In this document: in pieces, positions 1-64,000 of the stretch
How the letters are laid out: every line of letters begins with the position of its first letter
Numbering within the stretch: position 1 is the first letter of the stretch
Made by a program: the position numbers and the translations under genes
Source: Candidatus Woesearchaeota archaeon
Lineage (GTDB): Archaea; Nanobdellota; Nanobdellia; Woesearchaeales; JACPIF01
Length of the DNA: 64,000 nucleotides
Direction of reading: 5' to 3'
Assembly: GCA_016188215.1 (NCBI GenBank)
Contig: JACPIF010000011.1
Span: forward strand, 156,142 to 220,141
The notes under the pieces: generated by a model
Database searches by the model: none
Told to the model about the DNA's origin: nothing
What the model saw: the letters and a program-made list of their open reading frames with translations, nothing else

Positions 1-261
1 GCAAAAGTGGAGAAGAAGCCAAGCGTCAGGGCGTCAATCGGCATCTACGAGCGTGCCCAGTCAAATGCATTCCTCAAAGGAAGGAAGGCTGTTGCATTTG
101 ATGATGTCAAGGACGCCATAATCTCAGTCCTGTCCCACAGGATTGAGCTCAAGCCATCTGCCCGCTATCTCCAGAGCCCTGAAGATTTTGTCAGGGAGGA
201 ATTCAAGAGATTCTCGGAAAATATCTCGGAATTGAAGCAGAAGCAGGGTGATGCCCCCTGA
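1..261 (+). CDS. MoxR/magnesium-chelatase-type AAA ATPase, C-terminal part (truncated by window start)
   Basis: Open frame from base 1; lid-like 'KKPSVRASIGIYERAQSNAFLKGRKAVAFDDVKDAIISVLSHRI'; followed by a VWA-domain gene, a common pairing. Confidence 0.7.
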   Translation, partial: AKVEKKPSVRASIGIYERAQSNAFLKGRKAVAFDDVKDAIISVLSHRIELKPSARYLQSPEDFVREEFKRFSENISELKQKQGDAP

Positions 262-1432
262 CGCTGATGTCAGGTTAGTTGAAGGCACTTCAATAGACGA
301 GATGCAGGGCAAGCTGAGATTCACTTCTGTGGACAACAAGCTCATGCATGCTGTTCTGGAGAATGACCGCAAGGTAATTGATGAAGGAAAATTGATCAGG
401 GAGAGCATCAGCAACAATATAGGCGCCTTTACCCCTGACCTGATGTTTGAGCAGATAGTAAAGAACTATTCCCTGACAAAGCAATTATTCGGCGATTCGC
501 TGCTAAGGCGGTTGACAGGCTACGACGCCCGCTACATTGAGAAGAATCTCCATATCCCTGAATTCAGGCGCGAGTTGAGGAGCAGGCTCGCAGAGACTAT
601 TGAGCACATGAAAGATGAGGGTTTTGTTGAATCTTCCGGTGAAGTCACGCAGAAAGGCCTGGAGCTTGCATCTTTAGTATTATACACTGAAGAGCTTGAC
701 CATCTTGCTCCTAAAGGGGCTTTTGGCGAGAAGCTTCACAAGAAGTTTTCAGTCTACGGCGACAAGGCAGAAGACAAGCGGTTCAGGAAAGGTGACACCT
801 ACCGGAACCTTGCCCTTAGGAAATCTCTCAAGATGGCTATTAGAAGGTCTCATGCAGAATTATTGCGTGAGGACCTCAAGACTTTTGAGCGCCAGAGCAA
901 GGGGCAGATATATATCATCTATGCCCTGGACGCATCTGGCAGTATGCGCGGCCGCAAGATAGATACTTGCAAGAAGGCAGGCGTTGCACTTGCTTTTAAC
1001 GCATTGAGGAAACAGGACAAAGTCGGCCTGATTGTGTTCGGCTCTGACATCAAGACCAGCATACCGCCTACAGATAATTTCACCCAGCTCTTGAAGGAAA
1101 TTACCAGGATAAAGGCAGCCAAGGAAACAAACATTGCAAAAACCATACAGAGGGCAACTGAATTGTTTCCCGCAACAGATGCCACCAGGCATTTAATCCT
1201 GCTTACAGATGCGCTCCCCACAACTGGAGAAGACCCCCAGCAGGAGACCATTGAGATGGTATCCCTTGCCCGAAGCATGGGCATCACAGTCTCGTTGATA
1301 GGCATCCAGCTGGATGAGAAAGGAAAGAAGCTTGCAGAAAAAATAGTCGAGCTTGGACAAGGAAGGCTTTATGTGGTCAGGGATTTGGAGAACCTGGACA
1401 AGATTGTATTGGAGGATTATTATGCTTTATGA
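248..1432 (+). CDS. VWA domain protein (ChlD/CoxE-like), partner of the MoxR ATPase
   Basis: MIDAS motif 'DASGSMRGRK'; overlaps the upstream ATPase gene. Confidence 0.85.
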   Translation: MMPPDADVRLVEGTSIDEMQGKLRFTSVDNKLMHAVLENDRKVIDEGKLIRESISNNIGAFTPDLMFEQIVKNYSLTKQLFGDSLLRRLTGYDARYIEKNLHIPEFRRELRSRLAETIEHMKDEGFVESSGEVTQKGLELASLVLYTEELDHLAPKGAFGEKLHKKFSVYGDKAEDKRFRKGDTYRNLALRKSLKMAIRRSHAELLREDLKTFERQSKGQIYIIYALDASGSMRGRKIDTCKKAGVALAFNALRKQDKVGLIVFGSDIKTSIPPTDNFTQLLKEITRIKAAKETNIAKTIQRATELFPATDATRHLILLTDALPTTGEDPQQETIEMVSLARSMGITVSLIGIQLDEKGKKLAEKIVELGQGRLYVVRDLENLDKIVLEDYYAL

Positions 1433-1774
1433 GGTTCTTTGATATGCTACATATACTGCGAAAAGTTCAGAAATATTAGTTTCCCCGTCCATGCATGCAT
1501 CAACTCTGCTGCTGACGCGGCGCGCAAAATCTTGCATGACCTGAAAAGAAAAATGACTCCAATAGCAGGTCTCAAATATCTTGCCTTGCGGCCCTGAGAT
1601 GCATGCGGAGGTTATATACGCAGGGCTTGACTTAGTATTTATGATTACTGCCTGCGCTTCTAATAGAGAGTTTTGGGAAGATCTTCTAAAAAATAAGAGT
1701 GTATCAATACTTCCATCCACAACCCATCCACTTTGGCGCAATAAATCAACAGATTCATTTACCGTAAATCCCAT
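1427..1774 (-). CDS. hypothetical protein
   Basis: 115-aa ORF filling a gap between genes; no recognised motif. Confidence 0.4.
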   Translation of the reverse strand: MGFTVNESVDLLRQSGWVVDGSIDTLLFFRRSSQNSLLEAQAVIINTKSSPAYITSACISGPQGKIFETCYWSHFSFQVMQDFARRVSSRVDACMDGETNISELFAVYVAYQRTS

Positions 1775-1858
1775 AAGTCCAATAAGTCCAATAATTTACT
1801 ATTATTTAAAAATATTATGACAATCACCTTTAAATATCAATTATATATACCCAAAGCC

Positions 1859-2458
1859 ATGAAGCTCTTGGCATTTACTGACCTCCATTTATCATTGACT
1901 AATTTTGCAAAGATAGAGAAGCTTGCGAATAAGGAGAAGCCGGATTTTATAGTCTGCTGTGGGGACATATCTATCTTTGAGGATAACCTTGAGTTCATCA
2001 TCAGGAAGATAGCCTCGCTCAGGTTCCGCATCCTTCTCGTGAACGGCAACCATGAGGACGAGCTGGTGATGAGCAGGCTATGCAACAAATATCCCAACAT
2101 AAACTTTATCCACCGCAAGTCATACGTCTATGGCAACTACCAGTTCTTCGGCTATGGCGGCGACGGCTTCTCCCATATTGACGAGGATTTTGAGCAGCTC
2201 GCCAAGTCATTCAAGCGGTTTGCAAAGAAAGATACCAAGAAGATCCTGGTGACGCACGCCCCTCCCTACGGCACCAAGCTTGACGTTCTGTATGATGACG
2301 AGCACCATGGCAATTATTCAATAAGGAAGTTCATAGACCAGATGAAGCCAGAGTTAGCCTTATGCGGCCATTTCCATGAGAATTTCAGGGTTAAGCAGAA
2401 GCTGGGCCATACAACAATAGTTAATCCGGGGCCATCAGGGATGGTTGTCAAGGTATAG
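1859..2458 (+). CDS. metallophosphoesterase
   Basis: 'FTDLHLS', 'CCGDIS', 'VNGNHEDE', 'CGHFHE' motifs; start moved to ATG 1859. Confidence 0.85.
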   Translation: MKLLAFTDLHLSLTNFAKIEKLANKEKPDFIVCCGDISIFEDNLEFIIRKIASLRFRILLVNGNHEDELVMSRLCNKYPNINFIHRKSYVYGNYQFFGYGGDGFSHIDEDFEQLAKSFKRFAKKDTKKILVTHAPPYGTKLDVLYDDEHHGNYSIRKFIDQMKPELALCGHFHENFRVKQKLGHTTIVNPGPSGMVVKV

Positions 2459-2546
2459 TGCCGTCCGCAGGACTCGTACAGTGCGCGAACTAGGTGAGCG
2501 CAAGACTGCGTAGCGATGCAAATTAGTAAGTATAAGAAATCATTAA

Positions 2547-3521
2547 TCACAAAGAAACAGCCTCTTCCTCAACCTCCAAAAATCGGTCAGGGCTGTCCTC
2601 TTTCATGACAAGCACGACATTGCTCTCTTCCTTTCCGTCAACTATTTTCCTGCCTGTAGACTGACATATCTTTTCAGCAAAACCCTTAACTTCTTCAAAA
2701 GTAGGCATATTTTCCTCTTTCAGGAACTGCATGCTGCCGCCAACATGCATGTATCCTTTTATCTCAATAAAAGTAGGATCGCCTTTTTCAATCAATGCCT
2801 TGTATCCTTCAATGTCGCAGTCATTTAAATCCTTAATTAGTGTCATCCTTACCACAGTTCTAGTCTTGCCCTTCATCTGCCTGAGCAGCTCTAGGCTTCT
2901 GTTCAATCGTTCCCATCCATCCTTGAAGAAAGGCCTGTCAATCTTGTCAAACAGCTCTTTATTTGGGGCGTCAACAGAAATATACAGTTGCGTCGGCGGC
3001 TCAAGAGCTTCCATCTTGTCAGGATGCTGCCCTCTTGTTACCAGGAAACTGGTCTTCCCTCTTGAACGGATTTCCTTAATCAATTCATTTATCCTAGGAT
3101 ATGTGATGCTTTCTCCAACGAGGGAAAGTGCAAAATGCATGGGTTCCTGAGCCTGCTTATATTTTCTGCGGTTTGTCTTGTCATTGCCACCAAAGCCAAG
3201 GAGCATCTTCCTCTGGGCTTCCATGCTCTGTTCTAATACCTGTAAAGGATCATCGCCTATATCCTGCAGGTCAAAATCCCGCTGCGGATGCGTTACCGGG
3301 TCGCGCCAGCAGAACATGCAGGCATTCGCGCAGCCTAAAGCAGTTGTCATCTGCACGCACCTGTGTGATTGTATGCCGTAGAACTTCTGCTTGTAGCACA
3401 TGTCTTCGTCTTTCAGCGATTTCTTGGTATAGTGGCACACTTTTACAGCGCTATGCTCGCTATCCCCCACAAATCTGTACTGCTGCTCTTCCAGTTTTCT
3501 TTTGATTGGCTTCGCTACCAT
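2547..3521 (-). CDS. taw1: tRNA 4-demethylwyosine synthase (TYW1/Taw1), radical SAM
   Basis: 'CYKQKFYGIQSHRCVQMTTALGCANACMFCWRDP' with CxxxCxxC cluster motif. Confidence 0.9.
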   Translation of the reverse strand: MVAKPIKRKLEEQQYRFVGDSEHSAVKVCHYTKKSLKDEDMCYKQKFYGIQSHRCVQMTTALGCANACMFCWRDPVTHPQRDFDLQDIGDDPLQVLEQSMEAQRKMLLGFGGNDKTNRRKYKQAQEPMHFALSLVGESITYPRINELIKEIRSRGKTSFLVTRGQHPDKMEALEPPTQLYISVDAPNKELFDKIDRPFFKDGWERLNRSLELLRQMKGKTRTVVRMTLIKDLNDCDIEGYKALIEKGDPTFIEIKGYMHVGGSMQFLKEENMPTFEEVKGFAEKICQSTGRKIVDGKEESNVVLVMKEDSPDRFLEVEEEAVSL

Positions 3522-3648
3522 GCGTTAGGCTAAAGTAAATCAATTTATAAAATTTTCTTAATAAACATTATATTAGCCAAGCAAGTTTATTACCAAATGA
3601 TAAATTAAAATAGAAAAGTTCTTTAACATCACCTTTTTCCAAATAACT

Positions 3649-4065
3649 ATGCAATGCGGCATGTGCAATCTGGTAAGCCATACAGCAACCTTGATTTTTC
3701 ATAACGGCACTATCATAGTCTCCCTTAATTACGAGCCTCTGAAAGAACCTCATTTTATTGTGTTGCCGAAGAGGCACGTAGAAGACGTAGGTCAGCTAAA
3801 AGGCGAAGAGCTTAAGGCTATGTTTGATTATATCACAAAACTGGAAAAAGTCATAAAACAGTATGCGGGCCAGGAGGCATTCATCGGCATGAACCGCGGC
3901 AGGCTCGCAACCCAGCCTCATATCCATTTCCATGTCCTGCCATATACAGTTGGAATTCGCGGCTTTTTCGCAAAAGCAGAGGGCAGCCAGATGAGACTGA
4001 GGCATTCAGACGAGCATCTGATGCAGGTTAAGGAAAAGGTTCTTGAATTGCTAAAAGTTGCATAG
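3649..4065 (+). CDS. HIT family hydrolase
   Basis: Histidine triad 'QPHIHFHVLP'. Confidence 0.85.
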   Translation: MQCGMCNLVSHTATLIFHNGTIIVSLNYEPLKEPHFIVLPKRHVEDVGQLKGEELKAMFDYITKLEKVIKQYAGQEAFIGMNRGRLATQPHIHFHVLPYTVGIRGFFAKAEGSQMRLRHSDEHLMQVKEKVLELLKVA

Positions 4066-4096
4066 TTTTTTAAATCACTCTCGTTTTACGCCTTTA

Positions 4097-4600
4097 ATGG
4101 ATATCATCGCAAAACTGAAAAGCCTGGAGCATACTCTTGAGTTCAAAGACTGGCAAGCGCAGCACCACGGCCATTACCTGGTGCATGCCTTCAAGCTCCT
4201 GGACGAGGCTAACAAGAGCATCTGGCAGATAGGATATTATGACAAGGAAACTGATACTATCACTACATTTGTTATTGAAGATGGCAAAGAGCTGAAGATC
4301 ATCCCTAACCTTGAGATTTTCAAGGAAGAGAAGGCAGCCATACAGAAGCTGGACATCTCCAAAGTCAAGGTAAATGCTCAGGAAGCAGTTGACAAGGCAG
4401 AGGCATTCCTCAAGGAGCAATACCCTGGTGAAGTCATAGTAAAGACAATACTAATCCTGCAGAGCATAGAGCACGGGCAAGTCTACAATCTAAGCTTCAT
4501 AACTAAGAGTGTTAGTACCATCAACATAAAGCTGGCAGCAGACTCAGGCCAGGTATTAGAGCATCATAAGATTTCTCTTTCGGATTTAAAGGCGCAGTAA
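4097..4600 (+). CDS. hypothetical protein (PepSY-like region possible)
   Basis: 168-codon ORF; 'NAQEAVDKAEAFLKEQYPGEVIVKTIL'. Confidence 0.6.
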   Translation: MDIIAKLKSLEHTLEFKDWQAQHHGHYLVHAFKLLDEANKSIWQIGYYDKETDTITTFVIEDGKELKIIPNLEIFKEEKAAIQKLDISKVKVNAQEAVDKAEAFLKEQYPGEVIVKTILILQSIEHGQVYNLSFITKSVSTINIKLAADSGQVLEHHKISLSDLKAQ

Positions 4601-4602
4601 AT

Positions 4603-5562
4603 ATGGCAGACAAACAAAATCTTGTAATTGGCATTCTTGCGAATATCTTCCCGATCCAGCCGCACCATATCACAGAAATCCGAAAAATAGTCCCCTCTGC
4701 AACTGTTATTGAGTACGCTCCTGAAACTATAGCGGAAGCTAATATTGACATCCTCCTTTCCTTCAGGCTTCCGCAGGAGATTCTAGACAATTCAAAACAG
4801 CTGAAATGGGTGCATGCATTGAGCGCAGGTGTAGATGACTTTATCCCCAAGCTGAGGAACACTGATATTATCCTGACAAACTCTTCTGGAGTCCATCCTA
4901 TCCCTATTGCAGAGCATGTCTTTGGCATGCTTCTGATGCACAACCGCAGGCTCAATAAGGCAGTGTTAAGCCAGCAGCAAAAGGAATGGAAAGCATACAG
5001 GCACGATGTTTCAGAGCTTAACGGCAAGACAATACTCATTCTGGGTTATGGCGCAATTGGCATCCAGATCGGCAAAATAGCAAAGGCATTCGGCATGGCT
5101 GTTATCGGCACAAAGCGCACAAAAACAAGGGAGCAGTATGCAGACACTATCATTGCTCATGACGAATTAAGCTCATATATTCCTAAAGCAGACTACATAG
5201 TGATAGCATTGCCTGCCACCCCTGACACATTCCACTTCTTTGGCAGTAATTATCTTGCACTAATGAAGCAGGATGCAGCCATAGTCAACATTGGCAGGGG
5301 CGAAGTGATAGACGAGCACGCTTTAATTGAAACCTTAAAAGAGAGAAAAGACATTACTGCACTGCTTGATGTGTTCGAGACAGAGCCATTGCCTCCGTCA
5401 AGCCCATTGTGGGGTATGGACAATGTCCTTATAACAGCCCACTACGCCGGCGCAACGCCAGAATATATGGACAGGGCAATCGCAATCTTCTGCGCCAACC
5501 TTAAGGCATATATAGAAGGCAGGAAAATGCCGAATCTTGTTGAAAAGGAGCTTGGGTATTGA
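4603..5562 (+). CDS. D-isomer-specific 2-hydroxyacid dehydrogenase family protein
   Basis: 'LGYGAIGIQIGKIAKAFGMAVIGTKR' Rossmann motif, 'VNIGRGEVIDEHAL', 'ALLDVFETEPLP'. Confidence 0.9.
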   Translation: MADKQNLVIGILANIFPIQPHHITEIRKIVPSATVIEYAPETIAEANIDILLSFRLPQEILDNSKQLKWVHALSAGVDDFIPKLRNTDIILTNSSGVHPIPIAEHVFGMLLMHNRRLNKAVLSQQQKEWKAYRHDVSELNGKTILILGYGAIGIQIGKIAKAFGMAVIGTKRTKTREQYADTIIAHDELSSYIPKADYIVIALPATPDTFHFFGSNYLALMKQDAAIVNIGRGEVIDEHALIETLKERKDITALLDVFETEPLPPSSPLWGMDNVLITAHYAGATPEYMDRAIAIFCANLKAYIEGRKMPNLVEKELGY

Positions 5563-5592
5563 TTATTTTCATATATAGACTTTATTTGATTT

Positions 5593-5613
5593 TTTACCAG
5601 GAATCCCGGTAAA
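5593..5613. promoter_or_regulatory. 21-bp near-perfect palindrome just upstream of a TATA box
   Basis: TTTACCAGGAATCCCGGTAAA (one mismatched pair), adjoining AATTTATATAT and ATG at 5645. Confidence 0.6.
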
Positions 5614-5644
5614 TTTATATATTTACTGTTATTTATCTTAGATT

Positions 5645-6613
5645 ATGGAAATTCATCTACCAAATAGTGCTTTTTTAGGAAATATAGACCCTTTTATTCG
5701 TTCATATCGTCCGAACAACAAAAAGGAACTAAAGATCAGCTTTAATGATGCTTGGGTATCAGTCCATCCCGTAGTTCTCTGTATGGTCGCCTCTTTAGGA
5801 TTGTATGTTAGTAATGGCGGTGGAGAAATTTTTTGTCAGAAGCCAACAGCAACATCAAAACACTATCTGGAGCGGATGGGTTTGTTTCAAATACTGGAAC
5901 TAGATTCAGAAATAAAAATTAAATCTCATGAGTCTGCTGGGAGATTCATACCTTTGACCCAAATATTTAATTCGCAAGAGCTATATAAATTCATTACAGA
6001 GATGATACCATTGTTACACTCAGAACCTTCGCATGTTGAGCCTATAAAGTATGTCATAAGTGAGTTAGTAAGAAATGTGTTTGAACATTCTGAATCTGAG
6101 ATGGGTGCAATTGTTTGTGCCCAGTACCATAAAAAAAATAATGTAATCAGAATTGGTGTAGTTGATTCTGGTATTGGAATAAGAAAATCAATTAGTTATT
6201 CATATGAAACTGAGGATGATCTTCACGCATTGCAATTGGCACTTACTCCAGGTATTACAGGTAAAACTAGAAATATTGGTGGCACAGAAACAAATGCGGG
6301 GGCTGGACTTTTTTTCATTAAATCTATTGCTAAAGTAAATAGAGACTTTTTTGTAATATATAGTGGTAATGCCCTCTACAAATTATTAAAAACCCTACCA
6401 GGATCCCCAATAAAGTTAAATATGAATCCTTTTGAAGACAGGAGTTCTAGATCAAATAACTTTCCCTATTGGCAAGGCACTGTTGTAGGAATTGATATCT
6501 CATTAAATAGACATCAAACTTTTGATAAGCTTTTGGAGCTGATTCGAGAGACATATTTTAAAGATATAAAAGAAAGGAAAAAAGAGAGGTTTAAAAAACC
6601 AAAATTTATATGA
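5645..6613 (+). CDS. GHKL/HATPase domain protein (anti-sigma/histidine-kinase-like ATPase)
   Basis: N-box 'ISELVRNVFEHSES', G1 'DSGIGI', G2 'GGTETNAGAGLFFI'. Confidence 0.8.
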   Translation: MEIHLPNSAFLGNIDPFIRSYRPNNKKELKISFNDAWVSVHPVVLCMVASLGLYVSNGGGEIFCQKPTATSKHYLERMGLFQILELDSEIKIKSHESAGRFIPLTQIFNSQELYKFITEMIPLLHSEPSHVEPIKYVISELVRNVFEHSESEMGAIVCAQYHKKNNVIRIGVVDSGIGIRKSISYSYETEDDLHALQLALTPGITGKTRNIGGTETNAGAGLFFIKSIAKVNRDFFVIYSGNALYKLLKTLPGSPIKLNMNPFEDRSSRSNNFPYWQGTVVGIDISLNRHQTFDKLLELIRETYFKDIKERKKERFKKPKFI

Positions 6614-6900
6614 TATACATAAAGCTGTTTGAAAGAGTCGGAAGTTTTGCTGAAGATAAGGATATTGCACGGGCTATACGAACAGAGGAAATTTTACCTT
6701 ACTTAGAAGAAAAACAAGTAACTTTAGATTTTGAAAATATAGAGGGAGCCACTCAATCTTTTATCCATGCCCTTATAAGTGATTTGATTAGAAAAAAGGG
6801 AATTGAAGTATTGGATAAAATCTTTTTTAAGAATTGCAATGAAACTGTTAAGGGGATAATTGGGATCGTAGTTGAATATATGCAAGATAAGGAGGAATAA
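6610..6900 (+). CDS. STAS-like (DUF4325-type) protein
   Basis: Overlaps the GHKL gene by 4 nt; 'VTLDFENIEGATQSFIHALISDLIRKKG'. Confidence 0.65.
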   Translation: MIYIKLFERVGSFAEDKDIARAIRTEEILPYLEEKQVTLDFENIEGATQSFIHALISDLIRKKGIEVLDKIFFKNCNETVKGIIGIVVEYMQDKEE

Positions 6901-6988
6901 AGGAACATAGTTTTTCCACACTTCCAAAACCCTTATATACTCCTTCCCATATAGCAGCTTTCTCTCATTATCATTTTTGGTGGGTGTC

Positions 6989-8485
6989 ATGTCATTCCAA
7001 GCGTTATATAAAGGCAGCAGGCTGATAATAGGCAATCCGGACGGAAACGTAGGCATAATAACGTTGTGGACAAAGGCTTCTGAGATTGCAAAAAAGATAG
7101 ACAAAAACAATTACGCAGTCTTAGGCCAACTCTTCTCAGCAGAACGTGGTTTAGACTTATTAGTTAGGAATTTACTGGCAAACCCTCAGATACAGCATTT
7201 GATCATCACAGGCGTGGATTTCTCGCGCTCAGGCATTGTTTTAATGGACTTCTTTGAAAAAGGCTTCCATAAAGGAAAGACAGACATTACAGAAAAGCCA
7301 TGCTGGCGCGTCAATTCTGAGTATGAAGGCTATATTGACCTGGATATCCCGGAAGAGGATTTGAATCAATTAAGGGCATCTATACACGCAATTAAAGTCC
7401 AGGATATAACTAAATTTGATTTCAGCTCCTTAAAAGAGCCAAAGCAGCTTCGTAAAAAGAAGGAATTCATCAAAAAAGAAGAACAGACCATAAAATACGT
7501 AGGGGAAGACATCGGCTACATAGTGAGGGGAAAGACAATAGGCGAGGCCTGGCTGAAGATCCTTGACACAATCCTTAAGTTTGGCAAGATAAACGCAACT
7601 CATTATGATGACCAGCAGAAGGAAGTCATCAACATGCTCTCTATCATTACAGAAGAGGATCCACACAACTTCAAGTTTGAGGAATACTTCCCTGGTGATG
7701 AGAAGCATATCAAGGAATACATCCCAAGAATCACAAGGGATGTAAAAGGCGGCATCCACCAGAACGAATACACGTACGGCAGCCGCATGAGATCTTGGTT
7801 CAATATAGACCAGGTCAAAGGAGCTGTAGCAAAACTCACAAGAGAGCCTATCTCAAGGGCAGTAGTCATCTCCTTATGGGACCAGAATAAAGACCTGACC
7901 ATAGGCGGCTCTCCATGTCTTAACCATATATGGCTCCGCATCCGTGATAACAAGCTGCACATGACTGCTATCTTCAGGAGCCATGACATGTTTGAAGGCT
8001 ATCCTGAAAATGCTTTCGGCCTGCGCTCTTTGCAGGAAGAAGTGCGGCAGCAGGTCATTTCCGGATTAAAGGAACAGGGAAGAAATGATGAAGCAGGCAT
8101 AAAGCTGGGCAGCATGGTCATCTTATCACAGTCTGCGCACATTTACGATGATTCGTGGGAAAGATGCCAGAAGATTGTAGAGAAATACATCCGCAGGTAT
8201 CAGTGGCATATGAATGAGTTTGATCCAAGGGGAAACCTTATCATCACTATAGGCGATGAGAATATTATAGTTGAGCATACCTCCCCAGAAAAAGAAACCC
8301 TGGGAATCTACAAGGCAAAGACAGCCATTGAAATGCGTGACATTCTTATAAGGGAAAATATTATCTCACTAATTCCTCATGCCTTGGACATAGGCATTGA
8401 GCTGATGAAGGCAGAACTAGCAATAGCACACGGTCTTGAGTATCTACAGGATAATCCTATAGAATTGCAGCGACGTAAAAGATAG
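6989..8485 (+). CDS. thyA: archaeal thymidylate synthase with N-terminal DUF4346/MtrA-like extension
   Basis: Catalytic region 'GGSPCLNHIWLRIRDNKLHMTAIFRSHDMFEGYPENAFGLRSLQEEV'; about 190-aa N-terminal domain; start ATG 6989 preferred. Confidence 0.75.
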   Translation: MSFQALYKGSRLIIGNPDGNVGIITLWTKASEIAKKIDKNNYAVLGQLFSAERGLDLLVRNLLANPQIQHLIITGVDFSRSGIVLMDFFEKGFHKGKTDITEKPCWRVNSEYEGYIDLDIPEEDLNQLRASIHAIKVQDITKFDFSSLKEPKQLRKKKEFIKKEEQTIKYVGEDIGYIVRGKTIGEAWLKILDTILKFGKINATHYDDQQKEVINMLSIITEEDPHNFKFEEYFPGDEKHIKEYIPRITRDVKGGIHQNEYTYGSRMRSWFNIDQVKGAVAKLTREPISRAVVISLWDQNKDLTIGGSPCLNHIWLRIRDNKLHMTAIFRSHDMFEGYPENAFGLRSLQEEVRQQVISGLKEQGRNDEAGIKLGSMVILSQSAHIYDDSWERCQKIVEKYIRRYQWHMNEFDPRGNLIITIGDENIIVEHTSPEKETLGIYKAKTAIEMRDILIRENIISLIPHALDIGIELMKAELAIAHGLEYLQDNPIELQRRKR

Positions 8486-8523
8486 CGACCAGAGCAAGAC
8501 AAAATGTTGAGGAGGGGTCAGCT

Positions 8524-8649
8524 ATGGTTGAAGTCAAGAAGAGCAGCAAGCACATGAACAGCATAAGCTATAACACAATAAAGAAAAACAAGACCTTGGA
8601 GAGCTTCGTTGTCAGGGACGAGGAGCCTCAGGAGGAGGAAGCGAAGTAA
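8524..8649 (+). CDS. small protein (41 aa) upstream of the NrdG-like gene
   Basis: MVEVKKSSKHMNSISYNTIKKNKTLESFVVRDEEPQEEEAK; stop is 2 nt before the next ATG. Confidence 0.55.
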   Translation: MVEVKKSSKHMNSISYNTIKKNKTLESFVVRDEEPQEEEAK

Positions 8650-8651
8650 CA

Positions 8652-9404
8652 ATGCAGGGCTATATCGCAGGTGTTTTGCTGAACTCAGAGACAGTATGGC
8701 ACAGGAACACTGCTATCGGCATTTTCTTTGCCGGCTGCGATTTCAAGTGCCCTGCCTGCACCAAGCCGAAGATAACTGACTTTAAGGAAGAGTTCAGGAT
8801 CGACATAAAGGATGTGAAGGAAGCCATCCGGGTGAATGCGCATATCTCAAACGCGGTCCTATTTACAGGAGGCGAGCCCTGCCTGCAGCGTGAGGTCATC
8901 CTGGACATAGCAAAATACGCCAAATCACTGTCATTGAAGACCGGCATAGAAACTAATGGCTCAAAGCCCCTTGTCTTAAGGAAACTTGTGAAAGACGGCC
9001 TTCTCAATTTCCTGAGCATAGATTTCAGGGCCCCAATGGAGCCTGGCATCTTTGAGAAGCTCACCAAGTCAAAAACCTTCTTCATTGACACAGAAGAGAT
9101 TATCATGAACTTCAAGCGCTCATTGATAGTTGCAAAGCGCTACAACCCGCAACTTCAACTCCAGTTCAGGACAACCATTGTTCCCGGCCTGCTCTACAGG
9201 AAAGAGGATATCCTGGAAATTGCCAAGATTATCCGCCACTTCAGCTGCACCTGGAAGCTGGAGCAGTTCAACCCCTCCCTGCCTACATTAAACCCAAACA
9301 TGCAGAACCTGTTTCCGGTATCGCAGCAGTTCATGGAAAACCTCAAGGAAGCCTGCCTGGAGCAGTATCCAAATCTTAGGATTGAGATTGTTAATTACAA
9401 TTAG
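8652..9404 (+). CDS. nrdG: anaerobic ribonucleotide reductase activating protein-like radical SAM enzyme
   Basis: 'FFAGCDFKCPACTKP' CxxxCxxC; 'LFTGGEPCLQ'. Confidence 0.75.
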   Translation: MQGYIAGVLLNSETVWHRNTAIGIFFAGCDFKCPACTKPKITDFKEEFRIDIKDVKEAIRVNAHISNAVLFTGGEPCLQREVILDIAKYAKSLSLKTGIETNGSKPLVLRKLVKDGLLNFLSIDFRAPMEPGIFEKLTKSKTFFIDTEEIIMNFKRSLIVAKRYNPQLQLQFRTTIVPGLLYRKEDILEIAKIIRHFSCTWKLEQFNPSLPTLNPNMQNLFPVSQQFMENLKEACLEQYPNLRIEIVNYN

Positions 9405-9480
9405 TTTTAAGATTCTGAATATTCCAACATACCGATTGTCACAAGCTTTAAATATGCATATTAGCGCATAAACCCACTAT

Positions 9481-9852
9481 ATGAATCCAAAGCTCTACAG
9501 GAAGGCAGCAGGCATCGGCATGATTGTCCTGGCTGTTGTCATCGTCTTATTGGTTCTCTGGGCGCTCCTGAAATATGCATCCAGGGAATGCTCCTACGAC
9601 TCGCAGTGCCCCCAGGAACACTATTGCGGCTCTGATTTCAAATGCCACCAGGTCAAAGTGGTTGAAAAGACAGTTGTCATCAATGATTATTCTACAGCTG
9701 CAGCCATTATTTCAATCGCATTGATTATTGCAGTCCTCTTGCTGAGGGACAACCGCTGGAACAGCATCACTAACAGGTTCTTCAGCACTAAAAAAGAGCA
9801 TCAGCACCCCATGCATCCTCAATATAAGGATATGTATTGGAAGAAAAAGTAG
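9481..9852 (+). CDS. membrane protein with small Cys-rich extracellular segment
   Basis: Two TM stretches flanking 'CSYDSQCPQEHYCGSDFKC'. Confidence 0.6.
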   Translation: MNPKLYRKAAGIGMIVLAVVIVLLVLWALLKYASRECSYDSQCPQEHYCGSDFKCHQVKVVEKTVVINDYSTAAAIISIALIIAVLLLRDNRWNSITNRFFSTKKEHQHPMHPQYKDMYWKKK

Positions 9853-9905
9853 ATACTCTGACAGAAAGGCAAAGATATATAACCAAAGGTATTCTGCTGA
9901 TATCC

Positions 9906-11381
9906 ATGAATATCCTTCTGATATATCCAGAGTACCCGGACACATTCTGGAGCTTTAAGCACGTTTTGAGCTATATCTCAAAAAAGGCCGCTTTCCCGCC
10001 TTTGGGATTGCTGACGATAGCTTCAATGCTGCCCCGCGATTGGAATAAGAAGCTTGTTGACACCAATGTTGAAGAGCTGACTGATGAGAAGATAGCCTGG
10101 TCAGATGCTGTTTTTATAGGAGCCATGATTGTTCAGGGAGAAAGTGCACACGATATCATTATCCGCTGCAAGGCGAAAGGTAAACTGGTTGTGGCTGGAG
10201 GCCCGTTATTCACTACACAATATGGGAAATTCCCTGAAGTAGACCATTTCGTCCTGAACGAGGCTGAGGTGACATTGCCTGAATTCCTCCAGGATCTTAA
10301 AGAAGGGAATCCAAAACAGGTTTACACCTCAACAATAAGGCCTGACATTACGCATGTGCCTGTGCCCCAATGGGATCTTATAGATATGGATAACTATGCA
10401 ACCATGGCTGTTCAATATTCAAGGGGCTGCCCATTTAACTGTGAATTCTGCGACATAATAATCATGAATGGGAGATTGCCAAGGACAAAAACACCTGAAC
10501 AGCTCATAGGCGAAGTGCAATCCCTCTATGACGCAGGGTGGAGAGGTGCAATATTTATTGTTGATGACAATTTTATTGCAAACAAGGTGCGCGTCAAGCA
10601 CATGCTCTCAGAGCTCATTATCTGGCAGGAAAAGAATAAGTACCCTTTCAAATTCCTGACTGAAGCCAGCACGAATCTTGCTGATGATGAAGAAATGATG
10701 CAGCTTATGACAAGGGCAAATTTCTATAAAGTTTTTCTTGGCATAGAGACCCCTAATAAAAAAAGCCTGATTGAGTGTAATAAAGTGCAAAACGTAAAAA
10801 GAGACCTCATAGATACGGTACGGATCATACAGAGCCATGGCATGCAGGTTATGGGCGGGTTCATTGTAGGCTTTGACAATGACACCGATGATATCTTTCA
10901 GCAGCAGATAGAATTTATACAAAAAGCCGGCATTGTGTGTGCGATGGTCGGTTTGCTTAATGCACTGCCGCAAACCCAACTCTGGCAGCGATTGAAATCT
11001 GAGAATCGGCTTTTGAGCGATAGCACGGGGGAAAACACAGACGGAACAATAAATTTTATCCCAAGGATGGACAAAGCCCGGCTGGAGGAAGGGTATAAGA
11101 GGATAATTAAGACCATCTATTCAAGAAAAGCATATTATCAAAGGGTAGGCACATTCATACGGGAATACACGTCTACAGTTAAGAGCAGGATAAAAAAGCA
11201 GGATTTGGAAGCTTTTTTCAAGAGTGTGTGGAAAATAGGGATTCTATCAAGAAACAGGCTCTCTTACTGGAAACTTGTCCTCAGGACTTGCTTCACAAAC
11301 ATCAATGCACTTCCGATAGCAGTAGAATTAGCTATTTTTGGCATGCATTATCAACAGATTGCAAAACGGTATAAAAGCTGA
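9906..11381 (+). CDS. B12-binding-domain radical SAM protein (DUF4070-like)
   Basis: 'YSRGCPFNCEFCDI'; N-terminal B12-binding-like region; start ATG 9906. Confidence 0.85.
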   Translation: MNILLIYPEYPDTFWSFKHVLSYISKKAAFPPLGLLTIASMLPRDWNKKLVDTNVEELTDEKIAWSDAVFIGAMIVQGESAHDIIIRCKAKGKLVVAGGPLFTTQYGKFPEVDHFVLNEAEVTLPEFLQDLKEGNPKQVYTSTIRPDITHVPVPQWDLIDMDNYATMAVQYSRGCPFNCEFCDIIIMNGRLPRTKTPEQLIGEVQSLYDAGWRGAIFIVDDNFIANKVRVKHMLSELIIWQEKNKYPFKFLTEASTNLADDEEMMQLMTRANFYKVFLGIETPNKKSLIECNKVQNVKRDLIDTVRIIQSHGMQVMGGFIVGFDNDTDDIFQQQIEFIQKAGIVCAMVGLLNALPQTQLWQRLKSENRLLSDSTGENTDGTINFIPRMDKARLEEGYKRIIKTIYSRKAYYQRVGTFIREYTSTVKSRIKKQDLEAFFKSVWKIGILSRNRLSYWKLVLRTCFTNINALPIAVELAIFGMHYQQIAKRYKS

Positions 11382-11408
11382 CTGCCATTAAACATGCTCC
11401 CGTTATTA

Positions 11409-11933
11409 TCAGTCATACAATTCCTTGCTCACAATTCGTGAAAGCGCCATCATAACGCTAGCCTCTACAAACTCATTCCGCTTCACCCTTCCTTTAGTGA
11501 CCATGCCCACAATCCCTTCCTTATGTTTTATGTTAGTTGAGCCGAACGCCTCGTCAGCTGCATCGCTTGCCTCTTTACCTTCAGTGAGTATTTTCTGCAG
11601 TATCTTATCAGGATACTCAAACGCAGGCCCCAGCCCTATAAAGAAATCCTTGCCGTCAAATATGGCGCAGCATGTCACATCAAGATAATGCGTCTTGGCC
11701 TCAGGGAAAACAAACAATCCGGCTTCCAGCCCGACACTATAATCAAATTCCTTGCTGTACGCCTTCATTGCCCTGTTCTTGGCCCCCTGCACTATCTCCT
11801 TCATTGACAATGGCTGCTTGCTCACGCCAGAATCAACCTCAGTGCCCTGCACGCTTGCTTCAAAATATTTTGAAAAAGCATCCTTTACTGCTCTTACCTT
11901 GTTAGGATTCGTGCTACCTACAATGACTTTCAT
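11409..11933 (-). CDS. yjjX: inosine/xanthosine triphosphatase (YjjX family)
   Basis: 'MKVIVGSTNPNKVRAVKDAF', 'YSVGLEAGL', 'GIVGMVTKGRVKRNEF'. Confidence 0.85.
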   Translation of the reverse strand: MKVIVGSTNPNKVRAVKDAFSKYFEASVQGTEVDSGVSKQPLSMKEIVQGAKNRAMKAYSKEFDYSVGLEAGLFVFPEAKTHYLDVTCCAIFDGKDFFIGLGPAFEYPDKILQKILTEGKEASDAADEAFGSTNIKHKEGIVGMVTKGRVKRNEFVEASVMMALSRIVSKELYD

Positions 11934-12421
11934 CCTCTCCTCCGCTTGCCTGGCTTTTTGCGCATTACAGCCTTTTCATTATGCTTGATAATCGCAAGCG
12001 CAGTTAATACGCCGAGCGCTGCCATTGCAATGTCTTTCAGCGAGTCAAACTTATCGCCCTGCGCGCCTATGAAATAGCCTATATCGTCAGGCGAGAAAAT
12101 ACGTGCAGCGCCAACTTCAGCAAGCTCATAGAACATACTGAATGTGAAAAATGAGCTAACAAACGGTACTTCAGAATATGTATAGTACGAGCCAATCGCA
12201 TGCAGGATAAGAAATGCTGTAATCAAACCATACGAAAGATTAGAGAGCTTGAACCTTGTATAGCTGAAGGCCAGCACAGGCACGAATATCGCTACGAGAA
12301 TATTCTCCAGGAACCAGGTGAACCTGTCAAAAGGGTTAATTGCCAGGAAAGACCAAAATATCAAGTATACCGCAAGGCAGTAATACGGGAATGACGCTGC
12401 AGTCAATTTTAGCAGTCTCAT
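11930..12421 (-). CDS. membrane protein (DUF2238/YjdF-like)
   Basis: Multiple TM helices; 'YELAEVGAARIF...GAQGDKFDSLKDIAMAALG'. Confidence 0.65.
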   Translation of the reverse strand: MRLLKLTAASFPYYCLAVYLIFWSFLAINPFDRFTWFLENILVAIFVPVLAFSYTRFKLSNLSYGLITAFLILHAIGSYYTYSEVPFVSSFFTFSMFYELAEVGAARIFSPDDIGYFIGAQGDKFDSLKDIAMAALGVLTALAIIKHNEKAVMRKKPGKRRRG

Positions 12422-13062
12422 AGGAGTGGCTCCACTTTCTTAAAGATCTGCTCAGCTATAGCCCCCCTTGTCAATATCTTATTCTGCCTCACACAAGGGA
12501 TGACTTCCCAGCGCTCCTGCTTAGCCAATTCCAGGTATATCTTCCAAACCTCCTCCAGGTAAGCGCTATTCTGCTCATGGATATCCCGCTTCTTGCCTTG
12601 CATCAGCTCGCGCGTAACTGAAACAGGCACATCCAGGAATAAGACCTTGTCCTCTCTGGGCATTGCATGTTTCTTGAAATCAAGCTCATCAAGCCAGTGC
12701 AGGAACTTATCCCGCTCCTTCTGCGGCAATTTTGCAGCCATGTACGCCTTGTTGGAAGCAACATATCTGTCTAAAAGCGCTACAGAGCCGGATTCCAGCT
12801 CTTTTATAATAGCATCCCTCATCTCTAATCTGTCTAAAGCATAAATGACGCCTATCAGGTATGGGCTGACTGCTTCCACGTTGCCGAATTCTCCGTCAAG
12901 GTATCGCTTGATTAGTTTTCCATAGTAAGTCTTTTCATAGCTGGGGAATTTAAAGACCGCAATCTTTTTTCCTTCTGCCTCAAGCCGCTCTTTCAGCAGC
13001 CCTATTTGCGTAGTCTTCCCAGAAGAATCCAATCCTTCAATTGAAATCAGGACACCCCTCAT
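12418..13062 (-). CDS. tmk: thymidylate kinase
   Basis: P-loop 'IEGLDSSGKTTQ', 'LLDRYVASNKAY'. Confidence 0.9.
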   Translation of the reverse strand: MRGVLISIEGLDSSGKTTQIGLLKERLEAEGKKIAVFKFPSYEKTYYGKLIKRYLDGEFGNVEAVSPYLIGVIYALDRLEMRDAIIKELESGSVALLDRYVASNKAYMAAKLPQKERDKFLHWLDELDFKKHAMPREDKVLFLDVPVSVTRELMQGKKRDIHEQNSAYLEEVWKIYLELAKQERWEVIPCVRQNKILTRGAIAEQIFKKVEPLL

Positions 13063-13107
13063 TATTTGCAATTAGTCAGCACCGATTTAAATTAGTTTCT
13101 GTAGGGC

Positions 13108-13332
13108 CTATCCAATCTGCACTACTTTAGTCCTGCTCCGCAACCCTTTTAGAATCCTCGCATGCTTTCCGGTTTCTCTGGACAAGAATTTGATCAGCTC
13201 AACATTCGCCTTGTTATCCTCTGCAGGTGCTTTCAGCGCTATCCTATAAGCATGCTTTTCAGCATCAAATCCAAGAATCTTAGTTTCAGCAGCTTTTGGC
13301 TTGACAATAATATTAAAAACACCGTCAATCAT
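13108..13332 (-). CDS. DUF167 (YggU-like) protein
   Basis: 'IIVKPKAAETKILGFD...APAEDNKANVELIKFLS'; start trimmed to ATG 13332. Confidence 0.8.
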   Translation of the reverse strand: MIDGVFNIIVKPKAAETKILGFDAEKHAYRIALKAPAEDNKANVELIKFLSRETGKHARILKGLRSRTKVVQIG

Positions 13333-13648
13333 AATCCCGCCATGTATGCCCGCACTTCTCGCATTTGAGGAATTTAGTCTCGGGCTCGTCTCCTGCCCTG
13401 GTCTGCACGAGCCAGAAATAAGCCTTATTATGCCCGCACTTCTCGCACTTTGCCTCCATCTTCGGCAGTGCCTCAAGGTCGGTGTTTTTCTCAATCACTT
13501 CTATTTTCTGCTCGGCCTTGGCCGCTTTCTTCTCGGTTATCTTGGCGGCAGCATCCTTTGACTTATAGCCGCAGCTGCATGCCATAAGTTTCCTGCTGCC
13601 CTCCATTTTAGGCTTCAGCAGGCTTCCGCATTTCGGGCAGAACATCAT
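13325..13648 (-). CDS. tfs: transcription factor S (TFS/RPB9-TFIIS-like)
   Basis: Two zinc ribbons: 'FCPKCGSLL' and 'CEKCGHNKAYFWLVQTRAGDEPETKFLKCEKCGHTWRDY'. Confidence 0.9.
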   Translation of the reverse strand: MMFCPKCGSLLKPKMEGSRKLMACSCGYKSKDAAAKITEKKAAKAEQKIEVIEKNTDLEALPKMEAKCEKCGHNKAYFWLVQTRAGDEPETKFLKCEKCGHTWRDYD

Positions 13649-14274
13649 GAGACACCAATGAGCTGCAGGAACTCCACGAACAGCAGCTTGATATATCCCA
13701 GCAGGGGGATGCGCACAGACGCTTTCCCTATCACCAAGTCTTCCTTGATCCTGGTCTCAATGCCAGGCAGGCTTCTTGGATTATTGTCTCCCTTTGTCTG
13801 GAAATAGTACACGTTATTCTCCTCCCAGCTGTTCACTACCCTATGGATGATAGGATCAGATTTACCTCCATTGAACACTATCACATCCCCCTTTTTTATG
13901 TCTTTTGGTTCAATCCCCCTCAATACCATGATATCCCCTTTATTGAACCCGTGCGGGAACCTATACCCCCTAAATTCTTCCTTCGCGATGCCAAAACTTT
14001 GATAGAACTGCTCATGCTGCTCCCACCATGCGTCAAAATCATCTGGATGCTCCATGCTGCCTGAAACAACCGCAACTATAGGATGTGTTGTTCCCAGTAC
14101 CAGGCTCAATCCAGGGTAAACAATAAACTTGATGAGCACGAACGCAATCGCAATATTAGCCAGCCAGCTCCATACGCTGTCCTCCTCCCAGATAAAGTGC
14201 CAGAACCGCTTCAGGAGCTGCTTCACGCCAGGCTTTCTTTTATCCTGCCTGTCTTGCTTGCCTTGCCTTTTCAT
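13645..14274 (-). CDS. signal peptidase I
   Basis: 'PIVAVVSGSMEHPDDF', 'KGDVIVFNGGKSDPIIHRVV'. Confidence 0.85.
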   Translation of the reverse strand: MKRQGKQDRQDKRKPGVKQLLKRFWHFIWEEDSVWSWLANIAIAFVLIKFIVYPGLSLVLGTTHPIVAVVSGSMEHPDDFDAWWEQHEQFYQSFGIAKEEFRGYRFPHGFNKGDIMVLRGIEPKDIKKGDVIVFNGGKSDPIIHRVVNSWEENNVYYFQTKGDNNPRSLPGIETRIKEDLVIGKASVRIPLLGYIKLLFVEFLQLIGVS

Positions 14275-14412
14275 GAGCCAGACACCGAGATTGAGACTAT
14301 ATAAACATTATGTACTGAATTTAGTGGTTTTTGTTGCTCTTTATCGCTCTTTATGATGTTCACTTTATGACACACAAAAGTATTAAATAACAATCCTTAA
14401 TCATCTCATATC

Positions 14413-14838
14413 ATGAGATCGGGCTATTTTGAGGGTGTTCTGCAGTTGCGTAATCCCACGCAGGAATTGGTAGACTTTGTCAGGAACAGGGTTGAGAAGG
14501 ACGCGAAAGCAGTCATCGCAAAGGAAGAGCCTGTGCCTGGCGGCATAGACCTTTTCCTGTCATCACAGCACTACCTCCAGAATCTTGGAAAGGTCCTGAA
14601 AAAGCAGTTTCCTGGAGAGCTTAAGGTAAGCAGGCGCATGTTCTCCACAAGCCATCTCACCAGCCGGCATATATACCGGGTAACAGTCATGTTTAAGCTC
14701 TCTCAGATAAAAAAAGGCCAGCAGGTAACTTACCGCGGCAAGAGATATCAGGTAACAGCATTGGGAAAGAAAGTGATGCTCCGGGATACTGAAACAGGCA
14801 AACGCATTTCAGTGAATTTTAAAGAAATCAGGCCTTAA
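14413..14838 (+). CDS. nmd3: NMD3-related protein lacking the N-terminal zinc-binding region
   Basis: 'GYFEGVLQLRNPTQELVDFV...PGGIDLFLSSQHYLQNLGKVLKKQFPG...YRVTVMFKL'; 141 aa, no CxxC. Confidence 0.65.
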   Translation: MRSGYFEGVLQLRNPTQELVDFVRNRVEKDAKAVIAKEEPVPGGIDLFLSSQHYLQNLGKVLKKQFPGELKVSRRMFSTSHLTSRHIYRVTVMFKLSQIKKGQQVTYRGKRYQVTALGKKVMLRDTETGKRISVNFKEIRP

Positions 14839-15982
14839 GCTTATTCCGCTCGTCTTTGTACGCTTCAATGACTTTCTGCAGCCGTTCAATGGCTGCTATT
14901 TTGGTATGCAGCTGCTCCTTGTGCACTGCAGCAAAATACAGGTCCTCATGCAACTCAACAGATTCTGCAGGTATGCATATTAATTGCTGTGCAACAACAG
15001 CTGCAGGTTTCTTCCTGTATATAATAATCACATCCTTTAGTTTCTCAAGCGTAGATTCGCTGTATACGCTGGGGTTTGCAACAAGCAGTATATCCCCTGT
15101 CTGTATCCCTAGCAGAGCAGCACGCCTTGAAAATTCCTGCTGCCCGAGAGTGTCAAGCTTCTTTACTAGCGCATACTTCGTGCCCAGCTTCCCTATGAGT
15201 GCATTGAGCTTTGCAAGCTTCACCTTTGCTGCATCCACCTGCCTGCTTTTCTCGTCAAGTGAGCGGTAGAGCATTCCCACTCTCCTGCTCAGCAGTGGCT
15301 CACGCGTCTTTTGTGCAGGTACAAGGGGTGCAAGGGGAGTTTGTTTCAACTTTATCTCGTCCTGCAGCCTCATGATCTGCTGCCGCAGCAGTGTTATTTC
15401 ACGCTCGCGCTCGTGCAGCTTCTGCAGCAATCTTACAAAATCCGGTTTTCCAAGCTTGGGCTGCTCAAGGATTTTCTTGGTTTCCTTGCTGTATTCAGCC
15501 TCAGGCCTCTCCAGGATATCAGCCGCAAGCTTTATGCTTACATTATGGATCAGCACTAACTCAAGGATCGCATCCTGCAATGCCTCCTTTTTGTAAGCAG
15601 CAGCAAACCGCGCAACTTTCCCGATGGTGCCCTCGATCTCCTTATAGGCAGCCAGTGCAGATGCAATTGCATCCTTCTCATGCGCATTCTGTGCATCATA
15701 TTCCCTTGAGAGGTCAAGCTTTTCAGTAAGCTCAAGGTCATGCCTGGGCGCAATGACGCGCGCACCGACCTTTGTAGCGAATTTCTCTACAAACTCAGGC
15801 ACCTTCCTCTTGTCAGTGCCCGCAATCAGAATTTTTCCGTACTGGGTTGTCTCCCTGATTAACTCTGCCAGGCTGCACTCCTTCCGTGAAAAGCACGCAA
15901 CAAGTTCTTTCTCAGGGGTAAATAGCGCGTATGCTTTCGTAGCTCCTGGATCAATGCCTGCTATTAAAAGCTTTTTCTGCAT
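14828..15982 (-). CDS. DUF460 family protein (RNase H-fold plus coiled coil)
   Basis: 'IAGIDPGATKAYALF', 'NAHEKDAIASALAAYK'; heptad-rich middle; start trimmed to 15982. Confidence 0.75.
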   Translation of the reverse strand: MQKKLLIAGIDPGATKAYALFTPEKELVACFSRKECSLAELIRETTQYGKILIAGTDKRKVPEFVEKFATKVGARVIAPRHDLELTEKLDLSREYDAQNAHEKDAIASALAAYKEIEGTIGKVARFAAAYKKEALQDAILELVLIHNVSIKLAADILERPEAEYSKETKKILEQPKLGKPDFVRLLQKLHEREREITLLRQQIMRLQDEIKLKQTPLAPLVPAQKTREPLLSRRVGMLYRSLDEKSRQVDAAKVKLAKLNALIGKLGTKYALVKKLDTLGQQEFSRRAALLGIQTGDILLVANPSVYSESTLEKLKDVIIIYRKKPAAVVAQQLICIPAESVELHEDLYFAAVHKEQLHTKIAAIERLQKVIEAYKDERNKLKA

Positions 15983-16046
15983 GTGAAAGGCTGACGTAGG
16001 CATCCCATTTAAAGATTTCGGAAGCATGAGGAAAAACTATCGTATC

Positions 16047-16958
16047 CTATCGTGTAGACGTATTCCCCAACTGCCCTATCTCTGAAACTGCATGGCTTGC
16101 CTGGCTGAGGTATTCATGCTCAAACATACTTTCATCCTCTTCGGAAAGCACCAGGCTGCTTATCTGCTGCGAAATCCTGGTCAGTTGCCGTACGCCTGTA
16201 AAGTCACGCTGCTCCACCAGCATATCACCTGAGCGAAGCGCCTGCTGCAGCTTATCAATGAATCCAGCCAGGTTGTCAGTATTATAACCTTTGTCATGTG
16301 CATGCTCAAGCCGCTCCCGCGCCAATGCTGCATATCCCTGGCCAACCTTAAGAAGCGTTTGCATGTTCTCTTCCTGCCTGATTCCCAGCGCAGCCATCCT
16401 CTGCTTGATATAATGCTCTGCCTCTGCCGCAGAAAACTCATGCACTGCCTTCAGCTTGATGATTGTCCTTGCTTTCCTGTACTCCACTGCATCCTGCAGC
16501 TTCTCATGCTCGCTCGCAAGCAGGCTTCTGCTCTCTTCGCTGTCTGTTTTCCCCAGCGTGCGAAGCATGGCAGTGTCCAATGCAAGCATAAATTCCGCGC
16601 TGTTTGCCTCATATTGCCCAAGCGCATGCTCAAGCTGCAATATCTCATCCAGCTCAGCCCCCGGCTCATCAGCCAGATTCTGCAGTGCAGCAGCAATTGC
16701 ATCGCTTGAGTATCCTGAATAGTCCAGTATCTCTTCAGCTTTGTCAAGCCTGCCGTCTGCAGCCATGGCTGCAGCTTCCTCCAGGCGCTCATTGAGCTGG
16801 GAAAAGCCCTGCTGCGCCTTGCTATAAGGCTCAAAGCTCAGGAATAATGCAACGCGCTCCATAATAATTTCTCCCTGGAAAAACGAGTTTCCAGGCTCAG
16901 CGCGTGCACCTGAACACATGAGCAGGGCAATCAATACGAATGATAACTTATTTGACAT
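16047..16958 (-). CDS. secreted helical hypothetical protein
   Basis: Signal-peptide-like N-terminus and helical composition; overlaps the next upstream gene. Confidence 0.6.
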   Translation of the reverse strand: MSNKLSFVLIALLMCSGARAEPGNSFFQGEIIMERVALFLSFEPYSKAQQGFSQLNERLEEAAAMAADGRLDKAEEILDYSGYSSDAIAAALQNLADEPGAELDEILQLEHALGQYEANSAEFMLALDTAMLRTLGKTDSEESRSLLASEHEKLQDAVEYRKARTIIKLKAVHEFSAAEAEHYIKQRMAALGIRQEENMQTLLKVGQGYAALARERLEHAHDKGYNTDNLAGFIDKLQQALRSGDMLVEQRDFTGVRQLTRISQQISSLVLSEEDESMFEHEYLSQASHAVSEIGQLGNTSTR

Positions 16959-17607
16959 GCTTCCCTCTGCTCCGCTGCCCGCGGAGGTAGTAAAGGTAGA
17001 ATCCCAGTATCACCATGAAGAGTGTGATAAGCACTGCGCCCAGGAATAAGTTTGTCTTCTGCCTGAATTTTACATACAGCGACAGCTCGTCGCCCTGCTT
17101 TAGTTTGCGCCGCTCCCATATATAGATAGTTGAGCGGGCATCAGTGTCAACCGTATTCGGCTTTGGATACATGCTCCCCCCTGCCTTGACAAACGGTATG
17201 TCAAGCACAGCCTCAGGAGCCAGCGTCAGGCTTGCCTGCAGTGTATTAGTCGGGTATATGCTCTGCAGTGTTATCAGGAATTCATCCGGAGGCTGCAGCT
17301 CAGTTATGTAGCTCAGTCTCATCCGTTCAATTTGCGTCTTGTTTATGACAAGCATCTTATACAGCCCTTCCTCCCTGATTTCCAGTTCAACAGGCTCAAG
17401 ATTTACAGTAACTAGCACGCCCCGTGCATCTTTTGGGATAGGTATGGCTGTGCTCAGGTTTGCAGGTTCTGAGAATATCTTTTCATTGAGCACCAGCACG
17501 CTGCCATACTTCAGCTTGAACTCATAGATGTCATAACGGAGCTCCTGGGCAAGCGCCAAAGAGGCAATCATAATGAAGAGCATCAATACAGCTAATAACC
17601 TGCGCAT
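16948..17607 (-). CDS. membrane-anchored extracytoplasmic protein
   Basis: N-terminal signal and C-terminal TM segment 'LGAVLITLFMVILGFYLYYLRGQRSRG'. Confidence 0.65.
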   Translation of the reverse strand: MRRLLAVLMLFIMIASLALAQELRYDIYEFKLKYGSVLVLNEKIFSEPANLSTAIPIPKDARGVLVTVNLEPVELEIREEGLYKMLVINKTQIERMRLSYITELQPPDEFLITLQSIYPTNTLQASLTLAPEAVLDIPFVKAGGSMYPKPNTVDTDARSTIYIWERRKLKQGDELSLYVKFRQKTNLFLGAVLITLFMVILGFYLYYLRGQRSRGKHVK

Positions 17608-17657
17608 ATCCTTTAAAATCAGCTAAGTTTATAAAAATATTGCGGCTCTCTGCTGGT

Positions 17658-18749
17658 ATGATAAAAATTGACGGAAGCCATGGCGAGTCTGGAGGCCAAA
17701 TACTAAGGACTGCTTTGGCATTTTCCATGCTTACTGGCGGGGCATTTACCATAGAAAATATCCGCAAAGGCCGCGAAACTCCTGGATTAAAGGCGCAGCA
17801 TCTGGCAGGTGTTCAGTCTGCTGCCAGACTGTGCAACGCTCATGTGGAAGGCGCAGAGCTTGGCTCCACGCACCTTTCCTTTGCCCCAAAGCCATTGAAA
17901 GGCTCATCTCTCTCAATAGACATAGGCACTGCCGGCTCCGCTACGCTGCTATTGCAATCGCTCCTGCCCGCGCTCATCTTTTACAAAAAGTGCTCAATCA
18001 CGGTTACTGGCGGCACTGATGTTGCCCATGCACCCCCATACGATTACTTCGCTTATGTCTTCCTTCCACTCCTGTCCAGGTTTGCCTATATCAAATCTCA
18101 GCTCATTAAGCGCGGCTATTATCCGAAAGGCAGCGGCACGCTCAAGCTTGATATTCTGCCAAAATATCAGTTGTCACAGTTTCCGGGTTTCAATGAGCTG
18201 CGCACGCATGTGCAGAAAGAAGCTCCTGGCTTCAAGCTGCTCAACCAATCCCAACTTGTGCATATCAAGGGCGTCTCGCACGCGTCTGCAGATTTGCAGC
18301 AGGCGCAAGTTGCCGAGCGCCAGAAGCAGGCAGCTGTGCATGCTTTGTCAAAATACAGCTGCCCTGTCAGCATAAGGGTTGAATACGCCCGGACTGCTTC
18401 AACAGGCTCAGGCATAACGCTCTGGGCGCTTTTCTCAGAGAAAAAGGACGAGCTTGATCCACTGCGCATACCCCGATTGGCCGGCGACGCGCTCGGCGAG
18501 CGTGGCATCCCTGCAGAAAAGGTCGGCAATCTTGCGGCACAGCGGCTGAGTGCAGAGATTGAAAGCAAGGCTGCTGTTGACAGGTATCTGGCAGATCAAT
18601 TGCTGCCTTTCATGGCATTTGTTCCCTCGAAGATTAAGACATCAGAAATAACAAAGCATTGCCTGTCAAATATATATGTCATAGAGTCCTTTCTAGGAAA
18701 AACATTTGAGATAGAGGAGAAGGAGAGAGTTATCAGGACGGTATTCTAA
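17658..18749 (+). CDS. rtcA: RNA 3'-terminal phosphate cyclase
   Basis: 'IDGSHGESGGQILRTALAFSMLTG', 'HLAGVQSAARLC', 'TGGTDVAHAPP'. Confidence 0.9.
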   Translation: MIKIDGSHGESGGQILRTALAFSMLTGGAFTIENIRKGRETPGLKAQHLAGVQSAARLCNAHVEGAELGSTHLSFAPKPLKGSSLSIDIGTAGSATLLLQSLLPALIFYKKCSITVTGGTDVAHAPPYDYFAYVFLPLLSRFAYIKSQLIKRGYYPKGSGTLKLDILPKYQLSQFPGFNELRTHVQKEAPGFKLLNQSQLVHIKGVSHASADLQQAQVAERQKQAAVHALSKYSCPVSIRVEYARTASTGSGITLWALFSEKKDELDPLRIPRLAGDALGERGIPAEKVGNLAAQRLSAEIESKAAVDRYLADQLLPFMAFVPSKIKTSEITKHCLSNIYVIESFLGKTFEIEEKERVIRTVF

Positions 18750-18752
18750 CAT

Positions 18753-19172
18753 TTATTTCCATAAAGAAAATTTCTTCGTAAGCTCAGAAACAAGAGTCCA
18801 GTCTCCAAAAAGGACAATCCCATAATATTCCAGCTCTTCCTCTTTTGTAGCAGCCGATCTTTTCAATTGGTCTTCATAGGTGCCTTCAGTCATGGTATTG
18901 GTATAGTCAACAAAAGCAATATTATTAGCTAGAGCAGCTTTTCTTAGTTGCCGTATCTTATTGGAATTAGCTTTTAACACAACAAGCGGCATCTCTGATA
19001 TATTGGCATGATTCCCTTGATCTGCATCTTTATAGTTTGTAAGACGCAGCTCTGCTTTATCAAGAATGCTGGCTCCTAATCCTAAAGACATATGCGCCAA
19101 CGCATTTAATATAACCCCGGTTTCCTTGTTCTCATTCATTACAGCTACAAGCTTCTTTTCAAAAGTTGCCAT
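18753..19172 (-). CDS. DUF2000/PTH2-fold-like protein
   Basis: 'KKLVAVMNENKETGVILNALAHMSLGLGA'. Confidence 0.65.
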   Translation of the reverse strand: MATFEKKLVAVMNENKETGVILNALAHMSLGLGASILDKAELRLTNYKDADQGNHANISEMPLVVLKANSNKIRQLRKAALANNIAFVDYTNTMTEGTYEDQLKRSAATKEEELEYYGIVLFGDWTLVSELTKKFSLWK

Positions 19173-19222
19173 TTAGGGTCAAAAAAGCGGCTATCAATAT
19201 AAAAAGATATCTGCAATTAGAA

Positions 19223-20932
19223 CTACTGCAGCGCCGCCAGCTTAATATCAGTCTGCAGCTCAATGATATCATAGTTCAGCTTGCGCTTCTCGCTATCTTC
19301 CACCCTGATGCTGCTGTGCGCCTGCTGTATGCTGCCCACTACCCGTTTCGCCTCATCCAATCTTCCTGCTTTGATAAGGTCGCGGGCCTGCCTTATGAGC
19401 ACGTCAAGGTCAAGATGCTTGGGCATGGCTTGCGGCTCGCTCAGGATGCGCATGCTTCTCTCCTGCTCAATGAACTTGTGCAGGCTCTCCTTCTGGAAGG
19501 TCTCCCTGAGCTGTTTTAATTCCTGCTCCACTTCAACTAGCCACTGCTCTTTCAGTTTTACTTCGGTCTCGCGCTTGTCCAGCTCAAGCTCCCTGCTCTT
19601 CAGGAATCCCAATTTTGCATTGCCGTCATCAACAATCTTCCTGAGTTTCTGCTGCTCTTCCAGTAGCTGCTTCTCAAGCATGGGTATATTCTCCTTCAGC
19701 TCTTTCGCATGCGCAACCTTTCTTTCACGCACTTCAAGATCATGCTTTGTTTCCTTCAGCCTTGCTTCAAGCGCTTCCAGCTCATCAACTTTCCTGATAA
19801 GCTCCTGCTGTTTCCGCTCCATCAGCGCAGTATCATCTTCAAGCTTCTCTGCTGCCACCACAACCTCTGCCTCTTTCTTGGATATGAGCTGTACATCATC
19901 CTGCAGCTCTTCATGCATCTTGGCAATCCTCTTGTCCATCTCCTTGAACGAGGGCATGTTCTCGTCCAGGATTTCAAACAATTTTTGCCATTCCTGCCTG
20001 GCATCCTGCATCTCCTTAAGCCGCAGCCCAAGGTCGATCTCAACCTGTTTTTTCATCTCAATGAGTTTCACTGCCTGCTCGTTGAACACGTCATGCTTCT
20101 CTTTCAGCTCAACAAGCTGCTTTTTCACCTTTTCCTCTTCAGCAATCAGGATAGTCCTGCTCTCATCCATCTCCTTGAGCTTGTCCTGTATCTCGCGCTC
20201 TTTCTGCTCAAGGTTCTCATGGTATGATTTGATTTCACTGTGCTTTGAGTGCACCTCTGCTTCATGCGTTGCAATTTGCTTCCTGTCCTCCTCCAGGCTC
20301 TTCTGCTTTACAGACCAGTCTTTCTCAAAATTGGCCATCATGGCTTTCTGCTGCTCCAGCTCTTTTACCTGGGCCTCAAGCTCAACCTTTTTCTTGTTCC
20401 ACTGGCTGACATCCCGCGACAATTCTTTGGTTGATTCAAAGATCTCCTGCTCCTTCTTGTTCAATTCTTCTTCCCGCTGGCTAAGAAGGCTCTCTTTTTC
20501 CTCAAGCAGGCTCTTGATCTGCTCCAGTTCGCTAAGCTTCCCGCCCAGCTCCTGCTCTCGCCGGTCAAAATGCGCAAGCTTCTCGTCAAGCTGCTGCAGC
20601 TCTTCCTTCTTGCTGCGGATTGCGCTTTCAATCTGCTCGTGCTCTTCCTTTTTGCTGGTGAGCTGCTGCTCAGCCTTGCTTATATGCACGTGCCGCTGTT
20701 TCAGCTCCTGCATCTTCCTCTGGAACGCGGCAGCTAGCCCTGCTTCCTTGTTTTTGATCAGAATTTCCTTGTGCTCCAGCTCCTCAGCCTTCTTTTTCAG
20801 CTGCTTTGGAGGCGGCGGTAATGGCAATTCCTTTGAGATATCAAGTCCTTTCGGCACATCAGGAGGCTGCTCTAGCAATGCCTTTAGCTCCCTCTTTGAC
20901 AGTACCCCCATGGCTATGGATAATTTGAACAT
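19223..20932 (-). CDS. long coiled-coil protein (569 aa)
   Basis: Continuous E/K/Q/L-rich heptads in almost the whole ORF. Confidence 0.75.
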   Translation of the reverse strand: MFKLSIAMGVLSKRELKALLEQPPDVPKGLDISKELPLPPPPKQLKKKAEELEHKEILIKNKEAGLAAAFQRKMQELKQRHVHISKAEQQLTSKKEEHEQIESAIRSKKEELQQLDEKLAHFDRREQELGGKLSELEQIKSLLEEKESLLSQREEELNKKEQEIFESTKELSRDVSQWNKKKVELEAQVKELEQQKAMMANFEKDWSVKQKSLEEDRKQIATHEAEVHSKHSEIKSYHENLEQKEREIQDKLKEMDESRTILIAEEEKVKKQLVELKEKHDVFNEQAVKLIEMKKQVEIDLGLRLKEMQDARQEWQKLFEILDENMPSFKEMDKRIAKMHEELQDDVQLISKKEAEVVVAAEKLEDDTALMERKQQELIRKVDELEALEARLKETKHDLEVRERKVAHAKELKENIPMLEKQLLEEQQKLRKIVDDGNAKLGFLKSRELELDKRETEVKLKEQWLVEVEQELKQLRETFQKESLHKFIEQERSMRILSEPQAMPKHLDLDVLIRQARDLIKAGRLDEAKRVVGSIQQAHSSIRVEDSEKRKLNYDIIELQTDIKLAALQ

Positions 20933-21020
20933 GCTTTATTAATCTTTGTCATTACTTGTAGATGAAAAACCGCATCGTGCAAACCAAACATTTATAAACA
21001 AAACTTAAATCTCAGAAACC

Positions 21021-21191
21021 ATGGAAGAGATGGTCTGTAATTCATGTAAGACAAAGGTTACGAACAGCAAGGGCACCGCCAGGTTCATGTGCCCGAACTG
21101 CAGCAAGCATGAGATTGTGAGATGCATGCACTGCCGTGAGATTTCTGCCAAATACGTATGCCCTCAGTGTAATTTTACAGGTCCTAACTAA
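21021..21191 (+). CDS. HVO_2753-type zinc-ribbon protein (56 aa)
   Basis: MEEMVCNSCKTKVTNSKGTARFMCPNCSKHEIVRCMHCREISAKYVCPQCNFTGPN; four CxxC pairs; directly upstream of EF-1beta. Confidence 0.85.
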   Translation: MEEMVCNSCKTKVTNSKGTARFMCPNCSKHEIVRCMHCREISAKYVCPQCNFTGPN

Positions 21192-21193
21192 CA

Positions 21194-21469
21194 ATGGCAA
21201 GCGTTGTCATTACCTTGAGAGTGATGCCTGATACGCCAGAGGCAGACCTGCATGCCATTGAGAAAAGAGTCAGCGAATTAGTGCAGGAGTTCGGCGGCAG
21301 CGTTGGAAAGGTAGAGCATATTCCAGTTGCATTCGGCCTTAAATCCCTGAATGTCATATTTGTCATGGACGAGTCATTAGGCTCAACAGAAGAGCTTGAG
21401 AAAGAGGCGGCAGCAATCCCTCATGTCAATTCTGTTGAAGTGACTGATGTGAGAAGGGCTATTGGCTAG
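21194..21469 (+). CDS. translation elongation factor 1-beta (aEF-1B)
   Basis: 'VITLRVMPDTPEADLHAIE...EHIPVAFGLKSLNVIFVMDES'. Confidence 0.9.
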   Translation: MASVVITLRVMPDTPEADLHAIEKRVSELVQEFGGSVGKVEHIPVAFGLKSLNVIFVMDESLGSTEELEKEAAAIPHVNSVEVTDVRRAIG

Positions 21470-21479
21470 CGACTGATAA

Positions 21480-21767
21480 ATGAGTATGGCACCGGAAACT
21501 AATCAGAGACTATATGTAATAAAATACTTTACTCCTGCTGCAGGGCCTGCAGGCCATACTTTTCTTGCTGTTTCTTCTGTCGCTCCTACAGAACGTGAAG
21601 TTCGCACATTTGTTGAAAGAAGGGTAAATAGAGAAATTGATTGGCTCTTGCCGCCACGATTAGAAACAAGGGTCTTTTTCCCTCCATACACCAGGAATAG
21701 AGTTGGCCTTGAAAGTTTTGGAGAATATATAGAAGTTCATGATAAAGGACCTTTTGAGAGAACCTGA
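21480..21767 (+). CDS. hypothetical protein
   Basis: 95-aa ORF; no motif. Confidence 0.45.
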   Translation: MSMAPETNQRLYVIKYFTPAAGPAGHTFLAVSSVAPTEREVRTFVERRVNREIDWLLPPRLETRVFFPPYTRNRVGLESFGEYIEVHDKGPFERT

Positions 21768-21791
21768 TTTATTCAAGCATACACCACTTAT

Positions 21792-22841
21792 TTAGCAATT
21801 TCTTAATATAAATAATAATTCTTTTTCAGGAACTGCACTCCTAATTCCCCAACCATTAAAATGCGTCCTGTTCGCTGCATATCCCTTGCTTTTTATCTTC
21901 TTAATTATATCATCCTGCTTAGGAATCCTGCTGACCTTATGCTTTTTGCATAATGCATGGATATCATGGAAGCCAACCGCATCAATCCTCGCTTCCTCCC
22001 TTATTGCGCCCAATAGTTCTGCCGCTTCCTTCATGTCTGCCTTTACAGCCTCTTTCCATGCTGCATCCGCAACCTTCCTGTCCCATAGCCTACCGAGCCA
22101 TAACGGCCCTGCTCCTTTGTACATCCCATGCTGCCGCAGCACAGCATCAACATTCTTCTTTCCTTTTACGCACTCAAAGAATACTCTATAATAATGCTCA
22201 GTAGCATAGCTAAGCGCTGGAATAAGCGCCTTCTCGTACTGCCCAGCAACCAACTGCACCTTCCTGATCAGGATCCTCAGCCCAATCTCGTGCATCTCCT
22301 CATTCCGCAACGGATTAGCCCAATACTTCCGCCTGCAAGCCTCAGGAAAAGTTCCTGCCAATGCAGAGGTGTCAGTTGCAGTCACCGCTAGTATCCCTAC
22401 CTTGGCAATCCTCTTAACAGCAGCATCCAGGAAATTGTTCGGATTTCCAAATGGATCGATATCAATGTAGTCAAAGCTGCCAGCGTGCTCCAACAGGAAC
22501 AGGTTTGCATCCTTATTATAGACCTCAATCTTCTGCTTGAGCTTCTTTAATCCTTTCTCATTCAGCTTGATATTTCCGATGATTGACTCCACCGCCTTCC
22601 CACTGCTGTCATTGATGGCAATTGATTCCACATTTCTTGTTTCAAGCAGGAACCGTAGGGCACGCACCCCTGAAGCAGCCAGCGGATCAGCTATTTTCAT
22701 CTTCTTTCCTTTCACTTTAAGCATTAGCACAGAAATATCCCTATTGAGCTTCATCACAGGGTTATAGAACACATCCATCTTCGCAGTTATCTTTCCTATT
22801 GAAGCTTTTATCTTGGCTTTGCCTTCTGTGATTATATTCAT
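21792..22841 (-). CDS. trm1: tRNA (guanine26-N2)-dimethyltransferase Trm1
   Basis: 'ADPLAASGVRALRFLLET', 'YIDIDPFGNPNNFLDAAVKRI', 'LAVTATDTSALAG'. Confidence 0.9.
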   Translation of the reverse strand: MNIITEGKAKIKASIGKITAKMDVFYNPVMKLNRDISVLMLKVKGKKMKIADPLAASGVRALRFLLETRNVESIAINDSSGKAVESIIGNIKLNEKGLKKLKQKIEVYNKDANLFLLEHAGSFDYIDIDPFGNPNNFLDAAVKRIAKVGILAVTATDTSALAGTFPEACRRKYWANPLRNEEMHEIGLRILIRKVQLVAGQYEKALIPALSYATEHYYRVFFECVKGKKNVDAVLRQHGMYKGAGPLWLGRLWDRKVADAAWKEAVKADMKEAAELLGAIREEARIDAVGFHDIHALCKKHKVSRIPKQDDIIKKIKSKGYAANRTHFNGWGIRSAVPEKELLFILRNC

Positions 22842-22880
22842 TTTAAATTAAGAATTCAATTAGCTTAAAATAACTTCTGA

Positions 22881-23540
22881 TTAATCAACACCAAGAGTTC
22901 TGCGCCAGTTTAAAAGCAAATCTGTTAATTCAGAAACATCCCTAACTACCTTAAAACCTGTATGCTCACGTGTTATCTGCCAGCCCCAAGGAACTCCTAT
23001 AAAGGGCATGCCAATAATTTCTGCTACTTGGTGATCTCGCAACTCATCAGCAACATATGGAGTCTTTCTTTGAAGGTTGTACTTTTCCCAAACAAAACCA
23101 TATCTTCTTTTGAAAAAATGCAACGCATGCCTCAAGGCATCCTCTTTAAGTTTAAACTCGTCACTTGTCAAAATTATACTAAATAAATCCCAGTATTGCC
23201 CTAAAGCCTTCCTAACAGTTAATGCTACATTTGAGGTTACTATGCCAAGTTGAATATCTGCTTCCTCTAGTTTAATTAGCATTTCCGGAATGCCTTCTAC
23301 TAAAGGCAACGTATATTCTTCAGGAAATCTTGTAAAATAATCCAAAACTAGCTCTTTAATATGGGCCTCAGGAAAACCCGCAGTTCGAAATAAATTGCCA
23401 ATAGGAAATGAAAATTCCTTGAATCGTTCCGGTAACCTTACATTAACCCCAAGTTGTCTACCCTTATCTGACATGTACTGCATATGAGCAGGGTAAGAAT
23501 CTACCAGTGGTCCATCAAAATCAAAAATTATAGCTGTCAT
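22881..23540 (-). CDS. HAD family hydrolase
   Basis: 'IIFDFDGPLVDSYPAH', 'GIVTSN'. Confidence 0.8.
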   Translation of the reverse strand: MTAIIFDFDGPLVDSYPAHMQYMSDKGRQLGVNVRLPERFKEFSFPIGNLFRTAGFPEAHIKELVLDYFTRFPEEYTLPLVEGIPEMLIKLEEADIQLGIVTSNVALTVRKALGQYWDLFSIILTSDEFKLKEDALRHALHFFKRRYGFVWEKYNLQRKTPYVADELRDHQVAEIIGMPFIGVPWGWQITREHTGFKVVRDVSELTDLLLNWRRTLGVD

Positions 23541-23712
23541 AATTTCAGATACATCTAATGATTTTAAAAATTTATGCTTATGTTTATCAAATAATCAACA
23601 ACCTTAAAAACTCATCATTTATCTCTCTTTCAGGGGGCAAGACAAGGCATAGTGCACATCCCAGTGTCGCAGTGCCGTCCCCAGGATAGGCGTCGCAGAC
23701 TCCCGGCCCAGT

Positions 23713-23731
23713 GCGTTGGGTTTCCCAACGC
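23713..23731. other. perfect 8-bp stem/TTT-loop hairpin in a GC-rich intergenic island
   Basis: GCGTTGGG-TTT-CCCAACGC. Confidence 0.6.
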
Positions 23732-23797
23732 TTCCCTGCAAGTTCCAAGTAAGTTTGTGTGTAAAAATCAGGTTTAGATTTATTGTATCGTTTGAAA

Positions 23798-25555
23798 ATG
23801 GAAACACGCTCAGTAATCTGCACGGTGATGGGTCATGTGGACCATGGCAAGTCCAGTATCCTGGACAGGATTAGAGGCACGGCTATTGTAGAGTCTGAGC
23901 CAGGAAAAATAACGCAGGCAATCGGCGCTTCAATTGTTACCCTTGATGTAATCAGGAAGATAGCCGGCAGCCTGCTGGAAACATTAAAGATAGAATTGAC
24001 CATTCCCGGCTTATTATTTATAGACACTCCCGGGCATGCAGCCTTTACCAACCTCAGGAAAAGGGGAGGCAACCTGGCAGATATCGCCATCTTAGTGATA
24101 GACATCCAGGAAGGCATGATGCCGCAGACCCTGGAATCTTTAGAGATATTAAAGACCTACAAGACTCCGTTTATTATCGCATTGAACAAGATTGACCTGC
24201 TGCAGGGCTGGCAGGAAACGCAGGGCACCATGATTCAGAAGATCATGGCGCAATCCCCCAACATGCAGGCACTCCTTGACCAGAAGCTGTACGAGCTGGT
24301 CGGCAAGCTCTCAGAGAATGGGTTTAATGCAGAGCGGTTTGACAGGGTAGAGGATTTCACCAAGCAGGTTGCCATAGTTCCTGTTTCTGCGAAAACAGGC
24401 GAAGGCATTGCAGAATTACTGGTCATGTTGGCAGGATTAGCCCAGAAATACCTTGAGCAGAGCCTGAAGGTAAACCTCCAGGGCCCTGCAAAAGGGACTG
24501 TCCTGGAAGTAAAGGAAGAGACTGGTTTAGGGACTACATTGGATGTCATCCTGTTTGACGGCAGCTTGACAATTAACGATACAATTGTGATTGGCACCAC
24601 AAAAGAGCCGCTCGTTACAAAAGTGAAAGCTCTCCTGGAACCCATGCCTTTGGCAGAGATGCGCGATAAGAAGGCAAAATACTCAAGGGTGCAGGAAGTA
24701 AAAGCAGCGACCGGCGTCAAGATATCTGCTCCTGATCTGAAAGAAGTGGTTGCAGGCATGCCGTTGAGGGGCGTAAAGAATGGCGATCTTGAAAAAGTAA
24801 AGCAGGATATCATGCAGGAGGTCCAGGAGGTCCTTATAGAGACAGATGAGAACGGAATTATCATAAAGGCAGATTCCCTGGGCAGTTTAGAGGCACTCAT
24901 CAAGCTGTTAAGAGAGCGCAGCATCTCTATCAGGAGTGCATCTGTCGGCACTATCAGCAGGAAAGATATCGTGGATGCAGAGACTAATTATGAAAAAGAT
25001 CCCCTGACTGCAGTCATCCTTGGCTTTAACATACTGCCGCCTGATTCAGCTTCTCCAAAAGTGAGGATCATAACGAGTAATATCATCTACCGCCTTGTTG
25101 AGGAATACGAGGCCTGGAAGCAGGCAGAGGCCAGGAAACAGCAGGAGAATATCCTGGACACCATGAACCGCCCCTTCAAGCTGGAAATCCTGAAGGGATG
25201 CATCTTCCGGCAGAGCAATCCTGCCATTGTCGGCGTTGACGTGCTTGCAGGTGTTGTAAGGACCAACATGCCTGTCATGGATAAGAACGGAAATGAGCTG
25301 GCCAGGATCAAGGAAATGCAGTTGAACCAGGAAAACGTGCCCCGGGCTGAGAAGGGGCAGCAGGTTGCTGTCTCACTGCCCAATGTCACGGCAGGCAGGC
25401 AGATTGCAGAAGGCGATATCCTCTTTTCATCAGTCCCTGAAGAGCATTTCAGGAAGATGAAGGAGCTGAAGCAGAACATCACTCCCGAAGAGATAGAGAT
25501 ACTGAAAGAGATAGCCGAGATAATGAGAAGGCAGAATCCTTTGTGGGGCGTGTGA
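23798..25555 (+). CDS. infB: translation initiation factor aIF5B/IF-2
   Basis: 'VMGHVDHGKSSILD', 'DTPGHAAFTNLRKRGG', 'ALNKIDLL'; start ATG 23798. Confidence 0.95.
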   Translation: METRSVICTVMGHVDHGKSSILDRIRGTAIVESEPGKITQAIGASIVTLDVIRKIAGSLLETLKIELTIPGLLFIDTPGHAAFTNLRKRGGNLADIAILVIDIQEGMMPQTLESLEILKTYKTPFIIALNKIDLLQGWQETQGTMIQKIMAQSPNMQALLDQKLYELVGKLSENGFNAERFDRVEDFTKQVAIVPVSAKTGEGIAELLVMLAGLAQKYLEQSLKVNLQGPAKGTVLEVKEETGLGTTLDVILFDGSLTINDTIVIGTTKEPLVTKVKALLEPMPLAEMRDKKAKYSRVQEVKAATGVKISAPDLKEVVAGMPLRGVKNGDLEKVKQDIMQEVQEVLIETDENGIIIKADSLGSLEALIKLLRERSISIRSASVGTISRKDIVDAETNYEKDPLTAVILGFNILPPDSASPKVRIITSNIIYRLVEEYEAWKQAEARKQQENILDTMNRPFKLEILKGCIFRQSNPAIVGVDVLAGVVRTNMPVMDKNGNELARIKEMQLNQENVPRAEKGQQVAVSLPNVTAGRQIAEGDILFSSVPEEHFRKMKELKQNITPEEIEILKEIAEIMRRQNPLWGV

Positions 25556-25593
25556 TTCAGCAATTTATTCTGCAAGAAAACTTTTTACGCCAA

Positions 25594-25917
25594 TTAGGCT
25601 TTAACCTTCACTTTCTTATCAAAATATTGCTTAGTCTCCTGTTGCAACAATTCCTTATAGGCATCTATCAGTTCTGCAACAGCTGAGTTTTCCTCATTCA
25701 GTTTGAATAGTTTAGCCTTTCCAATCTCCCGCGTTGGTACAACTATCTTTAAGGCTATAAACTCATTCCACAATCTGCTTAATGTAGCCCAGCCAACATT
25801 GCTGTTCCGCGCGATATCTGACATGGAATAATCCAGGCCCCGATACTTTATTAAATAGTTCAGGATTCGTATTTTTGGCGTGTTTCCAAGCACTTTCATA
25901 AAGAAAGAATGTTCCAT
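25594..25917 (-). CDS. winged-helix transcriptional regulator
   Basis: 'NTPKIRILNYLIKYRGLDYSMSDIARNSNVGWATLSRLWNEF'. Confidence 0.75.
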   Translation of the reverse strand: MEHSFFMKVLGNTPKIRILNYLIKYRGLDYSMSDIARNSNVGWATLSRLWNEFIALKIVVPTREIGKAKLFKLNEENSAVAELIDAYKELLQQETKQYFDKKVKVKA

Positions 25918-25929
25918 AGATGTATGGTA

Positions 25930-25954
25930 ACAAAAGTCATATATAACCTTTTGT
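25930..25954 (-). promoter_or_regulatory. inverted repeat flanking the TATA box of the winged-helix gene
   Basis: ACAAAAG-tcatatataac-CTTTTGT, about 13-37 nt upstream of ATG 25917. Confidence 0.65.
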
Positions 25955-25984
25955 AATAAACATGACTTAAGAAAGAGCATGACT

Positions 25985-26053
25985 CAGCCGAGATAAATCT
26001 CGGCTGCTGTGGGTTGTCCGCGAACCGCAGCTTACTGGCAAATATTCGCGGAC
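25985..26053. other. two intergenic hairpins between divergent genes
   Basis: CAGCCGAGAT-AA-ATCTCGGCTG (25985-26006) and GTCCGCGAA...TTCGCGGAC (26016-26053). Confidence 0.6.
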
Positions 26054-26114
26054 CAAATCGCGCCACGCGAAGCCGCCTCATGCAAATTAAATTAAGCAAA
26101 ATTATTACAAGATA

Positions 26115-26573
26115 ATGCAGCAACTAAAAATCCTTAAAAGGAAAGAAGTGAAAGAGCTCATAGCCAAATTCAATAAGCAATGGGGCTATACAGGAAAGCT
26201 TGACTATACATTCCTGCAGAGCTCTAAAGATAAGATATACATTGTGAATAATGACATAAGCCGGATTGACATTTCCAGGTTGAGGATAGACAAGCTCGGC
26301 TTATATTTTTGCACGATAGTGAACAACAACGAAATACGGCTGAGCATTGACGGTGCGCAGCTGATTGGAGCAGAATGCAATAAAAACATAGTGGAATTAA
26401 ATGAGGCAGAAATGAAGGAGTGGCTGCAAGGCCTTGATTTGGAGAAAGAGGCTGCTGTGAAGGGCTTTGCCTTGATAAAGCATAACTCTGATTATCTTGG
26501 CACAGGCAAGGTCCACCAGAGAAAGATATTAAACTATATCCCAAAGGCACGGAGGATAAAGACCAGCATATAA
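26115..26573 (+). CDS. PUA-domain protein, NIP7-like
   Basis: 'LGLYFCTIVNNNEIRLSIDGAQLIG', 'GFALIKHNSDYLGTGKV'. Confidence 0.65.
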   Translation: MQQLKILKRKEVKELIAKFNKQWGYTGKLDYTFLQSSKDKIYIVNNDISRIDISRLRIDKLGLYFCTIVNNNEIRLSIDGAQLIGAECNKNIVELNEAEMKEWLQGLDLEKEAAVKGFALIKHNSDYLGTGKVHQRKILNYIPKARRIKTSI

Positions 26574-26574
26574 G

Positions 26575-27123
26575 ATGGCAGAGAATGATACCTTAATCTT
26601 AGTAGACAGGCATGATAAAGAGATAGGCCATGAAAGCAAGCAGAATGTCCATGACGGCAAAGGGCTGTTGCATAGGGCATTCTCAATATTGATTGTCAAC
26701 AGCAGGGGCGAGATGCTGCTCCAGCAAAGGGCTGCAACTAAAAGATTATGGCCATTATACTGGGCAAATGCCTGCTGCAGCCATCCCAGGAAAGGTGAAG
26801 ATATTAATGACGCAATCCATCGCAGGTTGCAGGAAGAGCTTGGCTTTGATTGCAAGCTTGACTATCTGTACCAGTTTGAATACCACGCATCTTTTAAGGA
26901 TGAAGGCTCAGAGCATGAGCTCTGCTATGTATTCCTGGGAAAGTATGATGATAAGATAGTGCCGAACAAGGAGGAGGTAAACCAGCTCAGGTTTATTGCC
27001 CTTGATGCTTTGGAACAAGACTTAAAAGAAAATCCTGGCAAGTACGCACCCTGGTTCATCCTTGAGATACAGGAGCTCTTTAAGCATTACAGGAACCAGC
27101 TCGGCGAAAAGGTGCAAGCATAA
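26575..27123 (+). CDS. idi: isopentenyl-diphosphate delta-isomerase type 1
   Basis: 'LVDRHDKEIG', 'GLLHRAFSILIVNSRGEMLLQQRA', 'NACCSHPRKGE'. Confidence 0.9.
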   Translation: MAENDTLILVDRHDKEIGHESKQNVHDGKGLLHRAFSILIVNSRGEMLLQQRAATKRLWPLYWANACCSHPRKGEDINDAIHRRLQEELGFDCKLDYLYQFEYHASFKDEGSEHELCYVFLGKYDDKIVPNKEEVNQLRFIALDALEQDLKENPGKYAPWFILEIQELFKHYRNQLGEKVQA

Positions 27124-27272
27124 TGTTCAAAATCACAGGCTTCTGCACAACCTGCAGCAAACAGGTAATATTGACAATAAAGGATTATGAGTTAGACGAC
27201 ACCCTTATGAGCTACCGCTGCCCAAAAGGCCACAAGATGGAGGATATGGGATGCGAGTTTGAGCCTGGGTGA
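27123..27272 (+). CDS. 49-aa zinc-ribbon-like protein
   Basis: MFKITGFCTTCSKQVILTIKDYELDDTLMSYRCPKGHKMEDMGCEFEPG; overlaps the idi stop. Confidence 0.6.
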   Translation: MFKITGFCTTCSKQVILTIKDYELDDTLMSYRCPKGHKMEDMGCEFEPG

Positions 27273-27389
27273 TTTTTAATCATCAAAATCCGGACTAATT
27301 CGAGGGCTAGATTACGGTCTATAAGAATTGAATGGTATAACGGTTATATAAAGATGATTATTGGGTAAAAGTGCCAGCCAAACAAGTCT

Positions 27390-28079
27390 TTATGTACCTA
27401 TAATTTTTTCCATTAGCTCAATAGCATTCTTGATATTTTCTATAGGCAATCTCTCAATCGAGAATACCCCTTTAAAGGAATCATTGAAATTTTTGCTCTT
27501 GAAAAATCCAAGTAACCTCATCGTATTGGCATGAACGCTTTCTTGATTGCCAACGTGCATAAAACCAAGGACAGCATCGAAGTCTATGTCTTTGCACAAG
27601 GCAACAATATCCCTGGCATCTGTTAATCTGCCTGAGTGTATCTTTGAAGCGACCAATAGCTCCTTTTTTGGGATTCGTGCCTCAATAGTTCTTTCTATCC
27701 CCGTAATCTTCTTTAGTATCGAATGAGCATGTAATAAGGCAAAACTAAACGAGGCTTGTGTCTGCCTGCTTGCAAGGCTGCCAACCATTACATCAACAGT
27801 AACAGGCAACTTGGTATTCTTCTTGTAGCTTTCAAACTGGCCTTTATAAATATCTTCCAAATCTTTTCTCTTGGTCATCTCAAAACGCTTTGCTTTCAAT
27901 ACCTCTCTAAACCGGGACAGATCTTTCGTTTCTATGCAAATATCAGCATCTACAGAAAATCTATGCATGTATGCAGATACCGCATACCCGCCCACCAAAA
28001 CATAGTCAAGCCCAGCCTTCTGGAAACTAAGCAGAATATCAAAGATTTCATTTTCCCTGTCTATGAACGATTGTATCAT
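27390..28079 (-). CDS. AbiEii/AbiGii-like nucleotidyltransferase (TA toxin-like)
   Basis: 'YVLVGGYAVSAYMHRFSVDADICIE' GG/DxD nucleotidyltransferase signature; overlaps the partner gene by 4 nt. Confidence 0.75.
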   Translation of the reverse strand: MIQSFIDRENEIFDILLSFQKAGLDYVLVGGYAVSAYMHRFSVDADICIETKDLSRFREVLKAKRFEMTKRKDLEDIYKGQFESYKKNTKLPVTVDVMVGSLASRQTQASFSFALLHAHSILKKITGIERTIEARIPKKELLVASKIHSGRLTDARDIVALCKDIDFDAVLGFMHVGNQESVHANTMRLLGFFKSKNFNDSFKGVFSIERLPIENIKNAIELMEKIIGT

Positions 28080-28720
28080 TCCTTATAGGTTGCGCCAATC
28101 TTTAAATCATATAATTCATCCAACATCTCTAACGCAGGCTGAAAATTAAATTCATATCGCTTTGCCCATGCCACGGTTTCTGATAAAGGCAAGACAGGGA
28201 CTTGCTCTGATAATTCTTTTTCTATTGCAGTGCTGGTTGAGAGCACAAAATATATTCCTTTCTTTTTTTCATTCCTGAATGTGTAGGTTATTCCTAACTG
28301 TGAGAAGAAATATTCCCATGCAGCCTTATCTTTTTGTGCTATTCCAATAAAGATAGGATATGCATCCTTGCTTCTTCCGATATTGTAGCCGCCTTTGGTC
28401 CAGATAAAGATTGCATCGGTATTGGTAAACATATAGTCTAATCCCGCTAAATTCGGCAATAAATAAGCGTCATTTAAGCTTATATTGCTTGGTAAGGTGC
28501 CCCTGATGAATCTGCGTATGGCCTTGTAGAAAGGGTTCTTTTTGTCTACATACACCTCCTGCCTTTCCCTTGTTATGGCTCCCATTTTGACTAATTCAGA
28601 TACCCACTTATGCGTCCAGCCATACGACTCCCGTATCTTTTTAGAGATCTGCCTGATTGAATCTCCATCCCGTGCGGCTATTACGATCTTTGCAACGTAA
28701 GGGTTTATCATTTCGAACAT
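28076..28720 (-). CDS. winged-helix partner of the nucleotidyltransferase (AbiEi-like antitoxin)
   Basis: N-terminal HTH 'GDSIRQISKKIRESYGWTHKWVSELVKMGAI'; translationally coupled to the AbiEii-like gene. Confidence 0.65.
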   Translation of the reverse strand: MFEMINPYVAKIVIAARDGDSIRQISKKIRESYGWTHKWVSELVKMGAITRERQEVYVDKKNPFYKAIRRFIRGTLPSNISLNDAYLLPNLAGLDYMFTNTDAIFIWTKGGYNIGRSKDAYPIFIGIAQKDKAAWEYFFSQLGITYTFRNEKKKGIYFVLSTSTAIEKELSEQVPVLPLSETVAWAKRYEFNFQPALEMLDELYDLKIGATYKE

Positions 28721-28721
28721 A

Positions 28722-28739
28722 TTATCATTATAATGATAA
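28722..28739 (-). promoter_or_regulatory. 18-bp perfect palindrome between TATA box and start codon of the TA operon
   Basis: TTATCATTATAATGATAA directly 5' of ATG 28720; TTTATATATAA follows at about 28741-28752. Confidence 0.75.
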
Positions 28740-28937
28740 CTTATATATAAATCCTATGGTTTATTGGTGTTTTTCAGCTGGTTGGAAAAGCTTTAGAGTC
28801 ATAGGCTTGGGATTAGGAGCTTCAACTGCCTGGCCTTGTATGATGCTGATTATAGGAAGATAATGGAGAATTTGGAGGTGATTGCTCCAAGCTCTAAGAG
28901 ATTAATCGAATTCTTAATCTCTGAAACCTATACTTTA

Positions 28938-29002
28938 ATGAGCTATCGGTGCCCCAAAGGCCACAAGATGGAAGATATGGGTGTGAGTTTGAGACTGGGT
29001 AG
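28938..29002 (+). pseudogene. decayed partial copy of the zinc-ribbon gene at 27123-27272
   Basis: ATGAGCTATCGGTGCCCCAAAGGCCACAAGATGGAAGATATGGGTGTGAGTTTGAGACTGGGTAG versus 27207-27272; few substitutions and a 1-nt deletion. Confidence 0.8.
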
Positions 29003-29064
29003 TTGGTAAACATTATATAGGTAAGACTGTCACATATATGGAAAATCTTACTCAGGGGAAATAA

Positions 29065-29466
29065 GTGCCAAAATTTACAAAAGTTTTTAGGTACAACCGA
29101 GCAAAGCTTAGAGATTTTATAATAACTGTTATTGCCGCTTTATTTACCGGCGCAATTATTGGCCTTTTTCTTTCTCTAAAAATTTCAAATCAAATTTCGT
29201 CTTCTTTAGCTATAATCCTCATCTTATTTTTTTTGTTTCTGTTCTATATGCTGGGAAAATATTTAGTAATATACATTATCAAAAATAATAAAAGTGTTTA
29301 TAATTTTCACATTAATTTTGTAGGTGGAATCTTTAGCTCACTCCTTGTATCTTTATTACTATTATTTTATCAGAGCACAATACTTATTCTTGGTATTGCC
29401 ATTGTTGCACTTATATTTTTATATCTTTTAGCATATTTTACCATACAGATAAAGAGAGCCAAGTAA
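29065..29466 (+). CDS. multi-TM membrane protein
   Basis: Four hydrophobic segments. Confidence 0.55.
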   Translation: MPKFTKVFRYNRAKLRDFIITVIAALFTGAIIGLFLSLKISNQISSSLAIILILFFLFLFYMLGKYLVIYIIKNNKSVYNFHINFVGGIFSSLLVSLLLLFYQSTILILGIAIVALIFLYLLAYFTIQIKRAK

Positions 29467-29508
29467 ATTACATATTTTTATCTAAATACACAAACTCCTC
29501 ACGAAAAA

Positions 29509-29622
29509 TCACTTATCCCCATATACTTTCTTCACCACCACCACCACCACTATCAACCCAAACGCACTAAACGCCATCAATGGTATATAATCAGCTACTT
29601 TCTCTTTCTTCCATAAAGCCAT
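29509..29622 (-). CDS. candidate 37-aa single-TM small protein
   Basis: MALWKKEKVADYIPLMAFSAFGLIVVVVVVKKVYGDK; 36 nt downstream of the Fic gene on the same strand. Confidence 0.5.
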   Translation of the reverse strand: MALWKKEKVADYIPLMAFSAFGLIVVVVVVKKVYGDK

Positions 29623-29657
29623 CCCTAAAAGGATGACTTTGGAGATACATCAGGTGT

Positions 29658-30614
29658 CTACCTTTTCCCTGTTTTGTAGTCACCAAGCTTCTTCTTTAAT
29701 TCATTGTACTCTTTCATATAAAGCTTTATCGTTGGTTTCAAATCATGATATTTCTCATATGCCTGCAATGATGAGTAGTATTCTATTCTATTTTTTAAGC
29801 CTATATTAATGGGAGGCAGGCTGTGTTTGATCAGGATATTATTCAGCAGGATTCTGCCTACCCTGCCGTTTCCGTCTTTAAACGGGTGGATATTCTCAAA
29901 TTGGTTATGGACAACTGCCCCAAGAACTAATCCTGGATACCTGCTCTTATTATTCTCATACCAGTCTGTTAATTCCCGCAAAAGGTGGTTTATTCTTGCC
30001 TGCGGAGCGCCTTCATGGATAATGTTTCTTTTGCTGTCCATCACAACAACTTCTTCGCCTTTCTTCCTTAGTGCCCCTGCGAATGGCTTTGAATTCTTGA
30101 ACACGATTTTATGTATTTCTTTTATCAATTCCAGTGACAGGTGCTCTTTTGTATCTCGTATGTATGAGATGGCCTCGTCAACACCTAATGCTTCAGCAAT
30201 GTCCTCTTTGGCCTTATTGGGCCATTTGTCTTTCTCCAGAAGGTCTTTTACCTCATCTTGGGTTAATTTGCTTCCTTCTATTGCGTTGGTATTGTAGGTG
30301 AATATTTCTGAGAATTTCTTCCAGTTGCTTTCGGATAAGTGGCTTATTCTTAATGGTATGCGGGCTTCAAGCTTTCTTATTGCAGCTATTTCTTCTTCTG
30401 AGAGCTGCACCTGAAGCGGGTCTTTTATGATTTTGTATCTGTAGATTTCTTCAAGAATGAGTTTTTCTGCTATTCTTTTCCTTTCTTCCAGTAACTCTGG
30501 CTTTAAGTCCTGTCCCAGGTATTTCCTGAATTTATGGACTTTTAAGCCTTCCCTGTACGAATGCGACAGATAATACTTGATTCGTTTTCCAACCTTTCTT
30601 CTTTCTACGTGCAT
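29658..30614 (-). CDS. Fic family protein with N-terminal autoinhibitory motif
   Basis: 'HPFKDGNGRVGR' Fic motif; 'TNAIEG' matches (S/T)xxxE(G/N). Confidence 0.9.
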   Translation of the reverse strand: MHVERRKVGKRIKYYLSHSYREGLKVHKFRKYLGQDLKPELLEERKRIAEKLILEEIYRYKIIKDPLQVQLSEEEIAAIRKLEARIPLRISHLSESNWKKFSEIFTYNTNAIEGSKLTQDEVKDLLEKDKWPNKAKEDIAEALGVDEAISYIRDTKEHLSLELIKEIHKIVFKNSKPFAGALRKKGEEVVVMDSKRNIIHEGAPQARINHLLRELTDWYENNKSRYPGLVLGAVVHNQFENIHPFKDGNGRVGRILLNNILIKHSLPPINIGLKNRIEYYSSLQAYEKYHDLKPTIKLYMKEYNELKKKLGDYKTGKR

Positions 30615-30626
30615 AATTATAGCATA

Positions 30627-30689
30627 GGTGACTACATATTTAAATGTTTTGATGCAAGGTGACTACATTTGGGCTGGTTTGTAGTCACC
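30627..30689 (-). promoter_or_regulatory. repeated GGTGACTACA operator-like sites around the Fic promoter
   Basis: GGTGACTACA at 30627-30636 and 30658-30667, inverted TGTAGTCACC at 30680-30689; TTTAAATA lies between the first two. Confidence 0.7.
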
Positions 30690-30777
30690 TAACCAACTGG
30701 TCACTGGACACCTGTGCCGCCGCCAATTATATAAACCAGGAAATCCTGTAATCCCTTAGTTTTTCTAAAATGCATAA

Positions 30778-31146
30778 TTAGTCAAAATAGCGCGGATCAT
30801 CGCTGCGCACCATCGGCTGCGTCCTTTCCTTCTCGCTTCTTGTCTTATAGTCAGATGCATTTTTCTTTGAAGTATCCCCAACTTGATCTTGGGCCTTGCG
30901 TACAGTATTAATGGACAATACCTTAGCCATGCTCTGGGGTCCGCAATTGAGGCATAAAAAGAACGTGCCATACTTCCCATCCTTGATTTCAAGCGCATCA
31001 CCGCATACACAGCGCATGGTATCCAGCTGTGCCGATGAGTCATTTGGGCATACGGAGATTCCCTGCGCATTCACTAGCGTAGCGGCCTTTCCGCAGAATA
31101 TGCAGGTTTCTGCTTTACTTTCCCCATACTGTTTTGGAATATGCAT
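30778..31146 (-). CDS. zinc-ribbon protein
   Basis: 'CIFCGKAATLVNAQGISVC' and 'CVCGDALEIKDGKYGTFFLCLNCG'. Confidence 0.65.
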   Translation of the reverse strand: MHIPKQYGESKAETCIFCGKAATLVNAQGISVCPNDSSAQLDTMRCVCGDALEIKDGKYGTFFLCLNCGPQSMAKVLSINTVRKAQDQVGDTSKKNASDYKTRSEKERTQPMVRSDDPRYFD

Positions 31147-31251
31147 AGGAAGGAACAGAAGCCATCGCTTTATATTTGTTTCCCTGGAGTTAGACTCCTG
31201 AATCCTTGCTCCCTAATTCTTTTATATCATTGAATCTTAGAAAGCAATAAA

Positions 31252-31353
31252 ATGGTATCAGGCAGGCAGGTACGGAAAAGTGCGGCATTTCGGCAAAGGT
31301 ATCCCAAAGAGCAGATAAAGGAAAAGCGCCTGGCAAAGCGCGCCACTAAGTAA
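31252..31353 (+). CDS. candidate 33-aa basic protein
   Basis: MVSGRQVRKSAAFRQRYPKEQIKEKRLAKRATK; TTTATAT box about 27 nt upstream of ATG. Confidence 0.4.
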   Translation: MVSGRQVRKSAAFRQRYPKEQIKEKRLAKRATK

Positions 31354-31384
31354 AAGTTTAAATATAGCTTCTTCAATTTCATCT

Positions 31385-31699
31385 TTGGGAGTGGCAACCT
31401 TAACAGAGGCTACAAAAGAATATATACATATTCCAGTAGAAAAAGATCTTCTAGAAACAATAATGTTCAAAGGTCAGCCTGTATTAATCCGAATAGTTCC
31501 AAGTTTTGGTCGGCGCATGCCGCTACCGTCAGTAAGCATTATGGGGTATACTAGAGCTGAGTATGTTAAGCAAGAAGGTTTCTTTGCAGGTATGCGTGCC
31601 TCAATGCATGTACCTTTGCCTTTTGAAGAGCACGAAGAATTCAGATATGAAGTAAGGCAAAAGAAAGGATTTACTGATTTTTATGATTATTTCTGGTAA
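31385..31699 (+). CDS. hypothetical protein (TTG or GTG 31391 start)
   Basis: ORF preceded by TTTAAATA at about 31357. Confidence 0.5.
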   Translation: MGVATLTEATKEYIHIPVEKDLLETIMFKGQPVLIRIVPSFGRRMPLPSVSIMGYTRAEYVKQEGFFAGMRASMHVPLPFEEHEEFRYEVRQKKGFTDFYDYFW

Positions 31700-31715
31700 C
31701 AACTTGAAATGTGAA

Positions 31716-32357
31716 TTAAAACTCCTTATTCTCCCCTTCCAGAATCTCAGTAAACTCAATTCCTTCTTTTGGCAGCACCTGGTTCGGCACCCATCTGGTA
31801 GAAGCCCTTTTATCCTCTTTCAGCATCCCATCATGCACCGGAAAGCAGACCTTAGGCTTTACCTTTTTAGCGTATTCAATCGCTTCAGATATCTTCATCC
31901 ACGGCCCTGCAACCGGTAATGCAAGTATCTCAACTTTCTTGTCAGGAACAGTAAATGCATCTCCAGGATAAAATAATTTGCCAGCTATCAGATACCCTGT
32001 ATTCTCAATAATTGGTATTGAGTCATGTATTACCGCATGCCTTTCACCAATGCCTTCAATAGTAACCCCTTTTACAGTAACGCTCTTCCCATGAGCAAGC
32101 AACTCAAACGCAATACCATGCTCCACAAGCTTTTTTCCAACTCCATGATTCGTAAAAATCTTGGCGCCAGGATTATTTTCCAAAATCTGCTTGAAATTTT
32201 CAAGGTCAATATGATCAGGATGCTCATGCGTTATCAGTATGGCGTCTGCATCTTTTATCTTTTCTTGGCCAGTAGAAAAATTCCCCGGATCAAACAGTAT
32301 CCTGGTTCCATGATCCTCAACCAGCATGCAGGAATGGCCTATTTTGGTTATGTTCAT
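31716..32357 (-). CDS. metal-dependent hydrolase, MBL fold (UPF0173-like)
   Basis: 'MNITKIGHSCMLVEDHGTRILFDPGNF', 'LITHEHPDHID'; start ATG 32357. Confidence 0.85.
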   Translation of the reverse strand: MNITKIGHSCMLVEDHGTRILFDPGNFSTGQEKIKDADAILITHEHPDHIDLENFKQILENNPGAKIFTNHGVGKKLVEHGIAFELLAHGKSVTVKGVTIEGIGERHAVIHDSIPIIENTGYLIAGKLFYPGDAFTVPDKKVEILALPVAGPWMKISEAIEYAKKVKPKVCFPVHDGMLKEDKRASTRWVPNQVLPKEGIEFTEILEGENKEF

Positions 32358-32366
32358 GGTAAAAAG

Positions 32367-32466
32367 TAGCCCCGGGCAGATTCGAACTGCCGTCAGATGG
32401 TCCAAAGCCACCTATGCTTGACCGCTACAAACCGCAGAATCGCAATGCGATTTCTTCTACGGGGCT
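32367..32466 (-). tRNA. tRNA-Gln(TTG) with 27-nt D-arm intron (32430-32456)
   Basis: Exon 1 AGCCCCGTAG + exon 2 TGTAGCGGTCAAGCATAGGTGGCTTTGGACCATCTGACGGCAGTTCGAATCTGCCCGGGGCTA gives a 73-nt cloverleaf; 7/7 acceptor pairs. Confidence 0.85.
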
Positions 32467-32590
32467 ATAAAGCATAAATCTGCCGGAACTGGGATTTAAG
32501 TGCTGGATGTGCATATTTAAACTTAATGATTACCATCTAATCCTGAGACCCTTAACTTAAGGTATTTCCTTTAATACGCACACCACATTT

Positions 32591-32777
32591 CGGCGGCTGG
32601 ACGGTCATGCTCACCACTGTTCGCATGCCCTACGAATCACCCCGTAAGGGACGTCCCCCGATTCGTCCAGCGCCGTCGTGGCGTGCGGCGAGGCGAGGGT
32701 TGGCTCCTACGGAGTGCCGAGTAGGGCAAAATCGTGGCGGAGCAGAGATTTTGCCCGTCGCACCGCCAGAGACGACG
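32591..32777. ncRNA. candidate structured RNA of unknown class (strand unresolved)
   Basis: Long-range stems 32591-32603/32664-32675 and 32674-32687/32759-32777, plus perfect 10-bp hairpin 32724-32733/32747-32756. Confidence 0.5.
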
Positions 32778-32861
32778 CTTGTTATTTCCCTTAATTTTAG
32801 GACTCTCTGATTCTGACCGATACCTTTATAATGACTGCCCTTTCTATCTTATTTTTTTGGG

Positions 32862-33998
32862 ATGGTATCAAGACTGGCAGCTTCTATCGCGCCTTCAGAG
32901 ACATTTGCTATTGACCAGAAGGCAAAGCAGCTTGCAGCCCAGGGCAGGAGCATCATCAACTTCAGCATCGGCGAGCCTGATTTCCAGACACCCGAACGCG
33001 TAAAGGAAGCGACAATAACGGCAGTGAAGGGGAACAGGACTAAGTATGCGCCTGTTGCAGGCATCCAGGAGCTGAAACAGGCAGTCTGCGACAAGCTAGT
33101 GCAGGAAAACAAGCTTGAGTACCAGCCGGAAAACATAGTGGTTTCTAACGGAGCGAAGCAATCCCTCTACAATGCCCTGCTCGCAATAGCCAACTCAGGC
33201 GACGAGATAATAGTTATTGCCCCGTATTGGTCTACTTATGCAGAACAGGTGAAACTTTGCCGGGCAAAGCCTGTTATCGTGCAATCAAATGATTTCTCAT
33301 TGCCGCTTGGAGAAATCAAGATATCAAAAAGAACAAAAGCCATCATCATAAATTCCCCAAACAATCCAACTGGTGCAGTATATTCCAAAAAACAGCTTGA
33401 AGAGCTGGGCGAGCTTGCCGTCAAGCATCAAATCCATATAATAAGCGATGAAATCTATGAAAAGATAATTTATGATGAGCAGCATTACAGCATCGGCTCA
33501 TTCAGTGAGGATATCAAGAAACTTACCATCACAATAAATGGTTTGTCAAAGAGTTATGCGATGACTGGCTACCGCGTTGGCTATGCAGCTGCTGCCAAAG
33601 AGCTTGCACAGGCCATGCAGAAAATCCAGAGCCAAACCACTTCAGGCATCAACACCATGGCGCAGTATGCAGCTTTAGAAGCCATGAAAACCCCTCCAAG
33701 CAAGGACATGGTCGCTGAATTCAGGAAGCGGCGTGATATAATCTATGCGCATTTAAAACAAATTGATGGCATAGCCGTAGATTTACCGAAGGGAGCATTC
33801 TATATTTTTCCAGACGTGAGTAAATTGCTTAGCGGCAGGACCATCCAGGAATTTTCAGAGTACTTGCTGGAAAAAGCAAACATTGCAGTTGTGCCTGGCC
33901 CTGCGTTTGGCAGAACTGCAAATATAAGGTTTAGCTATGCTTTGGCTGCTGAAAAGATAGAGGAAGGCATCAGCCGCATGCAGGAGGCTCTCAAATGA
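32862..33998 (+). CDS. PLP-dependent aminotransferase class I/II (aspartate aminotransferase-like)
   Basis: 'INSPNNPTGAVYSKKQLEEL', 'NGLSKSYAMTGYRVGY'. Confidence 0.9.
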   Translation: MVSRLAASIAPSETFAIDQKAKQLAAQGRSIINFSIGEPDFQTPERVKEATITAVKGNRTKYAPVAGIQELKQAVCDKLVQENKLEYQPENIVVSNGAKQSLYNALLAIANSGDEIIVIAPYWSTYAEQVKLCRAKPVIVQSNDFSLPLGEIKISKRTKAIIINSPNNPTGAVYSKKQLEELGELAVKHQIHIISDEIYEKIIYDEQHYSIGSFSEDIKKLTITINGLSKSYAMTGYRVGYAAAAKELAQAMQKIQSQTTSGINTMAQYAALEAMKTPPSKDMVAEFRKRRDIIYAHLKQIDGIAVDLPKGAFYIFPDVSKLLSGRTIQEFSEYLLEKANIAVVPGPAFGRTANIRFSYALAAEKIEEGISRMQEALK

Positions 33999-35467
33999 GG
34001 CCAAACATCTCGCGCACCATGAGCACACAGCATCCTGATAATGTCAGGCCGCCCTTCTTTGCCGATTCTACGGTGATCGGCGGCGATGACGAGATAAAAG
34101 AGGCATTCTACGCATTTAGCCATATTGATTGCCGGGAGCAGCTCTGGGACTTTGAAGGCAAGGAGGTTGACAACTACGTAGTCAAGAAACTTCTCACTAA
34201 ATACGAGCCTTTCTTCCAGCGCAGGAAACTGGGCAGGGATGTATTCCTCACGCTAAGGGTGCCGAATCCCGGTGTAGAGCGTGGCGAGGCAAAGATCCTC
34301 CTGGAGACCCTTGAGTCAATACCGAGAAGCTATGATGTAGCCAGGGCCTTCTATGGTGAGGATATCGCCCCCATCTTTGAAATCACGCTTCCCATGGCAA
34401 CCTCCGCAATCGCAATGCGGCGCATAAAGGAGTATTACCGGAAGATGATAGTGGGAAGGGAAAATCAAAGCATAATAGCAGGCGATATTCCCATCAGCCA
34501 ATGGATCGGTGAATTCAACCCAAAGGACATTAATGTAATCCCTCTTTTTGAAGACCACGAGACAATATTAAATGCTGCGAAGATAACCGAGGAATACCTG
34601 AAAGGGCAGGACATTGCATACCAGCGGGTTTGGCTGGCAAGGTCTGATCCTGCACTGAACTATAGCTCGCTTGCAGCCGTGCTCATGATTAAGATAGGCC
34701 TGCAGCGCCTCCATCTCTTGCAGGAAAAGTCTTCCGTGGAAATTTTTCCCATCCTGGGCACAGGCTCTGCTCCTTTCCGCGGAAACCTGAAGCCGACCAA
34801 TGCCGGGCATATCCTGAAAGCCTATCCAAGCGTGCAGACATTCACCATACAGTCCGCATTTAAGTATGACTATAGCGAGGATCTGGTCCAAAAGGCTGTT
34901 CGCTCGCTTGCAGCCTCGCCGAGGGGCAGGCCCATTGAAGTAGAAGAGGCAGCAGTCCTGCCTATAATAAAAAAGCTTTCAGAAGAGTACCAGAAGCAGG
35001 TCAGCCTCCTTTCAGGCATGGTAAATGATTTCTCAAGGTACATTCCTCCGCGCCGGAAACGGAAGCTGCACATTGGCTTGTTTGGCTACTCCCGCTCGCT
35101 GAAAGGCATTAAGCTTCCGCGCGCGATCACGTTCGCCGCAAGCCTCTATAGCATCGGCCTTCCCCCTGAGATTCTTGGCCTGAATGTCTTGTCTGCCCGT
35201 GAGCTTGATGCTGTCCGCTCAATAACGCCCCATCTTGACGAGGACATGCAGGATGCGCTTCAGTTTTTCAATAAGGATTCGCTTGGTTTCCTGCCAAATG
35301 AGATCCAAAAGAAAACAAAGCAGGCAGTGGCAATGTTCAAATTTGATGTGGACCCAAGGCATAAGAAAGTGACCGACATCATCCGTGAGGATTATCATAA
35401 GAAGAATTTGATCTCCCTGGAGGAGAACATAACAAGGGCCGCTTCAATAAGAGGATTCCTCGGCTGA
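33995..35467 (+). CDS. ppcA: archaeal-type phosphoenolpyruvate carboxylase
   Basis: 'RTMSTQHPDNVRPPFF...EIKEAFYAFSHIDCREQLWDFEGKEVD'; ATGA overlap with the aminotransferase. Confidence 0.9.
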   Translation: MRPNISRTMSTQHPDNVRPPFFADSTVIGGDDEIKEAFYAFSHIDCREQLWDFEGKEVDNYVVKKLLTKYEPFFQRRKLGRDVFLTLRVPNPGVERGEAKILLETLESIPRSYDVARAFYGEDIAPIFEITLPMATSAIAMRRIKEYYRKMIVGRENQSIIAGDIPISQWIGEFNPKDINVIPLFEDHETILNAAKITEEYLKGQDIAYQRVWLARSDPALNYSSLAAVLMIKIGLQRLHLLQEKSSVEIFPILGTGSAPFRGNLKPTNAGHILKAYPSVQTFTIQSAFKYDYSEDLVQKAVRSLAASPRGRPIEVEEAAVLPIIKKLSEEYQKQVSLLSGMVNDFSRYIPPRRKRKLHIGLFGYSRSLKGIKLPRAITFAASLYSIGLPPEILGLNVLSARELDAVRSITPHLDEDMQDALQFFNKDSLGFLPNEIQKKTKQAVAMFKFDVDPRHKKVTDIIREDYHKKNLISLEENITRAASIRGFLG

Positions 35468-36220
35468 CTATTTCCACACAGCAAGCATCTCTTCTTCCAT
35501 GAAGTGTAATCTTCCAGGCACAATCAGGCAGTGCACCGGTTTTCCAAAATCAGCCTTCAGCAGTTCTTTAGCAACGCCATACTTAATCAGTTGAGAAGGA
35601 TAACCTAAGCGTGCAACACCCACACAACGAGTTTTCTCAGTAAACACCTTCTCGTTCCGCTTCATCTCTGTTTTCAGCAGATACCTTATAGCATCCGCAA
35701 CAGTCATAAACCGCTCAGGCGGCTGCAGGTCAAGTAAAAACAGTGTATGCAGGCCAAGCTTCTGGTTCTGCGCCAGGATATCATATGGCGTCTCAACATC
35801 ATCATTCTGCAGCGGAATGCTCGCAACCTTCCCGAACTTGTACACCTGCAGCCCGGTAATCCCTATTGCAGAAACAATGGAAGCATTATGCACAACCTCA
35901 ACCTTTATGCCAAGCTTCCTCGCCCTCAAGAATAAGTCTGCATGCGTAGTCGCAACAAAAGGATCTCCCATCACAAGCAGCACCGTCTTCCTGCTTATTG
36001 CATCCTTAAGTATAGTCTCCTCAGCCCGCTGCTCAACAGTCTCCCTGCCAGCTAGTATTATCTCCTTTCCAAAGAAATTCTCAAGCCTTTCTTTAGTAGC
36101 ATCAATTACAGAAGTATAATTCTCCAGGTACACAACATCTGCATGCTTAACTATATCCAGCCCTTTTACAGAGATGTCTTTCTCATCATGCAAACCCAAA
36201 CCGATAAAGAAGAGCACCAT
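35468..36220 (-). CDS. dph5: diphthine synthase
   Basis: 'FIGLGLHDEKDISVKGLDIVKHADVVYLENYTS', 'LVMGDPFVATTHADL'. Confidence 0.9.
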   Translation of the reverse strand: MVLFFIGLGLHDEKDISVKGLDIVKHADVVYLENYTSVIDATKERLENFFGKEIILAGRETVEQRAEETILKDAISRKTVLLVMGDPFVATTHADLFLRARKLGIKVEVVHNASIVSAIGITGLQVYKFGKVASIPLQNDDVETPYDILAQNQKLGLHTLFLLDLQPPERFMTVADAIRYLLKTEMKRNEKVFTEKTRCVGVARLGYPSQLIKYGVAKELLKADFGKPVHCLIVPGRLHFMEEEMLAVWK

Positions 36221-36221
36221 T

Positions 36222-36686
36222 TTACCCTCTTTCTGTCAATGCATTGATTATTTCCCCGTATCCGATTGGGTCTGGAACTGGAACTTTTATAAGAGGCTCA
36301 GGCGTGTCAAAATTTACTTTAAGTTCTCTGCACCATACAGCCATCCAGTTCTTCACGCAGACGCCTGATTCAAGCCCGCCTGCAGCTAGACGTATCTCGC
36401 TAGGATGTTTTCCAAGCTTCCAAGCCATAAAATAAGCTTCAAGCTGGTGATTGCCTTGGTATAGGCTTTCGTGGCTTCCTGGAATTTTAAGCCATCTCTC
36501 ATAAAGCTCACTAGGAATATATCCATGTTTATTGTCCCGATGGGGGAATACAAATACAATGCCTGTTGAACGCATAGCATCTGTGGCAAGTGCAAGATTT
36601 TGTACATATGATTTATGAGGAATAACCATATCAGGGTGCACCAATACTAATCCGTGGAATCCGGCTAAGGTTTCAATTAAACTCAT
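36222..36686 (-). CDS. isochorismatase-like fold protein (tentative)
   Basis: 'AAGGLESGVCVKNWMAVWCREL' resembles the isochorismatase Cys region; the N-terminal Asp motif is atypical. Confidence 0.4.
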   Translation of the reverse strand: MSLIETLAGFHGLVLVHPDMVIPHKSYVQNLALATDAMRSTGIVFVFPHRDNKHGYIPSELYERWLKIPGSHESLYQGNHQLEAYFMAWKLGKHPSEIRLAAGGLESGVCVKNWMAVWCRELKVNFDTPEPLIKVPVPDPIGYGEIINALTERG

Positions 36687-36754
36687 GCAAAAGTAAAATT
36701 TCTGGCCATATTTAAACCTTTATGCAATAAGCCAATAAGCCGAAAACTTTATCA

Positions 36755-37144
36755 ATGATTCAAAAGCCACTTGCAAAAATGGACGAGCCTGAAATAAATG
36801 AAGCATACTCGGGAAGCATGCGCAATGGGGTGGTATTCACGACATTTTACATTGGATCCGACCCCATCAAAGGAAAAGTAATAGGTAGGGTATGGAGCAA
36901 CAAAAACTTAGATCCGCCTTTTGACTGGCAACCGTATGAACGAGGCTTTTTAGGGTTGCCTATGGGATTGGGCTTGCATTCATACCAATCAAATGGTATT
37001 GTTTCAGTAACAGATTTTTCAGGCAGGCCTCTAGACGTTCCCGCAGGTCATATAAGCTTGATTGATCTGGTTCGTGAAGAATTGAAAGCAAGAATCAGGC
37101 TTGCATTGCAAAAGAATCCCAACTTTTTAGAAAAGTTGCCATAA
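36755..37144 (+). CDS. hypothetical protein
   Basis: 129-aa ORF; no motif. Confidence 0.5.
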   Translation: MIQKPLAKMDEPEINEAYSGSMRNGVVFTTFYIGSDPIKGKVIGRVWSNKNLDPPFDWQPYERGFLGLPMGLGLHSYQSNGIVSVTDFSGRPLDVPAGHISLIDLVREELKARIRLALQKNPNFLEKLP

Positions 37145-37145
37145 A

Positions 37146-37379
37146 ATGAGCCTTGACAATCTGGAGTTTCTAAAGGAAACAGTAATCTTTGGGCTTAAAG
37201 TTTCTTGCCCTATCTATGGAGCATTTGTGCTTCGCAATAAATTAGAAGATACAATCCTCAATGATTGGGATTATTCGCCAGCCAAGGCTGCAGCAATAGC
37301 AACCGTAGGGGCAGGTGCCTTTGAACTGGCAAAATTGGGCATGGTAACTGTCGCAATCATATACCGCATGTATTATTGA
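37146..37379 (+). CDS. hypothetical membrane protein
   Basis: 77 aa, 1 nt after the previous stop. Confidence 0.5.
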   Translation: MSLDNLEFLKETVIFGLKVSCPIYGAFVLRNKLEDTILNDWDYSPAKAAAIATVGAGAFELAKLGMVTVAIIYRMYY

Positions 37380-37424
37380 AAAAAAAGAAAAAAAATCTTC
37401 GCTCCCCATTGCTGGAGAGGAAGA
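37380..37424 (-). terminator. intrinsic-type terminator downstream of ftsZ
   Basis: Minus strand TCTTC-CTCTCC-AGCAAT-GGGGAG-C-GAAGA followed by TTTTTTTTCTTTTTT. Confidence 0.65.
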
Positions 37425-37517
37425 AAGATATTTGCCTTCAGTTGCTTATTTGTTGGGGGTGGTAAGTTAATGAAGGCAAAGAACTACCTCACCACACAAA
37501 GACCAAAGGGGTGACAA

Positions 37518-38597
37518 TCAGTGGATCACCTCTATCCCTAGCTCATCATCCATCTGTACTCTTCTGGATGCTGCAGCCCTGCTGTCATGCTTGCCCAGGA
37601 TCCATGGGCTCTTCACTCCTGTGATAATTGTCATTACTGTCAGCTTTCCTTTCATGGTTTCTGAAACCCTTGCTCCCCAGATGACGTTTGCATCCTCATC
37701 CAGGCTCTCAGTCACCAGCTCTCCTACTTTATTGATCTCATCAAGTGTCATGTCCGGCCCGCCTTCCACATGGATAAGCGCTCCGGTCGCGCCTTTATAG
37801 CTTATGTCAAGCAGCGGATTGCTCAAAGCTCCCTTAACAGCCTCATCTACCCTGTTATTTGTATCCGAAGCCCCTACGCCAATGACTGCTACCCCTCCAT
37901 TTGTCATTATAGCCTTGACATCAGCATAGTCCAGGTTGACTAGCGAAGGAACCGCTATAGTCTCCACAATGCCCCTAATCATTGTTGCAATCAGCTCATT
38001 AGCCACCGCAAATGCTTGTTGAATAGGCAAATTGCCCGCAATCTGAACCAGTCTATTGTTATCAATCACTATTACAGTATCAGAAACCTTCCTGAGCTGC
38101 TGCAATCCAAATTCTGCCTTGTCAATCCTTGCCCTTTCAATCTTAAATGGCATGGTTACTGTTCCTATTACTATAGCACCTGCATCCTTGGCAATCTGCG
38201 CAACAACAGGGCATGCTCCTGTTCCGGTGCCGCCTCCCATGCCGCCGCAGACAAATACCATATCTGCTCCCCGTAAAGATTCTTTCAGTTCCTGCAGAGC
38301 CTCTTTAGCAGCCTCAGCTCCCTTTTCCGGGAACCCGCCGCAGCCCAGTCCTCTGGTAACATCCTTTCCAATCAGGAACTTTCGATCAGCCTCAGAAATG
38401 TCAATATGCTGCTTATCAGTGTTGCATGCTATAATCTCAGCACCCCGTATCCCTTTCCTATAGAGCCAGCTTACCATATTATTGCCGGCCCCGCCAACAC
38501 CAATAACCTTTATGTTTGCCTGTCCAACAGAAATCTCATTTTGAGGTGCGTTTTTTAGCGCCTCACCCACAAACAGCTCCATAGCCATATCGTTCAA
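37518..38597 (-). CDS. ftsZ: cell division protein FtsZ
   Basis: 'GVGGAGNNMVSW', 'CGGMGGGTGTGACPVVA'; an ATG start at 38588 is possible. Confidence 0.95.
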   Translation of the reverse strand: MNDMAMELFVGEALKNAPQNEISVGQANIKVIGVGGAGNNMVSWLYRKGIRGAEIIACNTDKQHIDISEADRKFLIGKDVTRGLGCGGFPEKGAEAAKEALQELKESLRGADMVFVCGGMGGGTGTGACPVVAQIAKDAGAIVIGTVTMPFKIERARIDKAEFGLQQLRKVSDTVIVIDNNRLVQIAGNLPIQQAFAVANELIATMIRGIVETIAVPSLVNLDYADVKAIMTNGGVAVIGVGASDTNNRVDEAVKGALSNPLLDISYKGATGALIHVEGGPDMTLDEINKVGELVTESLDEDANVIWGARVSETMKGKLTVMTIITGVKSPWILGKHDSRAAASRRVQMDDELGIEVIH

Positions 38598-38654
38598 CCC
38601 CTTGTTTAAAGTCCCGGACTCCTTTACTCCGGCACCTCAGTTTTTTGTCTTTGT

Positions 38655-38715
38655 AATACCCCAATGTGGTATTAATATTATAGTTTCCATTACAACAATC
38701 TTTTTATAATGGAAA
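38655..38715 (-). promoter_or_regulatory. ftsZ upstream region with two inverted repeats, one straddling a TATA-like box
   Basis: TTTCCATTA (38684-38692) / TAATGGAAA (38707-38715); AATACC (38655-38660) / GGTATT (38668-38673). Confidence 0.5.
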
Positions 38716-38813
38716 GTCCATCAACTCCCTTAGAAAACAGTTTAATTGCTTACGCCAATAAGTAATTAAGACTTACACAACACACATTTCAAACAAAGCA
38801 ACCGTAATCAGTC

Positions 38814-38866
38814 CGTTTTCGCCAAAAAACGCCTGATCCATTGAGTTTTTCGCCAAAAAAGCTCAA
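38814..38866. other. tandem hairpins with shared TTTTCGCCAAAAAA loop sequence
   Basis: CGTTTT-cgccaa-AAAACG (38814-38831) and TTGAG-TTTTTcgccAAAAAAg-CTCAA (38841-38866). Confidence 0.55.
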
Positions 38867-39020
38867 TAAAGGTTTTCTTTATATTCATCTTTATAAGCAA
38901 ATGACTATTTAAATGTTTCTATCAGCTTGCAGGGAATTCTCAAAGTTTATCGTCGACAAATCTGCTTTAAAACCAAGAATCACGGATTTGTATACTGGTA
39001 GAATTTAGAGCCTCTTTAGC

Positions 39021-39716
39021 CTATTTCTTATCCCTTTTTGCAATCTTATCATGCAGGTTTCCTATGAACTCTTTAGTCTTCTCTATGTACTTCCCCACTT
39101 TAAGGCTTGGGTAACCCATAGTGATGGCAATGTCCTTAATCTGCTGTCCCATCTTCCAGCGTTCTATCATTGTTACCTGCTCCAGCTTATACTTGGTAGG
39201 CACCGGCGGCTCTTCATCAGCATAGCCAAGGGTAATGATAGCCTGCGGCCTAGCTTGCTCCGGCATCATCACTGCTCTTTTCACGCCATCCTCATCAAAC
39301 GCACCCACCCAGCATGCGCCTAACCCAAGATAATGGGCTGCCAGCAGCATATTCTGGCAGGCAGCCGCGCAATCCTGTATTGCATACAGCCGTTCCCCTC
39401 TAACTCCATAAAACCTGCGATGCTTCTCAAACTGGGAAACGACAATTATATGAACCTTTGCAGAGCCCATCCAGTATTGCTGCAGTGCAGCCTCAGCCAA
39501 CATCCTTATTTTAGCAGGATCTGTTATTACCACAAACTTCCATGCCTGTATATTTCCAGCTGATGGCGCAGCCCTTCCCGCCTCAAGAATCTTTCCTACC
39601 TTGTCCCATTCAACAGGGATATCCCTATACTTCCTGATAGAACGTCTGGTATAGATGACCTCGAGCGTATCCATCTCGCTGGGATCTTTTGTAAGATGTT
39701 GAACTGCCTCTGCCAC
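39021..39716 (-). CDS. nitroreductase family protein
   Basis: 'IYTRRSIRKYRDIPVEWDKVGKILEAGRAAPSAGNIQAWKFVVI'. Confidence 0.9.
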   Translation of the reverse strand: MAEAVQHLTKDPSEMDTLEVIYTRRSIRKYRDIPVEWDKVGKILEAGRAAPSAGNIQAWKFVVITDPAKIRMLAEAALQQYWMGSAKVHIIVVSQFEKHRRFYGVRGERLYAIQDCAAACQNMLLAAHYLGLGACWVGAFDEDGVKRAVMMPEQARPQAIITLGYADEEPPVPTKYKLEQVTMIERWKMGQQIKDIAITMGYPSLKVGKYIEKTKEFIGNLHDKIAKRDKK

Positions 39717-39804
39717 GCTTCATTCCTGGCTATACTAGTATTTATAGTTAACGAGGTCTTTGGGTGCAGTTAACTTTTTATAAAAAGCTCTTTTCTATCT
39801 AGGC

Positions 39805-41562
39805 ATGGACTACAAAAAGCTGGTAGATGTCTATGAAGCGCTGGGCAGCACCACAAAGCGCCTTAAGAAAACAGCAATCATAGCAGAGCTCCTGAAGCAG
39901 ACTAATGCTGACATCCAGAAACTTATGCTCTTGCTGCAGGGCAGAGTATTCCCTACATGGGATCAAAGGGAATTGGGAGTTGCAGACCGCCTGCTCATAA
40001 AGGCGATTGCAGCATCTTCAGGGGCGACCTCAGATAAGGTAGAGAGGGAATTCGCCAAGACTGGTGATTTGGGCTTGGCTGCTGAATCGCTGTTAAGGAA
40101 TCGCAGGCAATCTACCTTGACTTCCCGCTCCTTAACCATAACAAAGGTCTTTGACAATATAAGGAAGGTTGCAGAATTCCAGGGCAAGGGAACCGTAGAG
40201 CGCAAGCTCCAGCTCATTTCAGAGCTTCTTACCACAGCAACAGCGAAAGAAGCTAAGTACATCGTTAGGACCATAAGCGGCAACCTAAGGGTAGGCATCG
40301 GCTCCGGCTCAATACGGGATGCCATAGTCTGGGCATTCTTCGGTAAAGAGCTTGAGCTAAAATATGATGATAAGGATGAGGCAATTAAAGTCAGGGACAG
40401 GGCTGATTTTGGAAAGTATCTGGATGCAGTCCAATCTGCATACGATTTAACAAATGATTTCTCAGTTGTGGCAGAAGCTGCTCAAACAAAAGGCCTTAAA
40501 GGTTTGTCTACCATCTCCTTGAAAGTAGGCATTCCCATCAAAGTCATGCTCGCCCAGAAAGCTAAGGATGTAGAGGACGGCTTCAGGCAGGTAGGGAAGC
40601 CGGCAGCCATAGAATACAAGTATGACGGCTTCAGGATCCAGCTCCATAAGTCAAAAGGCACAATCTCATTGTTCACGCGGCGCCTGGAAAATGTTACAAA
40701 GCAGTTTCCTGATGTTGTCAAGTACGCTAAAGAGTACATCAAGGGCAATGAATATATCCTGGATTCAGAAGCTGTCGGCTATTCTCCAAAAACCAGGAAA
40801 TACCTCCCGTTCCAGATGGTATCCCAGCGCATCAAGCGGAAGTATGACATTAGCAAGCTTGAGCAGGAGCTGCCTGTTGAAGTCAACATTTTTGATGTTA
40901 TTTATTATGAAGGCAAGAACTACATAAGCACTCCTTTCAGGGAGCGCCGGAAGCTCGTTGAAAAGATAGTAAAATCAGTCCCCCTTAAAATAAAGCCATG
41001 TGAGCATATTGAAAGCAGTAATGAGGAAGAAGCCAAGAAGTTTCTTGCGAAAGCCCTGGATTCTGGAAACGAGGGAGTGATGCTCAAGGCTTTGGATGCG
41101 CCTTACAAGCCAGGCTCCAGGGTCGGCTACATGCTCAAGCTCAAGCCTTCATTTGATACCCTTGACCTGGTTGTCATAGGTGCAGACTGGGGTGAAGGCA
41201 AGCGGGCAAAATACCTGAGCTCGTTCTATATCGCCTGTGTAGATGAAGACGGCAATTTCAAGGAAATAGGCAAAGTAGCCTCTGGCATCAAAGAGCTGGA
41301 AGACTCAGCAGAAGGTGCCACGATGCAGCAGATGACCTCATTATTGAAGCCATTGTTCACAAGCGAAAAAGGGAAGACAATTACCGTCAAGCCTAAGGTA
41401 GTAATAGAGGTTGAATATGGAGAAATCCAGAAATCTCCGACATATAGCAGCGGCTATGCGCTTAGGTTTCCAAGAATTAAGACAGTAAGGGAAGACAGAA
41501 AAGCTGACGACGCAACAACTCTAAATGAAATTGAGAAGCTGTATAAGGAGCAGAATAAGTAG
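39805..41562 (+). CDS. lig: ATP-dependent DNA ligase
   Basis: 'EYKYDGFRIQLHKSKG' KxDG motif, 'GNEGVMLKALDAPYKPG'. Confidence 0.95.
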   Translation: MDYKKLVDVYEALGSTTKRLKKTAIIAELLKQTNADIQKLMLLLQGRVFPTWDQRELGVADRLLIKAIAASSGATSDKVEREFAKTGDLGLAAESLLRNRRQSTLTSRSLTITKVFDNIRKVAEFQGKGTVERKLQLISELLTTATAKEAKYIVRTISGNLRVGIGSGSIRDAIVWAFFGKELELKYDDKDEAIKVRDRADFGKYLDAVQSAYDLTNDFSVVAEAAQTKGLKGLSTISLKVGIPIKVMLAQKAKDVEDGFRQVGKPAAIEYKYDGFRIQLHKSKGTISLFTRRLENVTKQFPDVVKYAKEYIKGNEYILDSEAVGYSPKTRKYLPFQMVSQRIKRKYDISKLEQELPVEVNIFDVIYYEGKNYISTPFRERRKLVEKIVKSVPLKIKPCEHIESSNEEEAKKFLAKALDSGNEGVMLKALDAPYKPGSRVGYMLKLKPSFDTLDLVVIGADWGEGKRAKYLSSFYIACVDEDGNFKEIGKVASGIKELEDSAEGATMQQMTSLLKPLFTSEKGKTITVKPKVVIEVEYGEIQKSPTYSSGYALRFPRIKTVREDRKADDATTLNEIEKLYKEQNK

Positions 41563-41584
41563 TTAGGTGCAAAAAGACAATCTC

Positions 41585-42010
41585 TTAAGGGTCTTGTAAA
41601 AGAAGGTCGAGATTATTACTCATAACCTGTTGTTCAGCAATTGATATTGGTCCGGATTGGCTTTTCTCAGAATAATAGCGCTCGATAAATCTCAAATAAT
41701 ATTCTCTAAGGCGATTGCCTATGTTCTCAAGGTTTTCAGATACAACTCCAACACAAATTTCATCTGTTTCCATCGTCCTCTGCCGCTTAAGATGTCTGAC
41801 TAAGTCCTTTTCAGTCATATTTTTATATAAGATGAAAAAAAGTACTGGCTCATGGCGCTCGCCGCCTATGCCTTGTATCGGTCTAAACATGGAAGCAAAG
41901 GTTTTTAAGGCCTCAAAATCTGGCGATACTTTAATAGCAGCATATGTTTGCCCAATTCTACCGTAGATAAAAACTTCTCCAGTAGGTTCCTTAGGTATAT
42001 CATCAATCAT
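41585..42010 (-). CDS. hypothetical protein
   Basis: 141-aa ORF; no recognised motif. Confidence 0.5.
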   Translation of the reverse strand: MIDDIPKEPTGEVFIYGRIGQTYAAIKVSPDFEALKTFASMFRPIQGIGGERHEPVLFFILYKNMTEKDLVRHLKRQRTMETDEICVGVVSENLENIGNRLREYYLRFIERYYSEKSQSGPISIAEQQVMSNNLDLLLQDP

Positions 42011-42064
42011 ATAGAATCCTCTCTTGGCATGTATTTAAAAAATTTGTGCCAAATAACCGAAAAA

Positions 42065-42136
42065 CGCCCCTGCGAAGAATCGAACTCCGATCTCAAGGTC
42101 CGCAACCTTGCGTACTGTCCATTATACGACAGGGGC
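42065..42136 (-). tRNA. tRNA-Arg(GCG), intronless
   Basis: GCCCCTGTCGTATAATGGACAGTACGCAAGGTTGCGGACCTTGAGATCGGAGTTCGATTCTTCGCAGGGGCG; anticodon loop TTGCGGA. Confidence 0.9.
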
Positions 42137-42179
42137 TTGAAGTATAATGGAAAATAAGAACTTCGTATATAAAGATTGC

Positions 42180-42824
42180 CTACCAAAATGGATGGTTGCG
42201 CCCCTGCGCCAGTTGTACAAACGCGGACACTCCGGCTCCATTATGGTATGCTACTAAGGAATCAAGTTTCTTGGCCTTAGTCCTAATCTCACTAGGAACT
42301 GGTTGGGTGGCATAGACGGCGCAAGGTATCCCTTTGTCAGAAATTCTTTGCAGGAAGCTGACAACACCCTGTGTTGGAAGCAAGTCTCCCCGTCTATAGC
42401 CGTTGTGCTCGTATCCGTGGTGATTGACATCAGTATCAATCGCGACCACGCTTGGCAGTGGGAGCCTTTCCAGTATAATTAAGGCGTCTCGTAAACCAGT
42501 CACCCCCAAAACTATAGATTTGCATCTTCTTTCTGACTCTGGATCTTTCCTGTAAATCTTAAGGTCATCGCCGCATAACAGTGTAGTGTGCGCATCCGGC
42601 TTGCTAATCCGTTCAACATTATACCTCTCTCTAATAATTGGAACATTTATATTGCCTTGTAGAATAGTCTCTATCAATGGCTCAAAAGGCACCGAACTGC
42701 CCGGTTCTAGAAAAGAGGTATAAAAATGGCTGGAAACCCACACAATTCTGCGTTCGGCCTCAGTCATAATTGCAGGAAGTTTATGTGTACTCTGGAACTC
42801 CGGGTTTCTGCGGATAGTCGTCAA
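42180..42824 (-). CDS. hypothetical protein
   Basis: 214-aa ORF; no confident family. Confidence 0.5.
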   Translation of the reverse strand: MTTIRRNPEFQSTHKLPAIMTEAERRIVWVSSHFYTSFLEPGSSVPFEPLIETILQGNINVPIIRERYNVERISKPDAHTTLLCGDDLKIYRKDPESERRCKSIVLGVTGLRDALIILERLPLPSVVAIDTDVNHHGYEHNGYRRGDLLPTQGVVSFLQRISDKGIPCAVYATQPVPSEIRTKAKKLDSLVAYHNGAGVSAFVQLAQGRNHPFW

Positions 42825-42864
42825 TACTACGTAATTTTACCCTTATATATTTAAATTTTTTTTA

Positions 42865-43446
42865 CTAAAGGTGCTTGGTGCATCCTATCAAATGGACTTT
42901 ATGCCTGCTGTCTTCACTAGTTTCAATTATATTTACTGAAGCATTACTTTGATTCAGAGTTAGGCTTTCTTTTACTGTCTTATTTAAAAGGTATCCCAAT
43001 AATTGCCTGTTGAATGACCCATGTGAGACGATTAATACAGACTTCCCATAATAACTCTTTCTTAGAGAATCCCATGCTTTTATAGCTCTTTTCCTAAGAT
43101 CTACTAGGCTCTCTCCTCTTTTGGGCCTATAATTAACTCGTTGAGCAACGTAATCAGGCAATAAATTCCATGATTTTCCATGTAATATGCCGTAGTTTCG
43201 TTCCCTGATTATCTTTGTATAGATAACAGGTATTTTTTTATGTTGTTTTAAAATTATTTTAGTGGTATCAACAGCCCTTTTAAGGTCACTGGAGATAATT
43301 ACTTCAAATTTTTCATGAGCAAGCCTTTGGGCAAGCTTTTTTGCTTGCAATACCCCCTCTTTTGTTAGGTCTCCCGGTAAATGCCCTTGAATAATTCTAG
43401 ACTTATTCTCATTAGTCTCCCCATGCCTCACCAGTATCAATCTCAC
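42865..43446 (-). CDS. histidine phosphatase family protein
   Basis: 'ILVRHGETNENKSRIIQG', 'LIVSHGSFNRQLL'. Confidence 0.9.
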   Translation of the reverse strand: MRLILVRHGETNENKSRIIQGHLPGDLTKEGVLQAKKLAQRLAHEKFEVIISSDLKRAVDTTKIILKQHKKIPVIYTKIIRERNYGILHGKSWNLLPDYVAQRVNYRPKRGESLVDLRKRAIKAWDSLRKSYYGKSVLIVSHGSFNRQLLGYLLNKTVKESLTLNQSNASVNIIETSEDSRHKVHLIGCTKHL

Positions 43447-43454
43447 CTTCTCAC

Positions 43455-45071
43455 CTATTCATCCCCGAACTCATCAAAATCTGCAATATTGATCTGCCCT
43501 TTCCTCTTGCCCTCAGGTATTCTCTCAACCTCAGTCCCGACCTGCTTCCGCACGCTCTCTGCAACTTTCCTGCCAAGCAGCGCATTCAGCGTAGCAATGT
43601 CCGCCTTCCGTATGTCTCCCAAATCCCTGATCTTATTATTATACATGACGCGCGCCCTGACTCTTCCAATCCCCTCAAGCCTTATGAGCGGCAGCAGCTC
43701 TTCTTTAACGCCATGCTGCATCCTGAGCCGCAATTTGGCAGTTTCCCTTACCATCTCCTTGAACTGAAGTATCTTTGCCAGCTCTTCAGTGCAGAACAGC
43801 AGCCAGTCTGCAATCTGCAATTTGCTCCTTGTCTCTCCTGGCCTGACTGTAAACTCCTCTAGCAGGAATTCCTCATCTTTCTCGTCAATCCAGCTCTCAA
43901 AGAACAGGGCAGTCTTGAACGATTTGATATAGTCATCATAATCAGGGTCATAGAGGCTCGGCTCCTTCTCCAGTAAAAAGTGCTCATTCCTCATGAGCTC
44001 CTGCTCAATCTTCTCGCGCTCTTTGACCCGCACGGTAAGCAGCGGATACATCTCAAGGGTGTTGGACAGCAGCTGCAGCAGCCCAATGCTCCGCAGTTTC
44101 CTTCCTGAAGCGTTCCGCAGCCCTTCAATGATATGATAGGCACTCACAGGGTCAAGGTACAGCTCAGAAACCCTCTTTCCGAGGAATGTTGCAGCATAGC
44201 TTTCCTGGGTATTGCTGATCTCATTTGCAGAGACAAACTCATCCTTCAACCCCTTCAGCTTCTGCATGCCAGCCTGCTCTTCCCCTCCTGACACCTTGAT
44301 GAATTCATACTCTTCCAGCAGTTCCAGCATCTTAGTGATTATAATCTCAAGGTGCTCAAGGTCTTTGAACTGGTGGCTCCAGAATGTCTTGCTGAAGAAA
44401 TCCATGATCTGCTGCTTGTCCTTCACTAGTTTAGTGGCAATCAACGACAATAGGTATGTCCGCAGCACAGGCTCAACCGCCAATTTAGAATAGATGTGCT
44501 CCGGCTTCCCGTTGACATACTTTTCAAAGATGAAATCCTTCTCTGCCTCAGAGCCTGCAATGGTGATCGCCTGCCCTTCAGTGTCATAGCTTGGCCTCCC
44601 TGCCCTGCCTGCCATTTGGTGGTAATCCATGACAGGGATCCAGTTCAGTCCGCGGCTGCCATACCGCTTCAGGTCTTTTATGATTGAACGGTATGCCGGA
44701 AGATCTAAGCCATAAGCCAAAGTAGGAGTCGAGCATACAATCCTGATGACTCCGTTCTTAAAATGCTCTTCAATTATCTCCCTCTGCTTGCTGTGCAATC
44801 CTGCATGGTGGAACGCTATTCCTTTTTTCAGGCAGAATGCCAGTTTTTCACACTGCTTTGTAGGCTTGGCAAGCGCCCGCAGCGCCCGCAGCGCAAGCTC
44901 TTCAAGCTCCTCCGCAGGCTTCATTTTTTTGGCAATATCTTCTGCAGCCTTCTCAGCAGACCTTTTAGTGCCGGCAAAGACCAGCGCCTGCTTGTTACGC
45001 TTCAGGGTATCAAGAACTATATTGAGCACTGCGCTGTCTGTCTTCTGCTCAATGTCAATGGATTTTGCCAC
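43455..45071 (-). CDS. Hel308-type helicase, RecA2-to-C-terminus half only
   Basis: 'GIAFHHAGLHSKQREIIEEHFKNG', 'CSTPTLAYGLDLPA', 'YHQMAGRAGRPSYD', C-terminal HhH 'LEGIGRVRARVMY'; no Walker A/B. Confidence 0.8.
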   Translation of the reverse strand: MAKSIDIEQKTDSAVLNIVLDTLKRNKQALVFAGTKRSAEKAAEDIAKKMKPAEELEELALRALRALAKPTKQCEKLAFCLKKGIAFHHAGLHSKQREIIEEHFKNGVIRIVCSTPTLAYGLDLPAYRSIIKDLKRYGSRGLNWIPVMDYHQMAGRAGRPSYDTEGQAITIAGSEAEKDFIFEKYVNGKPEHIYSKLAVEPVLRTYLLSLIATKLVKDKQQIMDFFSKTFWSHQFKDLEHLEIIITKMLELLEEYEFIKVSGGEEQAGMQKLKGLKDEFVSANEISNTQESYAATFLGKRVSELYLDPVSAYHIIEGLRNASGRKLRSIGLLQLLSNTLEMYPLLTVRVKEREKIEQELMRNEHFLLEKEPSLYDPDYDDYIKSFKTALFFESWIDEKDEEFLLEEFTVRPGETRSKLQIADWLLFCTEELAKILQFKEMVRETAKLRLRMQHGVKEELLPLIRLEGIGRVRARVMYNNKIRDLGDIRKADIATLNALLGRKVAESVRKQVGTEVERIPEGKRKGQINIADFDEFGDE

Positions 45072-45107
45072 CAGCAGAAATAACTGACGCTTATTTATAA
45101 AAGTTGC

Positions 45108-45647
45108 TTACTGTATCTTTAGAGAAGTAATTATTTTCTGGATCGTCGGCTTGTGGGTTGCATAATCGTCTGTTCCAGCAGCATATGTGATGACATACAC
45201 ATTGTTTTCCTTAATGGTCCATACCTGCATGAAGGCAACAGTCTCCGCATCCGTTGTTGACGTGTACTCCAGCTTTTTGCCTGGATTGCCTGCTACAGTT
45301 GCATCGCTGTAGCCGGCAAGCTTGTAGCCCTGAATCATCTGCCCCACTGAATCAAGCGCTAATGCAGAATATTCTTCAAGGGTATAAGGCTCGGTAAGCT
45401 GCTGGACAACCACGTTCACATTCTCTATAAACACATCTGTTCCTGTCTCTTGTCTGGCAAATACGACAATTGCCGGAGCTATACCCTCCTCAACCTTTAT
45501 CCAATCTGAAGGGTACTGTAGCTCAATGCCATATTGTGCATTAAAGTATTTAAGTGAATTCTTGTCTGCTTGCGCAGGCTCCTGGGCGCACCCAATAAGT
45601 ACAAGAAGAATAGCCAATGGCACGATATATTTGAGGTTCATGTGCAT
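45108..45647 (-). CDS. lipoprotein, PsbP/DcrB-like
   Basis: Lipobox-like 'LLVLIGCAQ', 'YGIELQYPSDWIKVEEG'. Confidence 0.65.
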   Translation of the reverse strand: MHMNLKYIVPLAILLVLIGCAQEPAQADKNSLKYFNAQYGIELQYPSDWIKVEEGIAPAIVVFARQETGTDVFIENVNVVVQQLTEPYTLEEYSALALDSVGQMIQGYKLAGYSDATVAGNPGKKLEYTSTTDAETVAFMQVWTIKENNVYVITYAAGTDDYATHKPTIQKIITSLKIQ

Positions 45648-45748
45648 CCTATATTCCCGGCAAGCGGGTATAAATACCTTTTGGTTTGCGAGTATTCCAG
45701 GCTGCTCACCAAAAATCTTATAAATGCCCGTCTAATCTAATCGATTAA

Positions 45749-45939
45749 GGGCCCGTGGCTCAGCCTGACTAGAGCGCTCGACTGATAGGTATCGAGACTA
45801 ACGTCTCGGGACCTCTCGGAACGCAAGTTCCGAAAGGTTAAGCATCTCTCAGCTTTTCGGAGGTGAGGGTGTAGAGAGCGATGCTCTCTGGCTTGACTCA
45901 CAAATCGAGAGATCCGCGGTTTAAATCCGCGCGGGCCCA
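45749..45939 (+). tRNA. tRNA-Ile(GAT) with 116-nt intron at 37/38 (45788-45903)
   Basis: Exon 1 GGGCCCGTGGCTCAGCCTGACTAGAGCGCTCGACTGATA, exon 2 ATCGAGAGATCCGCGGTTTAAATCCGCGCGGGCCCA; anticodon stem CTCGA/TCGAG. Confidence 0.9.
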
Positions 45940-45988
45940 TTCATTTTTACAAAAAATATTTAAAACAAGTCCACAAATAGTTATAACT

Positions 45989-46396
45989 ATGGAAGCATCA
46001 GTTGAACACCTCTTCAGTTATGCAAAAATATCAACAGAAAAATTTATTAAGAATTATTGGGATGTCGGCGCTACTGGACTGATTGCAGCAACGGCAGCAT
46101 ACTATCTTGATAGAACAACAGCCTTAATTATTGCAGATTTAGCTCTTATGAGTGGTGGGTTAGGAGCCATGACTTGGGCTGGCTATAAATCAAACGCTAT
46201 TAGGGTTTTTCAGGATTCTTGTGGTTATGTGATAGGGACATATTTAAGCCAATTTGCACAAGGACAATTTCCTAGAGGCTTTCTTTCCGAATTTCAATGG
46301 GGAGAATTTCTCTTTTCTATTGCAGCATTGGCAATGGCATCATACGGAAGGGAAACAAATAATGCAAATAGTAATCAACTAGAAAATTTGGTTTAG
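45989..46396 (+). CDS. hypothetical membrane protein
   Basis: ATG 45989, 135 aa; hydrophobic segments. Confidence 0.55.
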   Translation: MEASVEHLFSYAKISTEKFIKNYWDVGATGLIAATAAYYLDRTTALIIADLALMSGGLGAMTWAGYKSNAIRVFQDSCGYVIGTYLSQFAQGQFPRGFLSEFQWGEFLFSIAALAMASYGRETNNANSNQLENLV

Positions 46397-46398
46397 CT

Positions 46399-46953
46399 TC
46401 ACTCTTCCTTGTTCTGCGCCAAAAAGCCCTTGATATGCTCAAGCTGCTTCTTCATCTCTTCTACAGTCATCTTCCGCTCAGGCTGCACCAGTATTTTCAT
46501 GTTTGGATGCAGCGCCCAGTATGCCTTCGCCCTTTTATTCCTGGGATCCCGCTTCACTATATAGCCTGCATCTTTCAGGTTTTCAAGGATTCTGGTGATA
46601 GTCCTGTTTGTAGGCACTGAGATGTGCATCTTCCTGACAAACTTTGCCTTTATCTCGCATGCCCGCTTGACATGCGGGATCTCATCAAGTGTAACGCTGC
46701 GCTGCAGCCCGAATTCGTCAGCAAGCAGCTCTGACAGTTTCCCTTTTTTCTCTGCAAGCCCCCGCTCCCTTCCTATCATTTCATTGATGTAAAGGTCATA
46801 AACTTCAAGCGCCGTAAGCGCATTATCAGATTTCTTGAGAATATCAAACACGATCCGCTCGTCAAAGGTTAGCATGGACAGGATCGCATGGAGTTCTTCC
46901 TGCTTGAATGCCCGGGAGCTGATATTAAGATTTGCTAAGATTTGTTCGTCCAC
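46399..46953 (-). CDS. winged-helix transcriptional regulator
   Basis: 'FDILKKSDNALTALEVYDLYINEMIG', 'RTITRILENLKDAGYIVKRDPRNKR'. Confidence 0.65.
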   Translation of the reverse strand: MDEQILANLNISSRAFKQEELHAILSMLTFDERIVFDILKKSDNALTALEVYDLYINEMIGRERGLAEKKGKLSELLADEFGLQRSVTLDEIPHVKRACEIKAKFVRKMHISVPTNRTITRILENLKDAGYIVKRDPRNKRAKAYWALHPNMKILVQPERKMTVEEMKKQLEHIKGFLAQNKEE

Positions 46954-47002
46954 CCTCTTTACCTCTGAATTTTATAAAGAGGTTCCAAAAACAAAGTTTT
47001 TG
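46954..47002 (-). promoter_or_regulatory. probable autoregulatory region of the winged-helix gene
   Basis: CCTCTTTA (46954-46961) / TAAAGAGG (46975-46982) over a TTATAAA box, plus palindrome CAAAAAC-AAA-GTTTTTG (46986-47002). Confidence 0.55.
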
Positions 47003-47122
47003 ATACCCCTTATTTCGAATGAGTTTTTATTAAACCAGCTAGTATTTAAATCTATCTGAGGTGTACTGATAAATGAATATTTTTCATAATATTTATAATA
47101 TATGTGGCAGTAACAACTAAAA

Positions 47123-47746
47123 ATGAATTACAAAAAGATTACTATTAGAAGTTACGATAAGACAGTAAAGGATTACACAAAGAATGTGAGAAACCTGCAT
47201 CCAAAAAGAGAGGCTACCGCATTCCTCTCCCTGCTTAAAAGAAATTCACTTATTCTGGACCTAGGATGCGGCCCAGGTAGAGACGCTAAAATCTTTTCTG
47301 ATAAAGGGTTAAAAGTGGTAGGTGTAGATTTGTCAAAAAACATGATTTTAGCTGCTAAGAAAAACGCTCCGCGTGCAAGATTTAAAGTCATGGACTTAAC
47401 AGACTTAAAGCTTAGAGATAAGTCCTTTGATGGTATTTGGGCCCACATGAGTTTTTTGCATTTGTCAAAAAAAGATCTACTAATGGCTCTTAAAGAGGCA
47501 TATCGGGTATTGAAAAGAGGAGGTATACTATACCTATCCGTAAAGCAGGGTTCAGGACAGAAATTTCTACCTGATTCACGGTACAAAGAAAACATTAAAA
47601 AATTCTGGGTCTTCTATCAAAAAGATGAAATTGAGCAAATGCTCGTTAAATCCGGTTTTAGAATTATGCAAAGCTATGTAAAAACTCCAAAAGATTCCTA
47701 TTCAAATGCTCCTAAAATATTTATTTTCTGCCAAAAAGAAAAATAG
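47123..47746 (+). CDS. class I SAM-dependent methyltransferase
   Basis: 'LILDLGCGPGRDAKIFSDKGLKVVGVDLSKNMI'. Confidence 0.85.
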   Translation: MNYKKITIRSYDKTVKDYTKNVRNLHPKREATAFLSLLKRNSLILDLGCGPGRDAKIFSDKGLKVVGVDLSKNMILAAKKNAPRARFKVMDLTDLKLRDKSFDGIWAHMSFLHLSKKDLLMALKEAYRVLKRGGILYLSVKQGSGQKFLPDSRYKENIKKFWVFYQKDEIEQMLVKSGFRIMQSYVKTPKDSYSNAPKIFIFCQKEK

Positions 47747-48034
47747 TTAGTTTTTTAGGATAACACCCTTTATAGACGCAAGCTCTTCCTTCTTCACCCT
47801 CAGGAACCATCTCCTTTCAGGATACACCACGACCGTGGTCCCTTCTCCATTGCAGAAGCCCAGGCATCCTGTTTTTGTGACCCATATTCTTCCTGCCAGC
47901 CCGTTATCCTTAACAAATTTCTTAAGCTCAAAAAAGATGGTTTCCCCGTCAACCTTTGCACAGCACTCGCGTTCTTCGCGGAAATTGGTGCAAACCAGGA
48001 CATGCTTGGCATAGTTAGGCAAGATCTCTTCCAT
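47747..48034 (-). CDS. thioredoxin-like [2Fe-2S] ferredoxin
   Basis: 'HVLVCTNFREERECCAKVDGE...VTKTGCLGFCNGEGTTVVVYPE'. Confidence 0.8.
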   Translation of the reverse strand: MEEILPNYAKHVLVCTNFREERECCAKVDGETIFFELKKFVKDNGLAGRIWVTKTGCLGFCNGEGTTVVVYPERRWFLRVKKEELASIKGVILKN

Positions 48035-48066
48035 ACGTTATAGGATAACCATCATAATAAAAGCTT

Positions 48067-48654
48067 TTAGGCTATTGGTATGTGCTGCGCTATATAGAAT
48101 ATTACGAAGAGGCCGGCAGCATTAAGGAAGAATGAGAGGAGCGCGAAAGCCTTCTCGTGTATCCTGGTGAATGCCGCAAGCAATGCCACGCCTATCTCAT
48201 CTGGCAGTGGCGATGCAATAAAGATGCAGGCAACTAAGATGCTCAACTGCTTCCGCAGGCTATATGGAAGCCGCTTGAACTGCGCTAATATCCAGAAAAG
48301 CGGCTGCCTGCCTGCCAAATGATTGATTTCACTCAGCAGCGCAAGCTTAACGAATTCAAATATGAACATGTCAGCAAGGAGGGCACCTGTAGCAGCCACT
48401 ACGGTTGCTGCATATATGTTTACCTCAGATCCGGCCAGCAGGAAAAAGGCAACGGCAATAGGTGCAGTAAAGCTGAAAACGCTCAGCAAGCCTGCAATAA
48501 ACACTCCAGGATAATTAAGCCCGTGCAGTGAACGCACCAGGATATGGAAATGCTGGTTTTTGAACATGATATATGCCAGAATAAAGGAAAGCGCAACAGC
48601 AGTCAGCCGCGGGTATTCATAATTCCGGATGAACTCAAGGGTCCTGCGGTACAT
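48067..48654 (-). CDS. multi-TM membrane protein
   Basis: Several hydrophobic helices. Confidence 0.6.
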   Translation of the reverse strand: MYRRTLEFIRNYEYPRLTAVALSFILAYIMFKNQHFHILVRSLHGLNYPGVFIAGLLSVFSFTAPIAVAFFLLAGSEVNIYAATVVAATGALLADMFIFEFVKLALLSEINHLAGRQPLFWILAQFKRLPYSLRKQLSILVACIFIASPLPDEIGVALLAAFTRIHEKAFALLSFFLNAAGLFVIFYIAQHIPIA

Positions 48655-48702
48655 GCTGAAATACTGAAACCAGTGTTATATAAAAGTATGCAAAGAAAAA
48701 AG

Positions 48703-48808
48703 CGCCCCGGACCAGACTCGAACTGGTGACCTTATGATCTCCATCGTGAGATAACAGTCATACGCTCTCTACAGCCTTGTTTCCAGGTACCTGCTGAGCT
48801 ACCGGGGC
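48703..48808 (-). tRNA. tRNA-Asn(GTT) with two introns: 20 nt in the D loop (48769-48788) and 13 nt at 37/38 (48739-48751)
   Basis: Exons GCCCCGGTAGCTCAGCAGGT + AGAGCGTATGACTGTTA + ATCATAAGGTCACCAGTTCGAGTCTGGTCCGGGGCG = 73 nt. Confidence 0.85.
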
Positions 48809-48905
48809 AAACTGTCTCGGTAGATTGATAGTTTCTTTATAAACATTTCTCTATCCGAAGTGCCAAAGAAAACATTTTTAAAACCATCATAGTTCCCATA
48901 TTATA

Positions 48906-49478
48906 ATGGTTGAGCATGAAATTAAAGAGAGGCTGATATTTCTTAGGACGTTTCTTAAGAATCCAAAAGAGGTCGGCAGCATCACGCCCAGCTCGCGGTT
49001 CCTGCAGGAGAGCATGCTCAGGCATGTGGACTTCAGGAAGGCAAGGCATATCGTTGAATACGGCGCAGGCACCGGCATCCTCACCAGGGAGATTCTGAAG
49101 CATGCGCGCCCTGATGCGCGCATTCTATGCTTTGAGACGAACAGGAAATTCTGCCGCTACCTGAAAAATCATTTCAATGACATGCGGCTTACCATTATCA
49201 ATGACAGCGCTGAGAATATCAGCCAGCACCTTCATCGCCATAATATGCTGAGCATTGACTATGCGCTTTCCTCGCTTCCTTTCTCAAACCTGGCCGAATC
49301 AGAAAAGGCAAGGATTATGCAGGGCACGCGTGCAGCCCTTGCCCGCTCAGGCTCGTTTATTCTCTACAAGTATACTGTAAATTTCAGGCAGTACCTGAAG
49401 TACTATTTCAGGAGGATATCCAGGATCTTCGTGCCGTTGAACCTCCCACCTACCTTTGTCTATATCTGCCAGAAATAG
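48906..49478 (+). CDS. class I SAM methyltransferase (KsgA/phospholipid methyltransferase-like)
   Basis: 'HIVEYGAGTGILTREILKHARPDARILCFETN'. Confidence 0.75.
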   Translation: MVEHEIKERLIFLRTFLKNPKEVGSITPSSRFLQESMLRHVDFRKARHIVEYGAGTGILTREILKHARPDARILCFETNRKFCRYLKNHFNDMRLTIINDSAENISQHLHRHNMLSIDYALSSLPFSNLAESEKARIMQGTRAALARSGSFILYKYTVNFRQYLKYYFRRISRIFVPLNLPPTFVYICQK

Positions 49479-49910
49479 TTACTGCACGCTTGAGATCGCG
49501 CTGTTGCTGTAGCACTTCCCTGGATTTCCCGCCGTTCCCTTGATGCCTGCAAACGATCCGGAAGGTATCCTGTGCCAGCACGTGAACCCAGTGATGCATT
49601 CGCCGTCTGATGTGCAGAATGATGGCCCTGCCCCTGCCTCAACCGCCAGCAGCTCCTGCTCCTGCTGCAAATACTCCTCTCTGGTTATCCTGCCGGTGAT
49701 ATACTGCAGCTGCACGCTCTTGAGCGGGTCATCCAGCTGCTCAATCCCTATGATTATTGCGCCCTTGAACACGTCAAGCTGGCCTGTCTTCTGCTCCTGC
49801 ACTTTTTCTATGTAATTCTTGCCCCAGGTCATCGTAACAGCCCCAACGACCAGCGCGAACGCTACCAGGAGCAATGTCGCCACCAGGGGTGATACGCCGA
49901 ATTTGTTCAT
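49479..49910 (-). CDS. archaeal type IV pilin-like protein
   Basis: N-terminus 'MNKFGVSPLVATLLLVAFALVVGAVTMTWGKNY'. Confidence 0.75.
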   Translation of the reverse strand: MNKFGVSPLVATLLLVAFALVVGAVTMTWGKNYIEKVQEQKTGQLDVFKGAIIIGIEQLDDPLKSVQLQYITGRITREEYLQQEQELLAVEAGAGPSFCTSDGECITGFTCWHRIPSGSFAGIKGTAGNPGKCYSNSAISSVQ

Positions 49911-49913
49911 AGT

Positions 49914-50237
49914 TCAAAACTTGTTATATTTTGTATATGCCCGCTGCAGGAGCAGCATGTAAATGAAGCACGCTATGATAAGCGTCTCAAGGAAAGGATA
50001 CACTATATCGCTGACCGCAACTCCGCTCGCATCCGCTATAGTCAGCAACTCCTCCGCAATATAGATGAGCAGCGCATAGAACAGCCATTTCCACGGCTCA
50101 AGGTATACCTTCCGGTTGGGCGTGAGGAACAGCTTGACAAAGAGGATAAGGACTATAACCACGAGCACAAGGTTATAGAACGGCGCCATATACCCTGCGC
50201 ATTCTGCATATAGGCTTTGGAATGGGAGTGTTGTCAT
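49914..50237 (-). CDS. hypothetical membrane protein
   Basis: Multiple TM helices; overlaps the next upstream gene by 4 nt. Confidence 0.6.
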   Translation of the reverse strand: MTTLPFQSLYAECAGYMAPFYNLVLVVIVLILFVKLFLTPNRKVYLEPWKWLFYALLIYIAEELLTIADASGVAVSDIVYPFLETLIIACFIYMLLLQRAYTKYNKF

Positions 50238-50548
50238 TGTTTTGTCGTGTGGTGTATGTGCAGCTGCAGTGCCAGCGCATAGATCAGCAGTCCGAGAATT
50301 ATGGAGGGGACTATGTGCGTGAGGAACGGCGATGTAAAAGCGTCAAAAGCCCGCAGGGCTCCCAGCACTTCCTGCAGCACGAAGAACACGAGCGCAACCG
50401 CAAGTATCTTCCATGCCCTCAGCTCCTTCCTTCGGTGGGAAACTCTAATAAGGGAAATTGCAATAGCGCCTGCAACAAATGCAAGTACTACATTTGAAAT
50501 CTTCAGAATGCCCTCAAAGTATTCTACCATGTGCACCTCTTTGGTCAT
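50234..50548 (-). CDS. hypothetical membrane protein
   Basis: Similar size and TM pattern to the adjacent gene. Confidence 0.6.
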   Translation of the reverse strand: MTKEVHMVEYFEGILKISNVVLAFVAGAIAISLIRVSHRRKELRAWKILAVALVFFVLQEVLGALRAFDAFTSPFLTHIVPSIILGLLIYALALQLHIHHTTKQ

Positions 50549-50580
50549 TAATCCATATTTGGACTATAAAAAGATTGTCA

Positions 50581-51033
50581 TTACTGTATCTGCTTTTCAA
50601 GTAAGATTCTATTATCTTCAATAGCTAGAAAAGGAATAATCTCAATAAAGTTAAAGCCGTGCTTAATGAGATATGTAAGCATTTCCCTTCTGGTATTTCT
50701 TGTCTTAATCTTTAGCGAGGAATATCCTCTACTTTTAGCTATTTTTTCAAGATATTCCATCATTTTTGTAAGAACACCTTTCTGCCTGTGTTTAGGAATA
50801 ACCCCAACCATCCAGCAATAAAATGAGCCATCAGCGAGTTTGTTGTATGCTACCAAATAACCAGCCTGCTCTTTGCCGGCATTTGCTACAATAATTAGAC
50901 AATCTTTGCCTTTACAGCGCTCCTCAAAATATTCTTTAGTATATTTTGGCTCATTAAATTCAGGAATATCTTTATGAACTGAGAGAGCTTCATCAATAAT
51001 TGTTTCCCTTATTGTAACTGGTTTATTTGTCAT
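50581..51033 (-). CDS. GNAT family acetyltransferase
   Basis: 'YCWMVGVIPKHRQKGVLTKMMEYLEKIAKSRGYSSLKIKT'. Confidence 0.8.
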   Translation of the reverse strand: MTNKPVTIRETIIDEALSVHKDIPEFNEPKYTKEYFEERCKGKDCLIIVANAGKEQAGYLVAYNKLADGSFYCWMVGVIPKHRQKGVLTKMMEYLEKIAKSRGYSSLKIKTRNTRREMLTYLIKHGFNFIEIIPFLAIEDNRILLEKQIQ

Positions 51034-51585
51034 TTAGTATTGCCCCGGCGGCATTTGGTAGGGGTTCTCCTGCCTTCCTGTATTTGGCGGCTCTTCCTCG
51101 TTGAATCGTTTCCTTACGAACATGTAGCCTATGAACAGCACCCCTCCTGCTGCCAGCCATAGCCCCATGCGCACCAATCTTCTGGTAAGCGATTCCGGGC
51201 TTAAGGGCGTGACATATGATGTCTCCCCGTCTTGTATGCGCAGGCTTGCCTTTTCATGGAATGGCACTACAAGTACAAAATCCGTCTCATTCAGTTTGAT
51301 TACGCTGCCTTTCATTTTGCCGCCCTGCGCAGTATCAGTGAACAGCAGCAAAGGGACCTCAAAGTTAAAGCCGTAGATCACTTTACTCTGCTCAGAGATG
51401 AGCTCTGCCTTGAGGCTGCCTTGCTGCATCTTCCTGTCAGGGGCGTAGCCGTCCTTTACCTGCACTTCCCTGACTGTAAACCCCTCGCTGTCATAGTGCA
51501 GCAGCACAACATACACTTTTTCTTCTGCAGCGCCTGAAAGCAATGCAAGCATTGCTGTAAAGATGAGGATTGCGCCTAGTCTCAT
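51034..51585 (-). CDS. membrane-anchored extracytoplasmic protein
   Basis: Signal-like N-terminus and C-terminal TM helix. Confidence 0.6.
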   Translation of the reverse strand: MRLGAILIFTAMLALLSGAAEEKVYVVLLHYDSEGFTVREVQVKDGYAPDRKMQQGSLKAELISEQSKVIYGFNFEVPLLLFTDTAQGGKMKGSVIKLNETDFVLVVPFHEKASLRIQDGETSYVTPLSPESLTRRLVRMGLWLAAGGVLFIGYMFVRKRFNEEEPPNTGRQENPYQMPPGQY

Positions 51586-52730
51586 CCGTACACCTCAATC
51601 CCGCCTTCTAATACTTCTTCATTCACCGGCCCGAACTGCTGTGACCGCGAGTAATCCCGCATAATTGAAGTATCCACGCTCCTGAAGAAGCTTGATGTTG
51701 TGCAGCCGGGAAAGCAGCCTGCCCCTGCCACGCTTACCCATTTCCTGCATTTGTTGTCGTCGCAGTTAGGGCTTCCCTTTGCGTCAAACCCTGCATAAAA
51801 ATCATCATCTATGTATTCGTCTGCAAGCTTCCCGAATATATGGGCAAACTCGTGTATCGCGACAAACTCATCATCAGCCGTGTTTACGTACGCCACGTTT
51901 CCAAGCGAGCTGGAGCGCAGCGGCTTCGCTATGTCCACAGCCTTGTTCCTGTTATGCAGCACAATGATATAGTCATGCGGGCAGTTTATTGCATGCTGCT
52001 GCACCAGGAACTCGTCGCAGATGATGTATGCGTCAGTAGTGCATCCAAGCGCCGCCTCCTTGTCCACCCTGTAGAAATTCAGTTTTCCAATGTTGCCTTT
52101 GAACGGCTCAGTTGCAAGGAATGCGTTCAGCACATACCTGTTAACATCATCAGCAAATTTCTCCCCGCTATACCCGTCTGCGAGGAACACAATATCCAGC
52201 TTGTAGTTGGGGTCTCCTGAATAATAGACAGTAGTGCAGTCAATCGCCGCATCCTTTTCATCAATAGGCTTCACCACGGCCTTGCTCCCTGTGCTTTCCA
52301 GCCGCATAGTTATCTTCCCGTTGCGCGCCTTTATGCACTCAGGATTTTTCTGCACTTCAAGGCTTGAGAGCTGCAGCGGATATATTTTATCGCCCTGGAA
52401 CAATACCCCATTGCTGCTTTTCAGGTTTTCAGCGACTCCATCCAGCTTGAGGCTGCTGTACTGGTCAAATTCCGCATCATGGCTGAAGAAGCACACTTGC
52501 TCAATATCAGCAGGCACCGCAAGCAATACCTCCTGCACGCTCCCTGCGCTTTTCTTTGCAGTCTCCAGCAGCTTCTTGTCAAGGCTTGCCTCAAAATTCT
52601 TCCTGAGCCCCTGTTCTGAGACCGAGCCGACGCCAAACACAAGATAGTACCCTACTCCAAGGATGGCAATGCCCACTGCCGCGACTAGTATAATCAGCAC
52701 CGGCATGCTCAGCAACTGCGCTTGTTTCAC
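51582..52730 (-). CDS. secreted zinc peptidase, M64-like
   Basis: 'HEFAHIFGKLADEY' metal site, 'YKLDIVFLADGYSGEKFADDVNRYV'. Confidence 0.75.
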   Translation of the reverse strand: MKQAQLLSMPVLIILVAAVGIAILGVGYYLVFGVGSVSEQGLRKNFEASLDKKLLETAKKSAGSVQEVLLAVPADIEQVCFFSHDAEFDQYSSLKLDGVAENLKSSNGVLFQGDKIYPLQLSSLEVQKNPECIKARNGKITMRLESTGSKAVVKPIDEKDAAIDCTTVYYSGDPNYKLDIVFLADGYSGEKFADDVNRYVLNAFLATEPFKGNIGKLNFYRVDKEAALGCTTDAYIICDEFLVQQHAINCPHDYIIVLHNRNKAVDIAKPLRSSSLGNVAYVNTADDEFVAIHEFAHIFGKLADEYIDDDFYAGFDAKGSPNCDDNKCRKWVSVAGAGCFPGCTTSSFFRSVDTSIMRDYSRSQQFGPVNEEVLEGGIEVYG

Positions 52731-52904
52731 AGGGCAATTACTGGGACTATTCGTTTATAAAGTTTATCAAAAGTGAAAGTGCGAAGTGCGTCGCAGACTG
52801 CCGTCCAGCGTTTTGGGTGTGCGCGTTTCACAGAGCGGGGAAAACTTACAGCAATGAGACAAGCAGATGCAACAGATACAATGCTCGTTACTAATTTAGT
52901 TTTA

Positions 52905-53020
52905 AGTAAAAAATGGAAAGAAAAAAGGAGAAAAAACAAAAAAAAGGAGAAAAAACAAAAAAGAGGAGAAAAAGGAAAGAGGAAAAAATAAAACTATGGA
53001 AAAGCAGGAGAAGAAAAAGA
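52905..53020 (+). repeat. purine-rich low-complexity tract with repeated GGAGAAAAAACAAAAAA-like units
   Basis: Direct reading of 52905-53020. Confidence 0.7.
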
Positions 53021-53155
53021 GGGAAAAGAGCATAAAGAAATAAAAAACTGAAACGGGGAATACAAGTTACATCTCAGAAAAACATAAGCAGGCATCTCAC
53101 AACCCTAAAAGGAATCAAAAATAAATGGCTGAGTGCCAAAAGTGCTGCGCACAGC

Positions 53156-54655
53156 CTAAGCCAGAACCTCTGCTGTGACGCTTCTCAGCATATGCTCTGT
53201 TATCTTCACGCTGTAGAACCTTCCGAGATCAACCCTTTTATTAACGCCGACCACCAATGGATATGTTCCAGGCTGCCTGCCGAAGGTATGGTTGCCGTCG
53301 TATATTTCCATGCCGATATCCGCAAGAATAGTCCCTTTTGGGAACACTTTCCTGAGCATAGGCAAATCAATCTCTTTCCTGATCTGCTTCCTCCAGCTCC
53401 AGTAGAATCTTTTGTTCTTTCTCAATTCCCTGCCTCCTTTCGGGTCATCGCCAAGCGTAGTTCCAGGCAGCACCGCAACCTGCCTGATATTGATCCGCCG
53501 CAGCTGCAATCCCTCATCCAGGAATCTTTTCAGCCATAGCATATTTTCCTCATTGGTATGCCTGCTCTCCCCTTTAAGCCCGAAGATAATGTTGATGCCC
53601 GGCAAGAATTTAGGCATGCCGTTATATCCTTTCTCCGCGCCGTACTGGTTGATGATCTTGATGGCCTTATACGCAACTTCAGGCATGCAGTTCAAAGTAT
53701 TCTCTTTTACAACCTTCCTGTCAAAGCTTTCAACGCCAAACGCAGCAACATTCCCCGGGGTGCAATATTCCACGATCAATTTTGTGATCTCAGAGCCTTT
53801 AGGCCCCACTACGCTGATAGGATTCACATTGTCAATGTGCAGCGTCTTGATCTCAGGGCACAATTCCCGCGCGCCTTTCAGCAGTTTCTCAATCGCCGCA
53901 ACATCGCCGTTCATGTAAGAATAGAAGCACGTCTGCTTGCCATACCTGAAATTCCGCACCCCGAGCTCGTAAAGTGCCTTGATCTCCATCAGCACGCCAT
54001 CCGCAGGCCGGTACTGCAGCTTCTTGAAAGGCTCAACACAGAATGAGCAGGTTGCAGTCTTGCACCCTCTCCCTGTCTCTATCTCTGCCATCAGGAAATC
54101 AGGGTAGCATGGATGCTGCTTTACAATAAAAGCCCCTCTCCACGCATACTCCTCCACTTTCAGATAATTATTAATTTCAAGATAGTTCTCATTTATCTCA
54201 TCAAATATGCTTAAGTCTGCTTTCTCTGCATGCTTCCCTCCCTCTAACCTGCTGCCGTGCACGCTTCCTGCAGGCCCTGTCAGCACTTTCCTGCATTTCA
54301 CATCCTGCAGCAGGGAAACTATCTCAGGCAATACCCCCGGGATGGCAGACAGGTATTTTCCGGGCACATGGATGCCAGCAACCACAATCAACTCATGTAT
54401 TGTTCCCAGTATATTCTCTATGAGCTTAAAGTTAGGTGAAATATTTCTGATGCGGATATTAGTCTTCATCCGTTGCTGCGGCGCCCTGGAATGGTAATAC
54501 TTAAACAATCTAAGGTCATCAATAGTCAGGTAGAAAACCTCATGCCCCTGCATGCTCAAGGCTCCCGCTAGATACCTTGGATAAGTTCCCAGATATGGCG
54601 GAACTCCCAATCCAGCGGGCTCATCAGTGTAGCAGTCTAAGATAGCGTATCTCAT
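53156..54655 (-). CDS. radical SAM protein
   Basis: 'ETGRGCKTATCSFCVEPFKKLQYRP', 'PGINIIFGLKGE'. Confidence 0.85.
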   Translation of the reverse strand: MRYAILDCYTDEPAGLGVPPYLGTYPRYLAGALSMQGHEVFYLTIDDLRLFKYYHSRAPQQRMKTNIRIRNISPNFKLIENILGTIHELIVVAGIHVPGKYLSAIPGVLPEIVSLLQDVKCRKVLTGPAGSVHGSRLEGGKHAEKADLSIFDEINENYLEINNYLKVEEYAWRGAFIVKQHPCYPDFLMAEIETGRGCKTATCSFCVEPFKKLQYRPADGVLMEIKALYELGVRNFRYGKQTCFYSYMNGDVAAIEKLLKGARELCPEIKTLHIDNVNPISVVGPKGSEITKLIVEYCTPGNVAAFGVESFDRKVVKENTLNCMPEVAYKAIKIINQYGAEKGYNGMPKFLPGINIIFGLKGESRHTNEENMLWLKRFLDEGLQLRRINIRQVAVLPGTTLGDDPKGGRELRKNKRFYWSWRKQIRKEIDLPMLRKVFPKGTILADIGMEIYDGNHTFGRQPGTYPLVVGVNKRVDLGRFYSVKITEHMLRSVTAEVLA

Positions 54656-54816
54656 GAAAGAAAGCGAATAAATAAAGGGTTAAAAAGGTTGCGTAGGGTG
54701 CAACGTTTATAACCAAAAATCCAACTCCATAAAACAACGCAGTAAACTATATCTAGGCACTGGTCACTGGACATCCCCGCGTGAGATATATAAAGGGGTA
54801 CAGTTTTGCGCTATGC

Positions 54817-55650
54817 ATGGCAGAGCATAATGCCCTCGTGGTTTTTCAGGACAAGAAAATAAGAAGGGTATGGCATAATGGCCAGTGGTACTTTTCTGTT
54901 ATTGATATTATAGGTGCTTTGACTGAAAGCAAGGATCCTCGTACATATTGGAAAGTGCTAAAGCATAGGTTATCCGAAGAAGGCAGTGAGGTGGTTACAA
55001 AATGTAACCAACTGAAATTACCTGCGGCAGATGGAAAATATTACGAGACAGACTGCACCGATACCAAGACCATGTTTAGATTAATCCAATCCATACCATC
55101 CCAAAAGGCAGAACCGTTCAAGCTATGGCTTGCTCAAGTAGGCTATGAGCGTGTCCAGGAAATACAAAATCCAGAGCTATCCCAAGAGCGCATGAAAGCT
55201 TTGTACAGGGCAAAAGGCTACTCTGAAGACTGGATAGAAAAAAGGATGCGGGGAATAGCAATCCGCCAGGAATTGACTGATGAGTGGAGGAAAAGAAATG
55301 TTAAGGAGGGCAAAGAATTTGCTATCCTGACAAATGAGATAAGTAAGGCTACCTTTGGCAAGACTGTAGAAGATTACAAGAGGCACAAAAACCTGAAAAA
55401 GGAGAATCTTCGCGACCATATGACTGATTTGGAACTTATCTTTTCCATGTTGGGCGAAAGGGCTACAACAGAAATTGCAAGGACAAAAGATGCAAAAGGA
55501 TTCCGAGAAAACAGGATAGCTTCCATAAAAGGCGGAAAAATAGCCGGTCAGGCAAGGAAAAACTTAGAAATTGAGACTGGCAAGAAGGTTGTCAACCGGG
55601 ATAGCTACCTTAAAGAGCCAGAACGAGAAAAGAGGAAGCGATTGAGATGA
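54817..55650 (+). CDS. BRO family N-terminal domain protein (phage antirepressor-like)
   Basis: 'VFQDKKIRRVWHNGQWYFSVIDIIGALTESKDPRTYWKVLKHRL'; ATG 54817 lies about 28 nt after ATATATAAAGG. Confidence 0.8.
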   Translation: MAEHNALVVFQDKKIRRVWHNGQWYFSVIDIIGALTESKDPRTYWKVLKHRLSEEGSEVVTKCNQLKLPAADGKYYETDCTDTKTMFRLIQSIPSQKAEPFKLWLAQVGYERVQEIQNPELSQERMKALYRAKGYSEDWIEKRMRGIAIRQELTDEWRKRNVKEGKEFAILTNEISKATFGKTVEDYKRHKNLKKENLRDHMTDLELIFSMLGERATTEIARTKDAKGFRENRIASIKGGKIAGQARKNLEIETGKKVVNRDSYLKEPEREKRKRLR

Positions 55651-56267
55651 ATATCTTATTGTATATTCTGTTCATTATCTTAATGCTAATACTTGCATTC
55701 TTCACCTATTGGCGCCTCTGGTTCCTCCGCGACCCGGAAAGAGCCGCGCCAAAAGGCAGGAACATAGTAAGCCCGGCGGACGGTAAAATCCTGAAGGTTG
55801 CAAACATCAAGAAACCAATAGTAAAGGTAGACAAGGGCTTCATCGGCAAAATCTACACAGCAACCAAAGACGTAGCCTCAGAAACAAAATTAGTTGCTAT
55901 CTTCATGTCCCCCCTGGATGTGCACTACAACCGCGCACCGATAGAAGGCAAGGTAATTTCTGTAAAGCATACAAAAGGAAAGTTCTTTGCAGCAAATAAA
56001 TTGGAAGAATCATTGCAGAACGAGAAGAACGAGATTGTTATTCAAAACAAGGAAATTGGAAAGGTCAAGGTAATCCAGGTTGCTGGCTTCCTCGCAAGAA
56101 GAGTCATCTGCTACGTGCACAAAAACCAAAATGTTATTAAAGGCGATAAAATAGGCTTAATCACTTTAGGAAGCCAGTGCATCATCATCATGCCAAAGAA
56201 AGTAAAGCTGTCGGTCAAGGAAGGCCAGCAAGTCTACGCCGGAACAACAATTATAGGTGAATACTGA
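55647..56267 (+). CDS. archaetidyl/phosphatidylserine decarboxylase family
   Basis: 'SPADGKILKV', 'FMSPLDVHYNRAPIEGKVI', 'LGSQCIIIMPKKVKLSVKEGQQVYAG'. Confidence 0.85.
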   Translation: MNILLYILFIILMLILAFFTYWRLWFLRDPERAAPKGRNIVSPADGKILKVANIKKPIVKVDKGFIGKIYTATKDVASETKLVAIFMSPLDVHYNRAPIEGKVISVKHTKGKFFAANKLEESLQNEKNEIVIQNKEIGKVKVIQVAGFLARRVICYVHKNQNVIKGDKIGLITLGSQCIIIMPKKVKLSVKEGQQVYAGTTIIGEY

Positions 56268-56801
56268 ATGAACATGCTTAAGCTTGTCAAGGCCCCTGAT
56301 CTTGTCTCTCTGCTGAGCCTTGCTTTTGCAATGCTCTCAATCTTCTCCTCTATTGAGCGTGATTTTAATACAGCAATGTTTTTCATGATCCTTTCAGTGG
56401 TGGCAGACTACAGCGATGGCATGCTCGCCAGGCTCATGCATCGCACCGGGAATTTTGGCAAGCAAGTGGATTCTCTTGCAGACATTATCGCGTTCGGTGT
56501 AACACCTGCGGTATTCGGCTACATGGTCCTTGGCAGGGACACCTTCACAATGGCCGCATTAGTCATATTCACCTGCGCCGGCTTGCTGCGATTGGCCCGA
56601 TATAATATCTCTCCTGCATCGGACTATTTTGAGGGGCTGCCTATTACCAGCTCCGCTCTGCTCATCCCGGCTGCATACACCCTCCTGCCGCTCAACCTTT
56701 TACCTTACCTCTATCTTCTATTAGCAGCCCTGATGATATCATCAATTAAAGTCAGTAAGCTAAAATTAGGTAAAAAGGATAAGAAGCAAAAGAAATCATA
56801 G
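56268..56801 (+). CDS. pssA: CDP-alcohol phosphatidyltransferase (archaetidylserine synthase-like)
   Basis: 'DYSDGMLARLMHRTGNFGKQVDSLADIIAFGVTP' DGxxAR...GxxxDxxxD-type motif. Confidence 0.85.
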   Translation: MNMLKLVKAPDLVSLLSLAFAMLSIFSSIERDFNTAMFFMILSVVADYSDGMLARLMHRTGNFGKQVDSLADIIAFGVTPAVFGYMVLGRDTFTMAALVIFTCAGLLRLARYNISPASDYFEGLPITSSALLIPAAYTLLPLNLLPYLYLLLAALMISSIKVSKLKLGKKDKKQKKS

Positions 56802-56854
56802 GTCAATCTGAAATTACAGATATGATATTTTTAGAGAAGCTACTTGCATTTATT

Positions 56855-56893
56855 GAGATAAATTATCTCGAGATCTAGGTAAAGCTATATAAA
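56855..56893 (+). promoter_or_regulatory. palindrome upstream of the TATA box of the secreted-protein cluster
   Basis: GAGATAA-A-TTATCTC (56855-56869), then CTATATAA at about 56885-56892. Confidence 0.55.
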
Positions 56894-56935
56894 GGGGCAT
56901 ATATCACCCAGTACTAGATTGGGTGGTGTTGTATT

Positions 56936-57502
56936 GTAAAAAAGAGGTCTCAGGCTAAAGCACTATTTCTATCAATTCTCTTACTTACTGCTCTGGCTGT
57001 CATTACTATAGCTCTTAATCATTCTTTACCAGAACAAGCGGTTAGTCCTGATTTACAGAATATTCTTTCTAAGAATCCTAAATTAGCCACTGTAGTGAAT
57101 GGGCAGTCTATTGATACTGAATATATAAGGGAATATTTGAAGACTTATAAGGGCTTTTCTGAGTTGCAATACCGGAATGTGGGAAAAGGCGAGATAGTTA
57201 GGCAAACGTTAGCTGTTGGCAATAATGAGGAGAATATCAAAGGATTTGAGATCAATGGGAAAAGATATGTAGTACACCTAATAGCGTGTGATGTTAATTA
57301 TGGTCAATGCATGTTTAGGATAAACGGATTGCCAACAGGTGGCATCAAAGTTCACAACAGGAATGCTTCTGGTTTTGATTTGGATAATACTTACAGAGTG
57401 GAAATTGATTCTGTCACTTTTGATTATTGTGGTACAAAAAGATTCTGCAATTTGCATTATGAGGCGTATGATAAAGTTGAAGTGAGGGTGAGACCTAAAT
57501 GA
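56936..57502 (+). CDS. secreted hypothetical protein; start unclear (frame open upstream of GTG 57095)
   Basis: In-frame signal-like segment 'KKRSQAKALFLSILLLTALAVITIALNH' precedes the ORF-track start. Confidence 0.55.
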   Translation, partial: VKKRSQAKALFLSILLLTALAVITIALNHSLPEQAVSPDLQNILSKNPKLATVVNGQSIDTEYIREYLKTYKGFSELQYRNVGKGEIVRQTLAVGNNEENIKGFEINGKRYVVHLIACDVNYGQCMFRINGLPTGGIKVHNRNASGFDLDNTYRVEIDSVTFDYCGTKRFCNLHYEAYDKVEVRVRPK

Positions 57503-57945
57503 AGAAATTTATGTTGTTAGGATTATTATTAGTAATAATTATTTCAGGGTGTATCCAACAAACGGCTTTAGACACTAAAGAATTAATAAACACTGATAAT
57601 TCCAATAAGTATAGATTAGATGAATTGATAGTTCAATTTAACTCTGTATCTTCTAATGGACTCATTGCTTCTATAAATTCTGAAAATCAGGCAGATGAAA
57701 TAAATTTTAGAAATTATTTTGAAAAGAATATTGCAAATATTAAAAATAACTATAACAAAATTGTTGAACTCAGGATCACATATCCTAGTCAAGCAAATCT
57801 GGCTTTTGTAAAAATTATATATAGTCAAAACACTACTGAGCAAGAAAAAGAACAAATTCTCAAGTTGTTGAAGGAAGATTTAGAGGAAAGATGGTACTCC
57901 AAAAAAGTAAATTTTAGTGTGATAGAATATGTCAGTGGCAAATAG
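57499..57945 (+). CDS. lipoprotein, hypothetical
   Basis: Lipobox 'LLLVIIISGCIQQ'. Confidence 0.65.
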   Translation: MKKFMLLGLLLVIIISGCIQQTALDTKELINTDNSNKYRLDELIVQFNSVSSNGLIASINSENQADEINFRNYFEKNIANIKNNYNKIVELRITYPSQANLAFVKIIYSQNTTEQEKEQILKLLKEDLEERWYSKKVNFSVIEYVSGK

Positions 57946-59701
57946 AAGATGGAATAAGGTTGAGAAAATAGTATTTTGCTTAATCTTGATTTCTATGCTC
58001 TTGCCTATCTCACATGCAACTAATAATGATGCTAACGAAAAGATTACAAAAAAACTAAACCAAGAAGATTTTGTTGAGGTTATCATAATCCTAAAAGATC
58101 CCGATGATCTTTCAAAAGTTGATTTGTCTAACCGAAGATTAAAAGTAAAGAATCTCCAGGAGTCTATATTACACGGATTATCTCAAGATGAGATAAAACA
58201 AGTGAAAAGATTTCCACTAACTAATGGCTTTAGCGGAATAATATCAAAGAAAGGATATGACAAAATTAAGAATAACCCTAGTATTAAATCGATACGTCTT
58301 GTTGAAAAAGAATATGTTCTGCTAACAGAAAGTGTACCTATTATTGAAGCTAATCTAGTCCAAAATTTATCGTTTACCGGGGAAGGACAAACAGTTTGTG
58401 TTATTGACACGGGAGTTGATTACGGCCACCCTAATTTAGGGTCTTGTACCCTTTCTCAATTTTTATCTAACTCATGTTCAAAAATAATTGGAGGATATGA
58501 CTTTTGGAATGATGATTCTGACCCAATGGACGATTTTGGACACGGCACCCATGTTGCAGGGATTGTTGCCTCCGATAGTACAATCTATAGGGGAGTCGCG
58601 CCGGATTCAAGACTGATAGCTCTTAAAGTATGTGGAAAGAACTTTTCAGAAGGTTGTTCAACTCCTAATATGATAAGCGCAATAGACTGGTGCATTAGCA
58701 ATGCCAGTAAGTTTAACATCACTGTAATTACTATAAGTATTGGCGGAGGAGCGTTTTCATCATATTGTGATGATGATGACGATAGAAAACAAAGTATAGA
58801 CCTGGCTATAAAAAATAACATCTTTGTAACAATTGCTTCGGGGAATAATGGCTTTATAGGAGATATCTCAGCGCCTGCTTGTGTTGAAAATGCTACCTCG
58901 ATAGGCGCTACAGATAAAAATGATAATGTAGCAACTTATTCAAATCGGAATCAAAATTTAGATTTATTAGCACCAGGTGGTGAATGGGGTTCTTCTACTT
59001 CTCCTTATTCAGAGATTGTATCAACATTTTCGCCGAATGTATCAAATGATCCAAACTTATGTTTTATAAGGAACACACAGGGTATATGTTTTGATACTTC
59101 TTATAACGTAACACCGTATTTTATACGTTCTATTGGCACTTCAATGGCTGCTCCACACGTAGCTGGTATCGCAGCTTTGTTGCAAGATGCATATGATGGT
59201 AATCTCACACCTTCTCAAATTTTATGGATACTGAATGAAAGCGGGGAGGATGTGTGGGATTCTGAGGTTGAAACTGGATTATTCTCAGAGGGTAAGTATT
59301 TCCCTAGAGTGAATGCTCTTAAAGCTCTAGAATATGCTTCTTATCTTGATATTCAACACACTGATTGGCCCACTCAGCGCCACGACAACCGAAGGACAGC
59401 TTTTACAATTTTAAAAGGAGATATGAATGCCTCAAATATCGATAATTATAATCTTTATTTAACAAACGGAACTTCCCAAGAGTATGTTATTCGAACTAGT
59501 ATTGCAGACATAGATGGCAACGGATATATGGAAGCTGTTACAGTCGCCCACGAGAAGATATCAGATAATGAAACAGATGGCAAGGTATATGCTTTTGAGA
59601 GAAATAGACGTTTCAATGAGATATGTCCTTCTTTCTTCCCATTCTGCTGGGAAAATGAGCGGAAGTGGCATGTATCCGTTAATTCTGGAGGAGCTCTATG
59701 A
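57929..59701 (+). CDS. S8 family subtilisin-like protease with I9-like propeptide
   Basis: 'VIDTGVDYGHPNL', 'GHGTHVAGIVAS', 'GTSMAAPHVAGI'; C-terminal 'DWPTQRHDNRRT...' segment. Confidence 0.9.
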   Translation: MSVANRRWNKVEKIVFCLILISMLLPISHATNNDANEKITKKLNQEDFVEVIIILKDPDDLSKVDLSNRRLKVKNLQESILHGLSQDEIKQVKRFPLTNGFSGIISKKGYDKIKNNPSIKSIRLVEKEYVLLTESVPIIEANLVQNLSFTGEGQTVCVIDTGVDYGHPNLGSCTLSQFLSNSCSKIIGGYDFWNDDSDPMDDFGHGTHVAGIVASDSTIYRGVAPDSRLIALKVCGKNFSEGCSTPNMISAIDWCISNASKFNITVITISIGGGAFSSYCDDDDDRKQSIDLAIKNNIFVTIASGNNGFIGDISAPACVENATSIGATDKNDNVATYSNRNQNLDLLAPGGEWGSSTSPYSEIVSTFSPNVSNDPNLCFIRNTQGICFDTSYNVTPYFIRSIGTSMAAPHVAGIAALLQDAYDGNLTPSQILWILNESGEDVWDSEVETGLFSEGKYFPRVNALKALEYASYLDIQHTDWPTQRHDNRRTAFTILKGDMNASNIDNYNLYLTNGTSQEYVIRTSIADIDGNGYMEAVTVAHEKISDNETDGKVYAFERNRRFNEICPSFFPFCWENERKWHVSVNSGGAL

Positions 59702-59991
59702 AACTTATTTATTTTTTATTATTAGGCCTTATACTAGTAAGCGGATGCAATGAATCTGAATCATTGAAAAATGAAAGTGTTTACACTAAACACGAAAATT
59801 TTGCTCGATTTGAATTACCACAGGTAGCTGGTGAGTGTCGAAGTGATTCTCAGTGCATTATAGGTGGTTGTAACGGAGAGACTTGTACTGCTAAAGAAGC
59901 TAAAGTGACAACTTGCGATGTTCCTAAAGGTATGAAATCAGGTGTATCATGTAAGTGCATTAATCAAGGATGTATTTGGACCAAAAAATGA
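59698..59991 (+). CDS. lipoprotein with Cys-cluster domain
   Basis: 'LILVSGCNES', 'CRSDSQCIIGGCNGETC...CDVPKGMKSGVSCKCINQGC'. Confidence 0.75.
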   Translation: MKLIYFLLLGLILVSGCNESESLKNESVYTKHENFARFELPQVAGECRSDSQCIIGGCNGETCTAKEAKVTTCDVPKGMKSGVSCKCINQGCIWTKK

Positions 59992-62852
59992 AAAGTAATA
60001 TTTTAACTTTAAGTTTGTTCTTCTTAATTTTAATAATTATAACTCCTTTGAGCTATTCATTAGATAAAAGTAGAAATGAAATTGGTGCGGATATAGTCAA
60101 TAATCTAGGGGTAACAGGAAAAAATAATACGATATGTTTAATTGATGATGGTGTTGATTACACACATCCTAACTTAGGCAACTGCACTCTTAATCAAATT
60201 TCTATTGGCCAATGTCCAACCTTTATTTCTGCTACTGATTTAGTTGAGAATGATTCAGACCCTTATCCAGAGGGAGAACAGGAACATGGTACACAAATTG
60301 CAGGAATTATTTTATCAAATCACGAAAAATATAAAGGTATATCCCCTGGTGCTAAAATAGCTTTTGTAAGAATTTGGGACTATGATTTTATTAATCAAGA
60401 ATCTACAACAAATACAGCATTAGTTCTAGATGCTATTCAATGGTGTATAGATAATAGAAATAATTATAGCATCTCTGCTATTAGTCTTAGCATGGGTTTA
60501 GGATTTAGTCAATCCTCCAATATCACATCACAATTTCAATCAAAAATTGACAACGCTACTAGAGTCGGAATACTTTTTGTTAAATCATCTGGTAATAGAG
60601 AGGATGGTGATACTTATAACATGACATTCCCTGCTGATTTGGGAAATGTTACATCAGTAGGTTCAGTGAGAAATAAGGACAAAATTTCATATTTTACGAG
60701 AAGAACTTCAAACTTAGATTTATTAGCTCCAGGTGATAAAATAAGAAGTACAATAGTGGGAACGGGCTTCACAAGTTTTCTAGGTAATCTAATTTGTTGG
60801 CATAACAGTGACACAATTGCTGGTTCGCTAATTACAAGGAAAGTTCTTCCTTTTTGTAACTATGGAACCTCCTTTTCCGCTCCTCATGTATCTGCTGCAG
60901 TCACATTATTAAAAGAATATGACTCTGGTTTGAAACCTCATGATATAGAAAATTTATTAAAGGAAACTGGTAATGATGTCTATGACTCTGTGACTAATTC
61001 TACATTTAAAATGATCAATTTACCTGCTGCTTTACATATTTACGATTGGCCCACACAGCGCCATGACAACCGCAGAACTGGTTTAACACTTTTAAAAGGT
61101 GACATGAATTCTTCAAACATTGATAATTACAATCTCTATTTAACAAATGGAACTTCCCAGGAATATGTCATCAGAACTAGCATAGCAGATGTTGATGGCA
61201 ACGGGTATATGGAAGCTGTTACTGTAGCCCACGAGAAGATATCAGATAATGAAACAGATGGCAAGGTATATGCTTTTGAGAGAAATAGACGTTTCAATGA
61301 GATATGTCCTTCTTTCTTCTCATTCTGCTGGGAAGATGAGCGGAAGTGGTTTATTGATCTGCATAGAGTAATCATGCATCCTCCTACAATTGGCAATATT
61401 GACGAAACCATTCAGAAAGAAGTCATAGTTCCGACCAGGAATGGCACATTAAGAGTACTTAATGTTAGCACAGACGGCAAAACTGTTTATGATAAATGGC
61501 AATATTTGACTAAGCCTAAATTCTCAACTTTTTCAGGTAATAATCACACAGCTGAACTGAGCGGTTCTGCAATTGCAGATATTGATTTAGACGGGAATCC
61601 TGATATTATAATTACAGATTCTGCTCCAAGGGCTGTGTATGACTGGCCCGGACAGATATATGTCTTAAATCAGACAGGTGGACTAAAATTCAATGCAACT
61701 TTTGGGAATGCAGGGGCCTTTGGAGCACCATCTATTGCAAATATAGATGAGGATGATTACCCTGAAATTATTATACCTTCATTCTATGGAGTTTTTGTAT
61801 ATGACTATAATGTAACTCATAATAATCTGACTTTAAAATGGAACAATAGCGACGGATTAATAGATGGAGAAATTGTAGTCTATGATATAGATAGAGATAA
61901 CGAATATGAGTTGATATATTCCACTTCGCCTGTCTCATGTGCCGCTCAAAAACAGTGTTACAATAGGACTTATATTAGAGATGCTAAGACTGGCGCAAAT
62001 GAAGGGCCAAGTCCTATAAATTATACGTTTGCAACCATGGTAGCTCCAACCATAGCTAATCTGGACAATGATTCAAACTTTGAGATAGTAGTTATTGGGA
62101 CAAATGAAAAAGTAAGTTATGGTCTGGGCAAATTAAGAGCCTATGATGCAAGTTCTGGCAATCTTGAATGGGAGTACAATGATTCTAATAGCTTAATAAC
62201 TCCTTTTGCAAGTCCTGTTATAGCAGATATCACTGGTGATGGCAACCTTGACATTATTTTTGCGGAAAATAATGGTACACAAGTTTATATTTTGCATAAA
62301 AATGGCACCTTAAACTTTAGATACTTCTTTGATGCTTTTGTAGACAATGCTTTAGCCATAGGTGATTTAGATAAGGATGGAAAAGCCGAGATTGCACTTA
62401 AAAGAGCAGGCTCACCTGTGGCCTTTACAACATTAACAGCTTTCAATGATCCTCCAGAATTAAACCTCATTAATAATTTAACTGCAAGGGCAGGAGATTT
62501 AATAAATCTAAATGTGACAGGACAAGTTACTGCGATAGACCCTGAAGGAAATAACTTAACTCTTAGTTATAGTTCTCCATTCAATAGTTCAGGGCTATGG
62601 CAATCTACAATCAATGATACGGGCAATTATTCCATTCTAGTAGAGGTAAGCGATGGAGGCATTACTGATTCACAATTTGTATTCTTACAAGTTTTCAACA
62701 CAACTTCTACCTATGTTAGTAACTTAACGGATGGCTCTAACCAGAAAATACTGAACTATACACAAGCATCTAATCAATCTGTGCAGCTTAGACTGCCAAA
62801 AAATGTAAGTATATTGTATGCAAGCATAAAAATAGAGGGAAAAGGTCAATGA
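59988..62852 (+). CDS. second S8 subtilisin-like protease with FG-GAP/VCBS-like repeats, no I9-like propeptide
   Basis: 'LIDDGVDYTHPNL', 'EHGTQIAGI', 'GTSFSAPHVSAA'; repeated 'IADIDLDGNPDIII'-type units. Confidence 0.85.
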   Translation: MKSNILTLSLFFLILIIITPLSYSLDKSRNEIGADIVNNLGVTGKNNTICLIDDGVDYTHPNLGNCTLNQISIGQCPTFISATDLVENDSDPYPEGEQEHGTQIAGIILSNHEKYKGISPGAKIAFVRIWDYDFINQESTTNTALVLDAIQWCIDNRNNYSISAISLSMGLGFSQSSNITSQFQSKIDNATRVGILFVKSSGNREDGDTYNMTFPADLGNVTSVGSVRNKDKISYFTRRTSNLDLLAPGDKIRSTIVGTGFTSFLGNLICWHNSDTIAGSLITRKVLPFCNYGTSFSAPHVSAAVTLLKEYDSGLKPHDIENLLKETGNDVYDSVTNSTFKMINLPAALHIYDWPTQRHDNRRTGLTLLKGDMNSSNIDNYNLYLTNGTSQEYVIRTSIADVDGNGYMEAVTVAHEKISDNETDGKVYAFERNRRFNEICPSFFSFCWEDERKWFIDLHRVIMHPPTIGNIDETIQKEVIVPTRNGTLRVLNVSTDGKTVYDKWQYLTKPKFSTFSGNNHTAELSGSAIADIDLDGNPDIIITDSAPRAVYDWPGQIYVLNQTGGLKFNATFGNAGAFGAPSIANIDEDDYPEIIIPSFYGVFVYDYNVTHNNLTLKWNNSDGLIDGEIVVYDIDRDNEYELIYSTSPVSCAAQKQCYNRTYIRDAKTGANEGPSPINYTFATMVAPTIANLDNDSNFEIVVIGTNEKVSYGLGKLRAYDASSGNLEWEYNDSNSLITPFASPVIADITGDGNLDIIFAENNGTQVYILHKNGTLNFRYFFDAFVDNALAIGDLDKDGKAEIALKRAGSPVAFTTLTAFNDPPELNLINNLTARAGDLINLNVTGQVTAIDPEGNNLTLSYSSPFNSSGLWQSTINDTGNYSILVEVSDGGITDSQFVFLQVFNTTSTYVSNLTDGSNQKILNYTQASNQSVQLRLPKNVSILYASIKIEGKGQ

Positions 62853-64000
62853 AAAAGATACTAGTACTTTTCATTCCTGTACTATTTTTATTAGTTAATA
62901 GTTTAAATATCTCAGGTTATGCTACCTGTACAACTACTGGAGATTGTCCATCGGGTTTTACGGATAATGGTACAATTTGTGAAGGAAAAATTTGCTACAA
63001 GCAATGTTACATATACACATGTGGTAATATATCCGATATAACATGGACTCAAGAATTCTCAGATGCAAATAAACCGCATATAAAAGATCAAACAGATTTT
63101 GATGTAACTGATTCGCTCGGATATACGCCTACTAATACATCCAGATGTTATAAATTTGAATACAGAGGGCCATCTTCAAATTCATGCATACAAATGAACG
63201 CAAATGAAAGTGCAAGCCCACCAAACAATTGTGATAGCGAAGCTATTGTTGGTTTTAGGGATTTAACAAATTTAGAAGACCCATGGTACAAGAATATTTA
63301 CACTGCAGATAGTTATCGAGGCCCTAAGTACCTTGGTTTAGTTAACAAAGTCCAATTTGACTACATGGTTAAAGTCGCAAGATCCCATGCTGATGGAGAA
63401 GGGACATCTGACTCATATAAAGCAGATTTAGAAATTACAAACTCAATTTATTGTGCCAACAATAGTGCAATCTGTGATGCAATGGCGCCACTTCATAATT
63501 GCACTACGGGATGTTATAATAAAGAAACAAGATTAAGAGGCTTCCAAGGGTTTCTTGTAGAAAGTAATTCCATAGACAATACTTTATATAATGGAAACGG
63601 GTGCGGTGTTCAATACGTTGAAGCAAATATTGGGAATTATTTCACAGTTAAGAGTTCTGAAGGCTGTTCAGGTGGTTATTATGTATACAGTGCTCAAGCA
63701 AATATAATTAAGTATGATACAAGTGCCAGATGTGACATGGTAAATGAGGCCCCCAATATAACAGGTGTAAAAATATTGCCATTAATGCCTAATGCTGGCC
63801 AAAACTTATTTTGTAACTATACCTATTATGACACAGAAAACTTCACCGAGCAGAATTCAAGCTATGAATGGTGGAAGAATAATGTAAATCAAAATATTAA
63901 CTCTCAAATCCTTGAATATAAAAACCTAACACCAGGTGATTTATGGTTTTGTAAGGTATCAGGAAGTGATGGCGATAAGACTTCTGTTTTTGTGCAAAGC
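62849..64000 (+). CDS. secreted Cys-rich protein, incomplete at window end
   Basis: ATG 62849 overlaps the previous stop; 384 open codons 'MKKILVLFIPVLFLLVNSLNISGYATCTTTGDCPSG...' to base 64000; absent from the ORF track because no stop is present. Confidence 0.8.
   Translation, partial: MKKILVLFIPVLFLLVNSLNISGYATCTTTGDCPSGFTDNGTICEGKICYKQCYIYTCGNISDITWTQEFSDANKPHIKDQTDFDVTDSLGYTPTNTSRCYKFEYRGPSSNSCIQMNANESASPPNNCDSEAIVGFRDLTNLEDPWYKNIYTADSYRGPKYLGLVNKVQFDYMVKVARSHADGEGTSDSYKADLEITNSIYCANNSAICDAMAPLHNCTTGCYNKETRLRGFQGFLVESNSIDNTLYNGNGCGVQYVEANIGNYFTVKSSEGCSGGYYVYSAQANIIKYDTSARCDMVNEAPNITGVKILPLMPNAGQNLFCNYTYYDTENFTEQNSSYEWWKNNVNQNINSQILEYKNLTPGDLWFCKVSGSDGDKTSVFVQS

What the first reader, a model, noticed from the sequence alone, without database searches (positions are those of the whole stretch)
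32367..32466. tRNA-Gln(TTG) interrupted in the D arm by a 27-nt noncanonical intron
Seen directly on the minus strand: AGCCCCGTAG[AAGAAATCGCATTGCGATTCTGCGGTT]TGTAGCGGTCAAGCAT.... CCGT pairs with GCGG as a 4-bp central helix between 3-nt bulges AG|A and TT|T, and the inner hairpin is AATCGC-ATT-GCGATT. Cutting after the second base of each bulge gives a normal 73-nt tRNA-Gln split between positions 10 and 11. Noncanonical archaeal tRNA introns are best known from Thermoproteales, so one beside DPANN/euryarchaeal-like genes is unexpected. The outer helix is weak, so this would be a relaxed BHB.
Basis: partly seen in the sequence, partly recalled or inferred. Interest (0 to 1): 0.85.

Follow-up and report, generated by a model that had tools for sequence, protein, structure and literature searches.

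The report
Noncanonical intron in an archaeal tRNA-Gln
A small uncultured archaeon's only CAA-reading glutamine tRNA gene is interrupted near its 5' end by a 27-base intron that the cell must cut out, one of many odd introns in this lineage, including, apparently, two in the gene for the enzyme that rejoins the cut pieces.

Summary
Window 32367-32466 (-) encodes a tRNA-Gln(TTG) split after position 10 by a 27-nt insert with a bulge-helix-bulge (BHB) fold. It is the only TTG gene found in the 91%-complete assembly. The second tRNA-Gln (CTG) carries an intron at the same site plus two more.

A model of this intron finds it in tRNA-Gln of 15 of 246 genomes of the same order (10 families). The 4-bp central helix is complete in 16 of 16 copies read. 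It covaries between exon and intron: CCGT/GCGG becomes CCAT/ATGG. The outer helix is absent, so the motif is relaxed.

Related genomes show widely varying tRNA intron loads, and noncanonical introns are already reported in DPANN relatives (ARMAN-1/2, N. equitans).

What departs from the textbook is the enzyme. G000 has one single-domain alpha-type EndA, with no detectable beta subunit and no CSL/ASL-like insertion, an architecture described as narrow. In passing, the single rtcB (RNA ligase) gene appears to contain two 31-nt BHB introns whose removal restores its catalytic motifs. No RNA data were available. The lineage name is unresolved.

The parts
32367..32466 (-). pre-tRNA-Gln(TTG) gene, 100 nt
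   Evidence: read; covariance model R1 end to end
32457..32466 (-). 5' exon, tRNA positions 1-10 (AGCCCCGTAG)
32430..32456 (-). 27-nt noncanonical intron at 10/11
32367..32429 (-). 3' exon, tRNA positions 11-73, anticodon TTG
32459..32462 (-). central BHB helix, exon strand CCGT (acceptor positions 5-7 and U8)
   Evidence: paired in 16/16 copies
32432..32435 (-). central BHB helix, intron strand GCGG
32456..32458 (-). 5' bulge AG|A (predicted cut between 32457 and 32456)
   Evidence: BHB 2+1 cutting rule
32429..32431 (-). 3' bulge TT|T (predicted cut between 32430 and 32429)
32436..32455 (-). inner hairpin AGAA-A-TCGC-ATT-GCGA-TTCT
32512..32521 (-). TTTAAATATG, TATA-box-like element about 46 nt upstream of the tRNA; the same motif lies upstream of the G000 tRNA-Gln(CTG) and of the G007 tRNA-Gln
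   Evidence: 4 in window, 0.34 expected
32361..32365 (-). T-run just 3' of the tRNA, terminator-like
   Evidence: read; no hairpin terminator found

Best explanation
This is a genuine noncanonical (position 10/11) BHB tRNA intron in the only CAA-decoding tRNA-Gln gene found in a DPANN-like archaeon. Proposed mechanism: as the 5' half of the transcript emerges, acceptor positions 5-8 (CCGU) pair with the intron (GCGG), while the intron's own hairpin closes the other end, forming a BHB with no outer helix. EndA cuts after the second base of each bulge, RtcB joins G10 to U11, and positions 5-7 are then free to pair with 66-68 and close the acceptor stem. Shown: the anatomy, the covariation, the lineage distribution, the single alpha-type EndA, and an RtcB gene. 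Inferred: transcription, order of folding, cleavage, ligation, and that the alpha-type EndA does this without a beta subunit.
For: Complete cloverleaf after removal, and no other TTG gene found. Homologous 10/11 introns in tRNA-Gln(CTG) of the same genome and in 14 other genomes from nine further families; all 16 copies read have anticodon TTG or CTG. Central helix 4/4 in 16/16; cells with double changes 21 versus 6.5 shuffled (0/500 reach it); slid controls 34-56% paired versus 99%. Exon-intron covariation CCGT/GCGG, CCAT/ATGG, CCGT/ACGG; in G146 and G081 position 66 changes too, so A7 pairs in both precursor and product. 5'-half folding: mean probability of the central helix 0.84, versus 0.008 with shuffled introns. 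EndA has one intact frame with both Pfam domains. RtcB is present.
Against: No RNA evidence of any kind. In naive folding of the whole precursor, the BHB-constrained structure is about 5-10 kcal/mol worse than the best fold in the seven cases computed, because the acceptor stem competes for positions 5-7; P(central) was 0-0.36. Three of the 16 5' halves form the central helix with probability below 0.4 (G000-CUG, G092, G226). Alignment A5 was fitted to the model, so its counts lean towards it, although A4 (MAFFT, 4 rows) shows the same. Alpha-only EndA is described as narrow (PMC6379350).
Confidence: 0.92

Rival explanations
1. The intron is real, but it is removed by a heteromeric (alpha-beta)2 EndA whose diverged beta subunit escaped detection.
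For: The literature assigns relaxed BHB cutting to (alpha-beta)2 and epsilon2 enzymes (PMC6379350). The closest solved relative of the G000 EndA is the alpha chain of the N. equitans heterotetramer. The search profile recovers the N. equitans beta (6e-18) and P. aerophilum beta (0.02), but the A. pernix beta chain is not in its hit list.
Against: No second EndA-like sequence at E up to 10 in G000 or in nine relatives, including the single-contig, 100%-complete G010 (G038's two hits cover consecutive parts of one protein on two contigs). 37 of 40 genomes with an EndA match show exactly one.
Confidence: 0.25
2. A dead or inert insertion: this copy is a pseudogene.
For: Conventional tRNA finders fail to recognise the gene.
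Against: The exons are intact, no other TTG gene was found, a TATA-like box is present, and the site and its pairing are conserved across 10 families.
Confidence: 0.03
3. Assembly or sequencing artefact.
For: The host is a draft, 13-contig assembly.
Against: Homologous, structured, sequence-diverged inserts at the same site in 14 other genomes.
Confidence: 0.01
4. The insert stays in the mature tRNA as an extended D-arm hairpin.
For: The whole-precursor best fold leaves most of the acceptor stem closed with the insert as a side hairpin.
Against: Selection keeps pairing between the insert and acceptor exon positions 5-8, which would be pointless if the insert were retained. Insert length varies from 18 to 39 nt.
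Confidence: 0.03

Closest known systems
Noncanonical BHB introns of Thermoproteales / Crenarchaeota tRNAs
   Same: Short introns outside 37/38, several per gene, relaxed BHB, cut by the 2+1 bulge rule
   Different: Host is not crenarchaeal (it has FtsZ), with a single alpha-type EndA and no CSL-like insertion. The position list in PMC4090602 (20/21, 22/23, 25/26 ... 59/60, 3/4, 'etc.') does not name 10/11, but it is not exhaustive.
ARMAN-1/2 (Micrarchaeum) tRNA introns with epsilon2 EndA
   Same: DPANN-type host with multiple and noncanonical introns
   Different: The EndA here is a 200-aa single unit, not the 390-aa epsilon protomer with ASL. Three MAGs named Micrarchaeota have 345-414 aa frames carrying two adjacent EndA matches.
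Nanoarchaeum equitans tRNA splicing
   Same: Closest solved EndA relative is its alpha chain (3iey_A, 4.6e-37), which shows no long loop at the CSL/ASL site in the profile alignment
   Different: N. equitans pairs it with a beta chain (NEQ261); none was detected here. No split tRNA at this locus.
cbf5 pre-mRNA BHB intron of Crenarchaeota (for the rtcB introns)
   Different: Different gene, two introns, non-crenarchaeal host with homomeric-type EndA. The host gene is the splicing ligase itself.

Membership tests
Archaeal BHB tRNA intron (noncanonical position) | Insertion whose removal gives a complete tRNA | tested here: met
Archaeal BHB tRNA intron (noncanonical position) | 4-bp central helix between two 3-nt bulges at the exon-intron borders | tested here: met
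   16/16 copies, with exon-intron covariation
Archaeal BHB tRNA intron (noncanonical position) | Strict hBHBh' with both flanking helices | tested here: not met
   outer helix 0-1 bp in all 16: relaxed motif only
Archaeal BHB tRNA intron (noncanonical position) | Cleavage by EndA and ligation by RtcB | not testable with these tools
   EndA gene intact; RtcB gene present but itself interrupted
(alpha-beta)2 EndA system with CSL | Separate beta subunit | tested here: inconclusive
   none at E<=10; the profile sees two of three known beta types checked
(alpha-beta)2 EndA system with CSL | Crenarchaea-specific loop insertion in alpha | tested here: not met
   the solved EndA 2cv8 has a 10-residue insertion after YYGK; the 20-sequence profile has none
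epsilon2 (ARMAN) EndA system | Three-unit protomer of about 390 aa with ASL | tested here: not met
   one catalytic domain, frame 204 aa; all frames in the relatives at most 258 aa
Split or permuted tRNA | Halves at separate loci or in reversed order | tested here: not met
   both exons adjacent and in order
BHB intron in mRNA (rtcB, outside the window) | Frame and conserved motifs restored by cutting 2+1 in each bulge | tested here: met
   no RNA evidence

The most novel reading that the evidence does not exclude
This archaeal lineage splices relaxed, noncanonical BHB introns with a homomeric alpha-only EndA lacking any specificity loop. In this species the RNA ligase gene rtcB is itself interrupted by two BHB introns inside its catalytic motifs, so the ligase is needed to mature its own mRNA, an autocatalytic splicing loop.
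Probability: 0.5. Interest if true: 0.85.

Novelty: new variant of a known kind. Interest (0 to 1): 0.62.

Why it matters
The accepted rule is that relaxed, noncanonical tRNA introns go with (alpha-beta)2 or epsilon2 EndA carrying a specificity loop. Here is a whole order with, as a rule, one loop-less alpha-type EndA per genome and widely varying intron loads, so the rule becomes directly testable with one recombinant protein and one short RNA. The 16-copy intron family also shows acceptor-stem bases covarying with both their intron partner and their mature partner. If the rtcB introns are real, the ligation enzyme depends on itself. In practice, standard tRNA finders miss genes like these, so tRNA sets of such genomes look incomplete.

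Tried and rejected
Assembly artefact, pseudogene, retained insert, and split or permuted tRNA: see rivals and membership. Those MAGs have a different EndA type, so I withdrew an initial Micrarchaeota reading. Whole-precursor folding to support the BHB: it went the other way and is reported as evidence against. BHB scan of the window for coding-gene introns: 39 hits on both strands versus 22 on one shuffled strand, none convincing. Structure prediction of EndA was not run, because its rule admits only the window's own proteins or loci from other tools. rtcB in a relative: found in G011, uninterrupted at both sites.

Full report
1. The observation. On the minus strand, 32466-32367 reads AGCCCCGTAG AAGAAATCGCATTGCGATTCTGCGGTT TGTAGCGGTCAAGCATAGGTGGCTTTGGACCATCTGACGGCAGTTCGAATCTGCCCGGGGCTA. 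Without the middle 27 nt it is a 73-nt tRNA-Gln with perfect acceptor and T stems and anticodon TTG. ARAGORN gives a wrong gene that starts inside the insert. Rfam misses the gene at its gathering score and finds only the core 10-63 below threshold. A covariance model of the two spliced tRNA-Gln of this genome recovers exactly 32367-32466.

2. Copies in the genome. The assembly (G000; 1.11 Mb, 13 contigs, 91% complete) has only one other tRNA-Gln, a CTG gene at C1:143350-143475 plus its upstream 5' exon. By reading, it has three inserts: one at the same 10/11 site, one in the anticodon loop, and one in the T loop at 59/60. The T-loop insert has a full hBHBh': T stem outside, TTCG/CGAA in the centre, 8 bp inside. 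Only 17 tRNA-like genes score in the genome by Rfam at E<=0.001, and several more emerge only at weak scores because they are interrupted. In 40 genomes of the same order the count runs from 9 to 43. This fits very different intron loads, although completeness also differs.

3. A conserved intron. Two relatives showed the same insertion, so four copies were aligned. All eight tested pairs hold in all four, with three columns changed on both sides. A model of these four was run over 246 genomes of the order. Seventeen hits of 44-65 nt score 45-65 bits, then there is a gap to about 25 bits for 26-nt intronless 5' ends; E-values from this model are rough. The 17 hits lie in 15 genomes of 10 families. 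Sixteen were read, and all are tRNA-Gln, TTG or CTG. Introns are 18-39 nt. The central helix is complete in 16/16, each bulge is 3 nt, and the outer helix is 0-1 bp. G146 and G081 carry CCAT/ATGG and G226 CCGT/ACGG in place of CCGT/GCGG. In G146 and G081 the mature partner at position 66 is also T. Twelve of the sixteen played no part in building the model. Counts: 99.2% of cells paired (slid controls 34-56%), 21 cells with double changes versus 6.5 shuffled, 0/500. A5 is model-fitted, so these counts lean towards the structure; A4 is not.

4. Folding. In the 5' half alone the central helix forms with mean probability 0.84, versus 0.008 with shuffled introns. In the whole precursor the acceptor stem competes, and the BHB state is 5-10 kcal/mol less stable in the seven cases computed. 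I therefore propose that the BHB forms during transcription, before the 3' acceptor strand exists. That order is inference.

5. The machinery. The genome has one EndA, 200 aa, with the N-terminal and catalytic Pfam domains. Of 40 relatives, 39 have an EndA match and one (G034) has none; no frame exceeds 258 aa. Best solved matches are N. equitans alpha, then M. jannaschii alpha4. Thirty aligned sequences show no insertion where the solved EndA 2cv8 has a 10-residue extra loop and ARMAN-2 a shorter one. No second EndA-like gene was found at E<=10 in ten genomes. As a control, the same profile finds the N. equitans beta and weakly the P. aerophilum beta, but the A. pernix beta is not among its hits, so a diverged beta is not excluded. 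Published accounts call alpha4 narrow and give relaxed cutting to (alpha-beta)2 and epsilon2 enzymes with CSL or ASL (PMC6379350, PMC12397907). N. equitans is also listed as broad. The enzyme question is therefore open, not settled.

6. rtcB (outside the window). The only RtcB match lies at G000:C11:8649-10018, in three pieces with shifted frames. Two 31-nt segments, 8722-8752 and 8830-8860, each sit in a BHB: GGGG/CCCT and TTCG/CGAA central helices, inner helices of 10 and 9 bp, cuts AT|T and TG|A. Removing exactly these gives one 488-aa frame with GYGFPIGG and FDINCGMR restored. It scores 584 bits against PF01139 and aligns end to end with P. horikoshii RtcB. About 0.02 such motifs are expected by chance in a gene this size. 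Short-segment folding gives the two central helices only modest probability (0.09-0.14 and 0.26-0.43). The homologue in relative G011 is uninterrupted. As of 2020, one paper could name only cbf5 as an earlier archaeal BHB mRNA intron, besides its own HVO_1309 5'UTR case (PMC7714728). My searches of the open library found no report for rtcB, which is not proof of novelty.

7. Comparison. Noncanonical and multiple introns are known from Thermoproteales, N. equitans and ARMAN-1/2 (PMC4033280, PMC4090602), and 92-95% of tRNA genes contain introns in some Asgard genomes (PMC11291895). The tRNA-Gln intron is therefore a member of a known kind. What varies is the enzyme context and the depth of exon-intron covariation. 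The lineage is not named here: the aIF5B scan was biased, and the named Micrarchaeota MAGs have a different EndA.

Noticed in passing
L235:1386-1416 and 1494-1524 (G000:C11:8722-8752 and 8830-8860): The single rtcB gene is interrupted by two 31-nt BHB-type introns exactly inside the GYGFPIGG and FDINCGMR motifs. Removal restores a full-length RtcB, so the ligase may need itself to be made. The rtcB of relative G011 (L246:18623-19999) is uninterrupted.
   Followed up: partly
L026 1400-1580 region (G000:C1:about 143350-143494, -): tRNA-Gln(CTG) with three apparent introns: 10/11, anticodon loop, and T loop 59/60, the last with a complete hBHBh' motif.
   Followed up: partly
L020 (G000:C4:57293-57391, -) and L168 (G009 tRNA-Gln): D-loop introns of nearly identical sequence (AATTCCCCTAAAAAGGAAGGC / AATTCCCCTAAAAGGAAGGC) in different tRNAs of different families; possible intron transposition, as proposed for Thermoproteales, or shared constraint.
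   Followed up: no
L008, L020, L021, L022, L023 (G000): By reading, further G000 tRNA genes carry inserts in the D loop or T loop. Many expected isoacceptors were not found at all and may be more heavily interrupted.
   Followed up: partly
G246 (record of L029): A MAG named Candidatus Micrarchaeota (KMA_Bin06) has three separate epsilon-like EndA genes (384-393 aa frames).
   Followed up: no
L001 and L009 (G000:C13 and C9): Two different tRNA-Tyr(GTA) genes, one intronless and one with a long insert at the anticodon loop.
   Followed up: no
window 43455-45071 (-): A helicase-like ORF appears to begin mid-protein, with a lipoprotein-like ORF directly upstream; a possible truncated or remodelled helicase gene (from reading the translation only).
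   Followed up: no
window 17640-18749 (+) and 21792-22841 (-): An RNA 3'-terminal phosphate cyclase (RtcA family) and Trm1 lie within 15 kb of the tRNA-Gln.
   Followed up: partly

What the first reader, a model, noticed from the sequence alone, without database searches (positions are those of the whole stretch)
48703..48808. tRNA-Asn(GTT) with two introns, one in the D loop and one at 37/38
Seen on the minus strand: GCTCA-GCAG-GT|A-CCTGGAAACAAGG-CTGT-AG|A-GAGC. The D stem (GCTC/GAGC) forms the outer helix, GCAG/CTGT the 4-bp central helix, and both bulges are 3 nt, so predicted cuts remove exactly 20 nt and restore the AGCAGGTA D loop. A second 13-nt intron (TCTCACGATGGAG) sits at the canonical 37/38 site. 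Two introns in one gene, with a second noncanonical case 16 kb away, imply a broad-specificity splicing endonuclease.
Basis: partly seen in the sequence, partly recalled or inferred. Interest (0 to 1): 0.85.

Follow-up and report, generated by a model that had tools for sequence, protein, structure and literature searches.

The report
Asparagine tRNA gene with two introns
An uncultured dwarf archaeon carries its only detected asparagine tRNA gene interrupted in two places, one of them unusual, and the cutting enzyme it seems to use is the simple kind that textbooks say should not handle many of the unusual interruptions in this genome.

Summary
Window 48808-48703 (minus) is a tRNA-Asn(GTT) gene with a 20-nt insert in the D loop (between positions 20 and 21) and a 13-nt insert at 37/38. 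The unconstrained fold of the precursor reproduces the D-loop bulge-helix-bulge (BHB) exactly, and removing both inserts gives a normal tRNA-Asn. The same D-loop BHB, with compensatory changes, recurs in tRNA genes of other DPANN archaea and of one Bathyarchaeota genome. No second tRNA-Asn was found in this 91%-complete genome. The inserts are therefore introns. Position 20/21 and genes with two introns are already described, so this is a new member of a known kind.

The inference to a heterotetrameric or three-unit EndA is not supported. The genome has one catalytic alpha-type EndA gene, without the loops linked to broad specificity, and nearly every genome searched in its order likewise has a single gene. 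This predicts an alpha4 homotetramer working alongside many D-, T- and anticodon-stem introns, several with relaxed motifs. That conflicts with the published rule that only (alpha-beta)2 and epsilon2 enzymes remove relaxed introns efficiently.

In passing: rtcB, the ligase gene, itself carries two BHB introns. All splicing claims are inferred from sequence.

The parts
48703..48808 (-). tRNA-Asn(GTT) precursor gene, 106 nt; mature form 73 nt
   Evidence: Rfam RF00005 50.7 bits; spliced form called tRNA-Asn(gtt) by ARAGORN
48769..48788 (-). Intron 1, 20 nt, D loop between positions 20 and 21
   Evidence: BHB in the minimum-energy fold; 4/4 central pairs; same register in 10 of 12 comparable inserts
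48739..48751 (-). Intron 2, 13 nt, position 37/38, relaxed BHB with almost no inner helix
   Evidence: central helix CUGU/AUGG, bulges UA|U and AG|A
48791..48794 (-). 5' strand of the D-loop BHB central helix (GCAG)
48771..48774 (-). 3' strand of the D-loop BHB central helix (CTGT)
48753..48755 (-). Anticodon GTT
48836..48843 (-). TATA-like box TTTATAAA ending 28 nt upstream of the tRNA 5' end
   Evidence: read directly from sequence; function inferred
48692..48701 (-). T-rich stretch just after the tRNA, probable terminator
   Evidence: read directly from sequence; function inferred
   Evidence: central CCGT/GCGG, bulges AG|A and TT|T; spliced 73-mer called tRNA-Gln(ttg)

Best explanation
The gene is transcribed from its own promoter as a 106-nt pre-tRNA-Asn. 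The D-loop insert folds, together with the D arm, into a bulge-helix-bulge: D stem GCUC/GAGC outside, 4-bp central helix GCAG/CUGU, 3-nt bulges GU|A and AG|A, inner hairpin CCU/AGG. A second, relaxed BHB lies at 37/38. The single splicing endonuclease EndA, most likely a homotetramer of one alpha-type subunit, cuts both motifs after the second bulge nucleotide, and RtcB joins the exons to give the only tRNA-Asn detected in the genome. Shown here: sequence, fold, covariation, restored tRNA, single EndA gene, rtcB present. Inferred: transcription, cleavage, ligation and the alpha4 assembly.
For: The spliced 73-mer is a complete tRNA-Asn with G73, A37, D loop AGCAGGTA and anticodon loop CTGTTAA. 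Intact tRNA-Asn genes of the same phylum have the same D loop, e.g. GTAGCTCAGCAGGTAGAGCGTATGGCTGTTA. Among 12 inserts in 8-nt D loops from Woesearchaeota, Aenigmatarchaeota and Bathyarchaeota genomes, 10 form the 4-bp central helix in exactly this register (intron-shuffled expectation 0.3; tails swapped between sequences 6.1, P=0.001), with C16-G changing to U-A (L037, L055). In the order, 95 of 242 genomes match a D-loop-insert pattern against about 11 hits of the reversed control pattern. No second tRNA-Asn in the genome. One EndA gene with PF02778 and PF01974 domains and one rtcB.
Against: No RNA data. The 37/38 motif is weak and competes with a more stable hairpin. The D-loop motif has an unpaired A14 on the outer side. 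The published rule is that loopless homomeric enzymes cut relaxed motifs poorly (PMC6379350, PMC4033280). The assembly is 91% complete, so a missing beta gene or a second tRNA-Asn cannot be fully excluded.
Confidence: 0.9

Rival explanations
1. The introns are real, but the endonuclease is a heterotetramer or three-unit enzyme whose second subunit is missing from the draft assembly or too divergent to detect.
For: In the published enzymes broad specificity goes with (alpha-beta)2 or epsilon2 (PMC6379350). The nearest solved structure is NEQ205, the alpha subunit of the N. equitans heterotetramer. The assembly is 91% complete.
Against: Nearly every genome of the order with a hit has a single PF01974 gene (118 of 120 genomes have a hit), among them nine genomes at least 98% complete that also have D-loop introns. 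The same search did find tandem alpha/beta-like genes in an Aenigmatarchaeota genome and two genes in Bathyarchaeota. A beta-subunit model finds only the alpha gene. The alpha gene keeps the acidic L10 loop (VDDEGD) that NEQ205 lacks.
Confidence: 0.2
2. The gene is a decayed or pseudo tRNA, and Asn decoding is done by another gene lost in assembly gaps.
For: 9% of the genome may be missing; ARAGORN does not call the gene.
Against: All stems are intact, discriminator, anticodon loop and promoter elements are in place, both inserts sit at BHB cut sites, and D-loop introns of the same architecture recur across phyla.
Confidence: 0.03
3. The D-loop insert is retained as an expanded D loop in a functional tRNA.
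For: The BHB is also a stable stem-loop, so a long D arm could in principle persist.
Against: It would separate G18G19 from A21 in the tRNA core, relatives have either the intact 8-nt D loop or an insert with paired BHB registers, and the conserved feature is the cut-site geometry.
Confidence: 0.04

Closest known systems
Archaeal tRNAs with introns at noncanonical positions, including 20/21, and with two or three introns (Crenarchaeota, N. equitans, ARMAN; PMC4090602, PMC4033280)
   Same: Short BHB introns, position 20/21 documented, multiple introns per gene documented, RtcB-type ligase present
   Different: Here the genome belongs to the Woesearchaeota order (DPANN) and encodes only one alpha-type EndA without the CSL or ASL loop
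Nanoarchaeum equitans EndA (NEQ205/NEQ261 heterotetramer, PDB 3iey)
   Same: The alpha subunit is the closest solved sequence (E=4.6e-37)
   Different: No beta gene found; basic insert between catalytic Tyr and His absent; acidic L10 loop retained
Methanocaldococcus jannaschii EndA, alpha4 (PDB 1a79)
   Same: Single subunit with N-terminal and catalytic domains, similar loop lengths, L10 loop DADGD versus DDEGD
   Different: The homomeric class is reported to need canonical BHBs; this genome has relaxed motifs at several positions
ARMAN-2 epsilon2 EndA with ASL loop (PMC12397907)
   Same: DPANN archaeon with noncanonical tRNA introns
   Different: Three-unit 395-aa protein with the ASL; here 200 aa and no ASL

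Membership tests
Archaeal BHB tRNA intron | Removal restores a standard tRNA | tested here: met
   spliced 73-mer called tRNA-Asn(gtt), precursor not called
Archaeal BHB tRNA intron | 4-bp central helix with cuts after the second nucleotide of 3-nt bulges | tested here: met
   4/4 pairs at both introns; D-loop BHB is in the minimum-energy fold
Archaeal BHB tRNA intron | Strict hBHBh' with outer and inner helices in register (relaxed forms are also accepted in this family, PMC6379350) | tested here: not met
   D-loop: inner helix 3 bp but A14 unpaired on the outer side; 37/38: outer helix 5 bp but inner helix 1 bp
Archaeal BHB tRNA intron | Conserved pairing across relatives | tested here: met
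   10/12 in register, tails-swapped P=0.001
Archaeal BHB tRNA intron | Excision by EndA in vivo | not testable with these tools
   needs RNA or enzyme assays
alpha4 EndA | Single gene encoding one N-terminal plus catalytic unit of about 170-200 aa | tested here: met
   one PF01974 gene, 200 aa, PF02778 and PF01974
alpha4 EndA | Homotetramer | not testable with these tools
   inferred from gene content and retained acidic L10 loop
(alpha-beta)2 EndA | Second, structural subunit gene | tested here: not met
   none found with PF01974 or the beta model NF007085; genome 91% complete
(alpha-beta)2 crenarchaeal or epsilon2 EndA | CSL or ASL insertion in the N-terminal domain | tested here: not met
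   alignment shows no insertion, while Micrarchaeota and Bathyarchaeota homologues have one

The most novel reading that the evidence does not exclude
The order to which this genome belongs runs a broad-specificity splicing system with a loopless, single-gene (alpha4) endonuclease: it removes relaxed BHBs in D loops, T loops and anticodon stems without a beta subunit, CSL or ASL, contrary to the current rule. The ligase mRNA (rtcB) is itself a BHB-intron substrate in this genome, which could couple ligase supply to splicing.
Probability: 0.5. Interest if true: 0.7.

Novelty: new member of a known kind. Interest (0 to 1): 0.5.

Why it matters
The tRNA-Asn gene alone is one more multi-intron archaeal tRNA. 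It matters as an entry point. In its order, D-loop tRNA introns are common while EndA is nearly always a single alpha-type gene, so the accepted link between enzyme type and intron diversity can be tested directly with one recombinant protein and a few transcripts. It also shows that standard tRNA finders miss such genes: ARAGORN called only 2 tRNAs in this window, neither of them this one, and gave one a wrong 5' end.

Tried and rejected
(1) Pseudogene or retained D-loop expansion: rejected on intact stems, restored consensus and covariation. (2) 21-nt alternative D-loop intron (CAGC/GCTG): kept as a minor alternative; relatives such as L055 do not fit it. (3) Okeania, Flavobacteriaceae and Calditrichota hits of the pattern scan: rejected; the Okeania hits are an upstream copy of GTAGCTCAG before an intact tRNA-Asn, and the other two show no tRNA context in the printed sequence. 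(4) A hidden EndA beta subunit: searched with PF01974 and NF007085, only the alpha gene found. (5) The Rfam search of the whole genome misses the tRNA-Asn itself, so tRNA counts from it are lower bounds. (6) My automated intron parser failed or chose odd solutions for Lys, Gln and some Leu genes; those I list were set by hand and checked. (8) A protein alignment call failed on a wrong strand and was not repeated.

Full report
What is there. On the minus strand, window 48808-48703, lies a tRNA-Asn(GTT) gene. The Rfam tRNA model scores it 50.7 bits across the whole 106 nt with two insertions. The inserts are 48788-48769 (20 nt, between tRNA positions 20 and 21) and 48751-48739 (13 nt, between 37 and 38). 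Without them the sequence is a 73-nt tRNA with intact stems, D loop AGCAGGTA, anticodon loop CTGTTAA and discriminator G; ARAGORN names it tRNA-Asn(gtt), while it does not recognise the precursor. A TATA-like TTTATAAA ends 28 nt upstream and a T-run follows.

Fold. The 5' bulge GU|A is a clean 3-nt bulge. The 3' bulge AG|A faces an unpaired A14, so strictly it is a 1x3 internal loop. Shuffling the insert gives the central helix in this register in 0.45% of cases, and with an inner helix of 3 bp in 0.005%. The 37/38 motif is weaker: central helix CUGU/AUGG with two wobble pairs, inner helix of 1 bp, and an alternative hairpin about 3.4 kcal/mol more stable. It is a relaxed motif at the usual position.

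Relatives. A pattern scan of genome contigs and of genomes of the same phylum found tRNA-Asn genes with D-loop inserts in Woesearchaeota, Pacearchaeota, Aenigmatarchaeota, Micrarchaeota, Bathyarchaeota and Thermoproteota. The hits in Okeania are explained by an upstream repeat of the box. Among inserts in 8-nt D loops (12 distinct sequences, not chosen for pairing), 10 form the 4-bp helix in the window's register; shuffling introns gives 0.3, and swapping tails between sequences gives 6.1 with P=0.001. Column 16 pairs C-G, U-A or U-G. Other relatives put the intron elsewhere in the D loop (for example L036 and L039, where GCTC pairs with a GAGC inside the intron), so the site is a recurrent target and need not be one ancient insertion.

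Order-wide. In 242 genomes of the same order, 95 match a D-loop-insert pattern of tRNAs beginning GTAGCTCAG; the reversed pattern hits about 11 times. A minority of matches are intact D loops followed by an anticodon intron; I removed obvious cases by hand before the statistics. Of 120 loops kept (including relatives), 49 pair 4/4 in the register one nucleotide after the D stem and four before its 3' strand, against 2.9 expected. One handle of this order, G377, matches Candidatus Woesearchaeota JACPTD010000002.1 with the same offsets and letters, which places the genome in the Woesearchaeota order.

Own genome. It has several other noncanonical introns, each restoring a tRNA that ARAGORN accepts: Gln(TTG) at 10/11; Lys(CTT) at 30/31, 37/38 and in the T loop; Lys(TTT) in the D loop, at 37/38 and in the T loop; Phe(GAA) in the D loop and at 37/38; Leu(CAG) in the T loop. 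The Lys(TTT) D-loop motif (GCCT GG|A UUCAGA GGGC AA|T) has practically no inner helix, so it is a relaxed motif at a noncanonical site. No second tRNA-Asn was found.

Enzymes. One EndA gene (L001:1186-1788, 200 aa, GTG start) has N-terminal and catalytic domains. 118 of 120 genomes in the order have a hit and nearly all have exactly one; the few second hits are mostly fragments or weak. The same search finds tandem two-gene or long fused enzymes elsewhere, so it can see second subunits. In the alignment the order's enzymes lack the insertion that Micrarchaeota and Bathyarchaeota homologues carry in the N-terminal domain, lack the basic insert of NEQ205 and of Aenigmatarchaeota between catalytic Tyr and His, and keep the acidic loop near the C-terminus (VDDEGD) that NEQ205 lacks. 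From PMC6379350, which describes the L10 loop and pocket as the assembly contacts, I infer self-assembly into alpha4. That identification of the loop is mine and untested.

Literature. Position 20/21 and multi-intron tRNAs are known (PMC4090602, PMC4033280). The reviews state that only (alpha-beta)2 and epsilon2 enzymes efficiently remove relaxed introns (PMC6379350) and associate noncanonical introns with those enzymes; the same review notes that an alpha'2 enzyme can remove a relaxed 37/38 intron from a full-length pre-tRNA. My searches of the held library showed no paper on the tRNA introns of this order or its EndA; the library lacks most subscription papers, so this is not proof of novelty.

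Ligase. rtcB is present but its reading frame is broken twice. Both breaks are 31-nt inserts with 4/4 central helices, 3-nt bulges and 9-10-bp inner helices, and BHB splicing restores the conserved sequences HWGYGFPIG and GGIGFDINCGMR. Relatives have inserts at the first site that restore the same motif (G039, G003, G163), and G186 at the second. This lies outside the finding and was only partly followed.

Conclusion. For the Asn D-loop motif alone no broad specificity is needed, because the motif is nearly canonical; for Lys(TTT) and for the 37/38 site of Asn it may be.

Noticed in passing
G000:C11:8562-10018 (L178), outside the window: rtcB, the RNA ligase gene, is broken by two 31-nt inserts with perfect BHBs; splicing by the BHB rule restores HWGYGFPIG and GGIGFDINCGMR. 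In three relatives (G039, G003, G163) an insert at the first site restores HxGYGFP/HxGYGLP, and G186 has inserts near both sites. The ligase needed for splicing may itself depend on splicing; only cbf5 pre-mRNA splicing was experimentally confirmed as of PMC2738675 (2009).
   Followed up: partly
G221, G232, G244, G292, G314, G068: In other genomes of the order the rtcB frame is about 760-1010 aa with a large in-frame insert near HMM position 50, probably an intein, close to the second BHB-intron site.
   Followed up: no
L079 (G000:C13) and L175 (G000:C9): Two tRNA-Lys genes with three introns each; their T-loop introns share site and 3' end (TCTGGCGAAAG), the Lys(TTT) copy being much longer (81 nt versus 26), suggesting shared ancestry or transposition plus a nested insert. 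The Lys(CTT) 30/31 intron is at the split site reported for N. equitans tRNA-Lys(CUU) (PMC4090602).
   Followed up: partly
L036, L039, L040-L042, L050, L052, L053: A different D-loop intron of tRNA-Asn at about 15/16 in Pacearchaeota and Woesearchaeota, where the 5' D-stem strand GCTC pairs with GAGC inside the intron; Micrarchaeota (L029, L031, L034, L044, L054) have yet another D-loop insert.
   Followed up: partly
L123-L129 (Aenigmatarchaeota EndA): A basic insert between catalytic Tyr and His (for example KIKRGPKEAHEHTKW), similar in place to the NEQ205 insert, in lineages that also have D-loop introns.
   Followed up: no
window 32366-32441: ARAGORN reports tRNA-Gln with a wrong 5' end because of the 10/11 intron; the true gene is 32466-32367 on the minus strand.
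   Followed up: yes
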